The notes beneath the pieces were generated by a model that was given only the letters and a program-made list of their open reading frames with translations, searched no databases and was not told where the DNA came from. Positions 1 through 51,744 of a stretch of 51,744 bases of DNA are shown here, in pieces. Positions within the stretch are counted from its first letter, which is position 1. Each line of letters begins with the position of its first letter. Made by a program: the position numbers and the translations under genes. Origin of the DNA: [Eubacterium] cellulosolvens LD2006 (GTDB lineage: Bacteria > Bacillota > Clostridia > Lachnospirales > Lachnospiraceae); contig NZ_JHXY01000023.1 in assembly GCF_000621585.1 (NCBI RefSeq), forward strand, positions 1 to 51,744, in the 5' to 3' direction.

Positions 1-67
<67 letters not shown>

Positions 68-578
68 AATGATATTCGAATTTGCAGAGTAAATACGGCG
101 GGAGCACTCCGTGAAATGCAAAGCATTTATAAGGATGCTCATCGCAGTATTTATTGGGCGGATGCCCCTCAGCGAATAAGCTTTGCTTATGAGCTGAAAC
201 TGCAAATGAGAACAGTTTGATCAGTCAGAATTAACACTTGGCTAATTCATCCCGTTATTACTGTTTTAAAGGATTTGTATTAACAATAAATTGTTGAATA
301 CTCATCGATCGTTCAAAAATGTTTTTTTGAATTTTCGAGGATGTGTTTTACTGTTCAGTTGTCAATGTTCACTTGTGTTTTCGCGGTTCGTCGTGTGTCG
401 TTTACCGCTGCAACATCGACTACTTTACGCCTTTCTTACAGGATTGTCAACAACTTTTTTGATCTTTTTTTGTAAATAATTTTCCTCTTGTGTTTTTCGT
501 GTCTTTCGCTCATTTTTCGTCTATATCTTGTGTTTCACTGCAAAATTAAAGCCGGTTTCCCAAGGCCTCTTGCGGTTA
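68..578 (-). other. rRNA leader and upstream region, no gene seen
   Basis: This AT-rich stretch precedes the 16S gene on the minus strand. It holds one good promoter (422-450) and should include the processing stem and any antitermination boxes, but their partners lie outside the window and I could not identify them with confidence. The short open frames here lack ribosome sites and are not credible genes. Confidence 0.6.
422..450 (-). promoter_or_regulatory. Candidate rRNA operon promoter
   Basis: On the minus strand a perfect -35 TTGACA (450-445) is followed after 17 nt by TAAAGT (427-422). Transcription would start near 415, giving a leader of about 350 nt before the 16S gene. rRNA operons often have more than one promoter; no second one is as clear. 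Confidence 0.5.
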
Positions 579-603
579 GTCTCATAGGTCTGCCCCATGA
601 GAT
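579..603. repeat. Terminator-associated palindrome, unit 1 (short form)
   Basis: GTCTCATAGG (579-588) pairs with CCCATGAGAT (594-603). This is the shortest member of the dispersed palindrome family seen at 689, 857, 15433, 27171, 36612, 40632, 45716 and 47054. As in the others, a terminator hairpin with its T-run (610-629 and 604-609) sits directly beside it on the minus strand. Confidence 0.5.
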
Positions 604-629
604 AAAAAAGAATGTCGCTAGCGACATTC
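604..629 (-). terminator. Hairpin with T-run
   Basis: GAATGTCGCTAGCGACATTC (610-629) is a perfect 20-base palindrome. On the minus strand it is followed by six T (609-604). It is the most distal of three terminator units between the GH16 gene and the 16S operon. Confidence 0.65.
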
Positions 630-688
630 TCGCGCCGAGCGCGGATGCAACGCATCTACATATCGCGCGAGTGCGCATCCTGCGGAGC

Positions 689-730
689 GTTCTGGTATAG
701 GGATTGCGGAGCAATTTCCTATACCAGAAC
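689..730. repeat. Terminator-associated palindrome, unit 2
   Basis: GTTCTGGTATAGG (689-701) pairs with CCTATACCAGAAC (718-730). The inner part ATTGC/GCAAT also pairs, leaving a short GGA loop. It is preceded by GCGGAGCGTTCTGG, the flank shared with the copies at 857, 15433 and 36612. The adjoining GTCCGC-aa-GCGGAC hairpin (734-747) takes the terminator position. Confidence 0.65.
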
Positions 731-733
731 AAA

Positions 734-747
734 GTCCGCAAGCGGAC
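734..747 (-). terminator. Short hairpin beside palindrome unit 2
   Basis: GTCCGC (734-739) and GCGGAC (742-747) form a six-pair stem with a two-base loop. On the minus strand CTTTGTT follows, which is a poor T-run. I call it a terminator mainly because of its place in the repeated unit. Confidence 0.35.
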
Positions 748-856
748 CTCGACTCCCCCAGCCCCTCATCCCCCAGGGGAGCGCCGCAGGACTTTGGCGC
801 GCGAGCAGAATCGCGAAGCGATCTTCCCATCTGCGAGCTGCGCATCCCGCGGAGCG

Positions 857-900
857 TTTTGTCTCATGGGAAATTCGGAGGAATTTCCTATGAGATAAAA
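857..900. repeat. Terminator-associated palindrome, unit 3
   Basis: TTTTGTCTCATGGGAAATTC (857-876) pairs with GAATTTCCTATGAGATAAAA (881-900), with two mismatches. The flank CGCATCCCGCGGAGCG (841-856) is nearly identical to 36597-36612. The terminator at 906-943 adjoins it. Confidence 0.75.
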
Positions 901-905
901 CCAAA

Positions 906-943
906 AGCCGCGGCGGACCCTTTATATTGTGTCCGCCGCGGCT
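906..943 (-). terminator. Terminator downstream of the GH16 gene
   Basis: AGCCGCGGCGGAC (906-918) pairs perfectly over 13 bp with GTCCGCCGCGGCT (931-943). On the minus strand the stem is followed by TTTTGGTTTTAT. It is the first strong terminator after the stop at 1011. A smaller hairpin, CTATGCGG/CCGCATAG at 973-995, lies between the stop and this stem. Confidence 0.85.
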
Positions 944-1010
944 CACGCTTTACTTTTTCTTCAGTCTTCCCCCTATGCGGAACGCTCCCGCATAGACGTT
1001 TTTTTCTATA

Positions 1011-4000
1011 TTATAGTTTTACCAGAGACAGTCCGCTTACCTTTACGGTAGATGCCGGTGTAGTGCCTCCGACCTTACCCATGGAGAGCATCATGTACAT
1101 ATTCGGGTTTGTTTCCTTATCTACTTTGAAGGTTACCTCAAATTCTTTCTCTTCACTTGTGAGATCAAAGGTGTCGCCGCCGTACCATGCATAGCCGTTG
1201 GCCGGATCAAGGAAATCCGCCTTGATCTGTCTGTCAACCGTAGAGCTTGCTTTAAAGCTAAGCTTGTATGTCTCGCCCTCCTCAAGGACGATTCCGCCCT
1301 GTTTGAGCTGAACATGCCAGTCTTCGGAACCTGCGTTCTTGATATCTGCCACGATTGCGCCATCTACTGCTGCAACGCTTCCCTCTGCCGGAGATCCGAG
1401 ATCACCGAAGCCATCCCAGTTCTCTGTGCCGTTTGCGAAATCAGCGTTCTTGAGTTGGTTTACACCTGCTTCCACCTCAGGAACTGCAGTTCCCGGTGCC
1501 GGTGCCGGTGCCTCTACCAGTGAAATATCATCTACATATACACTGTGGTTCTCTGTGATACGTTCTCCGTTCACTGCACCTGCACAGATGCTGAGGAACG
1601 CCTTGGGATCGTCCTCTGCTCTCATCTGGAAGGTCTGTGTAAAGGTCTGGTACTCCGTTGTAAGATCAACGGTTCCCTTGCTGTCGTCGGAGTATACAGA
1701 CCAGCCTCTGTCCTCAAGTCCCTGCATGATGACACGGATCTTACGCTTTTTGCTTGCTCTTGCTTTGTAGGTCAGTGTGTACCATTTTCCCTTTTCAAGT
1801 TTCACATTGTTCTGCTTAACCTGAACTCTCCAGTCATCTGCGCCTGTATCCTCTACGTCAATGGCAAGTGCGTTCTTCTCTGTCAGGGAATCTACGCCTA
1901 CCTTTGCCTTCGCCGCGGAATCTACGTAAACTTCATATCCGCTAGTACCCGCATCGAAAGAACCGTTCTTGATCATCGCGTCTTCCACGATTCTCACGTT
2001 GTCCAGGTAATATGTTCCCGGCTTTGTAATCACAATGCGAAGATCTTTTACGGAGCCTTCTGCCGGAACGATTGTTGTATTATAGGAAGTTTCTTCTCCA
2101 TTGAGCTCTGCCTGATATGTCTGTCCGGCTGCTTTTACAGCAAGCGCGCCACCTGCCGGGCCTTCCGCATCAAAGCTCATCGCATATTCCTGACCGTCAG
2201 TAAGAGCCAGACCGTCCTGAGATACAATTACCGGATTCTCCTCGGAAGTCCCTTCCGGAGCTTCGATCTTCAGTCTTCTGATATTATTTTCGTTTGTTAC
2301 GCTTACAGCTGTGCCGGCAGCATTGTTCTTATCTGCCTCCCAGTATCCCATACGGCCTTCGCCGGACTGGAACTGTCCGTTGTATACGTAGTTTCCATCT
2401 GCAAGAACAGTCTTCGCGTTGTCATCTGCAACTTCATCCTGGCTCACTTTTACCAGTTTTACGTTTGTGATGTGCACACCGTCCAGAGATCCCTGATGAC
2501 CAAAGTTGAACTCCAAAGATCCGTTGGGGTCGTTCTTTCCTTCCATCTTGAAGGTGTACTCATAACTCTTCTTCTCTGTAGTAAGATCTACGGTTGTATC
2601 CCCCAGGTAACGGGTCCAGCCGTTGTCCGGTCCCTCGAGATCTACGACCATTGTACGCTCTGCGTCTGCCCAGGCATCAAATGTAACCTTGTAGGTGCCG
2701 CCCTGCATGATCGGGAGTCCCTTCTGGAGAAGCTGAGTACTGTAGTTTTCATCCCCCTCTTTTTTCACATCGATATTGATCTGACCGTCTTTGATTTTCG
2801 CAGAGCCTTCACCGCCCTGTGTTGTGAGGAACTGCCATGCCTCTGCGTCTGTCAGATCTTCGTTCTCAGAGAAGTTTCCGTTTGTCACGTAGTTGCCCTC
2901 TGCATCAGGCTCTTTGTAAGAAACTTCTTTCTCCGGTCTCTTCACATCCTCATTGTAGCTGTCTTTCTGATATACACGAACGTAATCAACTTTGAATTCA
3001 GAAGAAGCCGCGTTGATATCTACCGTTTCATCCGGATAGCCTACCCAGGATCCACCTACTGCAAGATTCAGAATCATGTAGAAGTTCTGGTCGAACGGTG
3101 CCGGATAAGATACTGTCTCAACACCTTCTTTTGTGGAATACCAGTCACTCTCCTCATGGTACTTGATTCCGTCTACATACCATGTAATCTTGCCAGGCTC
3201 CCATTCTACATCGAAGGTATGCCAGGAATCCGAGAAGTCCATTCCCGCCGGAAGTCTGTATGTGCCCTGGCTCTGTTTGTGAGGGTTTCCGTAATGGATT
3301 GTTCCGTAGGCGAGATCAGTCTCCTGTCCCATAACCTCAGCTGCGTCGATCTCTCCGCAGAGCGGCCACTGTCCATAGAGATTCTCATCTGTTGCCATCA
3401 GCCAGAACGCCGGCAGGAAGCCTTTGCCCTTCGGCATTTTTACCTTCGCCTCAAAAAGACCGTATTTGAAGTCACGTTTGTTCTGTGTATTCACACGGCC
3501 GGATGTAATGTTGCCGTCTTTGTCTTTGGACGGTTTCAGAATGAGCTGTCCGTCCTGTACCTTAATGTTGTCTGTGCTGTCCACATACTCCTGAAGTTCT
3601 GCGTTTACCCAACCCGGCTCATGAAGTTCCACATTCCAGGAATCACGGTCAAGCTCTTTCTGATCGAACTTGTCTTCCCACTTCATGGTATATCCTTTAT
3701 ACGAAAGATCCGTTCCCTCTTTAACTGTGGATTTGTCTGCCATATTATTATCCGTGGTAGCCTTTCCCGGAGCCTTTACTCCGTACCATGAAACGCCTTC
3801 GTCAATCCAGCCCACTTTTTTCAGATGATCACGTTCCACCTTGCTGTCGGTAAAATTATGCGCTCCCGTTTTGAGTCCCTTGTTGAACTGACGATAAATT
3901 GCAACGTTTCCTTCCGTCGTTTTATCTGCAGTATAACAAATAACTCCCTCATAGATCCACGCGTATTTCTTCAGGACATCGCGCTCATGTTTGTCAGTGG

Positions 4001-4364
4001 TATAATGATGATCTTTTGTGATCGTGTTATAAAGTCTGTAGATCGGTTTTCCCGTCTTCGGGGCATACCAGCCGACTCCCTCGTAAATCCAGCCGCCCTT
4101 CGACAACGTATCTCTCTCGAGTGTGCTGTTTGTGTAGAGATGTTCTTTCGTATGACGATTGTAGAGCCTGTACATCGGAACACTTTCCTGCCCTGCAGAT
4201 TTTTCCTCAGCATCTCCGGTAACCTCATTTGCCACATCTGCCGTTTCAACCGAAATGTCCTGTCCGTCGTTCAGAGCAGAACCTGTAGCTCCAAAGACGC
4301 TTGTTGGTGCTGTGCCGGCCAGAACCAGAGCAAGCCCAAGTGCTGTCAACTGTTTCTTTTTCAT
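1011..4364 (-). CDS. Secreted GH16 endo-beta-1,3-glucanase with repeat and carbohydrate-binding modules
   Basis: This 1,117-residue exported enzyme probably hydrolyses beta-1,3-glucan (laminarin type). ATG at 4364 is chosen over an upstream in-frame start because AAGGAGAG lies just before it and it opens a signal peptide (MKKKQ, then a hydrophobic run, cut near residue 25). Order of parts: three ~43-residue DUF5648-like repeats (about 62-195; YRLYN...WIYEGVGWY), GH16 catalytic domain (about 215-470) with GEIDAAEVMG at 337-346 (DNA 3331-3360), whose two Glu and central Asp are the family's catalytic set in the laminarinase-type spacing, then three or four CBM4/9-like beta-sandwich modules (about 490-1117; recurring N-G-x-F openings). 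It follows the GH5-like gene by 36 bp, probably one operon. Module boundaries are by eye; substrate is inferred from the family. Confidence 0.92.
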   Translation of the reverse strand: MKKKQLTALGLALVLAGTAPTSVFGATGSALNDGQDISVETADVANEVTGDAEEKSAGQESVPMYRLYNRHTKEHLYTNSTLERDTLSKGGWIYEGVGWYAPKTGKPIYRLYNTITKDHHYTTDKHERDVLKKYAWIYEGVICYTADKTTEGNVAIYRQFNKGLKTGAHNFTDSKVERDHLKKVGWIDEGVSWYGVKAPGKATTDNNMADKSTVKEGTDLSYKGYTMKWEDKFDQKELDRDSWNVELHEPGWVNAELQEYVDSTDNIKVQDGQLILKPSKDKDGNITSGRVNTQNKRDFKYGLFEAKVKMPKGKGFLPAFWLMATDENLYGQWPLCGEIDAAEVMGQETDLAYGTIHYGNPHKQSQGTYRLPAGMDFSDSWHTFDVEWEPGKITWYVDGIKYHEESDWYSTKEGVETVSYPAPFDQNFYMILNLAVGGSWVGYPDETVDINAASSEFKVDYVRVYQKDSYNEDVKRPEKEVSYKEPDAEGNYVTNGNFSENEDLTDAEAWQFLTTQGGEGSAKIKDGQINIDVKKEGDENYSTQLLQKGLPIMQGGTYKVTFDAWADAERTMVVDLEGPDNGWTRYLGDTTVDLTTEKKSYEYTFKMEGKNDPNGSLEFNFGHQGSLDGVHITNVKLVKVSQDEVADDNAKTVLADGNYVYNGQFQSGEGRMGYWEADKNNAAGTAVSVTNENNIRRLKIEAPEGTSEENPVIVSQDGLALTDGQEYAMSFDAEGPAGGALAVKAAGQTYQAELNGEETSYNTTIVPAEGSVKDLRIVITKPGTYYLDNVRIVEDAMIKNGSFDAGTSGYEVYVDSAAKAKVGVDSLTEKNALAIDVEDTGADDWRVQVKQNNVKLEKGKWYTLTYKARASKKRKIRVIMQGLEDRGWSVYSDDSKGTVDLTTEYQTFTQTFQMRAEDDPKAFLSICAGAVNGERITENHSVYVDDISLVEAPAPAPGTAVPEVEAGVNQLKNADFANGTENWDGFGDLGSPAEGSVAAVDGAIVADIKNAGSEDWHVQLKQGGIVLEEGETYKLSFKASSTVDRQIKADFLDPANGYAWYGGDTFDLTSEEKEFEVTFKVDKETNPNMYMMLSMGKVGGTTPASTVKVSGLSLVKL

Positions 4365-4400
4365 ATTTCTCTCCTTTATCTGTAAAAACTGCAAGTAACT

Positions 4401-5444
4401 CTATCTGCTAAGAATCTCTATCAGTTCATCCCTGACACCGGTCAAGTTCCCGTCCTGAAGGCCGAAATCTATCCCCTTATAATTCCATAGCGCTCTTCCT
4501 ATTTTGTATTTTTCAAATACAATGCTGATGTCGTTCATCCAGCGGATCGTATCCTCTGCCGGAGCCCGGTCAATCACGCCATACGCCCCGCAGTACAGCG
4601 GCACATGATTGTTCTCCGCCTCTTGAACAGCGGAATGAAACAACTGTTCAAAAAAATGCGCTCCCATATTTCCCTCGAGCGAATCATAAATCAGCCCTGC
4701 CACTTCATATGGAAAGACGGAAGATTTTTCCCTGTACCGCTCGATGGAGTCCGGATAGCCCATGCGATAATCGACCGGCATACGGCGGAACCAGTACGCC
4801 TTCTGGTGTGTAAACGCAAATGGCTCAAAACAGTGAAAGCTGTAGACAATCCGCTCGTCAAACGGAACATCCAGCGACGCAACTGCCTTTACGCAGTTAT
4901 GGCGCACGCCTCCGATGACGACCCATGAACGGGGTGCCACCTGACGGATCACGGTCAGCACTTCCCTGACAGCTTCATTCCATGCGTCCGAAACCTCTTC
5001 AAGCGCCACTTCATCCAGAAGCTCAAAGGCCACTGTTCCAAAAAACGCGGCATAGCGGTCAGCGATACGCATCCAAAATTTCCTGAAGCGGCGCTGCAGC
5101 TCCATACTGTAAAAAAACTTCATACGATCCACATCCCTTATGCAGGAAGCATACTTGTGACCATGCGCCTCGCGAACACAGATCAGTATGCGGAGGCCGC
5201 AGGCAGTACACCATTCCAGCGCACGATCCAGATACTCGAATCCGTCTTCTCTCGGACTTCCGTCCTCCGTCTCAAACAGCCTATAATCGATAGGGATCCT
5301 TACATGGTCAAAACCCATTGCAGCGATGCGCCGGATATCCTCTTCCCGAATAAAAGAATCGAGATGATTTCTGTCACAGTTTTCACACTGCGACAGCCAG
5401 CCGCCAAGGTTTATCCCCTTTCTGTATCCCTGCCACTGTCTCAT
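4401..5444 (-). CDS. GH5-family-like protein lacking the catalytic nucleophile
   Basis: The 347 residues keep the GH5 (cellulase A-like) fold signature: GINLGGWLSQ at the N-terminus, HVRIPID near 47-53, a YSFHCFEPF motif near 201-209, and ALWNYKGIDFG near the end. There is no signal peptide, so it should be cytoplasmic. The family's acid/base motif Asn-Glu appears as LLDEV (Asp144-Glu145). The nucleophile motif, normally Gly-Glu, reads LYCGAYG, with Ala287 in place of Glu (codon GCG at about 4586, one base from GAG). The protein may therefore be catalytically dead, a binding protein, or a recent mutant. It is first in an operon with the GH16 gene, 36 bp upstream. GGAGG lies about 12 nt before the start. 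Confidence 0.85.
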   Translation of the reverse strand: MRQWQGYRKGINLGGWLSQCENCDRNHLDSFIREEDIRRIAAMGFDHVRIPIDYRLFETEDGSPREDGFEYLDRALEWCTACGLRILICVREAHGHKYASCIRDVDRMKFFYSMELQRRFRKFWMRIADRYAAFFGTVAFELLDEVALEEVSDAWNEAVREVLTVIRQVAPRSWVVIGGVRHNCVKAVASLDVPFDERIVYSFHCFEPFAFTHQKAYWFRRMPVDYRMGYPDSIERYREKSSVFPYEVAGLIYDSLEGNMGAHFFEQLFHSAVQEAENNHVPLYCGAYGVIDRAPAEDTIRWMNDISIVFEKYKIGRALWNYKGIDFGLQDGNLTGVRDELIEILSR

Positions 5445-5706
5445 ATTCTGTTATTATTCCTCCATAAATTCACAACTCAGCTTATACAGTATAATAAATT
5501 GATGCCATTGGCTTTTCTATCGAAGGTAAAGCGAAAAATATTAAATCTATGACACAAAATGAGTTCTCAAAAAGGCTTAAAGTCAGCATTTTGACATTTT
5601 CATAAAAAATGATGATGCATTTTTGTAGAAAACGTAGTACAATAAAAAAGACACAAATGACATTTTGCATATCAAATTATATAAATGATTATTGCGAGGA
5701 TATGAT

Positions 5707-6462
5707 ATGGGATTACTACAAGACTGGTACAAATACGAACAGGCGGAAGGAGAAGCCGGCCGTGTTCACCGTGCCCTGGATGAGGAGCTGCAGTTTTTCC
5801 ACAATGTAAGCCACGGACACGTAGACCGTATCCGAAAGAACATCCAGGAGCGCCGCTTTCTCGACAACAACGGCGTAGGAACGCTTTCCAGAGACCCGCT
5901 GCTCAATATGCGCTATCACTGCGTAATTACAACCGCATTCATTACCCGAATCTGTATCGAGCACGGCCTTGAGCCCGAGCGGGCGTTCCGTATGAGCGAT
6001 TTCTATATTCAGCAACTGGACAACACAAGAACCATCGAGCAGGTAGCCGCGCTTCACGACCACATGGTTCTCGATTTTACCAGCAAGATGCAGCAGCAGA
6101 GAAAACACGTTCCGTCTTCTCCGCCGATCCGCCAGTGTGTGGACTACATTTACGCCCACATCAACGAGAGAATTACCGTGGCGGACCTGTCCGCTCTGGT
6201 ACATCTGTCCCAGAGTTATCTGTCCCGTATCTTCAAAAAAGAAACAGGACTCTCTGTCAGCGATTACATCCGGAGCAAGAAAATCGATATGGCCAAGGAG
6301 CTCCTCCGCTACAGCGGAAAAAGCATCGTAGAGATCGCAGAGCACCTCGCGTTCTCCTCCGAGAGCCACTTCATTCAGATTTTCCGTTCCTATACAAACT
6401 TCACACCAAAACAGTATCGAACCGCACGCGCGCAGGACATGGCCGATACCAAGGACAACTGA
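5707..6462 (+). CDS. AraC-family transcriptional regulator
   Basis: A 251-residue cytoplasmic regulator. The C-terminal ~100 residues form the AraC double helix-turn-helix: VADLSALVHLSQSYLSRIFK (first recognition helix), then the IVEIAEHLAFSSESHFIQIF segment and a final FTPKQYR. The N-terminal ~150 residues are helical, with no cupin sugar pocket visible, as in YesN-like output domains. ATG at 5707 is preferred to a TTG at 5692 because GCGAGGA ends six bases upstream. It is divergent from the GH5/GH16 operon across 262 bp, so it is a good candidate for that operon's activator (inference). The thioesterase gene begins 4 bp after it. Confidence 0.9.
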   Translation: MGLLQDWYKYEQAEGEAGRVHRALDEELQFFHNVSHGHVDRIRKNIQERRFLDNNGVGTLSRDPLLNMRYHCVITTAFITRICIEHGLEPERAFRMSDFYIQQLDNTRTIEQVAALHDHMVLDFTSKMQQQRKHVPSSPPIRQCVDYIYAHINERITVADLSALVHLSQSYLSRIFKKETGLSVSDYIRSKKIDMAKELLRYSGKSIVEIAEHLAFSSESHFIQIFRSYTNFTPKQYRTARAQDMADTKDN

Positions 6463-6466
6463 TCTC

Positions 6467-6874
6467 ATGCATACAGATATCGAAAAACTGATGGAAGAGC
6501 GAAACCTGCACAACCGGTTCGGAACCCTTCTCGGCATCCGCATCCTGGAGTATCGTGAAGGTTATGCCAAAGCAGAGATGCCGGTAAAACCGGACTTCCT
6601 GAACCCGCTCGGCACGGTACACGGCGGCTGCCTTTACTCGCTCGCCGACTCCGTCGGAGGCTGCGCCTGTGCGTCTTATGGAAAAATCGCCCCTACCGTA
6701 TCCGGCGATCTGCACTTCCTGCGCCCCGCCGTCGGATACGACCGGCTGGTGGCAAGCGCGCATGTTATCAAACACGGCCGCGCGCTCGCCGTCTACGAGG
6801 TCGAAATCACCGACCCGACCGGACAGTTCATCATTGCCCGCGGTACCTTTACCTATTTCACGGCACGCGAATAA
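6467..6874 (+). CDS. PaaI-like hotdog-fold thioesterase
   Basis: 135 residues, the usual length of single-hotdog PaaI/YdiI acyl-CoA thioesterases. The segment NPLGTVHGGCLYSLADSVGG (about 45-64) is the HGG motif plus the long central helix that carries the catalytic acidic residue. A TVSGDLHFLRPAV strand follows. The product should hydrolyse an aryl- or acyl-CoA in the cytoplasm; the substrate cannot be read from sequence. It starts 4 bp after the AraC gene and is followed by a terminator at 6917, so the two form an operon. No clear link to glucan use is known for this family. Confidence 0.88.
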   Translation: MHTDIEKLMEERNLHNRFGTLLGIRILEYREGYAKAEMPVKPDFLNPLGTVHGGCLYSLADSVGGCACASYGKIAPTVSGDLHFLRPAVGYDRLVASAHVIKHGRALAVYEVEITDPTGQFIIARGTFTYFTARE

Positions 6875-6916
6875 AATGCCCCCACGAAATTTTTTACTGT
6901 TCATTTCGCGAAAATT

Positions 6917-6940
6917 TGCGCTCACTATAGCGCATTTTTT
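6917..6940 (+). terminator. Terminator after the AraC-thioesterase operon
   Basis: TGCGC (6917-6921) pairs with GCGCA (6930-6934), followed directly by six T. The stem is short but flanked by A-rich and T-rich runs that can extend it. The rest of 6875-7079 is AT-rich and shows no gene. Confidence 0.6.
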
Positions 6941-7079
6941 CACTATGTGTTACAATAATTTCAGTTACTTCAATTATTTATCTGAATTTTCAAAGCAATT
7001 CAGTAAGTATCTGTGCGCAACAACGGCACAGATCACAAAAAATGAACGACTATGAAATTACTGGGGGAAACAATTAAGA

Positions 7080-7802
7080 ATGAGTGATGTATTGTACATT
7101 GTTGTACCGGCGTACAACGAATCTGAAAACATCAAAAACCTGATCGACGACTGGTATCCTGTCGTCGAGGCACATAACGGAGACGGAAAATCCCGTCTTG
7201 TGATTGTCAATGACGGAAGCAAAGACAACACCTACGAGATCATCCGCAAATACGCAGAAGAGAAACCACTGCTCACAGGACTGACGAAGCCGAACGGCGG
7301 TCATGGGCCGACTCTGATTTACGGCTATTCCTATGCACTGGATCACGGTGCGGATTATATTTTCCAGACAGACTCCGACGGTCAGACAAACCCTGCCGAA
7401 TTCGAAGAGTTCTGGCAGCACAGAACGGAATACGACGCGCAGTTCGGAAACCGCACGGTGCGCGGAGACGGAAAAGACCGTGCCTTTGTCGAGAAGACGC
7501 TCTGCCGGATCCTGAAGCACTACTTCAAAGTGTCCCTTCCGGACTCAAACGCCCCGTTCCGTCTCATGAGCCGCGCGTATGTAGCAAAATATCTTCCGAA
7601 GCTTCGCAAGGATTACAACCTTCCGAACGTTATGCTCTCAACCTTCGGCGTATATTATCACGATAAGGTCCGCTTTGTTCCGGTCAGCTTCAAACCGCGT
7701 CAGGGCGGCACAAACTCTATCAACATCAAAAAAATTACCCGCATCGGCTGGAATGCGCTCGCGGATTTCCGCGGATTCAAGGCCGATATGGCACGTTGTT
7801 AA
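7080..7802 (+). CDS. Family 2 glycosyltransferase (polyprenyl-phosphate sugar transferase type)
   Basis: A 240-residue GT2 enzyme of the dolichyl-phosphate mannose synthase-like group. IVVPAYNESENI (about 7-18) is the nucleotide-binding strand, VIVNDGSKD (about 42-50) the first acidic motif, and QTDSDGQTNPAEF (about 96-108) the metal-binding D-x-D. A Q-G-G segment near RQGGTNS closes the active site. There are no membrane segments, unlike DPMS enzymes with a C-terminal membrane pair, so it probably acts at the inner membrane face. The start has a weak upstream GGGGGAA. It stands alone between two terminators. Its acceptor is unknown. Confidence 0.88.
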   Translation: MSDVLYIVVPAYNESENIKNLIDDWYPVVEAHNGDGKSRLVIVNDGSKDNTYEIIRKYAEEKPLLTGLTKPNGGHGPTLIYGYSYALDHGADYIFQTDSDGQTNPAEFEEFWQHRTEYDAQFGNRTVRGDGKDRAFVEKTLCRILKHYFKVSLPDSNAPFRLMSRAYVAKYLPKLRKDYNLPNVMLSTFGVYYHDKVRFVPVSFKPRQGGTNSINIKKITRIGWNALADFRGFKADMARC

Positions 7803-7841
7803 AAAAAGGAGGTCTCCTCAAAACGAGGTGACCTCCTTTTT
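7803..7841. terminator. Bidirectional terminator between convergent genes
   Basis: AAAAAGGAGGTC (7803-7814) pairs with GACCTCCTTTTT (7830-7841). A-runs and T-runs on both sides allow it to end the GT2 transcript (+) and the dGTPase transcript (-). Confidence 0.9.
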
Positions 7842-7861
7842 ATGTCATGACAATTTGAAAT

Positions 7862-9112
7862 TCAATAACGAAGCAGTTCCTCAAATACGCGAACCGCATA
7901 CCGGTCTGTCATACCGGAGATGAAATCAATGATGCACTGTATGTAGTCCCGCGGAGATTCCAGCCTTCCATAGATTTTCCGGTTCTTACAGACCACAGCA
8001 ATATCCGTAAGTTCCCTCTCGCTCGCCGGAATAACTTCCGGATCGCAGTATCTGGCCAGAAATCTGGCAAACGATCCGAAGAGTTCCGGACAGTACCTCT
8101 GGGCCCCGCGAAGCCTGTCCCAGGTTCCGCGCTCGTCATACATCTCCAGAAGGGCACCGAACAGTTCGTTGATCACAAGTTCTGTATAATGCGTATAGGG
8201 TTTAAACCGCTGATGTCTGTAAATGTTATTATAATTAAAATTCTTGAGAGCATTCATCTGCTCATTGAACGCGGGACTCAACGTAATCCCCGTCTCCGGC
8301 GTGCTGTTCTCACAGATGTCGATGATCAGATTATGCATAATCACTGTGGTATTATAGACGTTCGCGTCGTGGACTCTGGCCATGTCCAACAACTGCTGCT
8401 CGGCGCGCTTGCTGAGAAAGCCCAGCGATCGGGCATCCTCGATATCTCGCCCGATGTACGCAATTTTGTCTGCAATTTTGACGACACATCCTTCCCACGT
8501 AACCGGCGAATACTGCCCCGGACTCTGAAAATCGCTTTCCAGACAGATGATCTCTTTTCTCGGGCAGAGCCCGTTTTCATCCAGTTCTCCGCAGTGTGAA
8601 ATGATTCCGTCGCGTACCGCATAAGTGAGATTCAGATTCCTCTTCTCATTGTAGTTATCCGCAAGAAGTTCAATATTGTCCACAAAACGCAGACCGTTTC
8701 GCTCATGCCAGAAATCCTCCCCGAGATGTTCCGTCGTGAGCTTCCGAAGAACAACCTCTCCCTGATGTCCGAAGGGAGCATGTCCGAGATCGTGTCCGAT
8801 CGCAATCGCCTTCGTCAGCTCTGTGTTAAGCCCGAGAAACGACGCGATGGTTCCCGCTACGGATTCCACGTGAGCCACGTGCTCCATCCTGGTACAAATG
8901 TGATCGTTGTCGATATTGTAAAAGACCTGCGTCTTAAACTTCAGCCTGCGATACGCCTGCGAGTGAAGAATCCTTGTATAATCCCTTGCAAAAGGGCTCC
9001 GCACATCGTCCGACCGGTTATACAGACCGTCCTGTCTTACAATCATTTCCTCCCAGAGCGGATGGCCGGGAACCGCAGCCTCCCCGGAAAAGCATTTTTC
9101 ATTATGAGGCAT
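7862..9112 (-). CDS. dgt: Deoxyguanosinetriphosphate triphosphohydrolase-like protein
   Basis: This 416-residue HD-domain protein should cleave dNTPs, classically dGTP, to deoxynucleoside and triphosphate. The HD metal site is visible: His78/His81 in RMEHVAHV, then the His-Asp pair in GHDLGHAPFGHQGE (about 106-119), followed by a conserved RF.DNIELLADNYN-type segment. The start at 9112 (MPHNEK) is chosen because GGAGGAATATCG directly precedes it; a longer frame upstream has no such site and overlaps a terminator. It is convergent with the GT2 gene and lies downstream of the XRE regulator, separated from it by a terminator. Confidence 0.92.
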   Translation of the reverse strand: MPHNEKCFSGEAAVPGHPLWEEMIVRQDGLYNRSDDVRSPFARDYTRILHSQAYRRLKFKTQVFYNIDNDHICTRMEHVAHVESVAGTIASFLGLNTELTKAIAIGHDLGHAPFGHQGEVVLRKLTTEHLGEDFWHERNGLRFVDNIELLADNYNEKRNLNLTYAVRDGIISHCGELDENGLCPRKEIICLESDFQSPGQYSPVTWEGCVVKIADKIAYIGRDIEDARSLGFLSKRAEQQLLDMARVHDANVYNTTVIMHNLIIDICENSTPETGITLSPAFNEQMNALKNFNYNNIYRHQRFKPYTHYTELVINELFGALLEMYDERGTWDRLRGAQRYCPELFGSFARFLARYCDPEVIPASERELTDIAVVCKNRKIYGRLESPRDYIQCIIDFISGMTDRYAVRVFEELLRY

Positions 9113-9204
9113 CGATATTCCTCCTCTCCGATCGATGATTCCGCGCGCCCTTTCAGAGAACCGGAGCACACGGTTCCGATCTATTTCCATTGTATAACAA
9201 AAGA

Positions 9205-9240
9205 GAGGCGGAAAAAATGATTTCTCATTTTTTCCGCCTC
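9205..9240 (-). terminator. Terminator after the XRE regulator
   Basis: GAGGCGG (9205-9211) plus an A-run pairs with a T-run plus CCGCCTC (9234-9240), with only four unpaired loop bases. On the minus strand CTTTTGTT follows. It separates the XRE gene (end 9285) from dgt (start 9112). Confidence 0.75.
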
Positions 9241-9284
9241 TTCTTTGATTCAGTATCCGGTTCACGGCAATTCCCGTTCCCCGT

Positions 9285-9635
9285 TTAATCTTCTTTCCAC
9301 ATCCTTACAGTGCGAAGAACTTTATCCTTCATATTATCCGGAATCCTTGACAGAACGTTCTGCAGCTTTCTGTCCAGATCGGTAATAATGTATTCATCCT
9401 TCTTGCCTCCGACGATCTCATCGAACGTCATTCCTGTAACCTTCGCGAAATAGGAAAGCAGTCGCAGCGACGGAACCGTACGGTTGTTCTCGACATTGCT
9501 GATGTAGCCGGGAGTGACGTTCAAATTCATTGCTACTTCTTTCTGGGTCATTCCGGACTTGATTCTCATTTCCCTGACTTTAGCGCCTAGATCATCAAAT
9601 TCGAACTCCGGGTCTCCAATCGTTTTCTTCTTCAT
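9285..9635 (-). CDS. XRE-family helix-turn-helix regulator
   Basis: 116 residues with a lambda-repressor-type HTH at about 15-72: REMRIKSGMTQKEVAMNLNV, then TPGYISNVENNRTVPSLRLL, a textbook helix 2-turn-helix 3 with the usual Tyr-x-Ser-x-x-Glu contact helix. The C-terminal ~40 residues are charged and predicted helical (DRKLQNVLSRIPDNMK), probably for dimerisation. On the minus strand TATAAT (9673-9668) is a likely -10. The gene is divergent from the noncoding RNA, with about 340 bp between starts, so it may control that RNA; this is position-based inference. Confidence 0.88.
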   Translation of the reverse strand: MKKKTIGDPEFEFDDLGAKVREMRIKSGMTQKEVAMNLNVTPGYISNVENNRTVPSLRLLSYFAKVTGMTFDEIVGGKKDEYIITDLDRKLQNVLSRIPDNMKDKVLRTVRMWKED

Positions 9636-9942
9636 CTTGTATGTCTCTCTTTCTTCCCCACAGATGCATTATACAAGTTTAAAGCCGGACACCCCGTTCC
9701 ATCTCCGATACTTTCTATTCTTTTCTACACCAAACGGAACAGTTTAGCAATATGATTTTTCGGAATAGTAATATTTTGTGTAATGTGTCTATAAATATGG
9801 ATCAATTATGGGGTGTCTCTTGGTGTTTACCTGTAAAATTAAATCGATATTCATACAACTCCTTTTTGTCCTTTCAAATTGTGTCTTCGCCACAAAATAT
9901 TCTGACTATTTGCATTTATTTTTATTTTTTTCAATTTTCTTA
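9636..9942. promoter_or_regulatory. AT-rich intergenic region between XRE gene and ncRNA
   Basis: No gene is seen. GTGTCT occurs three times within about 100 bp, and TTGTG-tcttcgc-CACAA near 9884-9901 forms a small dyad. These could be operator sites for the divergent XRE protein, but the pattern is weak. Confidence 0.35.
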
Positions 9943-9971
9943 TTGACATATCGTCGCAGATTCAGTAAGAT
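9943..9971 (+). promoter_or_regulatory. Promoter of the hairpin-array RNA
   Basis: TTGACA (9943-9948), a 17-nt spacer, and TAAGAT (9966-9971) with TATAAC overlapping just beyond it. Upstream is a T-rich tract (9915-9940) like an UP element. Transcription would begin near 9978, immediately before the first hairpin of the array. Confidence 0.6.
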
Positions 9972-10053
9972 ATAACCATCAAAAGAAATTGATACGGATA
10001 TAAAGATCCAGTCATTTCTTGAGAGCGTACACTTTTTTAAGGAGGACGGTCCA

Positions 10054-10083
10054 TTGGGACAAAGAATCACATCCCGGAGGTAG
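10054..10083 (+). CDS. Possible nine-codon ORF in the 5' part of the ncRNA
   Basis: AAGGAGG (10039-10045) is followed after 8 nt by TTG and eight more codons to a TAG (MGQRITSRR). The ribosome site is strong but the start is TTG and the peptide has no recognisable features. It may be a ribosome-binding decoy or chance. Confidence 0.2.
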   Translation: MGQRITSRR

Positions 10084-10837
10084 CTTATCCTTCATAATCT
10101 AAGAGCCAAGTATCAGATGTAGAGAAAGGCTCCGGTCAAAGAAAGGGTATTATAAAGAATATCCTGACCAACCGAGAATGATGGCAGCAGATGATTTGTC
10201 CGGAAAGATCATCGAAAAGCTAAATTCTAATGAGTGATCTGCTAGAGCTAAAGATACTCGAACGATCATGCATGAAAACGAGGGCTACGATTTCACATTT
10301 CATGAGTACGAAAAACAGAAGGAACATTAAGGTTCCCGAAGAAGAGTTCATACCCGGCAAGAAAAGAAGCGAAGTCCAAAACGATAACATGAGGATTAAT
10401 AAAGTAATCCTGCTTATCGGAAAAAGATACAGAAGGTTAATAAAGTAACCCGAAGATCAAAAAGAATCCATAACAGTTAATAAAGTAACCGTTAGGATAC
10501 AAACAAGCGGATCTGATTAATTAAGTAATCAAGATGCAAATATGAAAGAAGATTAATAAAGTAATCCGAATCATAGAAATCACAGAAGGTTAATAAAGTA
10601 ACCGGAAGATTAAAAGAAATCCATCGACAGTTAATAAAGTAACCGTCAGGAAAGAATGCAGAAATGATTAGTTAAGTAATCGTGAAGCTTGGACTGAGTT
10701 AAGAATAGGAACCCGGGAATTATATCAAATCAAGAAGGATTAATAAAGTAATCCGTAAGAGAAGATAAAAAAGTGAAATAAGATCCGGAGATCAAAAACC
10801 TGAAAAGTGAATACATAATGAATCAGGAGGTTATACA

Positions 10838-10861
10838 GTGAAGCTTCAGGATATTCATTAG
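10838..10861 (+). CDS. Possible seven-codon ORF ending at the ncRNA terminator
   Basis: AGGAGG (10825-10830) and a 7-nt spacer precede GTG, giving MKLQDIH and a TAG whose last base touches the terminal hairpin at 10862. An overlapping ATG frame (10818-10841, MNQEVIQ) ends on the same GTGA. The spacing is ideal for translation, but peptides this short cannot be called from one sequence. Confidence 0.2.
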   Translation: MKLQDIH

Positions 10862-10903
10862 AAGGGCTGTGATTACGCTAATAAAGTAGCAATCACAGCC
10901 CTT
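10862..10903 (+). terminator. Terminal hairpin of the ncRNA
   Basis: AAGGGCTGTGATT (10862-10874) pairs perfectly with AATCACAGCCCTT (10891-10903). Its apex is GCTA-ATAAAG-TAGC, the array motif again. Only CTTTCACATT follows on the plus strand, so the T-run is poor; the stem could also act on the minus strand for the M18 gene. A second dyad, CGGAAAAC/GTTTTCCG, lies at 10914-10939. Confidence 0.55.
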
Positions 10904-11067
10904 TCACATTGTCCGGAAAACGCTCCCACATGTTTTCCGAACCTCCTCACCCTCACTTCGCAAATGCATCGAATCGTATAAACAGTTCATCCTGCACGTA
11001 ACTTCGTCGCGCGGTCCGCTTCATAAAACAAGCGAATCTTATCATCTGTTCAATCACGGCGGATCGG

Positions 11068-12456
11068 TCAACGGATCTCCGGGATTTTCGTCTTATAGAA
11101 GTTCTCGGCAAACGTCTCCAGATATTCCGGATCCTTACTTCCGGCCGTCTCATAGGATGAGTGCATCGCCAGCTGCGCCAGTCCGATATCCACACTTCTC
11201 ACCGATACCTGGGTATTCGATATATTCCCCAGGGTTGATCCTCCGGCCATGTCGGCTCTGTTCACAAATTTTTGCCACGGGATCTTATTTTCCTCACACA
11301 GCCAGGTAAAAATTGCCCCTGACGCACCATCTGTCGTATATTTCTGATTTGCGTGATATTTCACCACGATTCCCTTATTCATCTCCGGTCTGCACACAGG
11401 ATCTGCCTTGTCCGGATTGTTCGGATGTACCGCATGGGCGTTGTCAGCAGACACCATCAGACTCTTTGCCAGAATTCGTCTTAAATCTCCTGCGCTCCAG
11501 TCCAACGCTTCAGCAATGCGCACCAGTGTATCTGAGAGAAACGTCGACTGTGCCCCCTGCCTGGACATAGACCCCGTCTCTTCGTTGTCAAACACACAGT
11601 GCATCATCATGATTGAATCGTCACCCTTTTCCCTGTTTTCGCAGCCTCCCTCGCGGTCTGCGGCGCACTTCAAGGAATCATACCTTGCGGCCGCGTCGAG
11701 AAAGCCGAGAAAGCTGCTGTAACAACATTCGAGGTCATCCAGCTTCGGCGCCGAGAGAAACTCTTTATTCACTCCCCAGATCACCGGCTCTGACCGGTTC
11801 ACCAGATACAAATCCGATCCGATGATATCCGCTGCCCGATCTTTTCCGATTCCGCAGTTTTCTGCAAGCCACTCCGAAAAAGTCAGGGACGCCGAAGATT
11901 CCTCTCCTGTCGCCAAAGCCCACAGCGGAGGCATGTCCTTCTGTATATTGATCGACTGCTCAGAATTCGCCGTTCGATTCATATGAATTGCGAGAGAGGG
12001 AATGATCAGCGCATCCCGATCAAAGCTGATCAACTTCTCGGTGATCCCTTCTTCTTTGTCCCGCAGAAACAGGCGCCCTGCTATACCGAGCGGACGGTCA
12101 AACCAGGTACTGCAGAGCATACCGCCGTATCCCTCGATATTCAAACGGATGGTTCCGCCTGCGCTCTTCATCTCCGGATCCGGTTTGATCTTGAACGTCG
12201 GCGAGTCGCTGTGGGTGGCAATCATATGCAATTCTCCCACTGAAGCAGAGATCTCCGGCACAACAAAGGAAATAATCGAAGAATGATTCCTCCGGACGAA
12301 ATACTTCCCGCCGCCTTCAAGCTTCCATCGCTCCTCCTCCCGAAGCTCCGTAAAACCGGACTCCTCCAGTTCTTTTCTGAGTTCATCAACCGCATGAAAG
12401 CAGCTCGGCGATCTCTTTATATATTCGCAAACCTTCTGCACAGTGTCTTTTATCAT
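11068..12456 (-). CDS. apeB: M18 family aminopeptidase (aspartyl aminopeptidase)
   Basis: 462 residues, matching the family. This cytosolic zinc peptidase removes N-terminal, often acidic, residues. Metal and catalytic motifs are present in order: THSDSP (81-86, zinc His), DDLE (about 240-243, bridging Asp), DNEETGS (290-296, catalytic and zinc Glu), and the late SADNAHAVHPN and KYHANQKYTTDG segments with further ligands. ATG at 12456 is chosen for GGAGG five bases upstream; the frame extends 29 codons further without such a site. It converges on the ncRNA. The gene upstream on the same strand (PHP) is 131 bp away and probably separately expressed. Confidence 0.93.
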   Translation of the reverse strand: MIKDTVQKVCEYIKRSPSCFHAVDELRKELEESGFTELREEERWKLEGGGKYFVRRNHSSIISFVVPEISASVGELHMIATHSDSPTFKIKPDPEMKSAGGTIRLNIEGYGGMLCSTWFDRPLGIAGRLFLRDKEEGITEKLISFDRDALIIPSLAIHMNRTANSEQSINIQKDMPPLWALATGEESSASLTFSEWLAENCGIGKDRAADIIGSDLYLVNRSEPVIWGVNKEFLSAPKLDDLECCYSSFLGFLDAAARYDSLKCAADREGGCENREKGDDSIMMMHCVFDNEETGSMSRQGAQSTFLSDTLVRIAEALDWSAGDLRRILAKSLMVSADNAHAVHPNNPDKADPVCRPEMNKGIVVKYHANQKYTTDGASGAIFTWLCEENKIPWQKFVNRADMAGGSTLGNISNTQVSVRSVDIGLAQLAMHSSYETAGSKDPEYLETFAENFYKTKIPEIR

Positions 12457-12543
12457 TTCATCCTCCATAATCCGGGGCAGATTGAGTCCACCTGTATAGC
12501 TCTCGCGAAATACCCCGGCGCATGCGACGGGGTTTTCGGACAC

Positions 12544-12560
12544 GTGCTATTCAGGCAGGC
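12544..12560 (+). repeat. Short dispersed repeat GTGCTATTC(A/G)GGCA, copy 1
   Basis: GTGCTATTCAGGCAGGC lies between the M18 and PHP genes. Related copies occur at 18363-18399 (+) and 50286-50323 (-), all in noncoding DNA. This copy differs from the other two by one base in the 14-nt core. Confidence 0.35.
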
Positions 12561-12586
12561 GTTCTGCGAATCTGTCTGGTTATTTT

Positions 12587-13459
12587 TTAAACGCTGTTCC
12601 AGGGAACGCGGATCCCGAGTTCTTTTAAAAGCGTCAGCTTCTCCGGATTCACCGGGCGAAGACCTGCGTTCAACGTTCCCATCTCGATGTTCTTATTTTT
12701 TCCATGATAGTCACTGCCGCCGGATACCAGCAGATGCGATTCTCCGGCTGCATCGAGAAGTCCCGCGATCTCATTTTCCGTATACCTGGAATAAAAGCAT
12801 TCCAGACCGCGAAGTCCACACGCCAGAAGATAACGCAGCCCGGCGTCAAATTCCTCCCGGCCAAGCCGCCTCTCGCCCTCGCCTCCGAGTGGATGCGCCC
12901 AGACCGGAACTCCTCCTGAGGCAAGGATTGCACGCACCACCATCTCCGACGGCAGGCGGCTGTCCTCCGTTCCACTCGGATTAATGTATCGGTCAATCGC
13001 CTCCCAGATCGACGTTGCCATTCCTTTACTGATTAAAAATTTCGCAAGATGCGGCTTCCCGACACTTTTCATGCGAAAAAATTCCTCGCGCTCTGCATCC
13101 GTAATCGGAACATGACAGACATCCCGCAGATAGTCCAGCCGCTTTGTCAGCTTAACTCTCCGGAGTCTCACGCCCTCTTCAAGTGTTTCCCTGAAAGCGG
13201 AATGAGCCGTGTCACAGTTGTATCCCAGAATATGACACCTTCCGGCCTCCGAAATACAGGAGAATTCTATCCCCGGCACAAAGCGTATTCCACCGGAGAG
13301 ATTTCCGGAAATTTCATCCAGACCAGCAATCGTATCATGATCCGTGAGAGCAAAAACCCGGATTCCGGCCGCCCTCACTTTTTCCACCAGCAGCTTTGGG
13401 TCATCCGTTCCGTCCGATGCTGTACTGTGCATGTGCATATCCACCAGAGATCTGTTCAT
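12587..13459 (-). CDS. PHP-domain phosphoesterase (TrpH/RNase AM-like)
   Basis: 291 residues of PHP metallophosphoesterase. Metal ligands: DMHMHSTASDG near the N-terminus (two His and an Asp), LTDHDT about 30 residues later, GIEFSC, then AHPLGG and GGSDYHGKN toward the C-terminus. This order and length match the YciV/TrpH group, which includes 5'-3' exoribonuclease AM and nucleoside 3',5'-bisphosphate phosphatase. ATG at 13459 is chosen because AGGCGG lies six bases before it; two in-frame starts just upstream are less well placed. The preceding Cys-cluster gene ends 11 bp before this start, so the two are translationally close and probably co-transcribed. Confidence 0.88.
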   Translation of the reverse strand: MNRSLVDMHMHSTASDGTDDPKLLVEKVRAAGIRVFALTDHDTIAGLDEISGNLSGGIRFVPGIEFSCISEAGRCHILGYNCDTAHSAFRETLEEGVRLRRVKLTKRLDYLRDVCHVPITDAEREEFFRMKSVGKPHLAKFLISKGMATSIWEAIDRYINPSGTEDSRLPSEMVVRAILASGGVPVWAHPLGGEGERRLGREEFDAGLRYLLACGLRGLECFYSRYTENEIAGLLDAAGESHLLVSGGSDYHGKNKNIEMGTLNAGLRPVNPEKLTLLKELGIRVPWNSV

Positions 13460-13470
13460 AATCATCCGCC

Positions 13471-14175
13471 TCACCGCTCCGTTCCCGGCAGAAGCTCTGC
13501 CCGTACTTTATTCAGCCGCCGGTCGAACTGCGCATAAAAATCCTCCTGCCCCTGATAAGGCATGACATAGAAGACCTGCAGGACATATCTGGCGATCTGT
13601 TCTCTGCTCTGCTCATTCATCAGCTTTAACCCGGCGCTGACATCCTTCAAAAAATAGTGCCAGCGCGTGATGTACGCTTCGTATTTCCCGAGTTGCGGGA
13701 TTCCCAGCCAGTCTTTTAAACGCACCTTGTGTCTGGGACTGTCCTTTTTTGTGCACTCGTCCTTCTGAACAAAATACCGGAAGGACCGCTCCGGCTCCCC
13801 TGTGTAATATCTGCCGACGGGAAAAAGCCTGCAGAAGCCGGGACGGAACTGATAAATTCCGCAGCGCCCGGCCTCGTTCAGAAACGGACAGCCATCCTCC
13901 TTCTCCGGATGTTCCTCATCGTGCTCCATGATGTTCGGCAGGATCATCCCGTCCACCGAGCGGATCTCGATCTGTTTCTCAATCATATCCGTGAAAGTAA
14001 GTCCGAGCCCCTTCGTCAGCTGATAAAGGTCGTAGGGATCGAGAATAATCGAATCCCCCGTTGTCCGGCAGCAGTCCGAACACCCCTCGCACGCATTGCA
14101 GCCGACTCTCACCTTATCCTCTGCATTGTAAAACCGGCCGTCCCAGATATCTTTGATATCCACATCCCGAAGCAT
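13471..14175 (-). CDS. YkgJ-family cysteine-cluster protein
   Basis: 234 residues. The N-terminus carries GCNACEGCSDCC (Cys 26, 29, 32, 35 and 36), and about 70 residues on come DGCPFL, GRCGIYQFRP and GFCRLFP. This Cys pattern defines the YkgJ zinc- or iron-chelating family (PF03692), proposed to bind a metal or Fe-S cluster; its reaction is unknown. GGGAG lies about 9 nt before the ATG. It is first in a likely pair with the PHP gene. No membrane segment or signal peptide is visible. Confidence 0.85.
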   Translation of the reverse strand: MLRDVDIKDIWDGRFYNAEDKVRVGCNACEGCSDCCRTTGDSIILDPYDLYQLTKGLGLTFTDMIEKQIEIRSVDGMILPNIMEHDEEHPEKEDGCPFLNEAGRCGIYQFRPGFCRLFPVGRYYTGEPERSFRYFVQKDECTKKDSPRHKVRLKDWLGIPQLGKYEAYITRWHYFLKDVSAGLKLMNEQSREQIARYVLQVFYVMPYQGQEDFYAQFDRRLNKVRAELLPGTER

Positions 14176-14253
14176 ATTCTTTTTCTCCCTGTCATGTTTC
14201 TTATGCGCTCAGACACGCGCATGTTTTTCGTAATCGTTTGCCGCGGAGCATTT

Positions 14254-14353
14254 TTGTCACCGATGACATGCAGAACGCTCCAACTAAGTTTGAGTATTTT
14301 CCTGTGTATTCAATAAACTGTTTTATGTCACCAGCGATATGCAGATCGCTCCA
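14254..14353. repeat. Two imperfect direct copies with a TGTCA dyad
   Basis: The segments 14254-14282 and 14325-14353 share TGTCACC, then GAT-A-ATGCAGA and CGCTCCA. The first contains TGTCA-ccga-TGACA. On the minus strand both start with GGAGCG, the flank that also begins the terminator-associated palindromes, so they may be diverged relatives. They lie between the PanE-like gene and the Cys-cluster gene. Confidence 0.4.
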
Positions 14354-14366
14354 GACAAATCGCCGC

Positions 14367-15362
14367 TCATTTCTCCGATGTGTAATCAAAGAGCCCGTCA
14401 TTTTTCTCTTCAAGCGCGCGGATCAGATGGTAGGTATACTCCGTGAACGGGACAGAGACACCGACTGCTTCCGCCTTGTCCATCAGAACGCCTGCCAGCA
14501 TCTCAATCTCCGTATGCCTTTTCTCGTCGAGATCCTGAAGCGTGGAAAACCGCGCAGGTGCCGGAGCCATCTGAAGACTATTCTTTTCCGGTTCAAAACA
14601 CACGCCGTATTTAGACGCCACGATCATCGTCTCCGCGTAAAGACAGTCGTGGATATACGCGACATGCGCGCTGTCGCAGTATGCACCGAAGCCGACATTC
14701 AGGATCGCCTGCGGCAGGTTATTGGAAATATTCAGCGCATACTTCTGCCACTTCCGCTCCAGAATATTCCCGACAAACTCACAGCCGATGCCCGCGTCCC
14801 GAAACAAATGTTCGACAGCTTCACACCGGGCTGTTTTTTCGTCCGTGTCTTTTTCTCCGAAAATCAACCCGCCCGGCTGCGGCATGTACGGATTGTAACG
14901 AATCTCATTACCGACCTTCCTGGACACAATGCGCATAAACGCAGGCAAAATCTGCTTCTCTCCGATTTCCTTCGCGATGATTTCCTCAGCATTGATTCCA
15001 TTCAGGCAGCTCACAACCACAATATCATCCATCGCATCGTCGGCGTCATCTCCGGAACCGAAGATCTTCCGCTCTTCGACGATGGTACGGATCTCGTACA
15101 GCACATCCTGCAGGTTGTTGTATTTTACCGCGACCAGCAAAAGATCGATGCCAAGAGCCCCTGCCTCCTCCGCGGTCCGGATGTTCAGATTATCGCCGTC
15201 ATAGACGCGGCCGTTGATCACAATTCCCTCGTTCTTCAGCCGCTCCGCCCGCTCCCCGGATGCAATCACATAGAAATTCTTACCAAGAACCATACCGAGT
15301 CCCGGAATAAACCAGCTTCCCACTGCCCCTGCTCCGATAAGCGCCGCACGTTTTATTCTCAT
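14367..15362 (-). CDS. Ketopantoate reductase-like NADPH-dependent reductase (PanE/ApbA family)
   Basis: 331 residues with an N-terminal Rossmann motif GAGAVGS (10-16) and the ApbA two-domain layout: VAVKYNNL (about 77-84, holding the conserved Lys), SCLNGINAEE, and a C-terminal helical domain beginning ERKWQKYALNISNN, whose Lys and Asn are conserved substrate contacts. Canonical PanE makes pantoate for CoA. The family is broad, and the long acidic insert GSGDDADDAMDD near 101-112 is unusual, so the exact substrate is uncertain. CoaX (type III pantothenate kinase) is also in the window but about 17 kb away. A terminator from the thrH side lies upstream at 15474-15499. Confidence 0.82.
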   Translation of the reverse strand: MRIKRAALIGAGAVGSWFIPGLGMVLGKNFYVIASGERAERLKNEGIVINGRVYDGDNLNIRTAEEAGALGIDLLLVAVKYNNLQDVLYEIRTIVEERKIFGSGDDADDAMDDIVVVSCLNGINAEEIIAKEIGEKQILPAFMRIVSRKVGNEIRYNPYMPQPGGLIFGEKDTDEKTARCEAVEHLFRDAGIGCEFVGNILERKWQKYALNISNNLPQAILNVGFGAYCDSAHVAYIHDCLYAETMIVASKYGVCFEPEKNSLQMAPAPARFSTLQDLDEKRHTEIEMLAGVLMDKAEAVGVSVPFTEYTYHLIRALEEKNDGLFDYTSEK

Positions 15363-15432
15363 TTTTTGTCCTCCAGAAAAACCGATTTCCAGCGTCCATA
15401 TTATACCATAGAGAAAATACCTTGTGCGGAGC

Positions 15433-15476
15433 GTTTTATGTTATGGAAATTCCGGAGGATTTTCCATAAACAAAAC
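15433..15476. repeat. Terminator-associated palindrome, copy 4
   Basis: GTTTTATGTTATGGAAATTC (15433-15452) pairs with GGATTTTCCATAAACAAAAC (15457-15476), preceded by the shared flank GCGGAGCG. The right end overlaps the terminator stem beginning at 15474, so the terminator T-run and the palindrome arm are the same bases. Confidence 0.75.
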
Positions 15477-15499
15477 GGACCGCCTGACGGCGGTCCGTT
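15474..15499 (-). terminator. Terminator beside palindrome copy 4
   Basis: AACGGACCGCC (15474-15484) and GGCGGTCCGTT (15489-15499) form an 11-bp stem with a TGAC loop. On the minus strand TTTGTTTATGG follows. The nearest upstream gene on that strand is thrH, ending at 16006, over 500 bp away. Confidence 0.8.
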
Positions 15500-16005
15500 A
15501 AAGGAAGGAGATTTTCGATCTTTCACAAGATCATTATGAGAAAAAACAAAACACTTCTCTGTCTTTAGAAACGAACTACTTTTCTTCGCTTCTATGTGTT
15601 CAGTATATCTTTCAGTTGTGTTCGATTTTCGACCTTTTTGTGAAATCTGTGTGAAATCCCCTTTCAATCCGTTCTTGGAGCATCATGTGTATATTTCGTA
15701 AAGTTATGCACATTTTTGTGCACAACATGTGCACAAATCCAATAAATAAGCGGTTTTTCCCACTTTTATCTTATGCACAGCAACATAATGTGCATATTTC
15801 GCAGTTCACGTTTCTGCACGTATTGTGATCGATTCCATTTACGATAAATCAGCAGATTGCCGAAGAATCTTTTTGTCAAGCACAGTTTTTACCGCATGAT
15901 CAACGCATCTTTCAATATCGCGGTTTTCGTAACCCTTCCCGTTTCTCCTTCATCCGACAGCTCAGGATCCGCAAACGGTATTCACGTTTTCCATCACCGA
16001 GCCAA
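15500..16005. promoter_or_regulatory. Gene-free region with a cluster of TGTGCA / DnaA-box-like sites
   Basis: No credible gene is found. Between 15684 and 15797 the motif TGCACA or its reverse recurs: TTATGCACA at 15704-15712 and 15771-15779 (both fit the DnaA box TTWTNCACA), the palindrome TTGTGCACAA at 15716-15725, ATGTGCACAA at 15727-15736, and TGTGCATAT at 15789-15797. The first three starts are 12 and 11 bp apart. ATGTG(T/C)ATATTTCG occurs twice (15685 and 15788). This may bind DnaA or an unknown dimeric regulator. Confidence 0.5.
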
Positions 16006-16605
16006 TTACATTGCCTTGCGGATTGCCTCAAGAAGATCTGCGTACTCCTCGTATGCAGGGATCTCTGGGAAATCAGCTTTGATCTTGTCTGTACTGCGGA
16101 ACAGGAAGCCCGCCTTGCTGGCCTGAATCATTCCGAGATCGTTGTAACTGTCTCCGGAAGCGATGGTCTCGAATCCGATGGACTGAAGTGCCTTTACAGT
16201 TGTAAGCTTGGACTTCTCGCAACGCATTCTGAAGCCTGTGATCTCGCCGTTCTCTGCAACTTCAAGGGAGTTGCAGAAAAGTGTCGGTCTGCCAAGTTTC
16301 TCCATGAGCGGTGCAGCGAACTGCTCAAATGTATCCGAAATCAGAATTACCTGTGAGAAAGAACGGAGCTCATCAAGGAACTCTTTCGCGCCCGGAAGCG
16401 GATCAATCGTCGCGATCACATCCTGAATCTCCTTCAGTCCGAGTCCGTGTTCTTTCAGAATTCCAAGTCTCCAGTTCATCAGTTTATCGTAATCCGGCTC
16501 ATCTCTTGTTGTCTTCTTCAGCTCCGGAATCCCGCTTGCCTCGGCAAACGCGATCCAAATCTCAGGTACAAGTACGCCTTCTACATCCAGACAGGTAATT
16601 AACAT
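16006..16605 (-). CDS. thrH: HAD phosphatase, ThrH-type (phosphoserine phosphatase / homoserine phosphotransferase)
   Basis: 199 residues, the ThrH size. HAD motifs: CLDVEGVLVPE (catalytic Asp7, with Glu9 in the second position as in ThrH), ISDTFEQF (about 89-96), a late Lys in KSKLTTVK, and GDSYNDLGM (about 151-159, metal Asp). ThrH dephosphorylates phosphoserine and can move the phosphate to homoserine, linking serine and threonine/methionine metabolism. AGGAGGAG directly precedes the ATG. It lies downstream of metY on the same strand, but a terminator (16721-16749) separates them. The ThrH subgroup assignment rests on N-terminal motif similarity. Confidence 0.85.
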   Translation of the reverse strand: MLITCLDVEGVLVPEIWIAFAEASGIPELKKTTRDEPDYDKLMNWRLGILKEHGLGLKEIQDVIATIDPLPGAKEFLDELRSFSQVILISDTFEQFAAPLMEKLGRPTLFCNSLEVAENGEITGFRMRCEKSKLTTVKALQSIGFETIASGDSYNDLGMIQASKAGFLFRSTDKIKADFPEIPAYEEYADLLEAIRKAM

Positions 16606-16720
16606 ATCTCTTCTCCTCCTAAATTCATCTGCACAAACCGCGAATTTTTCCTTGATTCACACGTGCAGAACCACATTTTCCTCTTATTATAACATAAAGA
16701 AGGATTTTTTCACCAATAAA

Positions 16721-16749
16721 AGCGGCAGATGCCGATCGCATCTGCCGCT
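16721..16749 (-). terminator. Terminator after metY
   Basis: AGCGGCAGATGC (16721-16732) pairs with GCATCTGCCGCT (16738-16749). On the minus strand the stem is followed by TTTTATTGG and, further, a T-run. A smaller dyad GGGTAT/ATACCC lies at 16822-16838 between the metY stop and this stem. Confidence 0.85.
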
Positions 16750-16892
16750 AAAAACATACCACTACGTCTTATTCGCCTTCTATCTCTTATACGCCCTATA
16801 TGTCCTGCGTACTTACATAGCGGGTATCCCGTATACCCCCTGTGTACTTTACAGATTCCAAACCCTTATCTGACTTATATGACGCTTATTCC

Positions 16893-18167
16893 TTACACAC
16901 CTTCCAGTGCCTGCGCAAGATCCTCAATGATATCATCCACATTCTCGATACCGACAGAAAATCTTACAAGATCCGGTGCCACGCCTCCAGCGATCAGCTC
17001 CTCGTCTGTCATCTGACGATGAGTAGATGAGGCCGGATGGAGAACGCAGGAGTGCGCGTCCGCCACATGTGTCGCGATAATCGCAAGCTTCAGATGTTTC
17101 ATAAACTCCTCCGCTGCGCTTCTGCCTCCCTTTACGCCGAAGGAAATAACTCCGCAGGTTCCGTCCGGCATGTATTTTTTCGCGCGCTCATAGTATTTAT
17201 TACCCTCAAGTCCCGGATAATTTACCCAGGAGATCTTCTCATGGCCGTTCAGGAACTCCGCTACTTTCTGCGCGTTCTCACAATGTCTCTGCATACGTAC
17301 AGCCAGAGACTCAAGGCCGAGATTTAACATATAGCAGTTCATCGGAGAAGGAATAGCTCCGAGATCGCGCATCAGCTGCGCCGTACACTTGGTGATGTAT
17401 GCTCCCTCCTTGCCGAATTTCTCTGCGTAAGTGATTCCGTGGTAGGAATCATCCGGTGTGCAAAGTCCCGGGAATTTATCCGCATGGGCCATCCAGTCGA
17501 AGTTTCCGGAATCTACGATACATCCGCCGACGGTCGCGTCATGTCCGTCCATATATTTCGTTGTGGAATGTGTGACGATATCCGCTCCCCACTCGATCGG
17601 TCTGCAGTGAATCGGTGTCGCGAAAGTATTATCGATGATCAGCGGAACTCCGTGTGCATGTGCAGCTTTTGCAAATCTCTCAATATCAAAGACGATCAGG
17701 GCCGGATTGGCGATGGTCTCTCCGAAGACACACTTTGTATTCGGTTTGAACGCAGCCTCAAGCTCTTCATCCGTACAGTCCGGATCAACGAAGGTGAAAT
17801 CGATGCCCATTTTTCTCATCGTGACATTGAACAGGTTAAAAGTTCCGCCGTAGATGGATGTCGATGCGATTACGTGATCTCCGGCTCCTGCAAGGTTGAA
17901 TACGGAGAAGAATGAAGCAGCCTGTCCGGAAGATGTCATAATTGCCGCCGTACCGCCTTCGAGAGCAGCAATTTTTGCAGCGACATAATCGTTTGTCGGA
18001 TTCTGAAGTCTGGTGTAAAAATAGCCGCTGGCCTCCAGATCAAACAATTTTCCCATATCCTCGCTGGTATCATATTTGAACGTTGTACTCTGAATGATCG
18101 GGATCATTCTGGGCTCCCCGTTCTTTGGAGTATATCCGGCCTGAATACATTTGGTCTCTTTTTTCAT
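16893..18167 (-). CDS. metY: O-acetylhomoserine sulfhydrylase (aminocarboxypropyltransferase)
   Basis: 424 residues, typical of MetY rather than the shorter MetB/MetC. This PLP enzyme makes homocysteine from O-acetylhomoserine and sulfide. The cofactor Lys is in THSTTKYMDGH (Lys204); SSGQAASF (79-86) binds the PLP phosphate and IIDNTFATP (177-185) carries the ring-stacking Asp. The early YFYTRLQNPTND loop and the late HPASSTHRQM segment are family hallmarks. AAGGGGA lies before the ATG. Methionine genes are often controlled by SAM riboswitches, but the ~70-nt leader here is too short for SAM-I and I see none of its motifs. Confidence 0.94.
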   Translation of the reverse strand: MKKETKCIQAGYTPKNGEPRMIPIIQSTTFKYDTSEDMGKLFDLEASGYFYTRLQNPTNDYVAAKIAALEGGTAAIMTSSGQAASFFSVFNLAGAGDHVIASTSIYGGTFNLFNVTMRKMGIDFTFVDPDCTDEELEAAFKPNTKCVFGETIANPALIVFDIERFAKAAHAHGVPLIIDNTFATPIHCRPIEWGADIVTHSTTKYMDGHDATVGGCIVDSGNFDWMAHADKFPGLCTPDDSYHGITYAEKFGKEGAYITKCTAQLMRDLGAIPSPMNCYMLNLGLESLAVRMQRHCENAQKVAEFLNGHEKISWVNYPGLEGNKYYERAKKYMPDGTCGVISFGVKGGRSAAEEFMKHLKLAIIATHVADAHSCVLHPASSTHRQMTDEELIAGGVAPDLVRFSVGIENVDDIIEDLAQALEGV

Positions 18168-18244
18168 TGTCAGTCCCCTTTATTTTAAACTTGACGGCCT
18201 GCCGCAAACAGCTTTATCTTTAGCCGCCTTTACCAATAACCATC

Positions 18245-18273
18245 ATTATATAGCGTAAGATACGTTTCGTCTA
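18245..18273 (-). promoter_or_regulatory. Candidate metY promoter
   Basis: On the minus strand TAGACG (18273-18268), a 17-nt spacer and a perfect TATAAT (18250-18245). The start would lie near 18238, giving a 70-nt leader to metY. Confidence 0.5.
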
Positions 18274-18362
18274 TGACGCGCCGCTCTTTTCCTGCAAAAC
18301 TGTAGGAATTCAGCTGTTTGTTCCGTTTTTCGAACTGCGACGATACTTCATGCTTCATTCTT

Positions 18363-18399
18363 CGTGCTATTCGGGCACGCAGGTATTGCGTCGAGCGGT
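18363..18399 (+). repeat. Short dispersed repeat, copy 2
   Basis: CGTGCTATTCGGGCA followed by GCAGG, TATT and TCGAG. The same order occurs on the minus strand at 50323-50286. It sits just past the 3' end of the COG0523 GTPase gene. Confidence 0.4.
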
Positions 18400-18424
18400 T
18401 GAAGAACCGGTGTGCCGGGATCAA

Positions 18425-19546
18425 CTATTCCCGCCGGATAAATTCATGCCCGCTGCCATAGCTGAACGTAAGGTACTCCGCAATTCTGTCCCGGTTCAGG
18501 TTTTCTCCGATGACAATTACAACTTCCTGTCCCCGGGCCGTTTCCTGTGTTTGGATCTCATCCGAAGTCGCATTGATTTCGATCCAGCGGCAATTCTCCG
18601 CAGTTTCTCCTCCCCCTGTGCGAGGTGCGGCTGCCTCCTCATCCTCTTCCGGCAAATTCGTCACGCCGGGCGCAACTTCAGCCATGCCCTGATTACCGGT
18701 AAGACCTTCTCCATCATCAGACATTGAAACTCCGGGTTCCTTCACAGAAATATACCCCTTGATACGTATAATTCTTCCGCTGTTCGCATCCGAGAGCATC
18801 TTTTCGATCGTGGGGCGTATCTCCGCCTCTTTCATTCGAACATTCATATAGAACATCGAATCATACTCGTTGTCATCCGTCACCGGCATTTTTATGTGAT
18901 CCGCATGGACAAAACCGGCCTGAAGAATCCGCTCATAATCCTCGTGCGTGTACTGATCCCAGGGCTTTACAAGAATCAAATCCTCCGCCCCGAGCGTTCT
19001 GCTGCAGCGGAATCTGTCAAAGGCGCGGTTGATATGGTCAATCACCGCACGCTTTTGGGCCTCATCCGCATTTTGTGTTCTGCTCAGCACTACGGCTCCG
19101 GCGTCTGCCGTCTGCGAGACAATCAGATACTCCGATTCCGGAGACAGTTCCTCCTTCATAAAGGCATCCACAATCGTAATCACACTTCCGATCTCATACC
19201 AGCGGTCCAGTGGATCCTCCCGCAGGGTATCCGTGAATTCATCTACATCAAAGATACCGGAGGGCTCCATGATCACTCTGTCATATCCAAGCATACCGAG
19301 TGTGATCAACTTGGATTTCAGGCGCCGCTTATGACAGTCGTAGTCGCTTCCGCCGACTACCATCTGAAGATCGCACTGATCCCCCTCGAGATCCTCCAGC
19401 ATCATCATATCCACATTTATGGCTCCGTAATCGTTTTCGAGAATCGCGATCCTCTTTCCGGCCGCCATTAGATACTGCGCGTATCTGCGGATAAACGTCG
19501 TCTTTCCCGATCCGAGAAAACCGGTTACCAGATCAATTTTTATCAT
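18425..19546 (-). CDS. COG0523/CobW-like P-loop GTPase with altered metal and base motifs
   Basis: 373 residues from ATG 19546, where similar proteins begin (MIKIDLVTGFLGSGKTT). Walker A is GFLGSGKT (9-16); ENDYGAINVD and MEPSGIFDVDEF are family segments. COG0523 proteins normally have a Cys-x-Cys-Cys metal motif after the ENE/ENDYG strand; here the place reads GGSDYDC with one Cys. The guanine motif Asn-Lys-x-Asp reads SRTQNAD. It may not be a standard metallochaperone. An acidic, Gly-rich linker (about 280-315) splits the C-terminal domain. A second start at 19588 overlaps the upstream stop as ATGA, so translation is probably coupled to the membrane protein gene; which start is used is open. 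Confidence 0.8.
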   Translation of the reverse strand: MIKIDLVTGFLGSGKTTFIRRYAQYLMAAGKRIAILENDYGAINVDMMMLEDLEGDQCDLQMVVGGSDYDCHKRRLKSKLITLGMLGYDRVIMEPSGIFDVDEFTDTLREDPLDRWYEIGSVITIVDAFMKEELSPESEYLIVSQTADAGAVVLSRTQNADEAQKRAVIDHINRAFDRFRCSRTLGAEDLILVKPWDQYTHEDYERILQAGFVHADHIKMPVTDDNEYDSMFYMNVRMKEAEIRPTIEKMLSDANSGRIIRIKGYISVKEPGVSMSDDGEGLTGNQGMAEVAPGVTNLPEEDEEAAAPRTGGGETAENCRWIEINATSDEIQTQETARGQEVVIVIGENLNRDRIAEYLTFSYGSGHEFIRRE

Positions 19547-19584
19547 TTCTCGCTTCTCTCTTCTATGTCTTTTCCGTGCATCTG

Positions 19585-21252
19585 TCATCTGAGATCTTTC
19601 AGTTCCTCATAGCTCATCTGACTGATTCTTCCGGCAAACTTTATATCCTCTTCTCGCTTTTTCAAAAGAAGAGCCTCATCAACACGGCGTCTCTCTTCAA
19701 ATTTCCTGTGCTTCCTTTTTCTGACTCTGTCGACTTTTAAGATGATGGCAGAAACGACAAGAAGCGCCATCAGGAGGAGCGCGGCGCTCAGTTTCAGGAT
19801 CCGTGAAACACTGAGGTCTCCCTGTATCATGTTTTTCACCGAGTGGATCATTTTTCGGAGCAGGATATTATCCCCGCCCGTCCCGCCGGATTGTTTTCCT
19901 CCCGCAGTTTCCTCTGCGGACGAAGATCCGCTGACAGCAGCCGTCGACGACATGTTCTTCACAGACTCCCTCCCAGCTTTCACCCGTTCCTTTGTCAACG
20001 TTTTTTCCGTCGGATGCGGAGTCTGTGTCGCGACTGCCGGTGCGAACCTCACCTCTATCGTCTGATCTGACTGGATGTTCTCCACTTTGTATATACCGGA
20101 GTTTCTGTCCTGACCATCGATATTTACGGCCTTGCCATTGATAACAATACCGGTGAGCCGATACCCGTCCGCCGCCTCATACAGAAGATCATAATTCCCC
20201 CCACGGCAGGCAGTACCCGTCGTCCCTCCTGCATTTCCCTCACCGGATGTCAAAACAGAAACACTGAAATCCGCAGGAACAGTCGCTCTGTACAGCCTGT
20301 ATTTCCTGTTTCCTTCATTTGTGGTCAGATTCACCAGCGCAAGAAATTCTCCCTGCCCCAGCTCGCAGACGGACTCTGTCTCGACGGTGTTCGGATCGGC
20401 GTCCGTGATTCCATAGTCCTCCGGAAATGTTCCCACAAGTCCCCGACGCGACAACGAATAAACGTTCAGATACTCTCCGATCCCGGTTCCTGCCGTCACA
20501 GGGTAATTCAGCACATAATCTCCACATACACAGAGATCGTTAAAGTTTCTTCCGGGGCTCGGATCACAGGCTCCCAGGTCATCGATCACTCGAAAACTTC
20601 CGTCGAGGACTTTGAGTGCATATCCGCCTTTTCCGTCCGTCTGGATAACATATCTGTCCTCCGCGGAGTCGTAACCGATCCCCAGAATATTGTACGCATC
20701 GCTGATATGGATCCGATCCTCATATCCGAGCGTGTACGGATTCATGATATAGACATCCCCGTCATTTCCGCCCTGCAGACTTGTATACAGAGACACGTAC
20801 ACTTTGTCCGTCCGCGGATTATACGCCATTCCGTTACAATGCTCCCAGTCCGTATCCTTCACGGATTTCGCTCTGGAAAACTGTCTGACCGCATTTCCAT
20901 TTTCGTCATACGGCAGCCGGTAGTAGGCCGTTACGCGATCCGGCTGATTCGGATCCTCTGCCGCGTTTTCCATTACAATAATATAGTACCTGGTCACACA
21001 TACCGACTGCGCCACACTGCTGCCGCTCAGAGCATCTGCTTCAATCAGCAGATTGTCCCAGTCCAGATCGAAAAAAGCATCATCCGAGGCGATGACAGCA
21101 GCCTCGACCTCACATCCGTGCCCCACACCTTCCGGTATAAGCTCACTGTTTTTTTCACTCAAATAAATAATCGAGAGAGCAGCCAGCGCAGCTCCGGTGC
21201 AGGTAAGCGCCTTCCTTACAGTTCCCCTGAATAACTTGGTGCTTCCCTTCAA
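19585..21252 (-). CDS. Membrane-anchored extracellular protein with beta-propeller-like domain, function unknown
   Basis: 555 residues. An N-terminal hydrophobic segment (about 16-30) suggests export. Residues ~60-350 hold repeated beta-strand blocks such as HCNGMAYNPRTDKVYVSLYT and ILGIGYDSAEDRYVIQT, like a propeller. Residues ~350-405 (YDLLYEAADGYRLTGIVING) resemble a small Ig-like or InlB B-type repeat. A Ser/Gly/Thr linker leads to a transmembrane helix at about 485-505 (LKLSAALLLMALLVVSAIIL) and a 50-residue, strongly basic cytoplasmic tail. I do not recognise the family. The start is TTG, with GGGAG nine bases upstream; the nearby ATG is out of frame. Its stop overlaps the frame of the COG0523 GTPase, suggesting one transcript and joint function. 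Confidence 0.7.
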   Translation of the reverse strand: MKGSTKLFRGTVRKALTCTGAALAALSIIYLSEKNSELIPEGVGHGCEVEAAVIASDDAFFDLDWDNLLIEADALSGSSVAQSVCVTRYYIIVMENAAEDPNQPDRVTAYYRLPYDENGNAVRQFSRAKSVKDTDWEHCNGMAYNPRTDKVYVSLYTSLQGGNDGDVYIMNPYTLGYEDRIHISDAYNILGIGYDSAEDRYVIQTDGKGGYALKVLDGSFRVIDDLGACDPSPGRNFNDLCVCGDYVLNYPVTAGTGIGEYLNVYSLSRRGLVGTFPEDYGITDADPNTVETESVCELGQGEFLALVNLTTNEGNRKYRLYRATVPADFSVSVLTSGEGNAGGTTGTACRGGNYDLLYEAADGYRLTGIVINGKAVNIDGQDRNSGIYKVENIQSDQTIEVRFAPAVATQTPHPTEKTLTKERVKAGRESVKNMSSTAAVSGSSSAEETAGGKQSGGTGGDNILLRKMIHSVKNMIQGDLSVSRILKLSAALLLMALLVVSAIILKVDRVRKRKHRKFEERRRVDEALLLKKREEDIKFAGRISQMSYEELKDLR

Positions 21253-21402
21253 AGCATTTATCTCCCCTATGCGGTGTTCAGATGTCTCACCGCTAACCTC
21301 AATCGTAGTCTTTCATTTACCCAAACAACGTCCTCAGGCGGGCTCCACAGCCACGCTTGATAAAGGCGCCGACGGCCAAATCCCTGCATGAATTATCCCG
21401 TC

Positions 21403-23046
21403 TCAGCTCAGCGCAAACTCCAGCATCTCATAATTTCCGCGCCCGGAATACATGAAATACAACGGAGCAACCCCGGCCTCCTGATCCCATGAAACAGTAT
21501 ACTTCTTCCACGAAGCACTGTCCGAAAGCTCGATCACTTCCTTTGCCTCACCGTCGAAACCTGTCGTAACATAGAGCTGTCCGCCGCCTCGTCCGCGCAT
21601 GCTGACGGTCAGCGTGACATCCCCCTCATTGAACTGAAAATACTTATAGCCGATCAGCGTGCCGTTCGCGATCTGCCCCACGATACGTTCGAACCCGTCT
21701 CCTCTTTCACCGTGAACCGCCTTCCCCTCATCAGCTCCATTCACGTCATCAAGCTCCTCTACACATATGATTTTCGGTGCCGCATAGGCTTTTTTACTAT
21801 TGCTTCCGTGGCGCATCTTTCCGTTTGTAAGATTGCAGCAGATCGCGGCAGGATACGTAACCGGACCGTTCACGCCTCCGTCCAGCGGACCGTCATTGAG
21901 TCCGCAGCTGGTTACTTCGACCTGATCGATCGCCCCGTCCATCCCGATTTCAATGGCCTCCGCGCACCCCTGTCTGCAGTAGTCCGACTGATTGGTAAGC
22001 CTGTGATAGAAGACATACCACTGATGATTGATCCACTCAATGCTTCCGTGAGTCGTGCCCGTGTGATTCAGTCTGTGTTTCGGCTTGCGCCCGTCGTAGC
22101 CCACGTCTCCGGTGGATACGATCGTTCCTCCAAAGACGAAATCTCTGTCCGGATATCTGCTCGTCGCGTAACAGAGCTCATCATTCTGATCGGAAGAGTA
22201 GATAAAATAGTACAGTGAATTTGAGTCATCCACACTGCCTCCGATCTGTCCGGCAGCCGCTGCCGTTCCGTCCGGCATGAAGCAGATTCTTCTTATGGAG
22301 GATCCCTCGAAAAAAGCGTGCCCGCTCTTCCGGAACTCATCATCGTCGATGCGCATCGGAACCGTCCTGGCCGTCAGCATATCATCCTCCAGTTCGACAT
22401 GCACAGCTCCGGAAATCCCGCCGGAAAAACTTCTGCCATCCTCCGTCGTCCATCCTTTCGCCTCGCGGATTTCTTCCACGCTTCTTCCGAACATGGAACT
22501 CTCGACTTTTTCCCGCATTCGCGCGGGCATTTTTTCGTGAGACGCATAGTAGGTTCCATAGTAAAGGCGGATGGTTCCGTTGTCGTTGATGACGGCCGGG
22601 TCAAAACATACATAGCGCATCAGCGGCAGTCCGTTTCTGTCCCGGACAATTCCGAGGTAGTGAAAGACACCATCCGCTCTGTCCGATACAGCGACACTGA
22701 TCGGATTTGTGTATCCGCCGTGACCGTCTCTTCCGGACATGCAGTAATACATATAAAAACGTCCGTCATTTCCCTGCACAACATCCGGCGCATAGGTGTA
22801 AATCATCTCTGTATTCCGGTTGTAAAGGAGATCCTCAGACTGATCGTAGACCGTTCCCGCGCACGTCCAGTCGGCCAGATCCGTGACCGGCGCGGACCAT
22901 ACGGTATAAGGACGCATGCAGAACGTCTCTCCGTTTTCCCTGTCATGCGATCCGTAGATATAGATTCTGTCTCCGAACACATGCGGTTCCGCGTCCGGAA
23001 TATATTCATTCAGCGGCAGATATGGATTGAATGCCTGCTTCTTCAT
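21403..23046 (-). CDS. GH43-family glycosidase (arabinosidase/xylosidase type), intracellular
   Basis: 547 residues, no signal peptide, so it should act in the cytoplasm on imported oligosaccharides. The five-bladed GH43 propeller starts with YIPDAEPHVFGDRIYIYGSHD, where Asp18 of DAEPH is the catalytic base. FDPAVINDNG carries the pKa-modulating Asp and FFEGSSIRRI the acid Glu; HGSIEWINHQWYVFYH is a late conserved strand. Residues ~400-547 form a separate beta-sandwich like the CBM6-type domain seen in long GH43 enzymes (GGQLYVTTGFDGEAKEV). The activity (alpha-L-arabinofuranosidase, beta-xylosidase or another) cannot be fixed. AGGAA lies eight bases before the ATG. The gene is separated from ilvN upstream by a terminator. 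Confidence 0.9.
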   Translation of the reverse strand: MKKQAFNPYLPLNEYIPDAEPHVFGDRIYIYGSHDRENGETFCMRPYTVWSAPVTDLADWTCAGTVYDQSEDLLYNRNTEMIYTYAPDVVQGNDGRFYMYYCMSGRDGHGGYTNPISVAVSDRADGVFHYLGIVRDRNGLPLMRYVCFDPAVINDNGTIRLYYGTYYASHEKMPARMREKVESSMFGRSVEEIREAKGWTTEDGRSFSGGISGAVHVELEDDMLTARTVPMRIDDDEFRKSGHAFFEGSSIRRICFMPDGTAAAAGQIGGSVDDSNSLYYFIYSSDQNDELCYATSRYPDRDFVFGGTIVSTGDVGYDGRKPKHRLNHTGTTHGSIEWINHQWYVFYHRLTNQSDYCRQGCAEAIEIGMDGAIDQVEVTSCGLNDGPLDGGVNGPVTYPAAICCNLTNGKMRHGSNSKKAYAAPKIICVEELDDVNGADEGKAVHGERGDGFERIVGQIANGTLIGYKYFQFNEGDVTLTVSMRGRGGGQLYVTTGFDGEAKEVIELSDSASWKKYTVSWDQEAGVAPLYFMYSGRGNYEMLEFALS

Positions 23047-23142
23047 TGCTTGTATTCCTCGATTTCATATAAAATTCCCTGACATCACGCCGCATCCGTG
23101 TTTGTGTAGCAAAGGCGGCTGTCATCTACATTATTGTAACAG

Positions 23143-23184
23143 AAAACTTTGTTTCTGCACAAAAAACAGCGGAAACAAAGTTTT
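23143..23184. terminator. Terminator after ilvN
   Basis: AAAACTTTGTTTC (23143-23155) pairs with GAAACAAAGTTTT (23172-23184). On the minus strand the stem ends in a T-run; it can work both ways. Confidence 0.65.
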
Positions 23185-23284
23185 TTCCCTGTCCCGCTGT
23201 TCTGTATTTCATTTTTATCCGAACACTGCATTCAGACACTGTTCACTTTCTGTCCCGCCGCAAAACAAATCATCCGATCCATTT

Positions 23285-23758
23285 TCAACTCTTGGACATC
23301 GCGATCGTACCGGTTCTCTGAACTTCCAGGATACCGAAGCTTCGCACAAGTTCGATGAATTCCACAATCGTGTCCGGCGCCGAGTGCATCTCGATCACCA
23401 TGTTTTTCGGCGATACGTGCGCGATTCTCGCCCCCATAACACTGCAAAGTTCAATAAGCGACGCACGGTTTGTCATATTGTAGGCAACCTTGATCAGCAT
23501 CATCTCCAGCTCGATGCTCTTTGATTCATCCAGCCGGCGGACTTTGATCACATCCAGCTTCTTGTTCAGGTGCTTCTCTATCTGGTCAATGGTCCTCGCA
23601 TCTCCGTTGGATACCACGGTCATGCTGGACACGTCGTGCCGCTCAGTCTCGCCTACGGCCAGACTGGTGATATTATATCCTCTTCTCGCGAAGAGTCCCG
23701 CTATACCGGAGAGAACGCCGTCCTTGTTTTCTACCAATACCGAAAAAATACCCTTCAT
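23285..23758 (-). CDS. ilvN: Acetolactate synthase, small regulatory subunit
   Basis: 157 residues, the length of the IlvN/IlvH regulatory subunit. The ACT domain fills residues 1-75: FSVLVENKDGVLSGIAGLFARRGYNI, where the Asn and Gly-x-x-x-x-Arg turn bind valine for feedback inhibition. The C-terminal domain (about 80-157) is the second ferredoxin-like fold. GGAGA lies seven bases before the ATG. It follows ilvB by 12 bp in one operon and ends at a terminator at 23184. The holoenzyme makes acetolactate and acetohydroxybutyrate for valine, leucine and isoleucine synthesis. Confidence 0.95.
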   Translation of the reverse strand: MKGIFSVLVENKDGVLSGIAGLFARRGYNITSLAVGETERHDVSSMTVVSNGDARTIDQIEKHLNKKLDVIKVRRLDESKSIELEMMLIKVAYNMTNRASLIELCSVMGARIAHVSPKNMVIEMHSAPDTIVEFIELVRSFGILEVQRTGTIAMSKS

Positions 23759-23770
23759 GCTCTTCTCTCC

Positions 23771-25393
23771 TTACTTAACCTTGTTGATACTGTCAATCTC
23801 GCAGACCATGATAGCCGCATTTTCGCACTTCAGGAAGCGTTCAAGTTCCGCATCCAGCTCCTCATTTTCCTGTGCGTGGAAGTAGTCCATATCATAGGCT
23901 GCCGCGAGATGATCGTAGTGCGGATACTTGTCAAGCTGCACGCCGGAGTAATGACCCTCGTAGGTCTTCTCCTGATGCTCGCGCACCAGACCGAGATACT
24001 GATTTCTCATAACAAGAATCTTAAGCGGAATGCGGTTGACAGCCATTGTTCCAAGCTCAAACATAGACATCTGGAAATCTCCGTCTCCGCACACAGCGAC
24101 AACCTGACGCTCCGGCTGACACACCTTGACGCCGATCGCCGCGGGGATCGAGTAACCCATGGTTCCCATTCCACCGGTGGTCATGAACCGGCCGGACTTC
24201 ATCACGTAGTTGTCCGCCGACCAGAGCTGGTTCTGTCCGACATCCGCCACATAGACCGCGTCATCATCCATTTTCTCGGAGAGTGTCTGCACAAGAATCA
24301 TCGGGTTGACCAGACGGTCGCTGAAGACTCTGTGATCCACCGTGCTCGTCTTGATCTCCTCCAGATCCCGGATCCAGTTCTCCGTGTCGATTCTGATATC
24401 CGCCTCAAGCAGAGAATTGAAGATATTCTTGATATCTCCGACCAGCGGAATCGTCGGTCCGAGATTTTTTCCGATCTCCGCGGAATCAATGTCGATGTGA
24501 ATGACATTCACCTGTTTTTCAAGATTCTCCGGTTTCGGCACCGCCCGGTCCGCGATTCTCGCGCCCGCGACAATGAGAAGATCACTGTTTGCAACCGCTC
24601 GGTTCGCATAGGGTTTTCCGTTATTTCCGAGCATGCCGAAGTAAAGAGGATGCTTCTTCGGCATGACACCGATTCCCATCATCGTGGTTACCAGCGGGAT
24701 ATTAAACTTCTCGCAAAAATCAGTGACAACCTTTTCTCCGTCTCCGAGGATCACGCCACCGCCGGCACAGATCAGAGGCTTCTTCGCTTTGTTGATCGCC
24801 GCGATCACCTTTGCCATTTGCTGTCCGTTTCCCTTTGTGCTCGGCTTATAGCCGCGGATATTGACCTCTTCCGGATATTTGAACTCTTTTTTCAGATGCG
24901 CCATCTGCACATCGCAGGGAATATCAATCAGAACCGGGCCCTGTCTTCCCGTGGAGGCAATATAGAATGCCTCTTTGAATACTCTCGGAAGATCGTCGGC
25001 GTTTTTCACCAGATAGCTGTACTTGACGAAGGATTCTGTCGCCCCTCGCATGTCCGCCTCCTGAAAAACATCTCTTCCCAAAAGATTGCTGTTCACCTGT
25101 CCCGTGATCGCCACCATCGGAATACTGTCCGCATATGCTGTGGCCAGGGCGGTAATCAGATTCGTCGCGCCTGGACCCGAGGACGTTACACAGACGGCCG
25201 GCTTCTTCGAAATGCGGGCATATCCGCTGGCAGCGTGTCCCGCTGCCTGTTCCTGTCTCACCAGGATATGCTGTAAGTTCTTCGAATTATACATCGCCTC
25301 GTAAAAAGGGGCGATTGCAACGCCCGGAATACCGAAGATCTGCGTGATCCCCTCCGCTTCCAGACATTTCACCATTGCTTCTGCACCGTTCAT
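23771..25393 (-). CDS. ilvB: Acetolactate synthase, large catalytic subunit
   Basis: 540 residues of TPP-dependent acetohydroxyacid synthase. The catalytic Glu is Glu48 in RQEQAAGHAASGYAR; SGPGATN (about 69-75) and QVNSNLLGRDVFQEADM (about 97-113) are typical AHAS segments, and the TPP pyrophosphate motif is GDGDFQMS...N...PLKI. A central FAD-like domain carries GGGV and GMLGNNGKPYANRAV. ATG at 25393 is chosen for AGGAGG eight bases upstream; 23 extra upstream codons lack a site. A promoter is visible at 25483-25511. No T-box or leader peptide was found in the ~85-nt leader, though one could be missed by eye. Confidence 0.95.
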   Translation of the reverse strand: MNGAEAMVKCLEAEGITQIFGIPGVAIAPFYEAMYNSKNLQHILVRQEQAAGHAASGYARISKKPAVCVTSSGPGATNLITALATAYADSIPMVAITGQVNSNLLGRDVFQEADMRGATESFVKYSYLVKNADDLPRVFKEAFYIASTGRQGPVLIDIPCDVQMAHLKKEFKYPEEVNIRGYKPSTKGNGQQMAKVIAAINKAKKPLICAGGGVILGDGEKVVTDFCEKFNIPLVTTMMGIGVMPKKHPLYFGMLGNNGKPYANRAVANSDLLIVAGARIADRAVPKPENLEKQVNVIHIDIDSAEIGKNLGPTIPLVGDIKNIFNSLLEADIRIDTENWIRDLEEIKTSTVDHRVFSDRLVNPMILVQTLSEKMDDDAVYVADVGQNQLWSADNYVMKSGRFMTTGGMGTMGYSIPAAIGVKVCQPERQVVAVCGDGDFQMSMFELGTMAVNRIPLKILVMRNQYLGLVREHQEKTYEGHYSGVQLDKYPHYDHLAAAYDMDYFHAQENEELDAELERFLKCENAAIMVCEIDSINKVK

Positions 25394-25482
25394 GCGTAAA
25401 CCTCCTCTGACTGACGAGTACTTTTTCTGTTTCGTATAATTCGCACTCATCTTTTCTGTCATTCCTGTAATTCTAAAGAAGT

Positions 25483-25511
25483 ATTATATCATCAAATGAG
25501 GCTTCCGTAAA
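25483..25511 (-). promoter_or_regulatory. Candidate ilvBN promoter
   Basis: Minus strand TTTACG (25511-25506), a 17-nt spacer, and a perfect TATAAT (25488-25483). The start would be near 25476, about 85 nt before ilvB. Confidence 0.5.
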
Positions 25512-25583
25512 ACCATGTACACACGAAGATTTTTAGATTTTCAGTATTTTTTTGATAAACGGCCCCTCTGTCAGACGAAAACT

Positions 25584-27092
25584 CTATCGTTTCTCGCCGT
25601 ACCAGCCGATCCCCTCCGCAATCCATCCGTATCTTGAAACGAGCACATCATTTTCATGCTTGTCCGCGGTGTAGTTGTGCGCCCCGGTCAGCACCCTCGG
25701 ACAAAACTGACGGTAAATCGGAATATCCTTCGTATCGCAGGAATACCAGCCGATCCCCTCGCCCCTCCATCCGTACTTCCGGATGAGTGTATCATATTCA
25801 TGTTTGTCTCTCGTATAATGATGATCCGTGGTGTGCGGATTGTACAGACGATACACCGGCGAGGACGACTGTGTCGGCGCGTACCAACCGATACCCTCGT
25901 ACTTCCAGCCGCGACCAACCAGCACATTCCGTTCATTCCGCGAACTTGTGTAAAAATGCTCTTTTGTCGGCGCATAATAGAGCCGGAACATCGCGCCCTC
26001 CGGTGTCGGCTTCGAAAATTCCCCCTGCTCCCAGATGAATTTTTTAAACCACTTTCCGGTTGCAGAGAGATCAGAATCCGACCACCCGGAAGTCTTCTGA
26101 CACCCGGAGGAAATCAGAGCCGAGGCCTCCGCTTTATTACAGAGACTCCACGTGCAGAACGAAAGCCTTCTCTGAACAATCAGGTTTTTCCACGCTTCCG
26201 CCTGTGTGTAATCAATATTTCCGCCACCGGATGCATCGCAGATGCTGCACTCAGAAATAAATACGGGAAGACCTGCGTCAATCGCCCGGTTCACGCGCGC
26301 ACGAAGCCAGTCTTTATGCGTAGATGCATAGAAGTGACAGGTGTACATCAGATTTTTCTCGTTGACCCTGTTATTCAGGATCACCTCGAGATCCGTATCT
26401 CTCTGATTGGGATTGTACAGCGTATTGTCGAGGCCAAGCTGCGCCCAGTTCGGCGTACCGACAAGAATCAGCGCATCCTTGTCGTTTGCCCGGATCACCG
26501 GAACGACCGCGTCCGCATATGACTTTACCTGTCCCCAGGTCGTTCCATTGCACGGCTCATTACAGATTTCGTAGATCACATTATTATAAGAAGCGTATTT
26601 CGCAGACATCTTTCTGAAAAACGCGACAGCCTGACTCTGATACATCTGCGGATTCGAATCGCTGAGCGTATGCCAGTCAATAATACAATACATGTCCTGC
26701 GCATTTGCCGCCTTGACACCGGTATCAATCAACTGCTCCAGCCGGTTCTTGTCTCCGCCGGTACAGTAGCCGCCCTCACCGGTATACATTGCGAGACGAA
26801 CAACATTTGCGCCCCAGCTTCCCTTCAGAGACGAGAATGCCGCCGAATTGACATATTGCGGAAACCACTGCAGGCCATGCGTACTCACGCCGCAGAGCTG
26901 GATCTGCTCCCCGGAGCTGTCCACAAGCTGCGTTCCCTGCACATGGATCGGCTTGACCGCAGCCGAAATCGTTTTCGGCGTCATAATAAAAAAGACAGCT
27001 CCAAAGAATATCATAATCAGAGCTGCCCGCAGCCGGAATCCCCAGCCCGGATACCGTACATCTGCGGTTGTATCACTGCGCATTTCTTTCAT
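25584..27092 (-). CDS. Secreted GH5 endoglucanase with three C-terminal DUF5648-like repeats
   Basis: 502 residues. An N-terminal membrane/signal segment (about 22-44, LRAALIMIFFGAVFFIM) exports it. The GH5 subfamily 2-like domain (about 47-355) keeps all key residues: acid/base Glu179 in IYEICNEPCN, His253 and Tyr255 in CHFYAS, nucleophile Glu281 in PVFISECSICD, and SFCTWSLCNK. It should cut beta-1,4-glucan outside the cell. Residues ~367-502 are three DUF5648-like repeats in the same order as in the GH16 enzyme at 1011, where they are N-terminal: the third repeat carries GAHN in both. AGGAGG lies five bases before the ATG. It stands alone between ilvB and the htrA terminator. Confidence 0.93.
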   Translation of the reverse strand: MKEMRSDTTADVRYPGWGFRLRAALIMIFFGAVFFIMTPKTISAAVKPIHVQGTQLVDSSGEQIQLCGVSTHGLQWFPQYVNSAAFSSLKGSWGANVVRLAMYTGEGGYCTGGDKNRLEQLIDTGVKAANAQDMYCIIDWHTLSDSNPQMYQSQAVAFFRKMSAKYASYNNVIYEICNEPCNGTTWGQVKSYADAVVPVIRANDKDALILVGTPNWAQLGLDNTLYNPNQRDTDLEVILNNRVNEKNLMYTCHFYASTHKDWLRARVNRAIDAGLPVFISECSICDASGGGNIDYTQAEAWKNLIVQRRLSFCTWSLCNKAEASALISSGCQKTSGWSDSDLSATGKWFKKFIWEQGEFSKPTPEGAMFRLYYAPTKEHFYTSSRNERNVLVGRGWKYEGIGWYAPTQSSSPVYRLYNPHTTDHHYTRDKHEYDTLIRKYGWRGEGIGWYSCDTKDIPIYRQFCPRVLTGAHNYTADKHENDVLVSRYGWIAEGIGWYGEKR

Positions 27093-27170
27093 AAAACCCT
27101 CCTCTTGAATGATTGATGGATGACCTTTTTGTCACTCTCTTTCATCATATCTCAAATATATTTTATATTC

Positions 27171-27195
27171 CATAGGAATTTCCTATAACACAACA
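27171..27195. repeat. Terminator-associated palindrome, copy 5 (one arm)
   Basis: ATAGGAA (27172-27178) pairs with TTCCTAT (27180-27186), and the right arm GGAATTTCCTATAACACAA (27175-27193) matches that of the copies at 36612 and 40632. The left arm is missing. It directly follows the htrA terminator on the minus strand. Confidence 0.6.
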
Positions 27196-27197
27196 AG

Positions 27198-27241
27198 ACA
27201 GCTGCGAAAAAAACATTTCACATGTTTTTCTCGCAGCTGCC
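27198..27241 (-). terminator. Terminator after htrA
   Basis: CAGCTGCGA plus an A-run (27199-27214) pairs with a T-run plus TCGCAGCTG (27224-27239). On the minus strand TCTTGTTGTG follows, which is also the palindrome arm of copy 5. Confidence 0.75.
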
Positions 27242-27368
27242 TCTTTAGATCTATATCTATATTGTATCCATCCGCCGATGTTGTGTTGCTTCAATTTGGA
27301 GGTACTTAAACATTCAAAGAGGGGTATTTCATGTAAGCAGACGGGAGACAATAGCACTTTGACAAAAA

Positions 27369-28796
27369 TCACTGAAGGGTGACGCTGACGGTCACTTCCT
27401 CATAATGTCCGTTTACGTTTCTCTGTACAACAACATCAACAGTATCTCCGGATGTGTAGTAGGCGAGGGCTTCCTTGAGCTCCGAAGCGGTCTGTACGGC
27501 TGTATCGCCAAACTTTGTCATGACATCGCCCTGCTGAAGTCCGGCCTCGTCCGCTGCGCTGCCGGCCTGAACATCCGTGATACATACGCCCTCGGGCATA
27601 TTGTAGGCCTTCGCATATTCGGCTGTGACATCTGCCACGTTTACGCCCAGGCGTCCTCTCTCGGCCTCCGCATATCTTGTCTTTGTCTTCTGGTTCATCA
27701 GATCTTTCAGAATGGACTGTGCCCTGGACATCGGGATCGCAAAGCCCATGTTGTCGACCGTAGCTTCTCCGGAACCTCCCGAGCTCTTTGCCTCATTGAT
27801 TCCGATGAGTTCACCCTTCATATTCAGAAGTGCTCCGCCCGAGTTGCCTGAGTTGATGGCCGCATCTGTCTGAATGAGTCCGGTCGAACTGTAATTGGTC
27901 GTTCCGTCGCTCATACTGAGATCTCTGTTCAGAGCACTTACATAACCGCTGGTGACTGACTGCCCGTAGCCGAGCGCGTTTCCGATCGCTACAACCTGCT
28001 CTCCGAGCTGAAGCTCATCCGAATCACCGACGGTGATGACCTTAATCTGCTCTTTTGTCGAATCGGAAACATCCGCTTTCTTTACGGCGACAACCGCAAG
28101 ATCATTCTCCGCGTCCGTTCCCTTGATGGCCGCCGAGACAACGGATTCATCGACAAAACCGATGGATACTGTCTGCGCGCCGCTGATAACATGATTATTT
28201 GTCGCAATCAGAATTTCCTCATCGGTCTCTCCGATGATCACGCCGGTTCCGGCTCCCTGTACTTCATAGCTCTGTGATCTTCCGAAGAAGCTCTGCATTT
28301 CCTGCACAGACATCGTGGAGATCGTCACCATCGAAGGCATGGCTTCTTTTGCCACATCCGCGACGCTCATTACACCGGCTGTGCTCGTAGTTGTCGTCTG
28401 AAGACTGTTGGATTTCTTCGCCGTTGTGAGGCTGGCCTCTGTCGTCTTGCCGCTTGTTTCCGTTTTACTGCTGCCGGCATCTCCGGATGCGCTTGTCTGT
28501 CCTGAAACGGCTGTTCCGAAGACCTGTCCTGCCGTGTAGTTGACTCCGTATGCCGCTCCTCCTGCTGTCACTCCGAACGCAAGGGCCATGGCGATGGCCG
28601 TCACCCATTTGTTCGATTTGCCGGATCTTTTCCCCTGCTTTCTGCTTTCCATTCCGCTTCTGTGGTTTCCGTCGTTCGCGCTCCCGCTGTTCATAAAGCA
28701 GTTACCGTTCCACTGACCTTCCGGCGAATTGTTCATCGTGTTGTTCCGGTGTAAATCATCATTTCCGTCGTAATTGTAATTATCGTATCCGTTCAT
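27369..28796 (-). CDS. htrA: HtrA/DegP-like serine protease with PDZ domain
   Basis: 475 residues. A long polar, Asn-rich cytoplasmic N-terminus (1-62) precedes one transmembrane helix (about 64-86), so the protease faces outward. A Ser/Thr-rich linker leads to the trypsin-like domain with the full triad: His202 in ATNNHVI, Asp232 in AENDLAVV, Ser319 in NSGNSGGAL. One PDZ domain fills about 375-470 (GRLGVNVADV ... GLQQGDVMTKFG). It handles misfolded envelope proteins. ATG at 28796 is chosen with GGAAAGG about eight bases upstream; a GTG three codons earlier is less likely. Followed by the terminator at 27198. Confidence 0.94.
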   Translation of the reverse strand: MNGYDNYNYDGNDDLHRNNTMNNSPEGQWNGNCFMNSGSANDGNHRSGMESRKQGKRSGKSNKWVTAIAMALAFGVTAGGAAYGVNYTAGQVFGTAVSGQTSASGDAGSSKTETSGKTTEASLTTAKKSNSLQTTTTSTAGVMSVADVAKEAMPSMVTISTMSVQEMQSFFGRSQSYEVQGAGTGVIIGETDEEILIATNNHVISGAQTVSIGFVDESVVSAAIKGTDAENDLAVVAVKKADVSDSTKEQIKVITVGDSDELQLGEQVVAIGNALGYGQSVTSGYVSALNRDLSMSDGTTNYSSTGLIQTDAAINSGNSGGALLNMKGELIGINEAKSSGGSGEATVDNMGFAIPMSRAQSILKDLMNQKTKTRYAEAERGRLGVNVADVTAEYAKAYNMPEGVCITDVQAGSAADEAGLQQGDVMTKFGDTAVQTASELKEALAYYTSGDTVDVVVQRNVNGHYEEVTVSVTLQ

Positions 28797-28948
28797 AATC
28801 TTCACCTTTCCTTCATTTCTATCTCAACAACATCTCGTTGCCTGTCTTCTATGTTTCTTATCATAAGGTCAGATTGTGATGGATATTTGTGAAAAATGTG
28901 ATTCATATTTGATGAAAGTATGTGCATTCTGTGTCCTGCCACACAAAA

Positions 28949-28978
28949 AGGCAGCCATGGCTTTCGCCATGGCTGCCT
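28949..28978 (-). terminator. Terminator after the NlpC/P60 gene
   Basis: AGGCAGCCATGG (28949-28960) pairs with CCATGGCTGCCT (28967-28978) around a six-base loop. TTTTTGTGTGG follows on the minus strand. Confidence 0.9.
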
Positions 28979-29060
28979 ATATAAAATACTCCCGGTCTAC
29001 TGACCTTCTGCCAGAGGCAGTTCCCCGATCAGTAAATTCCCATCTTTTTTCTTTTGTTAA

Positions 29061-30386
29061 TCAGACAAATCTTCTGATCGTAACGATCGGCTGGTATGCA
29101 GGGTTGCTCTGAACGATAATTCCGAGACTCTCATCTGCCGCATGTACGATCTGATTGTTACCGATGTAGATCGCTGTGTGGAAACCGTAGTTGATAACAT
29201 CTCCCGGTTGCATATCGTTGTAGGATACCGCAACTCCCTCGTTTGCCTGTGTATAGGTTGTTCTGGAAAGGCCGATACCGAACTGTCTGTATACAGACTG
29301 TACGAATCCGGAACAGTCCGCTCCGTTTGTAAGGGAAGTACCTCCCCATACATAAGGATTTCCTACGAACTGGCAGGCGTAGCTAGCGATGGAAGATCCG
29401 GAAACGCCTGTGCCGTTGCTTACCGGCGCAGATACTGTCGTCTGAGTTGCGGATGAACCGGTGCTCTCGCTGTAGGAACCTGCGTCATCATAAGAACCGT
29501 TGTCATCAGATGCCGCCTCGTTATAGCTGTCGTCTGTGTAAGTCTCGTCTGTCTGTGTCTCCTGAGCAGCTGCCTGTTCTGCCGCAGCCTGACGTGCCGC
29601 CTCAGCCTCTGCCGCCTGACGAGCAGCCTCATCCTCAGCTGCTTTCTGCTCCTGAAGCTGTGCGATCTGAGCATTCTGCTGCTCGATCAGAGCGTAGTAC
29701 TCATTTGCAGTTGCCTGTGCCTGAGCGATCTGCTGATCATAGTTCTCATTCTCAGCCTGCGCCTGCTCCTTGAGTGCCTCGAGGTTTGCCTTTGCGCCCT
29801 CCTGCTCCTGCTTCATAGCCTCCAGCGAAGATTTCTGCTGTGTCTGCTGTGCCTGAAGTTTTTTCACTTCCTCAGCAGTCTTTGTGTAGTTCTCAAGCTC
29901 TTCGCGGTCATATTTGTACATGGACTGTGTATTATCTACCTTGTCCATTCCCTCGGAAAGGGTTACATCACCCATCATGACATCGACCCATCCGTTACGT
30001 CCGCCCTGCTCATACAGGTACTGGATTCTCTTCTTCATGGCCTCATACTGAACTTTCTCGTCCTCCTGAGCCTTTTTGAGATCCTTAGCTGTCTTGTCGA
30101 GTTCTTTCTCTTTCTGAGCGACCTGCTGATCCAGAGACTGGATAGAAGCCATGGTCAGAACCAGCTGCTGATCATATCCTTCGATCTGATCCAGAATTTC
30201 CTGTTTCTGTCCCTCGAGACTGTCGATAGAACTCTGTACATCGTACAGTGCTGCGTTTGTCTGCTCCTGCTGAGCCTGAACAGCCGCAATATCATCAGCT
30301 GTATCAGCGCCTACAGGAAATGCCTGCGCACCGATCAGCGCCATACTTAATGTTGCTGCAATAATTTTTCTTTTTAATGAATTCAA
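29061..30386 (-). CDS. Secreted NlpC/P60 peptidoglycan endopeptidase with coiled-coil domain
   Basis: 441 residues. Signal peptide with cleavage near AQAFPVGA-DT (about 27). Residues ~30-255 form a long coiled coil, like the CwlO/PcsB regulatory arm that binds FtsEX. A low-complexity Ala/Gln/Glu and then Ser/Tyr/Asp linker (about 250-330) follows. The C-terminal NlpC/P60 domain has the catalytic Cys358 in GADCSGFVQSVY, His403 in GFHTAIYIG and a third polar residue near VHAADE. It should cut D-Glu-diamino-acid bonds in stem peptides. The start is TTG, fixed by AGGAGG eight bases before it and the signal peptide frame. No ftsEX is in the window. Confidence 0.93.
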   Translation of the reverse strand: MNSLKRKIIAATLSMALIGAQAFPVGADTADDIAAVQAQQEQTNAALYDVQSSIDSLEGQKQEILDQIEGYDQQLVLTMASIQSLDQQVAQKEKELDKTAKDLKKAQEDEKVQYEAMKKRIQYLYEQGGRNGWVDVMMGDVTLSEGMDKVDNTQSMYKYDREELENYTKTAEEVKKLQAQQTQQKSSLEAMKQEQEGAKANLEALKEQAQAENENYDQQIAQAQATANEYYALIEQQNAQIAQLQEQKAAEDEAARQAAEAEAARQAAAEQAAAQETQTDETYTDDSYNEAASDDNGSYDDAGSYSESTGSSATQTTVSAPVSNGTGVSGSSIASYACQFVGNPYVWGGTSLTNGADCSGFVQSVYRQFGIGLSRTTYTQANEGVAVSYNDMQPGDVINYGFHTAIYIGNNQIVHAADESLGIIVQSNPAYQPIVTIRRFV

Positions 30387-30459
30387 CAGTAAAACCTCCT
30401 CACGTGGCGTTACTGCACACGCCCGTAATATTTACGAAACATTTCTTTGATACGTGTAC

Positions 30460-30488
30460 ATGGTAGCACAGTTGTTTCGTATTTGCAA
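30460..30488 (-). promoter_or_regulatory. Candidate promoter of the NlpC/P60 gene
   Basis: Minus strand TTGCAA (30488-30483), 17 nt, TACCAT (30465-30460). About 45 bp upstream is the dyad TGTGA-aaacg-TCACA (30531-30545), which resembles a CRP/FNR-type site but with a 5-bp spacer. Confidence 0.4.
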
Positions 30489-30586
30489 CAGAAAAACCAG
30501 TATTTTTTACATTTCTGTTACAAACATAGGTGTGAAAACGTCACATAGTGTTACTTTTCTATTTGTTTTCTTATCGAACACGATAA

Positions 30587-30636
30587 AAAAAATACCGCTG
30601 ATCCGTTGGTTTGTCAACAGAAGAGCGGTATTTTTT
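30587..30636. terminator. Terminator after lrgB
   Basis: AAAAAATACCGCT (30587-30599) pairs with AGCGGTATTTTTT (30623-30635) across a 23-nt loop. On the minus strand it closes the lrgAB transcript. The rest of 30387-30711 shows no gene. Confidence 0.75.
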
Positions 30637-30711
30637 ATCTTTTATTTATAATTCTTTTCTATTTTATTACACAGAGTATCATTTCATGCCACAAAAGGTT
30701 TACTGCCTTCC

Positions 30712-31413
30712 TCAGGCGCCGATCATTGCAAAGAAGGACGCGCCGACCACCGTCATCAGTCCTGACACGACGATGGCCAGCGAACTCATCGCTCCCTCGA
30801 TCTCTCCGATCTGCATGGCCTTCGCCGTTCCGATGGCGTGTGAAGCGGTTCCGCACATCAGACCGACGGCAATCGGATTCTTTATACGGAAGAGCTTTGT
30901 CATTGTCGTCGCCAGCATATTTCCAAGAATACCGGTGATGATGATGACTGCGACAGAGATCGTCACCGAGCCGCCGAGCTCTTTGGATACATCCATGCCG
31001 ATCGCAGTTGTGATCGACTTCGGCAGAAGAGTCACATAGTCTTCGTGGCTCAGACGGAAGAGTACACAGAACGCAAGAACGGATGACATCGACGTGAGTA
31101 CGCCGGACGCGACGCCGATCAGAATCGCCTTCAGATTCTTCTTCAGCAGATCCAGCTGTTTGTAGAGCGGAATCGCCAGTGCCACCGTCGCCGGTGTCAG
31201 CAGGTAACTCAGATATTTCGCGCTTTCATTGAACGACTGATAATCAATGTCAAAAACCAGAAGAATCACGATGATCGACGCGATTGAAATCAGAAGCGGA
31301 TTCAGAAAGTCGATTTTTGTCTTGCTCCGGAGCCATACGCCGAAGCCGTATGTCATCATACTGAGCACAACACCCACGGTTGCGGAATTTAAAATAATAG
31401 CATTTGCGTCCAT
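30712..31413 (-). CDS. lrgB: LrgB-family membrane protein
   Basis: 233 residues with six or seven hydrophobic segments. Family motifs are present: LLTPATVALAIPLYKQ, LLPKSITTAIGMDVSKELGG (about 128-147), and GLMCGTASHAIGTAKA. LrgB works with LrgA in the membrane; described roles include control of murein hydrolase release and, in some bacteria, pyruvate or glycolate transport. GGAGG lies just before the ATG. The stop of lrgA is 2 bp upstream, so the two are one operon ending at 30587. The substrate cannot be told here. Confidence 0.92.
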   Translation of the reverse strand: MDANAIILNSATVGVVLSMMTYGFGVWLRSKTKIDFLNPLLISIASIIVILLVFDIDYQSFNESAKYLSYLLTPATVALAIPLYKQLDLLKKNLKAILIGVASGVLTSMSSVLAFCVLFRLSHEDYVTLLPKSITTAIGMDVSKELGGSVTISVAVIIITGILGNMLATTMTKLFRIKNPIAVGLMCGTASHAIGTAKAMQIGEIEGAMSSLAIVVSGLMTVVGASFFAMIGA

Positions 31414-31415
31414 CC

Positions 31416-31895
31416 TTAAGCCTCCCCACCGGAATTACAGTCGTCTCCGGCTTTCTTTTTTGCTCCGGCGATCTCTTCCTTTAACCGCACTTCTTCTTTT
31501 TCGATTCTGGCCAGCTCTTTTTCGGCCGCCTCGAGGCGTTCATCCGGAACCGCCTGTCCGGCCGTCAGCGCATCCGTGACTTTCCCGGTCACCAGCATGA
31601 CGAGAACCGTCGTCGCAAAAGTAATGAACAGAATCGGGAGAAGCACCGGCTGCAGTTTACTCCACGCTGTCATGAGTCCGACTCCCGCGGGAATAAACAT
31701 CATCGGCATAATCTCGATCAGGAACGTCGCCACATCATTGACGTCATCAAGCTTCACAAGTCCGCTGATCAACAGAGCCAGCATGATCACCAGCCCGTAA
31801 ATACTCGCCGGAATCGGCAGCGGAATAAAATACTTCAGAATCTCACCGACACATGTCACAGCCAGAATGATGGCAAATTGCTTCATGTACTTCAT
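31416..31895 (-). CDS. lrgA: LrgA/CidA-family membrane protein with charged C-terminal tail
   Basis: 159 residues. Four hydrophobic segments cover about 5-118, with the CidA/LrgA pattern LPIPASIYGLVIMLALL and MPMMFIPAGVGLM. The last ~35 residues form a Glu/Lys-rich coiled coil (LEAAEKELARIEKEEVRLKEEI) longer than the usual tail of this family and probably cytoplasmic. AGGAG is about 12 nt before the ATG, a little far. It pairs with lrgB 2 bp downstream. No LytSR two-component system is in the window. Confidence 0.9.
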   Translation of the reverse strand: MKYMKQFAIILAVTCVGEILKYFIPLPIPASIYGLVIMLALLISGLVKLDDVNDVATFLIEIMPMMFIPAGVGLMTAWSKLQPVLLPILFITFATTVLVMLVTGKVTDALTAGQAVPDERLEAAEKELARIEKEEVRLKEEIAGAKKKAGDDCNSGGEA

Positions 31896-31937
31896 AATTG
31901 CTCATTTCTCCTTAAATAAGAATGTCGCTTTGGTTTC

Positions 31938-32729
31938 TCAATTATTTTTCTTCCATATGATACTGAGTCCTTTCAGAAGCAGAAGACCGTCCACCTTGAT
32001 CTCGTGCCTGCAGAACGGTGCAATGATCCCTCCCATTCCGCCTGTCGCAAGGATCACCGGTGCCGCTGTCTCACCGGCTGCTCTCAGTTCCTCCTCATAG
32101 CGGTCGAGGATTCCGTCAATCGCACCGGCAGAACCGTAGATGATTCCGCTCTTCATCGCGTTGATGGTATCCTTCGCGATCGCGCGGTCCGGAGCGGTAA
32201 AATCAATGGCCGGCAGGAGCGACGTGTCTGATACCAGCCCCTTCATGGCCGTACCCGGTCCGGGAAGAATTGCTCCTCCGATGTAGATCCCCCTGGAATC
32301 CACCACCGTCACCGTCGTCGCCGTTCCCATATCGATGATGATGGCCGGAAGGTCGTGACTCTCCCTGGCTGCCACAGCGGTTGCCAGCAGATCCCCCGCG
32401 ATGGCGTCCGCGGGGATTCCGTTCATGTCCACTTCCATGCCGATGTCCGCACCCTCTCCGAGCACGAGCGGTTTCTTGCCTGTAATGATTTCGACAGCTT
32501 TTTTCACCACCGTAGTCACCGTCGGGACCACGGAGGAAATGACTGCTCCGCAGAAATCCTCTGTGCTGATTTTTTCCAGCGCGAGGATCTGTACGATCTC
32601 CGCCGCGTACTCGTGCGCGGTCTCCACGCGGTCCGTACTCATCTGCATCGAGGAGAGCACCTCATCTGTCTGTTCATTCACACAGCCGAGCACCATGTGC
32701 GTATTGCCGATGTCAATTGCAAGTATCAT
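31938..32729 (-). CDS. coaX: Type III pantothenate kinase
   Basis: 263 residues, the CoaX size. It phosphorylates pantothenate, the first step of CoA synthesis. ASKHA fold motifs: AIDIGNTHMVLG (phosphate 1, residues 4-15), GAVISSVVPTV, GDLLATAVAARE, IIDMGTATTVTVVD (phosphate 2 with catalytic Asp) and ILATGGMGGIIAP (adenosine motif). GGGAGG lies just before the ATG. It is 117 bp downstream of an ECF transporter S component on the same strand, though a terminator lies between; vitamin uptake and use may be linked. Confidence 0.95.
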   Translation of the reverse strand: MILAIDIGNTHMVLGCVNEQTDEVLSSMQMSTDRVETAHEYAAEIVQILALEKISTEDFCGAVISSVVPTVTTVVKKAVEIITGKKPLVLGEGADIGMEVDMNGIPADAIAGDLLATAVAARESHDLPAIIIDMGTATTVTVVDSRGIYIGGAILPGPGTAMKGLVSDTSLLPAIDFTAPDRAIAKDTINAMKSGIIYGSAGAIDGILDRYEEELRAAGETAAPVILATGGMGGIIAPFCRHEIKVDGLLLLKGLSIIWKKNN

Positions 32730-32755
32730 GTTTTATCCTCCCTGTAATTCAGAAA

Positions 32756-32784
32756 ATGCTCCGGATGTATTCATTCCGGAGCAT
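32756..32784 (-). terminator. Terminator between the ECF gene and coaX
   Basis: ATGCTCCGGA (32756-32765) pairs with TCCGGAGCAT (32775-32784). TTTTCTGAATT follows on the minus strand. The T-run is modest, so read-through into coaX is possible. Confidence 0.65.
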
Positions 32785-32846
32785 CTGTTAAGTCATTCAG
32801 TTTTGTTTTGAGGAAACACAGCTTTATCCGTATTTCCGGCATCCGG

Positions 32847-33443
32847 TCAGGCCGCTCTGCGAAGTGTCTTCACAATACTTACGATGATCGGCGCCAGAAT
32901 GATATCCACAAGCAGCTCGATCAGGAAGTTCAGTCCGACAAGACCAACGACAATATATACGAAAGCATTTCCGAATCCGGAAGCAGTCGCCCACTCGCGA
33001 AGCAGATCTCCGAACACTGTGGAAAGCCCGAGCACGAAAATTCCCGTGTTGCATACCGGCGCCGCGATTGCCGCGAGAACCACGCCGAGCATCAGCTTCT
33101 TCGATGCAGCCTTATGGCTGATCAGTCCGGCAACGAAACCTGCCACCGTACTCTTCAGAAGGCAGATCAGAATTGTTGCCACCGGATTCTGGCTGAACAT
33201 GATCGCTCCGCCCTGATCCGCTCCGACCACAACCGCTGTCGCAACGACGATTCCGAATACCGCTCCGAGAACTGCTCCGCTCACCGGTCCGAACATAATC
33301 GCTCCGATGATAATCGGCACCAGTGATAAAGTAATTGTAAACGGTCCCACATGAATTCCACTTGCAACTGTCTGAAGTACCACGACAATTGCCGCGAGGA
33401 CGGCAGTCCCCACCATTTTCTGTACTCTGCTGTACTCTTTCAT
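32847..33443 (-). CDS. ECF transporter S component (possibly pantothenate)
   Basis: 198 residues with about six hydrophobic segments, typical of the substrate-binding S subunit of energy-coupling-factor vitamin transporters. PFTITLSLVPIIIGAIMFGPVSGAVLGAVFG-type packing (about 30-60) is characteristic: a small-residue helix that docks EcfT. The start at 33443 follows GGAGG by seven bases. The EcfA/EcfT energising parts are not in the window, so it should share a common module (group II type). Its neighbour coaX suggests pantothenate as substrate; this is context only. Confidence 0.87.
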   Translation of the reverse strand: MKEYSRVQKMVGTAVLAAIVVVLQTVASGIHVGPFTITLSLVPIIIGAIMFGPVSGAVLGAVFGIVVATAVVVGADQGGAIMFSQNPVATILICLLKSTVAGFVAGLISHKAASKKLMLGVVLAAIAAPVCNTGIFVLGLSTVFGDLLREWATASGFGNAFVYIVVGLVGLNFLIELLVDIILAPIIVSIVKTLRRAA

Positions 33444-33521
33444 AGATTTTCCTCCTGCTGTTGTTCCGCTCAAACGGATATAACGCATTTACTACCGGCA
33501 TTTCCTAACCGGTGCAATTTT

Positions 33522-33550
33522 GTTATATCACAGGTTTGTTAATCTTTCAA
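33522..33550 (-). promoter_or_regulatory. Promoter of the ECF gene inside an inverted repeat
   Basis: Minus strand TTGAAA (33550-33545), 17 nt, TATAAC (33527-33522). The -10 lies in GTTATATC (33522-33529), the right arm of a perfect 8-bp inverted repeat with GATATAAC (33477-33484). The inner dyad ACCGG/CCGGT (33494-33513) would be transcribed. An operator overlapping the -10 is possible. Confidence 0.5.
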
Positions 33551-33697
33551 CAATCTTGAGAAAAATCTTATATAATCCCCACACTTTGTCTTCACGGTTC
33601 TCCAGTCCGCGGCGCGGCTTACTGAGGCATTCCATTCTGGCAAGCCGAAAAAACACAAGCGGCTCATTCAGGAACAGCAATTCTTGGCCGCAGGCAC

Positions 33698-35539
33698 TCA
33701 CACCACTTTATAACAGCGTCCACTGAACGGTTTCATATACAGATCACAGCCCCGGGCGGGAACCTCCAGCTCCCGGATGGGCTCGTGTGTTCCGCCGCTG
33801 TAGATATCCTCGTCCGAATCCAGCAGCAGTTTCAGCTTTGCCGTCTGTTTCAGGTAGATCCGGTAGCACTGATCCCAGCCGGAGAGATTGAAGATAAAGA
33901 GAAGTTTTTCTTCCTGTGAAATCCGCTGGAACGCATAGATGCACTGCAGGGTATTGTCCGCCTCCAGCCACTCAAAACCATTCCTGTCGTAATCGCGCTC
34001 CCAGAACGCGGAGTGCCCTCGGTAGAGCCGGTTCAGATCATCGACAAAGCGCTGCAGAGAATCGTGAATCGGATAGCGGGTCATAAACCAGTCCTGCTGT
34101 TTCTTCTCATCCCACTCGCGGAACTGCCCGAACTCATTGCCCATGAAGTTCAGAATTTTGCCGGGGTGCGCGTACATATACAGAAAGAGCGCGCGCATCT
34201 GTGGGAACTTATCGTCATATCCGCCGGCCATCTTCTGCAGAATCGTCGCCTTGCCGTGGACAACCTCGTCGTGGGAGAGCGGGAGCAGATACTTCTCGTT
34301 ATAATAATACTGCATGGAAAACGTCAACTTGTGATAATTGGCCGAACGGTATTCCTTCCCGGTCCGGAAGAAATCCAGTGTGTCATTCATCCATCCCATA
34401 TCCCATTTATAGTCAAAACCGAGCCCGCCCTCGCGGACCGGTTTCGTTACTCCGTAGAAAGCCGAGGAATCTTCCGCGATCAGAATCACATTTCCGTCCC
34501 GCGCTTTAAGTCCCTCGTTCATCCGGCGAAGAAATTCCGTGGCGTTCGTGTTCACGCCGCGCCGCTCATCTCCCTGCCAGTAGATCAGATTTCCGACCGC
34601 GTCGAACCTGAGGCCGTCGAAATGATAATCGTGCAGCCAATATTCACTCGCCGAATTCAGGAAGCTCCGAACCTCCCCGCGTGAATGATCGAAGTTACAG
34701 CTTCCCCATTCACTCGTTCCGACAGAAGAATTCGGATTCTCATACAGCGGCGTTCCGTCGTAGCAGTAAAGTCCGTAATCATTCACCGCGAAGTGAACGG
34801 TGACAACATCCAGGATCACGCCAATCCCGTTCGCATGACAGCGGTCGACGAGTTTCTTGAGACCGTCCGGATTGCCATATCTGGATGTCGCGCTGAAAAA
34901 ACCGAGTGCCTGATATCCCCAGGACTCATCCGCCGGATACTCGGCAAGCGGCATAACCTCCAGATAGTTGTAGCCGTGTTCCTTCAGATATGGAATGAGC
35001 AGCTCCGCGATTTCCTCATACGTATACCAGCCGTCCGAGACATCGATCAGCTCGCCCGCCTCCTTCGCACGGTTGAGTCTCATGTCCAGTTCCTCCGGAT
35101 CATCTTTTCGCCGCCACGAGGAGAGATGCATCTCATAAATATTCATCGCCTCGTTCCGGCGGTCGCGCCTGGTCCACATCCAGTCGGCGTCTTCAAAGCG
35201 GTATCGTTCCCTGTCGTAGATCACCGAAGCTGTCCCCGGCCTCTTCTCCGAGAAAAAAGCATACGGATCGGCGTGATCCGTAAAACTTCCGTCCTGTCTG
35301 TAGATTCTGTACTTGTACATCATGCCGTCCCGCGCAGAATCCATCCATACTTCCCAGAATTTTCCGTCCTCCGTGCGATGCATAGGGGTATCTGTCCAGC
35401 CGTTGAATTCACCTATGACACTCACAGCTCTCGCCGCCGGCGCGTAGGTGCGGAAAACTGTTCCCACCGCAACCGTATGCGCTCCCAGATACTCATAAGC
35501 CTCAAATTCTCTGCCACTGTAAAAATCGCCCAGGTTCAT
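33698..35539 (-). CDS. glgB: 1,4-alpha-glucan branching enzyme
   Basis: 613 residues of GH13 glycogen branching enzyme with an N-terminal CBM48 (about 20-115: VFRTYAPAARAVSVIGEFNGW). Catalytic motifs: DVVTVHFAVNDYGL, DGLRFDAVGNLIY (nucleophile Asp), LIAEDSSAF (acid/base Glu) and LPLSHDEVVHGK (transition-state His-Asp). Compared with the E. coli enzyme the third motif reads AED rather than AEE, but the catalytic Glu is the first of the two and is present. It creates alpha-1,6 branches in glycogen. GGGG lies just before the ATG. No other glg gene is in the window, so it stands alone here. Confidence 0.95.
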   Translation of the reverse strand: MNLGDFYSGREFEAYEYLGAHTVAVGTVFRTYAPAARAVSVIGEFNGWTDTPMHRTEDGKFWEVWMDSARDGMMYKYRIYRQDGSFTDHADPYAFFSEKRPGTASVIYDRERYRFEDADWMWTRRDRRNEAMNIYEMHLSSWRRKDDPEELDMRLNRAKEAGELIDVSDGWYTYEEIAELLIPYLKEHGYNYLEVMPLAEYPADESWGYQALGFFSATSRYGNPDGLKKLVDRCHANGIGVILDVVTVHFAVNDYGLYCYDGTPLYENPNSSVGTSEWGSCNFDHSRGEVRSFLNSASEYWLHDYHFDGLRFDAVGNLIYWQGDERRGVNTNATEFLRRMNEGLKARDGNVILIAEDSSAFYGVTKPVREGGLGFDYKWDMGWMNDTLDFFRTGKEYRSANYHKLTFSMQYYYNEKYLLPLSHDEVVHGKATILQKMAGGYDDKFPQMRALFLYMYAHPGKILNFMGNEFGQFREWDEKKQQDWFMTRYPIHDSLQRFVDDLNRLYRGHSAFWERDYDRNGFEWLEADNTLQCIYAFQRISQEEKLLFIFNLSGWDQCYRIYLKQTAKLKLLLDSDEDIYSGGTHEPIRELEVPARGCDLYMKPFSGRCYKVV

Positions 35540-35759
35540 AACAAATTTCCCCTTTCTATATCAATATTTTCTCACGAAACCGCCGCATCGGCAATACCCG
35601 CGGTGAGCGAAGACAAAAACGTGATATACTTGTTAGAAAAAAGAAAACTGCGAACAGCCCTCCACAACATACCCATATACATATTTTCAGACAGAATCTG
35701 CGGACGGGTAAACGCAAGATGTAACCCGGAAAATCACGCAACCGGTACAGGAGGTTTAT

Positions 35760-36566
35760 ATGTATCTGGCAGATTATCATACGCACACACACTATTCCTT
35801 TGACGGCGCCGGCCATCCGGACGACATGTGCAGACGCGCAGTCGAACAGGGTCTTCAGGAACTTGCCATCACCGATCACCTGGATATTTTTACTGTGCAT
35901 TCCTACGACTACATCCTGAACTGTCGGGAACTTTATCCGGCGCTTCTCGCCTGCCGGGAGAGGTGGGCGGACCGACTGCGCGTCGTCATCGGTGCCGAGC
36001 TTGGACAGCCCATGGCAAACCCGGCGGCCGCGAAGGCATTCCTTCAGGATCACCCGGACCTGGACTTCGTCATCGGCTCCGTCCACCAGATGGAGAACGA
36101 CCTCGACGTCTATTACTACAACTTCCGCAGGCGTGATCCCGCGGGCGTCTACGACCACTATTTGGACTGGCTCATCGATCTGGCTGAGAACTACGACTAT
36201 GACGTCGTCGGTCATATCACCTACCCTCTCCGCTACATGGGCGAGGCCGGCTTTACACTGGATCTCACCCCCTTTATGGAAAAAATCGAACACCTCTTCC
36301 GTATCATTGTCTCCCGCGACAGGGGAATCGAGCTGAACGTGTCCGGATTCCGCCAGTCCATCCAGACGACCATGCCGACGCCGAAACTGCTGAAATTCTA
36401 CCACGACTGCGGCGGACGCATCCTGACGATCGGCTCCGACGCCCACAGGTCGGAGGATGTCGGCGCCTATCTTCGTGCCGGCTGTGAGATCGCGAAGGAG
36501 TGCGGCTTTCGTGAACTCGCCTCCTATACAAAGCGGGTTCCTGATCTGAGGCCGATCAACACGTAA
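35760..36566 (+). CDS. hisJ: Histidinol-phosphatase, PHP family
   Basis: 268 residues, the HisJ/HisK size. It dephosphorylates histidinol phosphate in histidine synthesis. PHP metal ligands: DYHTHTHYSFDG (residues 5-16), ITDHLD (about 38-43), IGAELGQ (about 77-83), DFVIGSVHQ (about 102-110), GHITYPLRYMG and IGSDAHRSEDVG near the C-terminus, all in the HisJ order. AGGAGG is six bases before the ATG. It is divergent from glgB and ends at a shared terminator. No other histidine gene is nearby. Confidence 0.92.
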   Translation: MYLADYHTHTHYSFDGAGHPDDMCRRAVEQGLQELAITDHLDIFTVHSYDYILNCRELYPALLACRERWADRLRVVIGAELGQPMANPAAAKAFLQDHPDLDFVIGSVHQMENDLDVYYYNFRRRDPAGVYDHYLDWLIDLAENYDYDVVGHITYPLRYMGEAGFTLDLTPFMEKIEHLFRIIVSRDRGIELNVSGFRQSIQTTMPTPKLLKFYHDCGGRILTIGSDAHRSEDVGAYLRAGCEIAKECGFRELASYTKRVPDLRPINT

Positions 36567-36611
36567 TCCCGAGTCGCCGCAGATGCCAGGCACTTACGCA
36601 TCCCGCGGAGC

Positions 36612-36656
36612 GTTTTGTGTTATAGAGATTCCGGCGGAATTTCCTATAACATAAAA
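36612..36656. repeat. Terminator-associated palindrome, copy 6
   Basis: TTTTGTGTTATAGAGATTCC (36613-36632) pairs with GGAATTTCCTATAACATAAAA from 36636 to 36656. The preceding flank CGCATCCCGCGGAGCG matches 841-856. It abuts the terminator starting at 36657. Confidence 0.75.
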
Positions 36657-36697
36657 GGGATTGCGGCGCCTTCTTCCAGGCTGCCGCAATCCCTTTT
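36657..36697. terminator. Bidirectional terminator between hisJ and the deacetylase gene
   Basis: GGGATTGCGGC (36657-36667) pairs with GCCGCAATCCC (36683-36693), followed by TTTT on the plus strand. On the minus strand TTTTATG follows, which is the palindrome arm of copy 6. Confidence 0.85.
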
Positions 36698-36782
36698 GTT
36701 ATCTTTCTGTATGATACTGAGTCATGTCTGTGACCGCCCCACCGATGGGTTCTGCGATCCGTTCGGCGCCCTTTCCGAATTG

Positions 36783-37955
36783 TCAGTTCACAACTGTGTG
36801 ATGCGAAGCGAAACTTCGCGGCGACATCGGAAGGAACGTGTAGCCGTTTTCCAGCGCCCATGGAATAAACGTCTTCATAGCCTTGACGGTATAATCCTTG
36901 GAGTCATGATTGAGTACTACATTCGGCGTACTGTCCGAGAGCAGCTGTTTGATGTACGCAATCTCCTGATTCGGATCCGTCGTCATGCCCGCGTCGTTGC
37001 TCGCGTTGTTCCAGTCGACATAGGTGTATCCCTTTGCGTCTGCCTCCGCGGTAAGCTTTGTCATAATTCCCTGACAAACAGAAGTACTTGTACTGTTGGA
37101 ACTTCCCCCCGGGAATCGCATCAGCTGCGTGCGGTACCCTGTCTGCGCCTCAATCACCTGCTGCATCTTTTCAAAATCATCCCAGAAATTCTCCGAACTC
37201 TGATAGATACTTTTAAAATCGTGCGTAAAAGAGTGCACAGCGATGCTGTGCCCGGCCTTTGCGGCTCTTCCGATCTGATCATAGTGATCACTGCGAAGTC
37301 CTACCACAAAGAACGTCACCTTCACTTCCGGATATTTGTCGAGAAAATCAAGAAGATCGGAGGTGTAATCGCTCGGACCGTCATCGAAAGTCAGATAGAT
37401 CACCTTCCCGTTCTCTTCCAGAAGCGCAGGATCATTCGCCGGCCGCTCCATAGAATAGAAGTCCTTCCCGTCCACGGCGCCTTTCGGGCTGGCCCAGAAA
37501 TAACCGCCATTTTCCAGAGAAGCAATCCTCTCCTGTTCTTTCTGTTTTTCCGCCTGCTCCTTCTCGAGCCGGATCCTTTCTTCCTGTTCCGCTTTTCTCT
37601 CCTCCGCCGTCCGGAGAAGCCCGGCTTTTCCGGACGCCTGCGCTGTCATCTTCTCCGGAAAAATCAGCTCATATAATACCTTCTTGGAAGTCGTCATCCA
37701 CTCGTTTTCATCATCTCCGGCGACAGCCGCCGAACCATTATTCCGTTCTCCCTGTTTCCCTGAGGCTCCGTGTCCGAAGACAATAAACGCCGTGACCAGG
37801 ATCAGTCCTGCCATGACGAAAAGAGCAGCACCGCGTTTGATCATTCGACGCATGTGCTGCACCTTCCTTCTTCGCCTCCGTCTCTCTCTTCGCTGACGAA
37901 GTTCAACCTCAAGGGAACGCTCTTCAAATTCCATATCATCCAGGAAGTCGTTCAT
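36783..37955 (-). CDS. Membrane-anchored polysaccharide deacetylase (CE4)
   Basis: 390 residues. A short, strongly basic cytoplasmic N-terminus (RRERRRRRRK) precedes one transmembrane helix (about 43-61). A charged helical stalk (about 105-150) and the NodB domain (about 185-385) lie outside. CE4 motifs: YLTFDDGPSD (191-192 catalytic and metal Asp pair), HSFTHD (metal His241 and His245), MRFPGGSSNS (Arg motif), WNNASND and LNHDSKD. It should deacetylate N-acetyl sugars of peptidoglycan, in the style of PgdA/PdaA. GGGG lies just before the ATG. Single gene, ending at the shared terminator 36657. Confidence 0.92.
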   Translation of the reverse strand: MNDFLDDMEFEERSLEVELRQRRERRRRRRKVQHMRRMIKRGAALFVMAGLILVTAFIVFGHGASGKQGERNNGSAAVAGDDENEWMTTSKKVLYELIFPEKMTAQASGKAGLLRTAEERKAEQEERIRLEKEQAEKQKEQERIASLENGGYFWASPKGAVDGKDFYSMERPANDPALLEENGKVIYLTFDDGPSDYTSDLLDFLDKYPEVKVTFFVVGLRSDHYDQIGRAAKAGHSIAVHSFTHDFKSIYQSSENFWDDFEKMQQVIEAQTGYRTQLMRFPGGSSNSTSTSVCQGIMTKLTAEADAKGYTYVDWNNASNDAGMTTDPNQEIAYIKQLLSDSTPNVVLNHDSKDYTVKAMKTFIPWALENGYTFLPMSPRSFASHHTVVN

Positions 37956-38122
37956 TTCCCCTCATCTCGCTTTCCATTATGCCAAGTTTTCTTCTATCAT
38001 TTAAGATACCGTCTCATAGACTTTTGTCTTATGTGAATTCTTTGATATATACAAATAGAATCAGCTATATCTTAGCACAATGAGAAAGATTGTTTCAAGG
38101 AAACTATCAAAGATTAGAGATA

Positions 38123-38899
38123 TCACCAGACTATTTTTATATTTCCGAGATCCGCGCTGATTTTCACCTTTCTGCTGTCGGATCCCTTTACTTTATAATC
38201 CCCCTTCACACGATCCCCGTTGACCTTGATATTGCCGAGATCCGCGTGAAGATCAAAACTTGCGTCATCCAGATCACAGGCTGCGTCGAGCTTCGCGTTG
38301 CCCATATCCATATCCGCGGAAAACACCTCAAAATCACAGTCTTTGATATTGATATTTCCCATATTCGCCTCCATCGTGACGGTCTCAAAATCACAGCCGC
38401 TCGCGTTTACATTGCCGGCGTCCGTCTCCGATTCCAGCGTGTTGATTTTTATTCCCTTGATATTCACATTACCGAGATCCGCCCGGATCTCACAGTCATC
38501 CAGTGACTGCCCTTTCGGCACAACAACCGTGATCTCCGCCTGCTTTCCGGTCAGGTTGATCACTTTCACATCATTTTTCTGCTCAATCTTCAGACTGTCT
38601 CCCTTTTGTGTAATCTCAGGTTTCAACCGCTCCAGTCCTCTGTACTCGACCGCGTATTTCTCTCCTTCTACAATCCGGATCCCTGCTACATTTACGTCCA
38701 CATCGAGATTTTTAAAAGCATCGACGTTCTCTGTGTAATCGGCTTTTTTTCCATTGTCACTGCCGATGTGAAACACCGGAAGCCCGAACTTTCCGATGGA
38801 AAAATCAGACGATACGCCAAACAGATGAACCGCTGAGCCCCACACGATGGCTCCGATCGTAAGAATAGATAATACCGCTGTATAAACGCCTCTCTTCAT
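38123..38899 (-). CDS. DUF4097-family exported beta-repeat protein
   Basis: 258 residues. An N-terminal hydrophobic segment (about 6-28) anchors or exports it. From about 130 on, short strands repeat every ~20 residues in a beta-helix pattern: IRADLGNVNIKG, SETDAGNVNASG, MEANMGNINIKD, SADMDMGNAKLD and LHADLGNIKVNG. This Asp-x-Gly-Asn ladder is the DUF4097 (putative adhesin) signature. Its ATG overlaps the stop of the upstream DUF1700-like gene (ATGA), so translation is coupled. It belongs to the PadR-DUF1700-DUF4097 module, often proposed to sense or protect the envelope; function is not established. Confidence 0.88.
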   Translation of the reverse strand: MKRGVYTAVLSILTIGAIVWGSAVHLFGVSSDFSIGKFGLPVFHIGSDNGKKADYTENVDAFKNLDVDVNVAGIRIVEGEKYAVEYRGLERLKPEITQKGDSLKIEQKNDVKVINLTGKQAEITVVVPKGQSLDDCEIRADLGNVNIKGIKINTLESETDAGNVNASGCDFETVTMEANMGNINIKDCDFEVFSADMDMGNAKLDAACDLDDASFDLHADLGNIKVNGDRVKGDYKVKGSDSRKVKISADLGNIKIVW

Positions 38900-39903
38900 C
38901 GTCTCTCTCCTCCCTGATTACTTACGCCGTAAAATGCATTGATCACGCCCTGAATCACAGCTGCAATCGGCCAGATCACCCAGCTCATCCACCAGCGGAA
39001 GGTGAGAAAACTGTAGATCAGGTAAATCGCTGTAACCGTCGGCCAGAACACAGTCATAAGCTTCGCAACAGTCTCGCTGGTGTATTTCTTATCCTGCTGT
39101 GCCGGCGCGTAGCTGCCTGCAATTGTGCTCTTATCATTCAGACTGAGCACTCTCTGGAAGGCTCTCATTCTTCCGCTGCTTGCAACGATGAGCATAACGC
39201 CGAGACCCACCATGAAGAAAAGTGCAGCACCTCCAAAACTTCCTCTTATATTACTGTCATTGGAATATGTCATTACAATCACCGGTACGCAGCAGAGCAC
39301 ACAGAACGCAACACCGATTGCCTTCAGAAGAGAATTGGTCATTCTGTAATTCTCCATCTGACGTCCAACGTCTTCTGCTGTCTGATAATCGATTCTGTAT
39401 CCGCCCTGCTTCAGGAAGTTCCACTTCGAATCGATGGTTCCGGATACGATACAGAGTCCCACACCCAGGGCAATGAAAACGAACAAGGATGCGACGCCGG
39501 CCGGCTCCACATTCAGACCACCGATTCCATCCTCACGCATCGCGCAGCCGATGATCGGTCCCACACAGCAGATAATGAAGAAGAAAATACCGAATCCTCT
39601 GATCAGTGCCGCCCGGGAAAGATCGCGGATCATCTTTGCCGCCTCGGAAGCCTCAAAGATTTTTCCCTGCTGTACCTGCTGCCCCATGAATCTCTGGATT
39701 CCCAGGCTTTCCGCCAGCTCGTCCAGGTTGCCGAACTCCGAGATCACGATGCCGACCGCCTCGTTGTCGCTCTTCCCCTCTGCTCTGAGTTCGTTGTACT
39801 TGTCCTCCATCATCTGACTCAGTTCGTTTTTTGCGTTCCACACCTCCGGTGTATTCGGAAGCTGTGCAAACATTGACTCAAGATAATTTTTGATTGTCTC
39901 CAT
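38896..39903 (-). CDS. Permease-prefix / DUF1700-like multi-pass membrane protein
   Basis: 335 residues. Residues 1-75 form the conserved cytoplasmic helical domain (YLESMFAQLPNTPEV, IVISEFGNLDELAESLG) known as permease prefix domain 1 or the DUF1700 head. About six hydrophobic segments follow (for example FGIFFFIICCVGPIIGC). GAAGGAG lies five bases before the ATG. It is the middle gene of an operon after padR (106 bp) and before the DUF4097 gene (4-bp overlap). In related modules the PadR protein represses the operon. The molecular role is unknown. Confidence 0.85.
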   Translation of the reverse strand: METIKNYLESMFAQLPNTPEVWNAKNELSQMMEDKYNELRAEGKSDNEAVGIVISEFGNLDELAESLGIQRFMGQQVQQGKIFEASEAAKMIRDLSRAALIRGFGIFFFIICCVGPIIGCAMREDGIGGLNVEPAGVASLFVFIALGVGLCIVSGTIDSKWNFLKQGGYRIDYQTAEDVGRQMENYRMTNSLLKAIGVAFCVLCCVPVIVMTYSNDSNIRGSFGGAALFFMVGLGVMLIVASSGRMRAFQRVLSLNDKSTIAGSYAPAQQDKKYTSETVAKLMTVFWPTVTAIYLIYSFLTFRWWMSWVIWPIAAVIQGVINAFYGVSNQGGERR

Positions 39904-40009
39904 AATGTCTCCTTCTGATGTACTCCGGTCTCTCTTTCCCCTGCCTTACGGAAAAACCGGTTCCTCTGTTTTTTCGTATTTTTGCAAATCATTCTTTCGT
40001 TTCTGACCG

Positions 40010-40339
40010 CTACTGCCTGATAAACGACTCGATGACTTCTTTTGTCAGTTTCCACTCTTCACATTTCATCTGATAATAAGCTCTGCCCTGCTCCGTGATC
40101 TGATAGTAGGTCCGGCGCTTTCCGTTCTCTGCATTCTGATAAAAAGATTCGATATATCCGTTCTTGCCCATTCTTGTAAAGGCTGAATAAAGAGTCGTCT
40201 CCTTGATGACATACTTTCCATTCGACATGTCGCGGATCTGTCTGGATATTTCGTAACCGTAGGACGGCTTTTCCAGGAGCAGGTACAAAATGATTGTGTC
40301 ATTATATCCACGGATGACATCACTGCTGATTTCTGTCAT
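40010..40339 (-). CDS. PadR-family transcriptional regulator
   Basis: 109 residues, the size of small (subfamily-2) PadR proteins. Winged helix: NDTIILYLLLEKPSYGYEISRQIRD (helices 1-2), then KETTLYSAFTRMGKNGYIES (recognition helix) and the wing GKRRTYYQITEQGRAYY. A short C-terminal helix mediates dimerisation. GGAGGAGA lies before the ATG. The gene leads the operon with the DUF1700- and DUF4097-type genes. Directly upstream is an unusual 15-bp tandem repeat (40383-40486) with a TACTACG/CGTAGTA dyad, very likely its operator region. Confidence 0.92.
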   Translation of the reverse strand: MTEISSDVIRGYNDTIILYLLLEKPSYGYEISRQIRDMSNGKYVIKETTLYSAFTRMGKNGYIESFYQNAENGKRRTYYQITEQGRAYYQMKCEEWKLTKEVIESFIRQ

Positions 40340-40382
40340 TCCTGTTCTCCTCCTTTCCCGTAAGCTTTTTGTATTGTTTTAT

Positions 40383-40486
40383 CTGTCGATGTATCATCTA
40401 TCGTTGTATCGTCTGTCGTTGCATTGACTATCGTTGCATTGACTATCGTTGCAACGCCTGTCGTACTACGTCTGTCGTAGTAAACA
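40383..40486. repeat. Seven tandem 15-bp repeats upstream of padR, with a perfect dyad
   Basis: Units start at 40383, 40398, 40413, 40428, 40443, 40458 (14 bp) and 40472. Each begins CTRTCG; the consensus is CTRTCGTTGCATTGA. Units 3 and 4 differ by one base. The last two contain TACTACG-tctgt-CGTAGTA (40464-40482), a perfect 7-bp inverted repeat that suits a dimeric winged-helix protein. The array ends 43 bp before the padR start and should cover its promoter. Confidence 0.8.
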
Positions 40487-40631
40487 TATCATGCTCAGCG
40501 ACAAACGTCAACACCTTTTTCAGATTTTTCAGGAGAAATCCTCTGTCTTTTTCTGAAAACTGTCCATAATACTGCTTCTCAAAGAGGAACTGAAATTCAC
40601 AAAGTCGCCGGTTATCCGAAGAAATCAGAGT
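40487..40631. other. Gene-free spacer before palindrome copy 7
   Basis: A minus-strand frame of about 95 codons crosses this stretch but has no ribosome site, overlaps the palindrome and terminator, and ends inside the 15-bp repeats. I see no other structure. Confidence 0.4.
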
Positions 40632-40676
40632 GTTTTGTGTTAAAGAAATTCCGGAGGAATTTCCTATAACACAAAA
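40632..40676. repeat. Terminator-associated palindrome, copy 7
   Basis: GTTTTGTGTTAAAGAAATTC (40632-40651) pairs with GGAATTTCCTATAACACAAA from 40656. It abuts the terminator stem at 40677, sharing the T-run. The GCGGAGCG flank is absent; the left side reads CAGAGTG. Confidence 0.75.
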
Positions 40677-40727
40677 AGACTGCCACGCAGGAAGTGCTTC
40701 CGATAAACACCTCCTGTGTGACAGCCT
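40677..40727 (-). terminator. Terminator after the EAL-domain gene
   Basis: AGACTGCCACGCAGGAAGTG (40677-40696) pairs with CACCTCCTGTGTGACAGCCT (40708-40727) over 20 positions with several G-T pairs. TTTTTGTG follows on the minus strand. Confidence 0.8.
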
Positions 40728-40821
40728 CACACAGATCTCTATGCTCGATTCTCATCCGCGGCTTTTCCGCGCCCGGCCCTCTCCCGCCAAACGCAGATGC
40801 GTCGCAACTTCCCTTCACCTC

Positions 40822-42570
40822 TTAGCTGGAGTAGCTCTCCTGAAGAGCTTTCTCCGGCACCGCCTGCTCCGAAATTGCTCCGCCGTTGATCTCGATATAT
40901 TTTTGTTCCAGCATTTTTTCGAATTTCTCCTTCGGAAGCGGTCTTCCGTAGAGGAACCCTTGCGCTCGGTTACAGCCGAGATCCTTGAGCAGCGCGACCT
41001 GCTCCATATTCTCAACCCCCTCCGTGATGACGTCCACGTGGAGTCTGTTCGCCATATCGATGATGGAACCGATGATCGCCTTATCCTTGTCCTTCAAATT
41101 CGAGTGGTTGATAAACGAGCGGTCGATCTTGATCTCGCTCACCGGATAATCACGGAGAGCGCTCAGCGAAGAGTAGCCGGTTCCGAAGTCGTCAATCGAC
41201 GTCGCGATCCTGTACGCGTCCATCTGCCGGAGGAAGGACAGCATCATCTCTTTCTCGCGCTCACTGGTCGTCTCGGTAATCTCAATCAGGATGTCATTTC
41301 TGTCCACCTGATACGTTCTGATCACATCGATGATCTTCTCGGCAAGCCTTGGATCGCAGAGATCTCTTCTGGAAAAATTAACAGACATCGGTACGATATC
41401 TCTTCCCATCTGTTTCCACTTGCGAAGGTTCTTACATGCTTCCTCGAGCACATACAGGTCCAGTTCCTCGACAAGTCCCGCCTGTTCAAGAACCGGAATA
41501 TACTCAGAGGGACCGACGATCTCATCCCCAAGTTTCCACCTCGAGAGAACCTCCGTACCGACAATACGGTTGTTCCGTATATCCACTTTTAACTGATAGT
41601 AGGTCTCGAAATCCCTGTTTCTCAGTGCGCTGTTAAAGCCCTGCTGAATTTCCTTCTGACGGTTGGCCTGCGCCATCATCTGCGGCGTGAGCTCTGCCAG
41701 ATTCAGGTTATGCTGCCGTGCGTAATTCAGCGACACCGCAATCCCGGCCATGACCATCCACGGTCCCGGAAGGGAATCTTCCATCCGCATCATTCCGCAG
41801 GTTGTCCGTATGATGATTGGAACCTGTGCGCCGCTGCATTCCGCATACGTCTCCGCGCCGGCAAGAAAAGACGCAAACGCGTCCTCCCTGTCTTTCCGGA
41901 TCATGGCCACAAAGTTGTCACCGCCGAGATGACCGATACACTCATCCGGCAGAACAAACGCTCTGCACAGATCCGCATATCGCCTCAGAATCCAGTCGCA
42001 CTCCGTCGGTCCGTAGCGCACGTTCAGAAGCCCCGTCCCCTTGAGATTGAAGTAATAGGCGTTGTACTCAGAAATCCTGCGCTCCGCAAAAGCCCTTCCG
42101 ACCCGATCCAGAAAACCGCCCGAATTCGGAAGCATTGTGAGATAGTTCGTAACCGAGGATTTCTGAAGCCGATCCAGAAGATTGGAACGTGCCACATGAA
42201 GGATCAGAACCGATATAATCGTATCGATTGTCATCATGTCCGCGTCCGACCAGTCCCCGATGTCCGCTCTCGGATACACTCTCGTGACGATACTGCCCCG
42301 CTCATTCGCACTGTACTCCTTCGTCCATACATGCTCCGAACCATAACCTGCCGGATCTTCATAGAGAAGAATACTTTCGTGCCGTTCTTCGCCCGTCGTG
42401 GAGGTCATCTTCACGCTCAGAGTGATTTCCATATCAACCCTTCCGATCCCGTGTTTCTCCGCAAAAGGCGCCAATGCCTTCGGCGCTGCCTGGACAGAGA
42501 GCTCATCTCCCAACAGCGTCGTGACAAAAATATTAAATTCATGACCATTCAGAAAAGACTTTTCCTGCAT
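40822..42570 (-). CDS. Degenerate GGDEF plus EAL-domain protein (c-di-GMP phosphodiesterase)
   Basis: 582 residues, no membrane segment. Residues 1-130 are unassigned. The GGDEF-like domain (about 140-290) reads HLGGDNFV (216-220) and lacks the cyclase signature, so it should not make c-di-GMP; it may bind GTP or dimerise. The EAL domain (about 305-560) has EVL (340-342) in place of EAL, a variant compatible with activity, and keeps VNFSRRD, EITETTSE, DDFGTGYSS (about 467-475), EIKIDRSF, ITEGVE and QGFLYGRPL. Cleavage of c-di-GMP is therefore likely. The ribosome site is poor. It lies downstream of an MCP gene on the same strand, separated by a terminator. Confidence 0.92.
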   Translation of the reverse strand: MQEKSFLNGHEFNIFVTTLLGDELSVQAAPKALAPFAEKHGIGRVDMEITLSVKMTSTTGEERHESILLYEDPAGYGSEHVWTKEYSANERGSIVTRVYPRADIGDWSDADMMTIDTIISVLILHVARSNLLDRLQKSSVTNYLTMLPNSGGFLDRVGRAFAERRISEYNAYYFNLKGTGLLNVRYGPTECDWILRRYADLCRAFVLPDECIGHLGGDNFVAMIRKDREDAFASFLAGAETYAECSGAQVPIIIRTTCGMMRMEDSLPGPWMVMAGIAVSLNYARQHNLNLAELTPQMMAQANRQKEIQQGFNSALRNRDFETYYQLKVDIRNNRIVGTEVLSRWKLGDEIVGPSEYIPVLEQAGLVEELDLYVLEEACKNLRKWKQMGRDIVPMSVNFSRRDLCDPRLAEKIIDVIRTYQVDRNDILIEITETTSEREKEMMLSFLRQMDAYRIATSIDDFGTGYSSLSALRDYPVSEIKIDRSFINHSNLKDKDKAIIGSIIDMANRLHVDVITEGVENMEQVALLKDLGCNRAQGFLYGRPLPKEKFEKMLEQKYIEINGGAISEQAVPEKALQESYSS

Positions 42571-42800
42571 TAAAAATTACCGATCCCCATAAAAGACACT
42601 ATAACAACAGCCAACAAAATCTTTCTTTCAGAATACCAATCGTAATTGGATAGTATCACAATGGTTTTTACACTGTCAAGAATACCCGCACACGGTTTTT
42701 TAAAACTTTTAACAATTCATCTGTCAAAGGAAACGATACTTTTGGATATATTATCCAAAAACAAAAAACGGCTGACGAATCAGCAAATTTTAATATCCGC

Positions 42801-42835
42801 AAAACGCCCCCGGAGGCGAACTTCCGGAGGCGTTT
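42801..42835 (-). terminator. Terminator after the MCP gene
   Basis: AACGCC plus CCGGAGG (42803-42817) pairs with CTTCCGG plus GGCGTT (42821-42834). TTTTGCGG follows on the minus strand. The rest of 42571-42885 shows nothing else. Confidence 0.7.
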
Positions 42836-42885
42836 CTCTCATCTTTATGTCTCGTTTCTGTAAGTATTTACGTTCTTTTCACCGC

Positions 42886-44571
42886 TTAATAGGTCATCTT
42901 GTCGACCATATCCCGGAGGACGTTTGCATGTCCGTTCAGCTCCTCACTGGACTGGGAACTCTTCTCAGCAGTAGCACTGTTCTGCTGAATAACCTGAGAG
43001 ATCTGCTCCAGACCTGTCGTGATTTCTGCAATCGCCCGGGCCTCGTTCTGCATCTCCTCTGCAATCTGCGCCACCAGTTCTTTGGATTTCACAGAATTAT
43101 CCTTCACTTCATTAAGGGCTGCAGCCGCGGATACAACCATTCTCGAACCATTCCGGATCGCCTGAATTGCAGATTCAATCAGTCCGGATGTCTCTGCCGC
43201 TGCCTCGGCGGACTTACCGGCAAGATTACGTACTTCATCCGCAACAACCGCGAAACCTTTACCTGCTGCTCCGGCACGGGCAGCCTCTACAGCAGCATTA
43301 AGTGCAAGGATATTGGTCTGAAATGCAATATCATCAATAGCCTTGATGATATTCTCAATCTGATTCGACTTGTCCTCAATCTCCTCCATCGCCTTCTTCA
43401 CAAGCTGCATCTGCTCATTCTCAGCGCTGACTTTTTCAGCCACTCCTGCAGAGAAATCCTCGACATCCTTAGCTGCCACAGCACTCTCTTTGATCTTATC
43501 ATTCAGAACGGAAACCGTAGCAGAAAGCTCTTCCAGCGTCGATGCCTGTTCTGTAGTTCCCTGGCTGAGTGCCATGGCTCCGTTGGCGATCTGCTCGGAT
43601 CCGCTGCTCACCTGATGCGCAACCCTATTCATGCTCGAGAGCATATCCGCCAGCTGATTCGAAATCTTATCAAATCCCTCACGGATCTCCTCCGTATCCC
43701 CCACATAGACCTCAGGGTTCTGTACACGCATCGCAAAGTTTCCGCCTGCCATTGCAGTCAGGATGCGGCTCACATCCTGAATCAGCACCTTGAGTCCATC
43801 TGTCATTGTGCCCATATTACGAAGCATCTGACCAAGCTCGTCATTGCCGACATTGGAAAGATCAAACTCAATATTGTAATCTCCGTTCTTCATGCGCTCC
43901 ATAGCGTCACTTGCTGTCTTAAGATTCCGGGTAATATAATTCGCGAGCATCATGAATACCACCATACTGATTACAAATGATACCGCTACCATGACAATCA
44001 TGAAGATCACGATATTACGCGTCAGACGGCTTGCCTCACTAAGCATTCCGGTCGCCTGCTCATCACAGAGCTTTCCAACCGCGCTCAGAGCACTTACAAA
44101 TTCCTCTGACGTCTTGTCGTTGAATCCGTTGTTATAAAACTCCCTGGCTCCTTTCACATCACCGGAGGACACCATATCGATGATCTTGTAGGAATCTGTC
44201 TTCAGCTGTTCAAACTCTTCCTGAAGAGTGCTGATCAGCTCGTCATTGTTAAGGGTCTTGCCGATGGTCGTGATATTCCCCTGCATCTCCTCGAATCGCT
44301 CGTCAAAGTCCGCCTTTGTATCTTCCGGCTTATTCTGATCAGATACATATATGGTAAGGAGAAGTCGCTTGTTAATCGTCTGAATATCCTTGCGCATGGA
44401 CATCTGCGCATTCATGTTCACATATTGAACATCGCCGAAGCTCTCAACCATACTGCTCATTTTGAGGAAACCGGAAAAGAAAAAACCAACCAAAATGAAA
44501 ACCATCACCGCGATAAAGCCAATCGTTGCCAAAAACTTCTGGCGCATCTTCCAATTCTTCATTTTTCTCAT
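42886..44571 (-). CDS. Methyl-accepting chemotaxis protein
   Basis: 561 residues from ATG 44571 (GGATGG eight bases upstream; the frame extends 31 codons further without a site). A first transmembrane helix (about 15-37) leads to a four-helix-bundle ligand domain (about 40-185, 4HB_MCP type), a second helix (about 190-213), a HAMP domain (about 214-268) and the signalling domain. The hairpin tip reads [20 protein letters not shown], followed by [19 protein letters not shown], the universal CheA/CheW contact region. No che genes are in the window. The ligand cannot be predicted. It sits upstream of the EAL gene, as is common for signalling genes. Confidence 0.95.
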
Positions 44572-44686
44572 ATTTATACCATCCTTTTCATTGTACATTT
44601 TTATGAAAAAAGCACACACAAGGTCTAAAAACCATATCGTCTTTTCGTGCATTTTTATAAGCATTCAAAGGATTTGAAGAGTTTAA

Positions 44687-44725
44687 AAAAGATCTCTGCC
44701 CGTTACTTTACGGGATGAGATCTTT
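44687..44725. terminator. Terminator after the metallophosphoesterase gene
   Basis: AAAGATCT-ctg-CCCGT pairs with ACGGG-atg-AGATCTTT (44688-44725), with a symmetric internal loop. TTTTTTAAAC follows on the minus strand. Confidence 0.8.
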
Positions 44726-44804
44726 CTTCCTGTCGTTATTTTATTTTTTAGGCGTACAGCCCTAACGGATACGCCATCAAACAGATTTTTCCTTTCTCGA
44801 ACCG

Positions 44805-45650
44805 CTACACAAGATCAAGCACAACCACTTCCGGATGGTTGAAAAAACGCGGAAACGGATTTCTCTCTCTGGAAAGTCCGCGACTCACCTCGAGGATCGA
44901 GCCATTGGACAGTTCATAGGTTCCACTGACATACTTCGGAAACAATCCCTGAGACGGAGCATACAGCCCCCTGTTCGTAAACGGGATCATAATCTGTCCT
45001 GCATGCGCGTGTCCCGTCAGAATCAGGTCATAGTCAAACTCTACGTAGGCGTGAATCGGCTCAGGTCTGTGCGTGAGAAGCAGACGGACATGTTCCGGAT
45101 TCGTCTTATACCATGCGGAATACATCTGGGTTCCCCAGTCAGCGCCGGGCAGACCGGCCGGATCATCAATACCGCAGATATCCAGCGTGGTTCCGTTCAC
45201 GGTAATTGTCTCGCAGGTACCTGCCAGGACCTTCACGCCGATCCTCTGCATATAATCCTTTCTCTCCTGCCCGCGGTTCTGCCTGTACTCATGATTTCCC
45301 GTGACATAATAACAGGGATACTTCTTCACCAGAGCCTCCGCGACAGCCTTCCCGCGCTCATCCGGCAGGATGTCGTCGAAGAAATCCCCTCCGATCATCA
45401 CTAGATCCGGTTTTTCTTTGTCAATGCGGTTCAGCAGATCCTTCTGCCCTTTTCCGTACCAGCAGTTGTGGAGATCCGTGAGCAGAACAATGCGTACCTT
45501 TTTCCCTCTTCCCTTTAGCAGATCAATCGTGATTTTCTCCGTCACCGGCGTCCAGGACCATAGACTACATCCCAGAAAACAAAGAACCAATGCCAGTACG
45601 ATCCACTTCGTAAACTTCTTCTTTCTTTTCCTTCTCTTCTCTTTTGTCAT
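44805..45650 (-). CDS. Membrane-anchored calcineurin-like metallophosphoesterase (YaeI type)
   Basis: 281 residues. A very basic N-terminus (KEKRRKRKKK) precedes one transmembrane helix (about 17-37). The di-metal site is complete: LLTDLHNCWYG (Asp and His), MIGGDFFDD, VTGNHEY and ILTGHAHAGQIMIP, followed by NRGLYAPSQGLFPKYVSG typical of the YaeI/YkuE group. Relatives are cell-surface or membrane phosphoesterases, some acting on UDP-sugars or lipids; the substrate here is open. ATG at 45650 is chosen for AGGAGG seven bases upstream. The gene is flanked by terminators on both sides and is probably monocistronic. Confidence 0.9.
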   Translation of the reverse strand: MTKEKRRKRKKKFTKWIVLALVLCFLGCSLWSWTPVTEKITIDLLKGRGKKVRIVLLTDLHNCWYGKGQKDLLNRIDKEKPDLVMIGGDFFDDILPDERGKAVAEALVKKYPCYYVTGNHEYRQNRGQERKDYMQRIGVKVLAGTCETITVNGTTLDICGIDDPAGLPGADWGTQMYSAWYKTNPEHVRLLLTHRPEPIHAYVEFDYDLILTGHAHAGQIMIPFTNRGLYAPSQGLFPKYVSGTYELSNGSILEVSRGLSRERNPFPRFFNHPEVVVLDLV

Positions 45651-45715
45651 GCTGTCCCTCCTGTATGCCATTATACCCCCTTGCTCCCATTATCCGTGGA
45701 TGAGATCAATGTCCG

Positions 45716-45756
45716 TTGTGATTGGAATTCCGGAGGAATTTCCATAACACAAAAAA
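45716..45756. repeat. Terminator-associated palindrome, copy 8
   Basis: TTGTGATTGGAATTCC (45716-45731) pairs with GGAATTTCCATAACACAA (45735-45752). It abuts the terminator at 45757 and shares its T-run. Confidence 0.7.
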
Positions 45757-45777
45757 GCGGAAGGAAAATCCCTCCGC
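45757..45777 (-). terminator. Terminator after the radical SAM gene
   Basis: GCGGAAGG (45757-45764) pairs with CCCTCCGC (45770-45777). TTTTTTGTG follows on the minus strand. Confidence 0.75.
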
Positions 45778-45817
45778 CATACCTGTTTCATTTCGGAATC
45801 CGCCCGATGACTCTGCA

Positions 45818-46927
45818 TCACTCGCCCTCATAATTGAGGACAGCCTCCACAAAGTGCTTCCTCTGATGGAGTACGCAGCCTCCCTCATGCTCATCCCGAA
45901 GCAGTCCGTTCTGATTCAGCATGCGGAACAGCCTGGACTTCAGAGCTTCCCGGATCGACGTCTCCTTCACGTTGACATCGGAATACGGGGAAAACGGACA
46001 GGGTTCCGCCGCCCCGTGGGAACTGATGTGAAAGAGGCCTCTGCCGGCGGCGATACAGCCGCCCAGCCGCTTCTCATCCCCCGGAAAAGATACAAAGATC
46101 AGATCCGGATAGGTCTCCCTCAGCCTGAAGAGTTCATACTCCAGAGTCTCCCGCTCATCCTCCTTCAGCGAAAGATCCCCGCAGCTCTCGTCCACCGGTA
46201 TAAACTCTACATAAATCACCGACTTGCAACCGCGCGCGCGCAGGCTGTCAATGAATTTGTCGCAGGTCACTTCCCTCAGATTCTTTGCCGTCACCATCAC
46301 CGAAACGCCATAGAACAATTTTCGCCTGAACAGTTCATTCATGTTCTCGACAAGCCGCACATACATGCCCTCCCCCCTCCGGGCGTCTGTCTGCCTGCGT
46401 CCTCCATCGACACTGAGAACCGGAAACAGATTGCGATGGCGTTCAAACAGTCCGAAGTATTTCTCATTCATGAAAACTCCGTTTGTAAAAATCGGAAAAA
46501 GGATATTCGGCCTCATACCTGCGGCTTCAATGACCCCCATTCGAAGAAGCGGCTCCCCGCCGGCCAGCAGAATGAAACCGATTCCAAGCTCCTCCGCCTC
46601 ATCAAAAACAGCTGTCCATTCCTCATCCGAGAGCTGACTGACAGCGCTTCTGTCCCTACCCGCCTGAAAGAACCTGGAATAGCACCCGGCACAGCGCAGA
46701 TTACAGGTCGACGTGATGCTCGCGATCAGAAACGGCGGGATAAGCTCCCCTTCCAGAGCGGCCATCCGGCGTTTTTCGGCAGCCAGTCTGCCGGAGGCGG
46801 CAAAGTTCTCCAGAAAAGCGCCTTCCTTCGGATTCTCCTGCGAAGCCCTGATCGCGTCCTCGATCACACGCTCCATGCTCCTTGTCATATATTCCTGAAC
46901 ATTAAATAACTCACTGCTCATCGGCAT
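45818..46927 (-). CDS. Radical SAM protein with SPASM-like C-terminus
   Basis: 369 residues. The 4Fe-4S motif is TCNLRCAGC (Cys75, 79 and 82), followed by LLAGGEPLL (SAM-binding glycines). Two further conserved Cys groups appear late: GGCIAAGRGLFHISSHG with EPCPFSP, and GGCVLHQRK, which resembles a SPASM auxiliary-cluster domain. An N-terminal helical arm (1-65) precedes the barrel. SPASM enzymes often modify peptides, but no precursor peptide gene is evident nearby, so the substrate is unknown. ATG at 46927 follows AGGAGG by nine bases. It lies 291 bp downstream of the glycerol-1-phosphate dehydrogenase gene on the same strand, with palindrome copy 9 between. Confidence 0.85.
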   Translation of the reverse strand: MPMSSELFNVQEYMTRSMERVIEDAIRASQENPKEGAFLENFAASGRLAAEKRRMAALEGELIPPFLIASITSTCNLRCAGCYSRFFQAGRDRSAVSQLSDEEWTAVFDEAEELGIGFILLAGGEPLLRMGVIEAAGMRPNILFPIFTNGVFMNEKYFGLFERHRNLFPVLSVDGGRRQTDARRGEGMYVRLVENMNELFRRKLFYGVSVMVTAKNLREVTCDKFIDSLRARGCKSVIYVEFIPVDESCGDLSLKEDERETLEYELFRLRETYPDLIFVSFPGDEKRLGGCIAAGRGLFHISSHGAAEPCPFSPYSDVNVKETSIREALKSRLFRMLNQNGLLRDEHEGGCVLHQRKHFVEAVLNYEGE

Positions 46928-47053
46928 TGCCAAAAACCTCCTCCGGCGTATCCCGCGCCGGGTCTTACTTATCTGAGGGCATCCGAAGACCGCAATCCCT
47001 GCTTTCTTCAGAGCGACAGACTATTATTTAATACTTCGGACATCTGTTGAGGA

Positions 47054-47094
47054 ATATGATAGGAATTCCTCAGGAATTTTCTGTAACATATAAA
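47054..47094. repeat. Terminator-associated palindrome, copy 9 (diverged)
   Basis: ATATGATAGGAATTCCT (47054-47070) faces AGGAATTTTCTGTAACATAT (47072-47091). Pairing is good at the centre and ends. A weak hairpin GTCCG-gttttcag-CGGAC (47103-47120) takes the terminator position for the araM transcript. Confidence 0.5.
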
Positions 47095-47218
47095 TCCTGT
47101 ACGTCCGGTTTTCAGCGGACACGACTCTATTTATGAAAAGTTAAGATTTCCCGCACTTGATTATTCTTTCGGAAAGAGCATGAAGAGATGGTCTTTGTCT
47201 CGTTCCCCGGCGTTCGCT

Positions 47219-48247
47219 TTATAATTCTTCCAGAAGTTCTCTGTAAATTCCACGTAATTTTTTCTCATTTAAATCCGTCTCATGAAGATAAGTGTACCTG
47301 TTTTTCCTCATTTCCGTTGCGTGCTGCATACAATATACGAATGTATCCTCGGAAATCCCCATCCGCTCCGGATGGACATCTACCTCGAATTTCCGGAGAT
47401 AATCCACGACCTCCGTCGGATCTTCGCCGATCATTTTCAGTACCGCAACCGTACCGAGCGCTACATTCAGTCCGTGCAGATTCTGCTTCTCGCAGAAATA
47501 ATCCAGCGCGTGGGAAAATAAATGCTCCGAACCGGAAACCGGCCTGGAACTTCCCGCGTAATCCATGGCAATCCCGGACATGACCAGACTGTTTGCCAGT
47601 ACTCCGAGAAACTCCGGACATATATGATCGTACTGTGTTTTCAGAATCGCATCCAGCGCTGTCCTGGCCATCATATACGCATATCCGTTCATTTCATCTT
47701 TGCCCCGGGCGACCGCAAAATCCCAGTCTTTCAACGCCATATAATTTGAGATCGTATCCCCGATCCCGGCCTTTATCAGTTGTGACGGACACGACGCGAT
47801 CAGCTCCGTGTCCATGATCATCATGGACGGCATGGCGCACCCGAGGCTCCTGGTTTTCCCGTCTTTTCGTTTCAATACCGCAATCGGCGAAACAATCCCG
47901 TCATGCGACATCGAGGTCGGTATCGACAAAAAAGGACGCTTAGACACAAAAGCCGCGTATTTTCCGATATCGAGCGTTTTTCCACCCCCCATGGTCACAA
48001 TACAGGAAACATCTGCAGATATCACGCACTCGGCGAGGTCCATAGCATATGAAATCGCGTTATTATCTACTCTTTGTTCAATGATTTGACCGACAGCTTC
48101 CATCTGCGGCCGGATGACCGCGCCATAGAGACTGTCCACATAGGGATCTGCTACATAGAGGATTTTTCCTGAGATACTTGATTTTTCCAGTGTAGACTGA
48201 ACTTCACTGATTTTTCCGGATCCGATCTTAAGAACATTCGTATTCAT
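47219..48247 (-). CDS. sn-glycerol-1-phosphate dehydrogenase (AraM/EgsA-like)
   Basis: 342 residues of the iron/nickel-dependent polyol dehydrogenase fold. MGGGKTLDIGKYAAF (about 86-100) binds NAD(P); FLSIPTSMSHDGIVSPIAVL (about 106-125) is the segment typical of glycerol-1-phosphate dehydrogenases and not of glycerol dehydrogenases. Metal ligands lie in GIGDTISNY (Asp), SGSEHLFSHALD (His) and NLHGLNVALG (His). It should reduce dihydroxyacetone phosphate to glycerol-1-phosphate, the backbone isomer of archaeal lipids. ATG at 48247 has AGGTGG five bases upstream. It is third in a set with the PlsY-like and MFS genes (42-bp gap), so G1P use in a lipid or wall polymer is suggested. Confidence 0.88.
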   Translation of the reverse strand: MNTNVLKIGSGKISEVQSTLEKSSISGKILYVADPYVDSLYGAVIRPQMEAVGQIIEQRVDNNAISYAMDLAECVISADVSCIVTMGGGKTLDIGKYAAFVSKRPFLSIPTSMSHDGIVSPIAVLKRKDGKTRSLGCAMPSMMIMDTELIASCPSQLIKAGIGDTISNYMALKDWDFAVARGKDEMNGYAYMMARTALDAILKTQYDHICPEFLGVLANSLVMSGIAMDYAGSSRPVSGSEHLFSHALDYFCEKQNLHGLNVALGTVAVLKMIGEDPTEVVDYLRKFEVDVHPERMGISEDTFVYCMQHATEMRKNRYTYLHETDLNEKKLRGIYRELLEEL

Positions 48248-48289
48248 ATGCCCCACCTGCCACTGTACAAATAAACGGTAGATTCTTTA

Positions 48290-49495
48290 TCACGCCACAG
48301 GCGCGGCGCAGCGCATTCGCCTCCCGACAAGCAGAAGCGCAATGGCAAAAAGGAAAAATATACTCAATATGGCGTACAGCGCGCGATAGTGCAGGCGCTC
48401 CAGAATTGCCCCGGAAATCACCGGCGCCAGAATTTTGGAGAGGGATGAAACCACATAGTACAGGCTCGCGAGTCTGCCCGCATGGGCGTCTCCGACATCA
48501 GACACTGTGACAACCACACCGTTTACGGCAATACAGGACCAGCCAACGCCGCTCATAACAAACAGGATGTTCAGAAAGAGATGATAAGACTGGCTGCGTG
48601 AGATCAGAAACATCCCCGCGGCGATCATCAGAAGACCGATCATAATCCCCCGGACGGGCTTTCCACGAAAAATTTTTGCCGCGGGAATATAGAAAACCGT
48701 AGCGGAAATCATACAGACAATCAGACAGACCGTGTAACTGTTCCCCTCCATATGCCAGACATTGACCGCGTACCTTGAGAAGGTCGTCATCATCGCCTCG
48801 TAGCCGATGTACCAGCACCAGACGGCGAGCAGAATGATGATTTTATCCGGGCATTCCCGAAGCACCCGGAGGATACTGTTTTGGTCGCGGACGTTTCCAT
48901 ACCCCGCCTCATCGCGGACGACGCGCCGGGTCCAGATCAACGTAAAGAGTGAGAAAAGCAGTACAATCGCACTCATGATATAGAACATGGCGGAACCGGA
49001 AAAAACATAGATCAGCACCAGGCAGAAAAAGCCGCCCAGAACTTCCATCGTCTTGACGACTGCCATCGAGCTGCTCTTCCTCTCCTGACTGCCGCCCACA
49101 ACAATGAGTTTTGTCGCCGAAACCTTCGCCACATTGGTACAAACGGCGCCGAAGAAAAAGCTGGCAACAAAGGCGTACAACACATGCCCCGTTTCCGCTC
49201 TGCTCAACAGAAGGACAGAGCCTCCGGCCAGCGCGAGAAGAATGCTCACCGCTGCAAACCCCGGACGGAAACGATTGGTCAACAGCAACACAAGGCTGAC
49301 CATTAAATTGACAGCCCCGGTGATCGTCCCGATCATCCATTCCGACAGGCCAAACTCCCGTTGAAACGAAAGCGGCACCACATTTCCGTGCATCTGAATC
49401 ACGATGTTCACCGCAAAGAAACAGAGGCTGACGACAAAGAGAACATTTTTTCCCTCAAGCTTTTTGTTCGGTGTAGCAGCGGCAGAATCACTCAT
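48290..49495 (-). CDS. Major facilitator superfamily transporter
   Basis: 401 residues with about 12 hydrophobic segments. The N-terminal half has NVVPLSFQREFGLSEWMIG and a basic loop (NRFRPG) in the place of the MFS loop 2-3 motif; the central loop (RRVVRDEAGYGNVRDQNS) is cytoplasmic. No signature gives a substrate. Its start is 4 bp past the stop of the PlsY-like gene, and it precedes the G1P dehydrogenase by 42 bp, so the three are one operon. By analogy with LplT-type carriers it could move a lysolipid or head-group precursor, but that is a guess from context. Confidence 0.88.
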   Translation of the reverse strand: MSDSAAATPNKKLEGKNVLFVVSLCFFAVNIVIQMHGNVVPLSFQREFGLSEWMIGTITGAVNLMVSLVLLLTNRFRPGFAAVSILLALAGGSVLLLSRAETGHVLYAFVASFFFGAVCTNVAKVSATKLIVVGGSQERKSSSMAVVKTMEVLGGFFCLVLIYVFSGSAMFYIMSAIVLLFSLFTLIWTRRVVRDEAGYGNVRDQNSILRVLRECPDKIIILLAVWCWYIGYEAMMTTFSRYAVNVWHMEGNSYTVCLIVCMISATVFYIPAAKIFRGKPVRGIMIGLLMIAAGMFLISRSQSYHLFLNILFVMSGVGWSCIAVNGVVVTVSDVGDAHAGRLASLYYVVSSLSKILAPVISGAILERLHYRALYAILSIFFLFAIALLLVGRRMRCAAPVA

Positions 49496-49499
49496 CTTT

Positions 49500-50150
49500 T
49501 CATCCTTTTGCTTTCATAAAGAAATACGTCTTGTGTTCATTCCCATGGATCATGCGTTTGATATTGCCCCTGTGCCTGATCAGTGTCAGCGCAAACAGAG
49601 CAATATACACGCCCAAAAACTCCACGAGCATCATTCCGGACAGCGGCAAAAGGCCGAGGTGCACGGCGATGAAAAAGTAAACCAGAAGCTCTGCATAAGC
49701 CATCCAGAAAGCAAAAGCAATGTAGTGTGTCAGAGCCATTGTCACGAGGAACACCGTAAAAATCGGAATCGCGACAATCGGCTGATGGAATAGCAGATAG
49801 CCGGAAAAGCAGGCGCTGCCTTTCCCGCCCTTGAATTTCAGATAGAATGGGAAATCATGTCCCAGAATGGAGCCGGCCAGTGCGTACATCTTTAAAAGCT
49901 CCCGCAGGGAAGCATTGTCTCCGGCCAAAAGTCCGGCGAGCCACACGGCAACCGCAGCCTTGGCAATCTCCAGAACCATGACGATAAAGCCGGCCGCTCT
50001 CCCCACGTTGCGGAAAGTATTGGCCGTTCCGGTATTGCCGTCGCCACGTTTACGGATATCCACGCCGAAGAGTTTACTGATAATTACAGAAAATTCGATC
50101 ATGCCAAAGACATAACCGATCAAAACGGCCAACAAACGATTCATAACCAC
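49500..50150 (-). CDS. PlsY-like glycerol-phosphate acyltransferase, variant active site
   Basis: 216 residues with about six membrane segments, the PlsY layout. Motif 1, normally Gly-Ser-Gly-Asn-x-Gly, reads RGDGNTGTANTFR (about 36-48), with Asp for the conserved Ser. Motif 2 is GHDFPFYLKFKGGKGSACF (about 97-115) and motif 3 HRGNIKRMIHGNEH (about 193-206), both intact. PlsY acylates glycerol-3-phosphate from acyl-phosphate. The Ser-to-Asp change and the neighbouring glycerol-1-phosphate dehydrogenase raise the possibility of another acceptor. The start may be GTG at 50150 (AAGGGG at better spacing) or ATG at 50144. It leads the operon with the MFS and G1P genes. Housekeeping PlsX/PlsC are not in the window. 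Confidence 0.85.
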   Translation of the reverse strand: MVMNRLLAVLIGYVFGMIEFSVIISKLFGVDIRKRGDGNTGTANTFRNVGRAAGFIVMVLEIAKAAVAVWLAGLLAGDNASLRELLKMYALAGSILGHDFPFYLKFKGGKGSACFSGYLLFHQPIVAIPIFTVFLVTMALTHYIAFAFWMAYAELLVYFFIAVHLGLLPLSGMMLVEFLGVYIALFALTLIRHRGNIKRMIHGNEHKTYFFMKAKG

Positions 50151-50585
50151 TTTTACCCCTTACTCTTCTTTATATATCAATCATAGCAGTTTTGAGAAAG
50201 TTGTACTATTAGTATTCTTTTGTCCGTATCACAATTTTCAGTTCCTGTCTGTTACCGTAAGTTCTAGTATAGCTGTTCTTAAATAACTCGACCAAATACT
50301 TGCCTGCTTGCCCGAATAGCACGCATCAGAAAGCCTCGGCATAGCCCGGGGCATAAACAAGTGATTATCACCTCTATCAGCGGTACTTCAATTTTCTATT
50401 TTTACGAGAAAAATCTGCCCTGAACTTGAGGATCCCTGAAGCTACTCAGGGTGACCGGAATATTATGACTCTTGTGTATAATGCAAGGAAGAATATGAAG
50501 AAAGGCACCACTTTATGCTAAAAATAAAAGATTATTATCGGTTGTATTAAAGGAATGCCCCGGCTGCAGGCTCTATGCCTACATA
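50151..50585. other. Gene-free region upstream of the PlsY-like operon
   Basis: No credible gene. It holds copy 3 of a short dispersed repeat (50286-50323), a GTGAT-t-ATCAC dyad at 50361-50371, a CCCTGA/TCAGGG hairpin near 50433-50450, and the terminator at 50557. The operon promoter should lie here but no convincing pair of hexamers was found. Confidence 0.4.
50286..50323 (-). repeat. Short dispersed repeat, copy 3
   Basis: On the minus strand: GCGTGCTATTCGGGCA, then GCAGG, TATT and GGTCGAG, matching the order at 18363-18399 with a four-base insertion. Confidence 0.4.
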
Positions 50586-50592
50586 CCGGGGC
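50557..50592 (-). terminator. Possible terminator after the DNA glycosylase gene
   Basis: GCCCCGG (50557-50563) pairs with CCGGGGC (50586-50592), with a further small GCAGGC/GCCTAC pairing in the loop. ATTCCTTTAAT follows on the minus strand, a weak T-run. Confidence 0.45.
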
Positions 50593-50603
50593 TTATGATC
50601 TCG

Positions 50604-51104
50604 TTATTTAAAAGTCGCTTTCGTAATCGAGAATCGGATCTGCTTCCACTCCCCGATCAGCCGCTCCATATTCCAGGCTGCGTTCGCGGGACTGGTCGAC
50701 GGAAGACAGACCGCCGGTCTTCCCGTCGCGCCCTCCGTATACTTCTTGTAGTACTTAAGAGCCGCCTTGCCGTTGACATAGATTTCCCGGATATCCGCAG
50801 CCTTAAGAATTTCACTCAGGTCGTTCGCGGTGACATTCCGAATGCTCGAATCCGAAGAACCCTCTATGTCACAGGAACGGATCACATCCCAGACGGCAAT
50901 GTGATTCCTCAGCAAAAAAGCCCGCTTCTCCTCCACAGATTCCGGTGTTGCCTCTTCAAAAACAGCCGCTACGACTTTCCAGAAACGATTCTGCGGATGC
51001 CCGTAGAAAAAGTTGCTCTCTCTGGATTTCACAGACGGAAAACTCCCCAGAATCAGTATTTTGGATTTTTTGTCATATACCGGTGCTATCGGATGAATCA
51101 GCAT
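50604..51104 (-). CDS. DNA-deoxyinosine glycosylase (uracil-DNA glycosylase superfamily)
   Basis: 166 residues. LILGSFPSVKSRESNFFYGHPQNRFW (split here as LILGSFPSVKSRE and FFYGHPQNRFW, about 18-43) is the signature of the hypoxanthine-DNA glycosylase branch (UDG family 6) and carries the catalytic water-binding and base-stacking residues; CLPSTSPANA (about 133-142) is the minor-groove loop that inserts into DNA. It should excise deaminated adenine. ATG at 51104 has AGAGAGGA seven bases upstream; 49 further upstream codons in frame lack similarity and a site. Single gene. Confidence 0.9.
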   Translation of the reverse strand: MLIHPIAPVYDKKSKILILGSFPSVKSRESNFFYGHPQNRFWKVVAAVFEEATPESVEEKRAFLLRNHIAVWDVIRSCDIEGSSDSSIRNVTANDLSEILKAADIREIYVNGKAALKYYKKYTEGATGRPAVCLPSTSPANAAWNMERLIGEWKQIRFSITKATFK

Positions 51105-51367
51105 ATCGTTCCTCTCTTCCCCGTCCGCTTCGCCTTCAATAGTCAAGTTTCCTGATCGTTGTCCTCCTTTTTTGTTCCCACGCTTCTGCTTCAGCACTTC
51201 AATCACAAAAGAACATTCTCTATCAAAAAAACACCGAATCCTCATCCTCAAACGGGTAGAATTTCCGGTGTCATCTGATAATTTTGATACTGCTTCAGTC
51301 TTTATTTACATACACTCAGCAAGCATTCACAAATAGACTGTTCATTTATGGATCCTGCAAAAAAAAA

Positions 51368-51440
51368 TGGAGCATAGGGGGATCGAACCCCTGGCCTTCA
51401 GATTGCGAACCTGACGCTCTCCCAGCTGAGCTAATGCCCC
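51368..51440 (-). tRNA. tRNA-Ala (anticodon CGC)
   Basis: The reverse complement folds as a 73-nt cloverleaf without encoded CCA: acceptor GGGGCAT/ATGCTCC with the G3-U70 pair that identifies alanine tRNAs, D arm AGCTCAGCTGGGAGAGCG, anticodon arm TCAGG-TTCGCAA-TCTGA (anticodon CGC), and T arm CAGGGGTTCGATCCCCCTA. Discriminator A at 51368. CGC reads GCG. Confidence 0.96.
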
Positions 51441-51602
51441 GAGATAAATTCCCCCTCATCGAAAACCAGTGTCCTATGGAAGGGGACTTTCTATTTGACT
51501 TCAATTTTACCACAGGAAAAGCTACCTCAGCTACTACAAATATTATAAAAATACGCAGGTTGCGAACCGACGGTCACAATTGAATCTATGTACTCAATTT
51601 TT

Positions 51603-51744
51603 TCATTCCCTGGTATCATCTTTATTTTTCTTGCTATTATTGAGTTCATCCATGTATCCAGCCGTCACGATACCCGCAGGAAGCGCAACGATTGCTATTC
51701 CAAAAACGGATGAAAACATTGTTATTATCTTCCCCGCAATAGAA
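51603..51744 (-). CDS. Ion channel C-terminus, voltage-gated potassium channel type (partial)
   Basis: The last 46 codons of a gene that enters from the right edge. Minus strand, stop TGA at 51605-51603. The translated end includes SSVFGIAIVALPAGIVTAGY, the pore-lining S6 helix of Kv-type channels with its Pro-Ala-Gly hinge, then a short polar tail (MDELNNSKKNKDDTRE). Start, voltage sensor and selectivity filter are outside the window. The tRNA-Ala gene lies 163 bp downstream on the same strand. Confidence 0.8.
   Translation of the reverse strand, partial: SIAGKIITMFSSVFGIAIVALPAGIVTAGYMDELNNSKKNKDDTRE

Follow-up and report, generated by a model that had tools for sequence, protein, structure and literature searches.

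What kind of molecule is encoded by a stretch of DNA in which one six-base loop recurs thirteen times along a single strand? The locus lies in the window (the whole 51,744-nucleotide stretch of DNA analysed here) among ordinary flanking genes (7862-9635 and 11068-12543) for an HD-domain dGTPase-like protein, a helix-turn-helix regulator and an M18 aminopeptidase, and the aminopeptidase gene is convergent with it. The preliminary description took it to encode an RNA that acts as a sponge for a protein, by analogy with CsrB, or for complementary RNAs. Here we examine the hairpins, the relatives of the RNA in other genomes, and the features that these relatives have in common.

The hairpin array and its RNA

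The sigma-A-type promoter reported earlier (TTGACA-17-TAAGAT) is present on the + strand at 9943-9971, with TTGACA at 9943-9948 and TAAGAT at 9966-9971, and promoters of the same type occur in relatives. A CodY-like box, AATATTCTGACTATT, lies at 9896-9910 (+ strand) with three mismatches to AATTTTCWGAAAATT, its centre some 40 nt upstream of the -35 hexamer. The proposed RNA runs from 9978 to 10904 (+ strand), the 5' end being placed from the promoter and the 3' end from a terminal hairpin at 10862-10904 (+ strand). This hairpin begins directly after the stop codon of a short ORF, its stem covaries among homologues, and it is terminator-like apart from a weak U-tract (TTTCACATT) on its 3' side. 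Folding of the whole RNA lies 8.3 standard deviations below shuffled sequences (n=20). Together, promoter and terminal hairpin support the RNA as an independent unit.

Recounting the hairpins between 9978 and 10906 gave 13 on the + strand with the loop [AG]T[AT]AAG (RUWAAG) on a stem of at least 4 bp, the loops being ATAAAG in ten, ATTAAG in two and GTTAAG in one, exactly as first described. Over 500 first-order Markov shuffles the mean expectation was 0.038 and the maximum 1, and the minus strand of the same interval holds none under the same criteria. The count takes in the hairpin inside the long terminal hairpin (loop at 10881-10886), which does carry the motif as claimed. All lie on the + strand: hairpin 1 at 9996-10009 (GGAT-ATAAAG-ATCC), hairpin 2 at 10144-10165 (AGGGTATT-ATAAAG-AATATCCT) and hairpin 3 at 10321-10336 (GGAAC-ATTAAG-GTTCC) precede a core array of hairpins 4-11 at 10392-10683, spaced 36-41 nt apart with loops starting at 10399, 10440, 10480, 10520, 10556, 10593, 10634 and 10671; hairpin 12 follows at 10737-10754 (GGATTA-ATAAAG-TAATCC), and the sister locus described below has the compensatory stem GAATTA/TAATTC there. 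The 12-mer TTAATAAAGTAA matches 16 times in the window with up to two mismatches, 10 of these inside the RNA, against 2.5 expected. Array linkers are 69% purine, compared with 63% for the whole RNA and 45% for the window strand, in agreement with the purine-rich linkers noted before.

The stems vary while their pairing is kept, and this part of the earlier account is borne out quantitatively. In a set of 26 hairpins (13 from the window and 13 from sister locus L003; 18 distinct, the units being mutually related), 88.9% of stem cells are paired against 53.2% in shuffles, with covariation scores of 0.843 and 0.199 respectively; neither observed value was reached in any of 500 shuffles. All six stem pairs vary on both sides, a measure that on its own was reached in 93 of the 500. 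The data support the conclusion that structure and loop, rather than a primary repeat sequence, are kept in the array.

With the whole region as query, the same-genus genome G012 alone among 60 other genomes bears the array. Its locus, L003, contains the whole unit, is the nearest relative, and is 86% identical to the window RNA. It retains 12 of the 13 hairpin places, one of them with the loop AUUAAA, lacks the hairpin at 10671, has one extra hairpin absent from the window, and differs in some stems by compensatory changes. Seven other genomes of the genus match the window RNA at its 3' end only. The array is thus the lineage-specific variable middle of one member of a wider RNA family. Repeated loops recur in that family, each lineage having its own loop on differing stems, as read in two loci: L055 (about 3.8-4.5 kb) carries a separate array with the loop GAAAACAA on stems such as CCGCA/TGCGG and CCTCTCA/TGAGAGG, and L094 has its own array of A-rich loops of 4-6 nt. 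On reading, L004-L008 and L035 show a mid-RNA hairpin, GCA-GGAG-UGC, with GGAG as its loop and with outer stem pairs that vary between loci; this hairpin was not seen in the window RNA. The array unit GGUUAAUAAAGUAACC resembles the 3' initiation region GGUUAUAAAGUGAA of paralogues.

CsrB, CsrC and RsmZ titrate a protein, and are long, independent RNAs with many short hairpins sharing one loop. The window RNA is likewise long and independent, with many short hairpins and one common loop, and thirteen equal loops on covarying stems are what would be expected if RUWAAG loops bound and titrated a specific RNA-binding protein in the same fashion; the one-loop arrays of L055 and L094 on different stems point the same way. 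Unlike those of CsrB, the window loops (AUAAAG, AUUAAG, GUUAAG) contain no GGA. CsrA scored over the cut-off in only 3 of 20 carriers of the family (G000, which is the window's genome, G012 and G142; one more fell below it), and the remaining 17 lack it or have it below the cut-off. It is present in both array-bearing genomes, G000 and G012, which are close relatives; the four same-genus carriers without the array that were tested (G002, G004, G008 and G011) yielded no CsrA. None of the 20 carriers encodes Hfq. A literal CsrA sponge and an Hfq sponge are accordingly disfavoured as the function of the family, and the CsrB analogy, taken literally, fails at that level. A protein sponge of some kind is possible for the window's lineage, and as an explanation for the RNA we regard it as unlikely, given that the array occurs in two of the 61 genomes searched and that loop sequences vary between lineages.

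The same loops could instead pair with target RNAs. Repeated identical loops would suit multivalent kissing interactions, and both the linkers and the loops of the terminal hairpins (77% purine over 54 distinct loops) are purine-rich and could act as antisense sequences. A loop of just six A/U-rich bases, which moreover differs from lineage to lineage, makes this improbable.

A phage or plasmid element was also considered and rejected, similar DNA being absent from the phage and plasmid records searched. The array alone was used as a query against viral contigs only. By motif counts, the viral contigs L015, L016 and L017 hold two copies of TTAATAAAGTAA each, about 52 nt apart. Viral contigs gave three matches to the 3' motif introduced below, all of which start frames of more than 10 codons.

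A 3' module shared by an RNA family mainly of Lachnospiraceae

As a general account the loop array does not hold, since relatives of the window RNA share ribosome-binding sites and micro-ORFs instead. In the window, the conserved 3' module occupies 10825-10861 (+ strand): AGGAGG, the 7-nt spacer UUAUACA, and GUG-AAG-CUU-CAG-GAU-AUU-CAU-UAG, predicted to encode MKLQDIH. A long hairpin follows at once, and the peptides predicted in relatives include MKLLEIH, MKLLDIH, MKLLELH and MKLQDIH among others. This ORF (10838-10861) is one of two micro-ORFs in the window RNA that lie behind a full Shine-Dalgarno sequence (SD), AGGAGG. The other is at 10054-10083, within a unit at 10040-10083 (+ strand) reading AGGAGG, ACGGUCCA, UUG and so on, for MGQRITSRR and a stop. 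The RNA is therefore not simply non-coding.

Rfam 15 yielded no match in the region at gathering thresholds, and a lax search only matches far below threshold; the proposed RNAs of 18 related loci gave no Rfam match either. We found no description of such an RNA family in the open-licence PMC literature, where single mini-ORFs, STAB-SD and protein sponges are treated; this agrees with the earlier statement that no described family with this loop array was known. The ROOL, GOLLD and OLE families are included in Rfam. They resemble the window RNA in being long bacterial RNAs, one of them named for a rumen source, and differ from it in that the window RNA has no Rfam match and consists of simple tandem hairpins and micro-ORFs (PMC12286853). 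The portion of PMC6429828 consulted deals with uORFs and sORFs and does not mention Lachnospiraceae. The RNA family thus appears to be undescribed, and its identity as a family is secure.

A model of the 3' module found matches at E < 1e-6 in 15 of 150 genomes of the bacterial family, one per genus; a further 17 had weak matches, which were left out of the count. The window's own genome gave two, the window and a second copy at G000:C4:184380-184471 (L028, L163), which has the peptide MKLTEYT, a CodY-like box with one mismatch, and, on reading, no RUWAAG array. Up to three copies were seen per genome. The search across the class returned any match in 22 of 196 genomes, a rate like that of the weak matches within the family; these comprise the window's genome, two others of its family, one strong match outside it and 18 weak ones outside it. 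When read, L172 (4e-6) and L187 (3e-10) look genuine, and L187, which lies outside the family, is a probable member; L188 was rejected, as it reads as a coding region plus terminator. The sets of 150, 196 and 397 genomes used here are samples of larger groups, and with the strict filters these frequencies are lower bounds. The RNA family is mainly one of Lachnospiraceae. In L009, a Clostridiales-1 RNA (RF01699, 124.5 bits) occupies 755-917 of the same locus as a short family member.

Scanning genome contigs with GAGGTTATANAGTGAARCT gave at least 117 stretches. Organisms were named for 80 of them and are mostly Lachnospiraceae, with other Clostridia/Bacillota, except for L042, L070 and L093, which lie outside these groups and were dismissed as chance matches. 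Among the cultured carriers, Eubacterium ramulus ATCC 29099 is the source of L106 and Faecalicatena contorta that of L059. Among the matches listed, 111 sites in 108 loci have the 3' motif with a frame of at most 10 codons, L093 and sites with longer frames having been dropped. The ORF encodes 7 amino acids at 90 of the 111 listed sites and 8 at 19. In 101 of them the stop codon marks the start of an exact 7-bp inverted repeat, a feature that shuffles show in 6; by eye, eight of the remaining ten have interrupted stems and two (L043 and L054) have no stem. The 3' module is thereby shown to consist of a predicted SD-led ORF of 7-8 codons, of the MKL....H type, abutting the terminal hairpin. Members were found through this module, so that its universal presence is partly by construction. 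In the minimal family, no element other than the terminal hairpin was found to covary.

The SD before this ORF contains GGAGGU in 57 of the 111 listed sites and AAAGGAGGU in 29. Pairing with the whole 16S tail was rejected as a general feature, as the full complement UAGAAAGGAGGU occurs at one site only; the commonest long form, AGAAAGAGAGGU (33 of 111 sites), is one base longer than the full complement. The tail GGCTGGATCACCTCCTTTCTAAGGA was read in three of five related genomes, and this pattern was not found in the window's assembly. The extended SD sites of Staphylococcus aureus (PMC13009471) are similar in pairing beyond the SD core, in their varied starts and in serving small ORFs; they differ in belonging to ordinary genes or leader peptides, while full 16S-tail complements are rare in the present family.

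Several observations bear on whether the peptide itself matters. Identical heptapeptides are encoded from GUG-AAR-CUU and AUG-AAA-UUA versions of the ORF, that is, from different codons and starts, and 63 of 85 distinct ORFs have His as the seventh residue. The AUG-AAA-UUA version was found at 11 sites in 8 of 397 family genomes, against one site for a reversed control pattern, and all 11 have a promoter and a post-stop hairpin; most also have the SD-GUCC modules described below, L210 being without. Among 41 pairs of sequences one base apart in codons 4-7, 16 differ synonymously where 20% would be expected, a modest excess among non-independent pairs. The 3' ORF thus seems to be selected as a peptide as well.

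These features make a tiny mRNA the main rival to the reading that we favour below. The heptapeptide (MKL....H) would be the product, a signal or regulatory peptide, and the micro-ORFs and arrays would do no more than stabilise its transcript. L132 and L149 have little else between promoter and 3' module, and mini-ORFs or bare SDs are described as protecting RNA (PMC8708949, PMC7509114). Weighing against this view, the ubiquity of the module follows from how members were found, its first three codons are fixed by the search patterns, positions 4-7 of the peptide vary, seven residues are too few for a signal sequence, and arrays of one-codon ORFs are left unexplained. We judge it to be a serious competitor, if a somewhat unlikely one.

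Start-stop modules

In many members, the stretch from the promoter to the 3' ORF contains additional strong SDs, arranged as GGAGG-N-GUCCA-AUG, the stop coming after one or two codons; the predicted products are M-K, M-Y, M-A, M-G and M-R. With identical modules counted once, 106 of 118 reach a stop after 1-2 sense codons when read in the start frame, compared with 17 and 5 when the frame is shifted. When the set was extended to 125 RNAs, start codons were present in 125 modules, of which 116 have the stop at codon 2 or 3, compared with 19 and 4 in the shifted frames. These counts show that immediate in-frame termination is under selection. The first micro-ORF of the window has the same SD-GUCCR-start form as the family module, yet runs for nine codons.

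A further 17 modules have no start codon; 14 of them keep the in-frame stop where the other modules have it, while the two shifted frames give 3 and 0. These modules come from few, related loci and are not independent. Start-less SD-GUCC loci are L172, L174, L202-L209 and L211 (L206 = L167, L208 = L168, L202 = L170), with AAA, AAG, ACA, CCA or AUC at the start position and an in-frame UAA two or three codons on. Sixteen such modules were checked upstream (15 of the 17, the misses L129 and L065 being left aside, and an additional one from L172), and 10 have no in-frame start there.

The number of strong SD start-stop sites detected per RNA ranges from none to nine, and in each of L130 and L137 at least seven AUG-UAC-stop units follow one another at intervals of about 54 nt. 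When micro-ORFs are defined more loosely, 79 of 99 RNAs contain one or more internally and in the other 20 none was detected; the total of 149 micro-ORFs compares with 32 in shuffles, so that about a fifth could be due to chance. Start-to-start spacing (n=149, sites within 10 nt merged and the figures standing without a shuffled control) is below 45 nt in 8 cases, 45-50 nt in 5 and 50-60 nt in 55, and is at least 50 nt in 136. Such spacing looks like one ribosome per site and would fit separate footprints. A hairpin around the start has partial support: the GGAC partner of GUCC is present in 27 of 80 cases against 8 expected, while GACC sites are at the chance level (3 of 16 against 3.5). On reading, a second recurrent micro-ORF, M(K/R)GR(D/G)P-stop, has its own SD in L047, L057, L097, L106, L152, L202 and L206. 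Proline before a stop codon is a slow context for termination.

Lambda bar is a two-codon minigene. The family modules share with the minigenes and mini-ORFs treated in PMC8708949 a strong SD, a start, one or two codons and a stop; they differ in that the family RNAs have no gene behind, carry up to nine detected sites each, and in some cases lack a start codon. An SD, a start, one or two codons and a stop occur above chance in the family, a form from which the nine-codon first ORF of the window departs. The mini-ORFs of the LEE1 ler leader and of axe-txe are described as acting in cis before a gene (PMC8708949). STAB-SD and other ribosome-binding stabilisers (PMC7509114) are similar in that a strong SD binds ribosomes and no protein is made; STAB-SD protects the mRNA that follows, whereas the family transcript has no coding gene after it.

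SgrS/SgrT and RNAIII/hld are dual-function sRNAs, stand-alone RNAs with a small ORF. The present RNAs resemble them in being stand-alone and carrying a small ORF, and differ in that their ORFs have 2-9 codons and are repeated along one RNA.

Proposed ribosome docking and nutrient status

Of 112 candidate sites, 99 are preceded at a distance of 90-920 nt by a near-consensus promoter, where chance would give about 20 at this looser threshold, and a stricter threshold gives 81 of 108 loci against 0.4 in shuffles. CodY-like boxes with up to three mismatches to AATTTTCWGAAAATT occur in 61 of 91 upstream regions (96 before near-identical ones were collapsed), against 4.7 in shuffles. Allowing up to four mismatches gives 78 boxes, and the centres of 38 of these share a single 10-nt bin that lies upstream of the -35 hexamer by about 40 nt. 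CodY is encoded in all 20 carriers, the carriers being the genomes examined for it. We infer that the family promoters may be under CodY control. The comparisons show that a typical predicted member has a strong promoter, often with a CodY-like box, SD-start-stop sites, a variable middle and the 3' module.

An ORF that runs up to a terminator-like hairpin is the classical form of an attenuator, and 59 of 92 loci are followed by a gene in the same orientation, as would suit a cis-acting leader in which the micro-ORFs served as leader peptides. We disfavour this reading and consider it very improbable: the RNA is not a leader because 33 of 92 loci, the one in the window among them, have a convergent gene next downstream (median 34 nt away), and co-oriented genes begin a median of 168 nt further on.

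The explanation that we favour, at a probability of about 0.42, is that these RNAs dock ribosomes under nutrient control. It is preferred because of the strong SDs, the immediate in-frame stops, the footprint-like spacing and the lack of a gene behind. We propose that every strong SD would be a docking site for 30S or 70S particles, which would begin translation, terminate nearly immediately and perhaps begin again. One RNA would thereby occupy several ribosomes, as a ribosome sink or hibernation-type RNA; alternatively, the RNA may be kept alive by its parked ribosomes. CodY would make docking respond to nutrient status. In this view the array of 13 hairpins would be a lineage-specific expansion of the middle, with regular short hairpins and A/G-rich loops and linkers, and may offer sites to a further partner or merely space and protect the docking sites. 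A more ambitious proposal is that the family represents a new class of regulatory RNA, in which CodY-controlled strings of SDs with immediate in-frame stops, some start-less, would park ribosomes and a heptapeptide ORF would stand at the terminal hairpin; this we put forward as speculative, with rather less confidence than docking itself.

Some of the evidence runs counter to docking. Well-formed sites number just two in the window RNA, and the first of them runs to nine codons; one must also account for the 20 RNAs in which no internal micro-ORF was detected. The rarity of full 16S-tail complements before the 3' ORF and the partial support for a hairpin around the start weigh the same way. 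The start-less modules are odd under a translation model, and the apparent conservation of the peptide suggests that the product may matter, which argues against pure docking. In the axe-txe system of E. coli, minigenes provided in trans are reported to have been without effect and without toxicity (PMC8708949).

If ribosome docking is correct, many gut and rumen Lachnospiraceae would devote a strong promoter to RNAs that occupy ribosomes and make no protein, which would be a new way of tuning translation to nutrients. The family offers a natural series of one-codon ORFs, start-less SDs with in-frame stops and a conserved seven-codon ORF, which makes questions of initiation, termination and the minimal gene directly testable. 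Even with the peptide as the product, genes of seven residues in stand-alone RNAs would be unusual.
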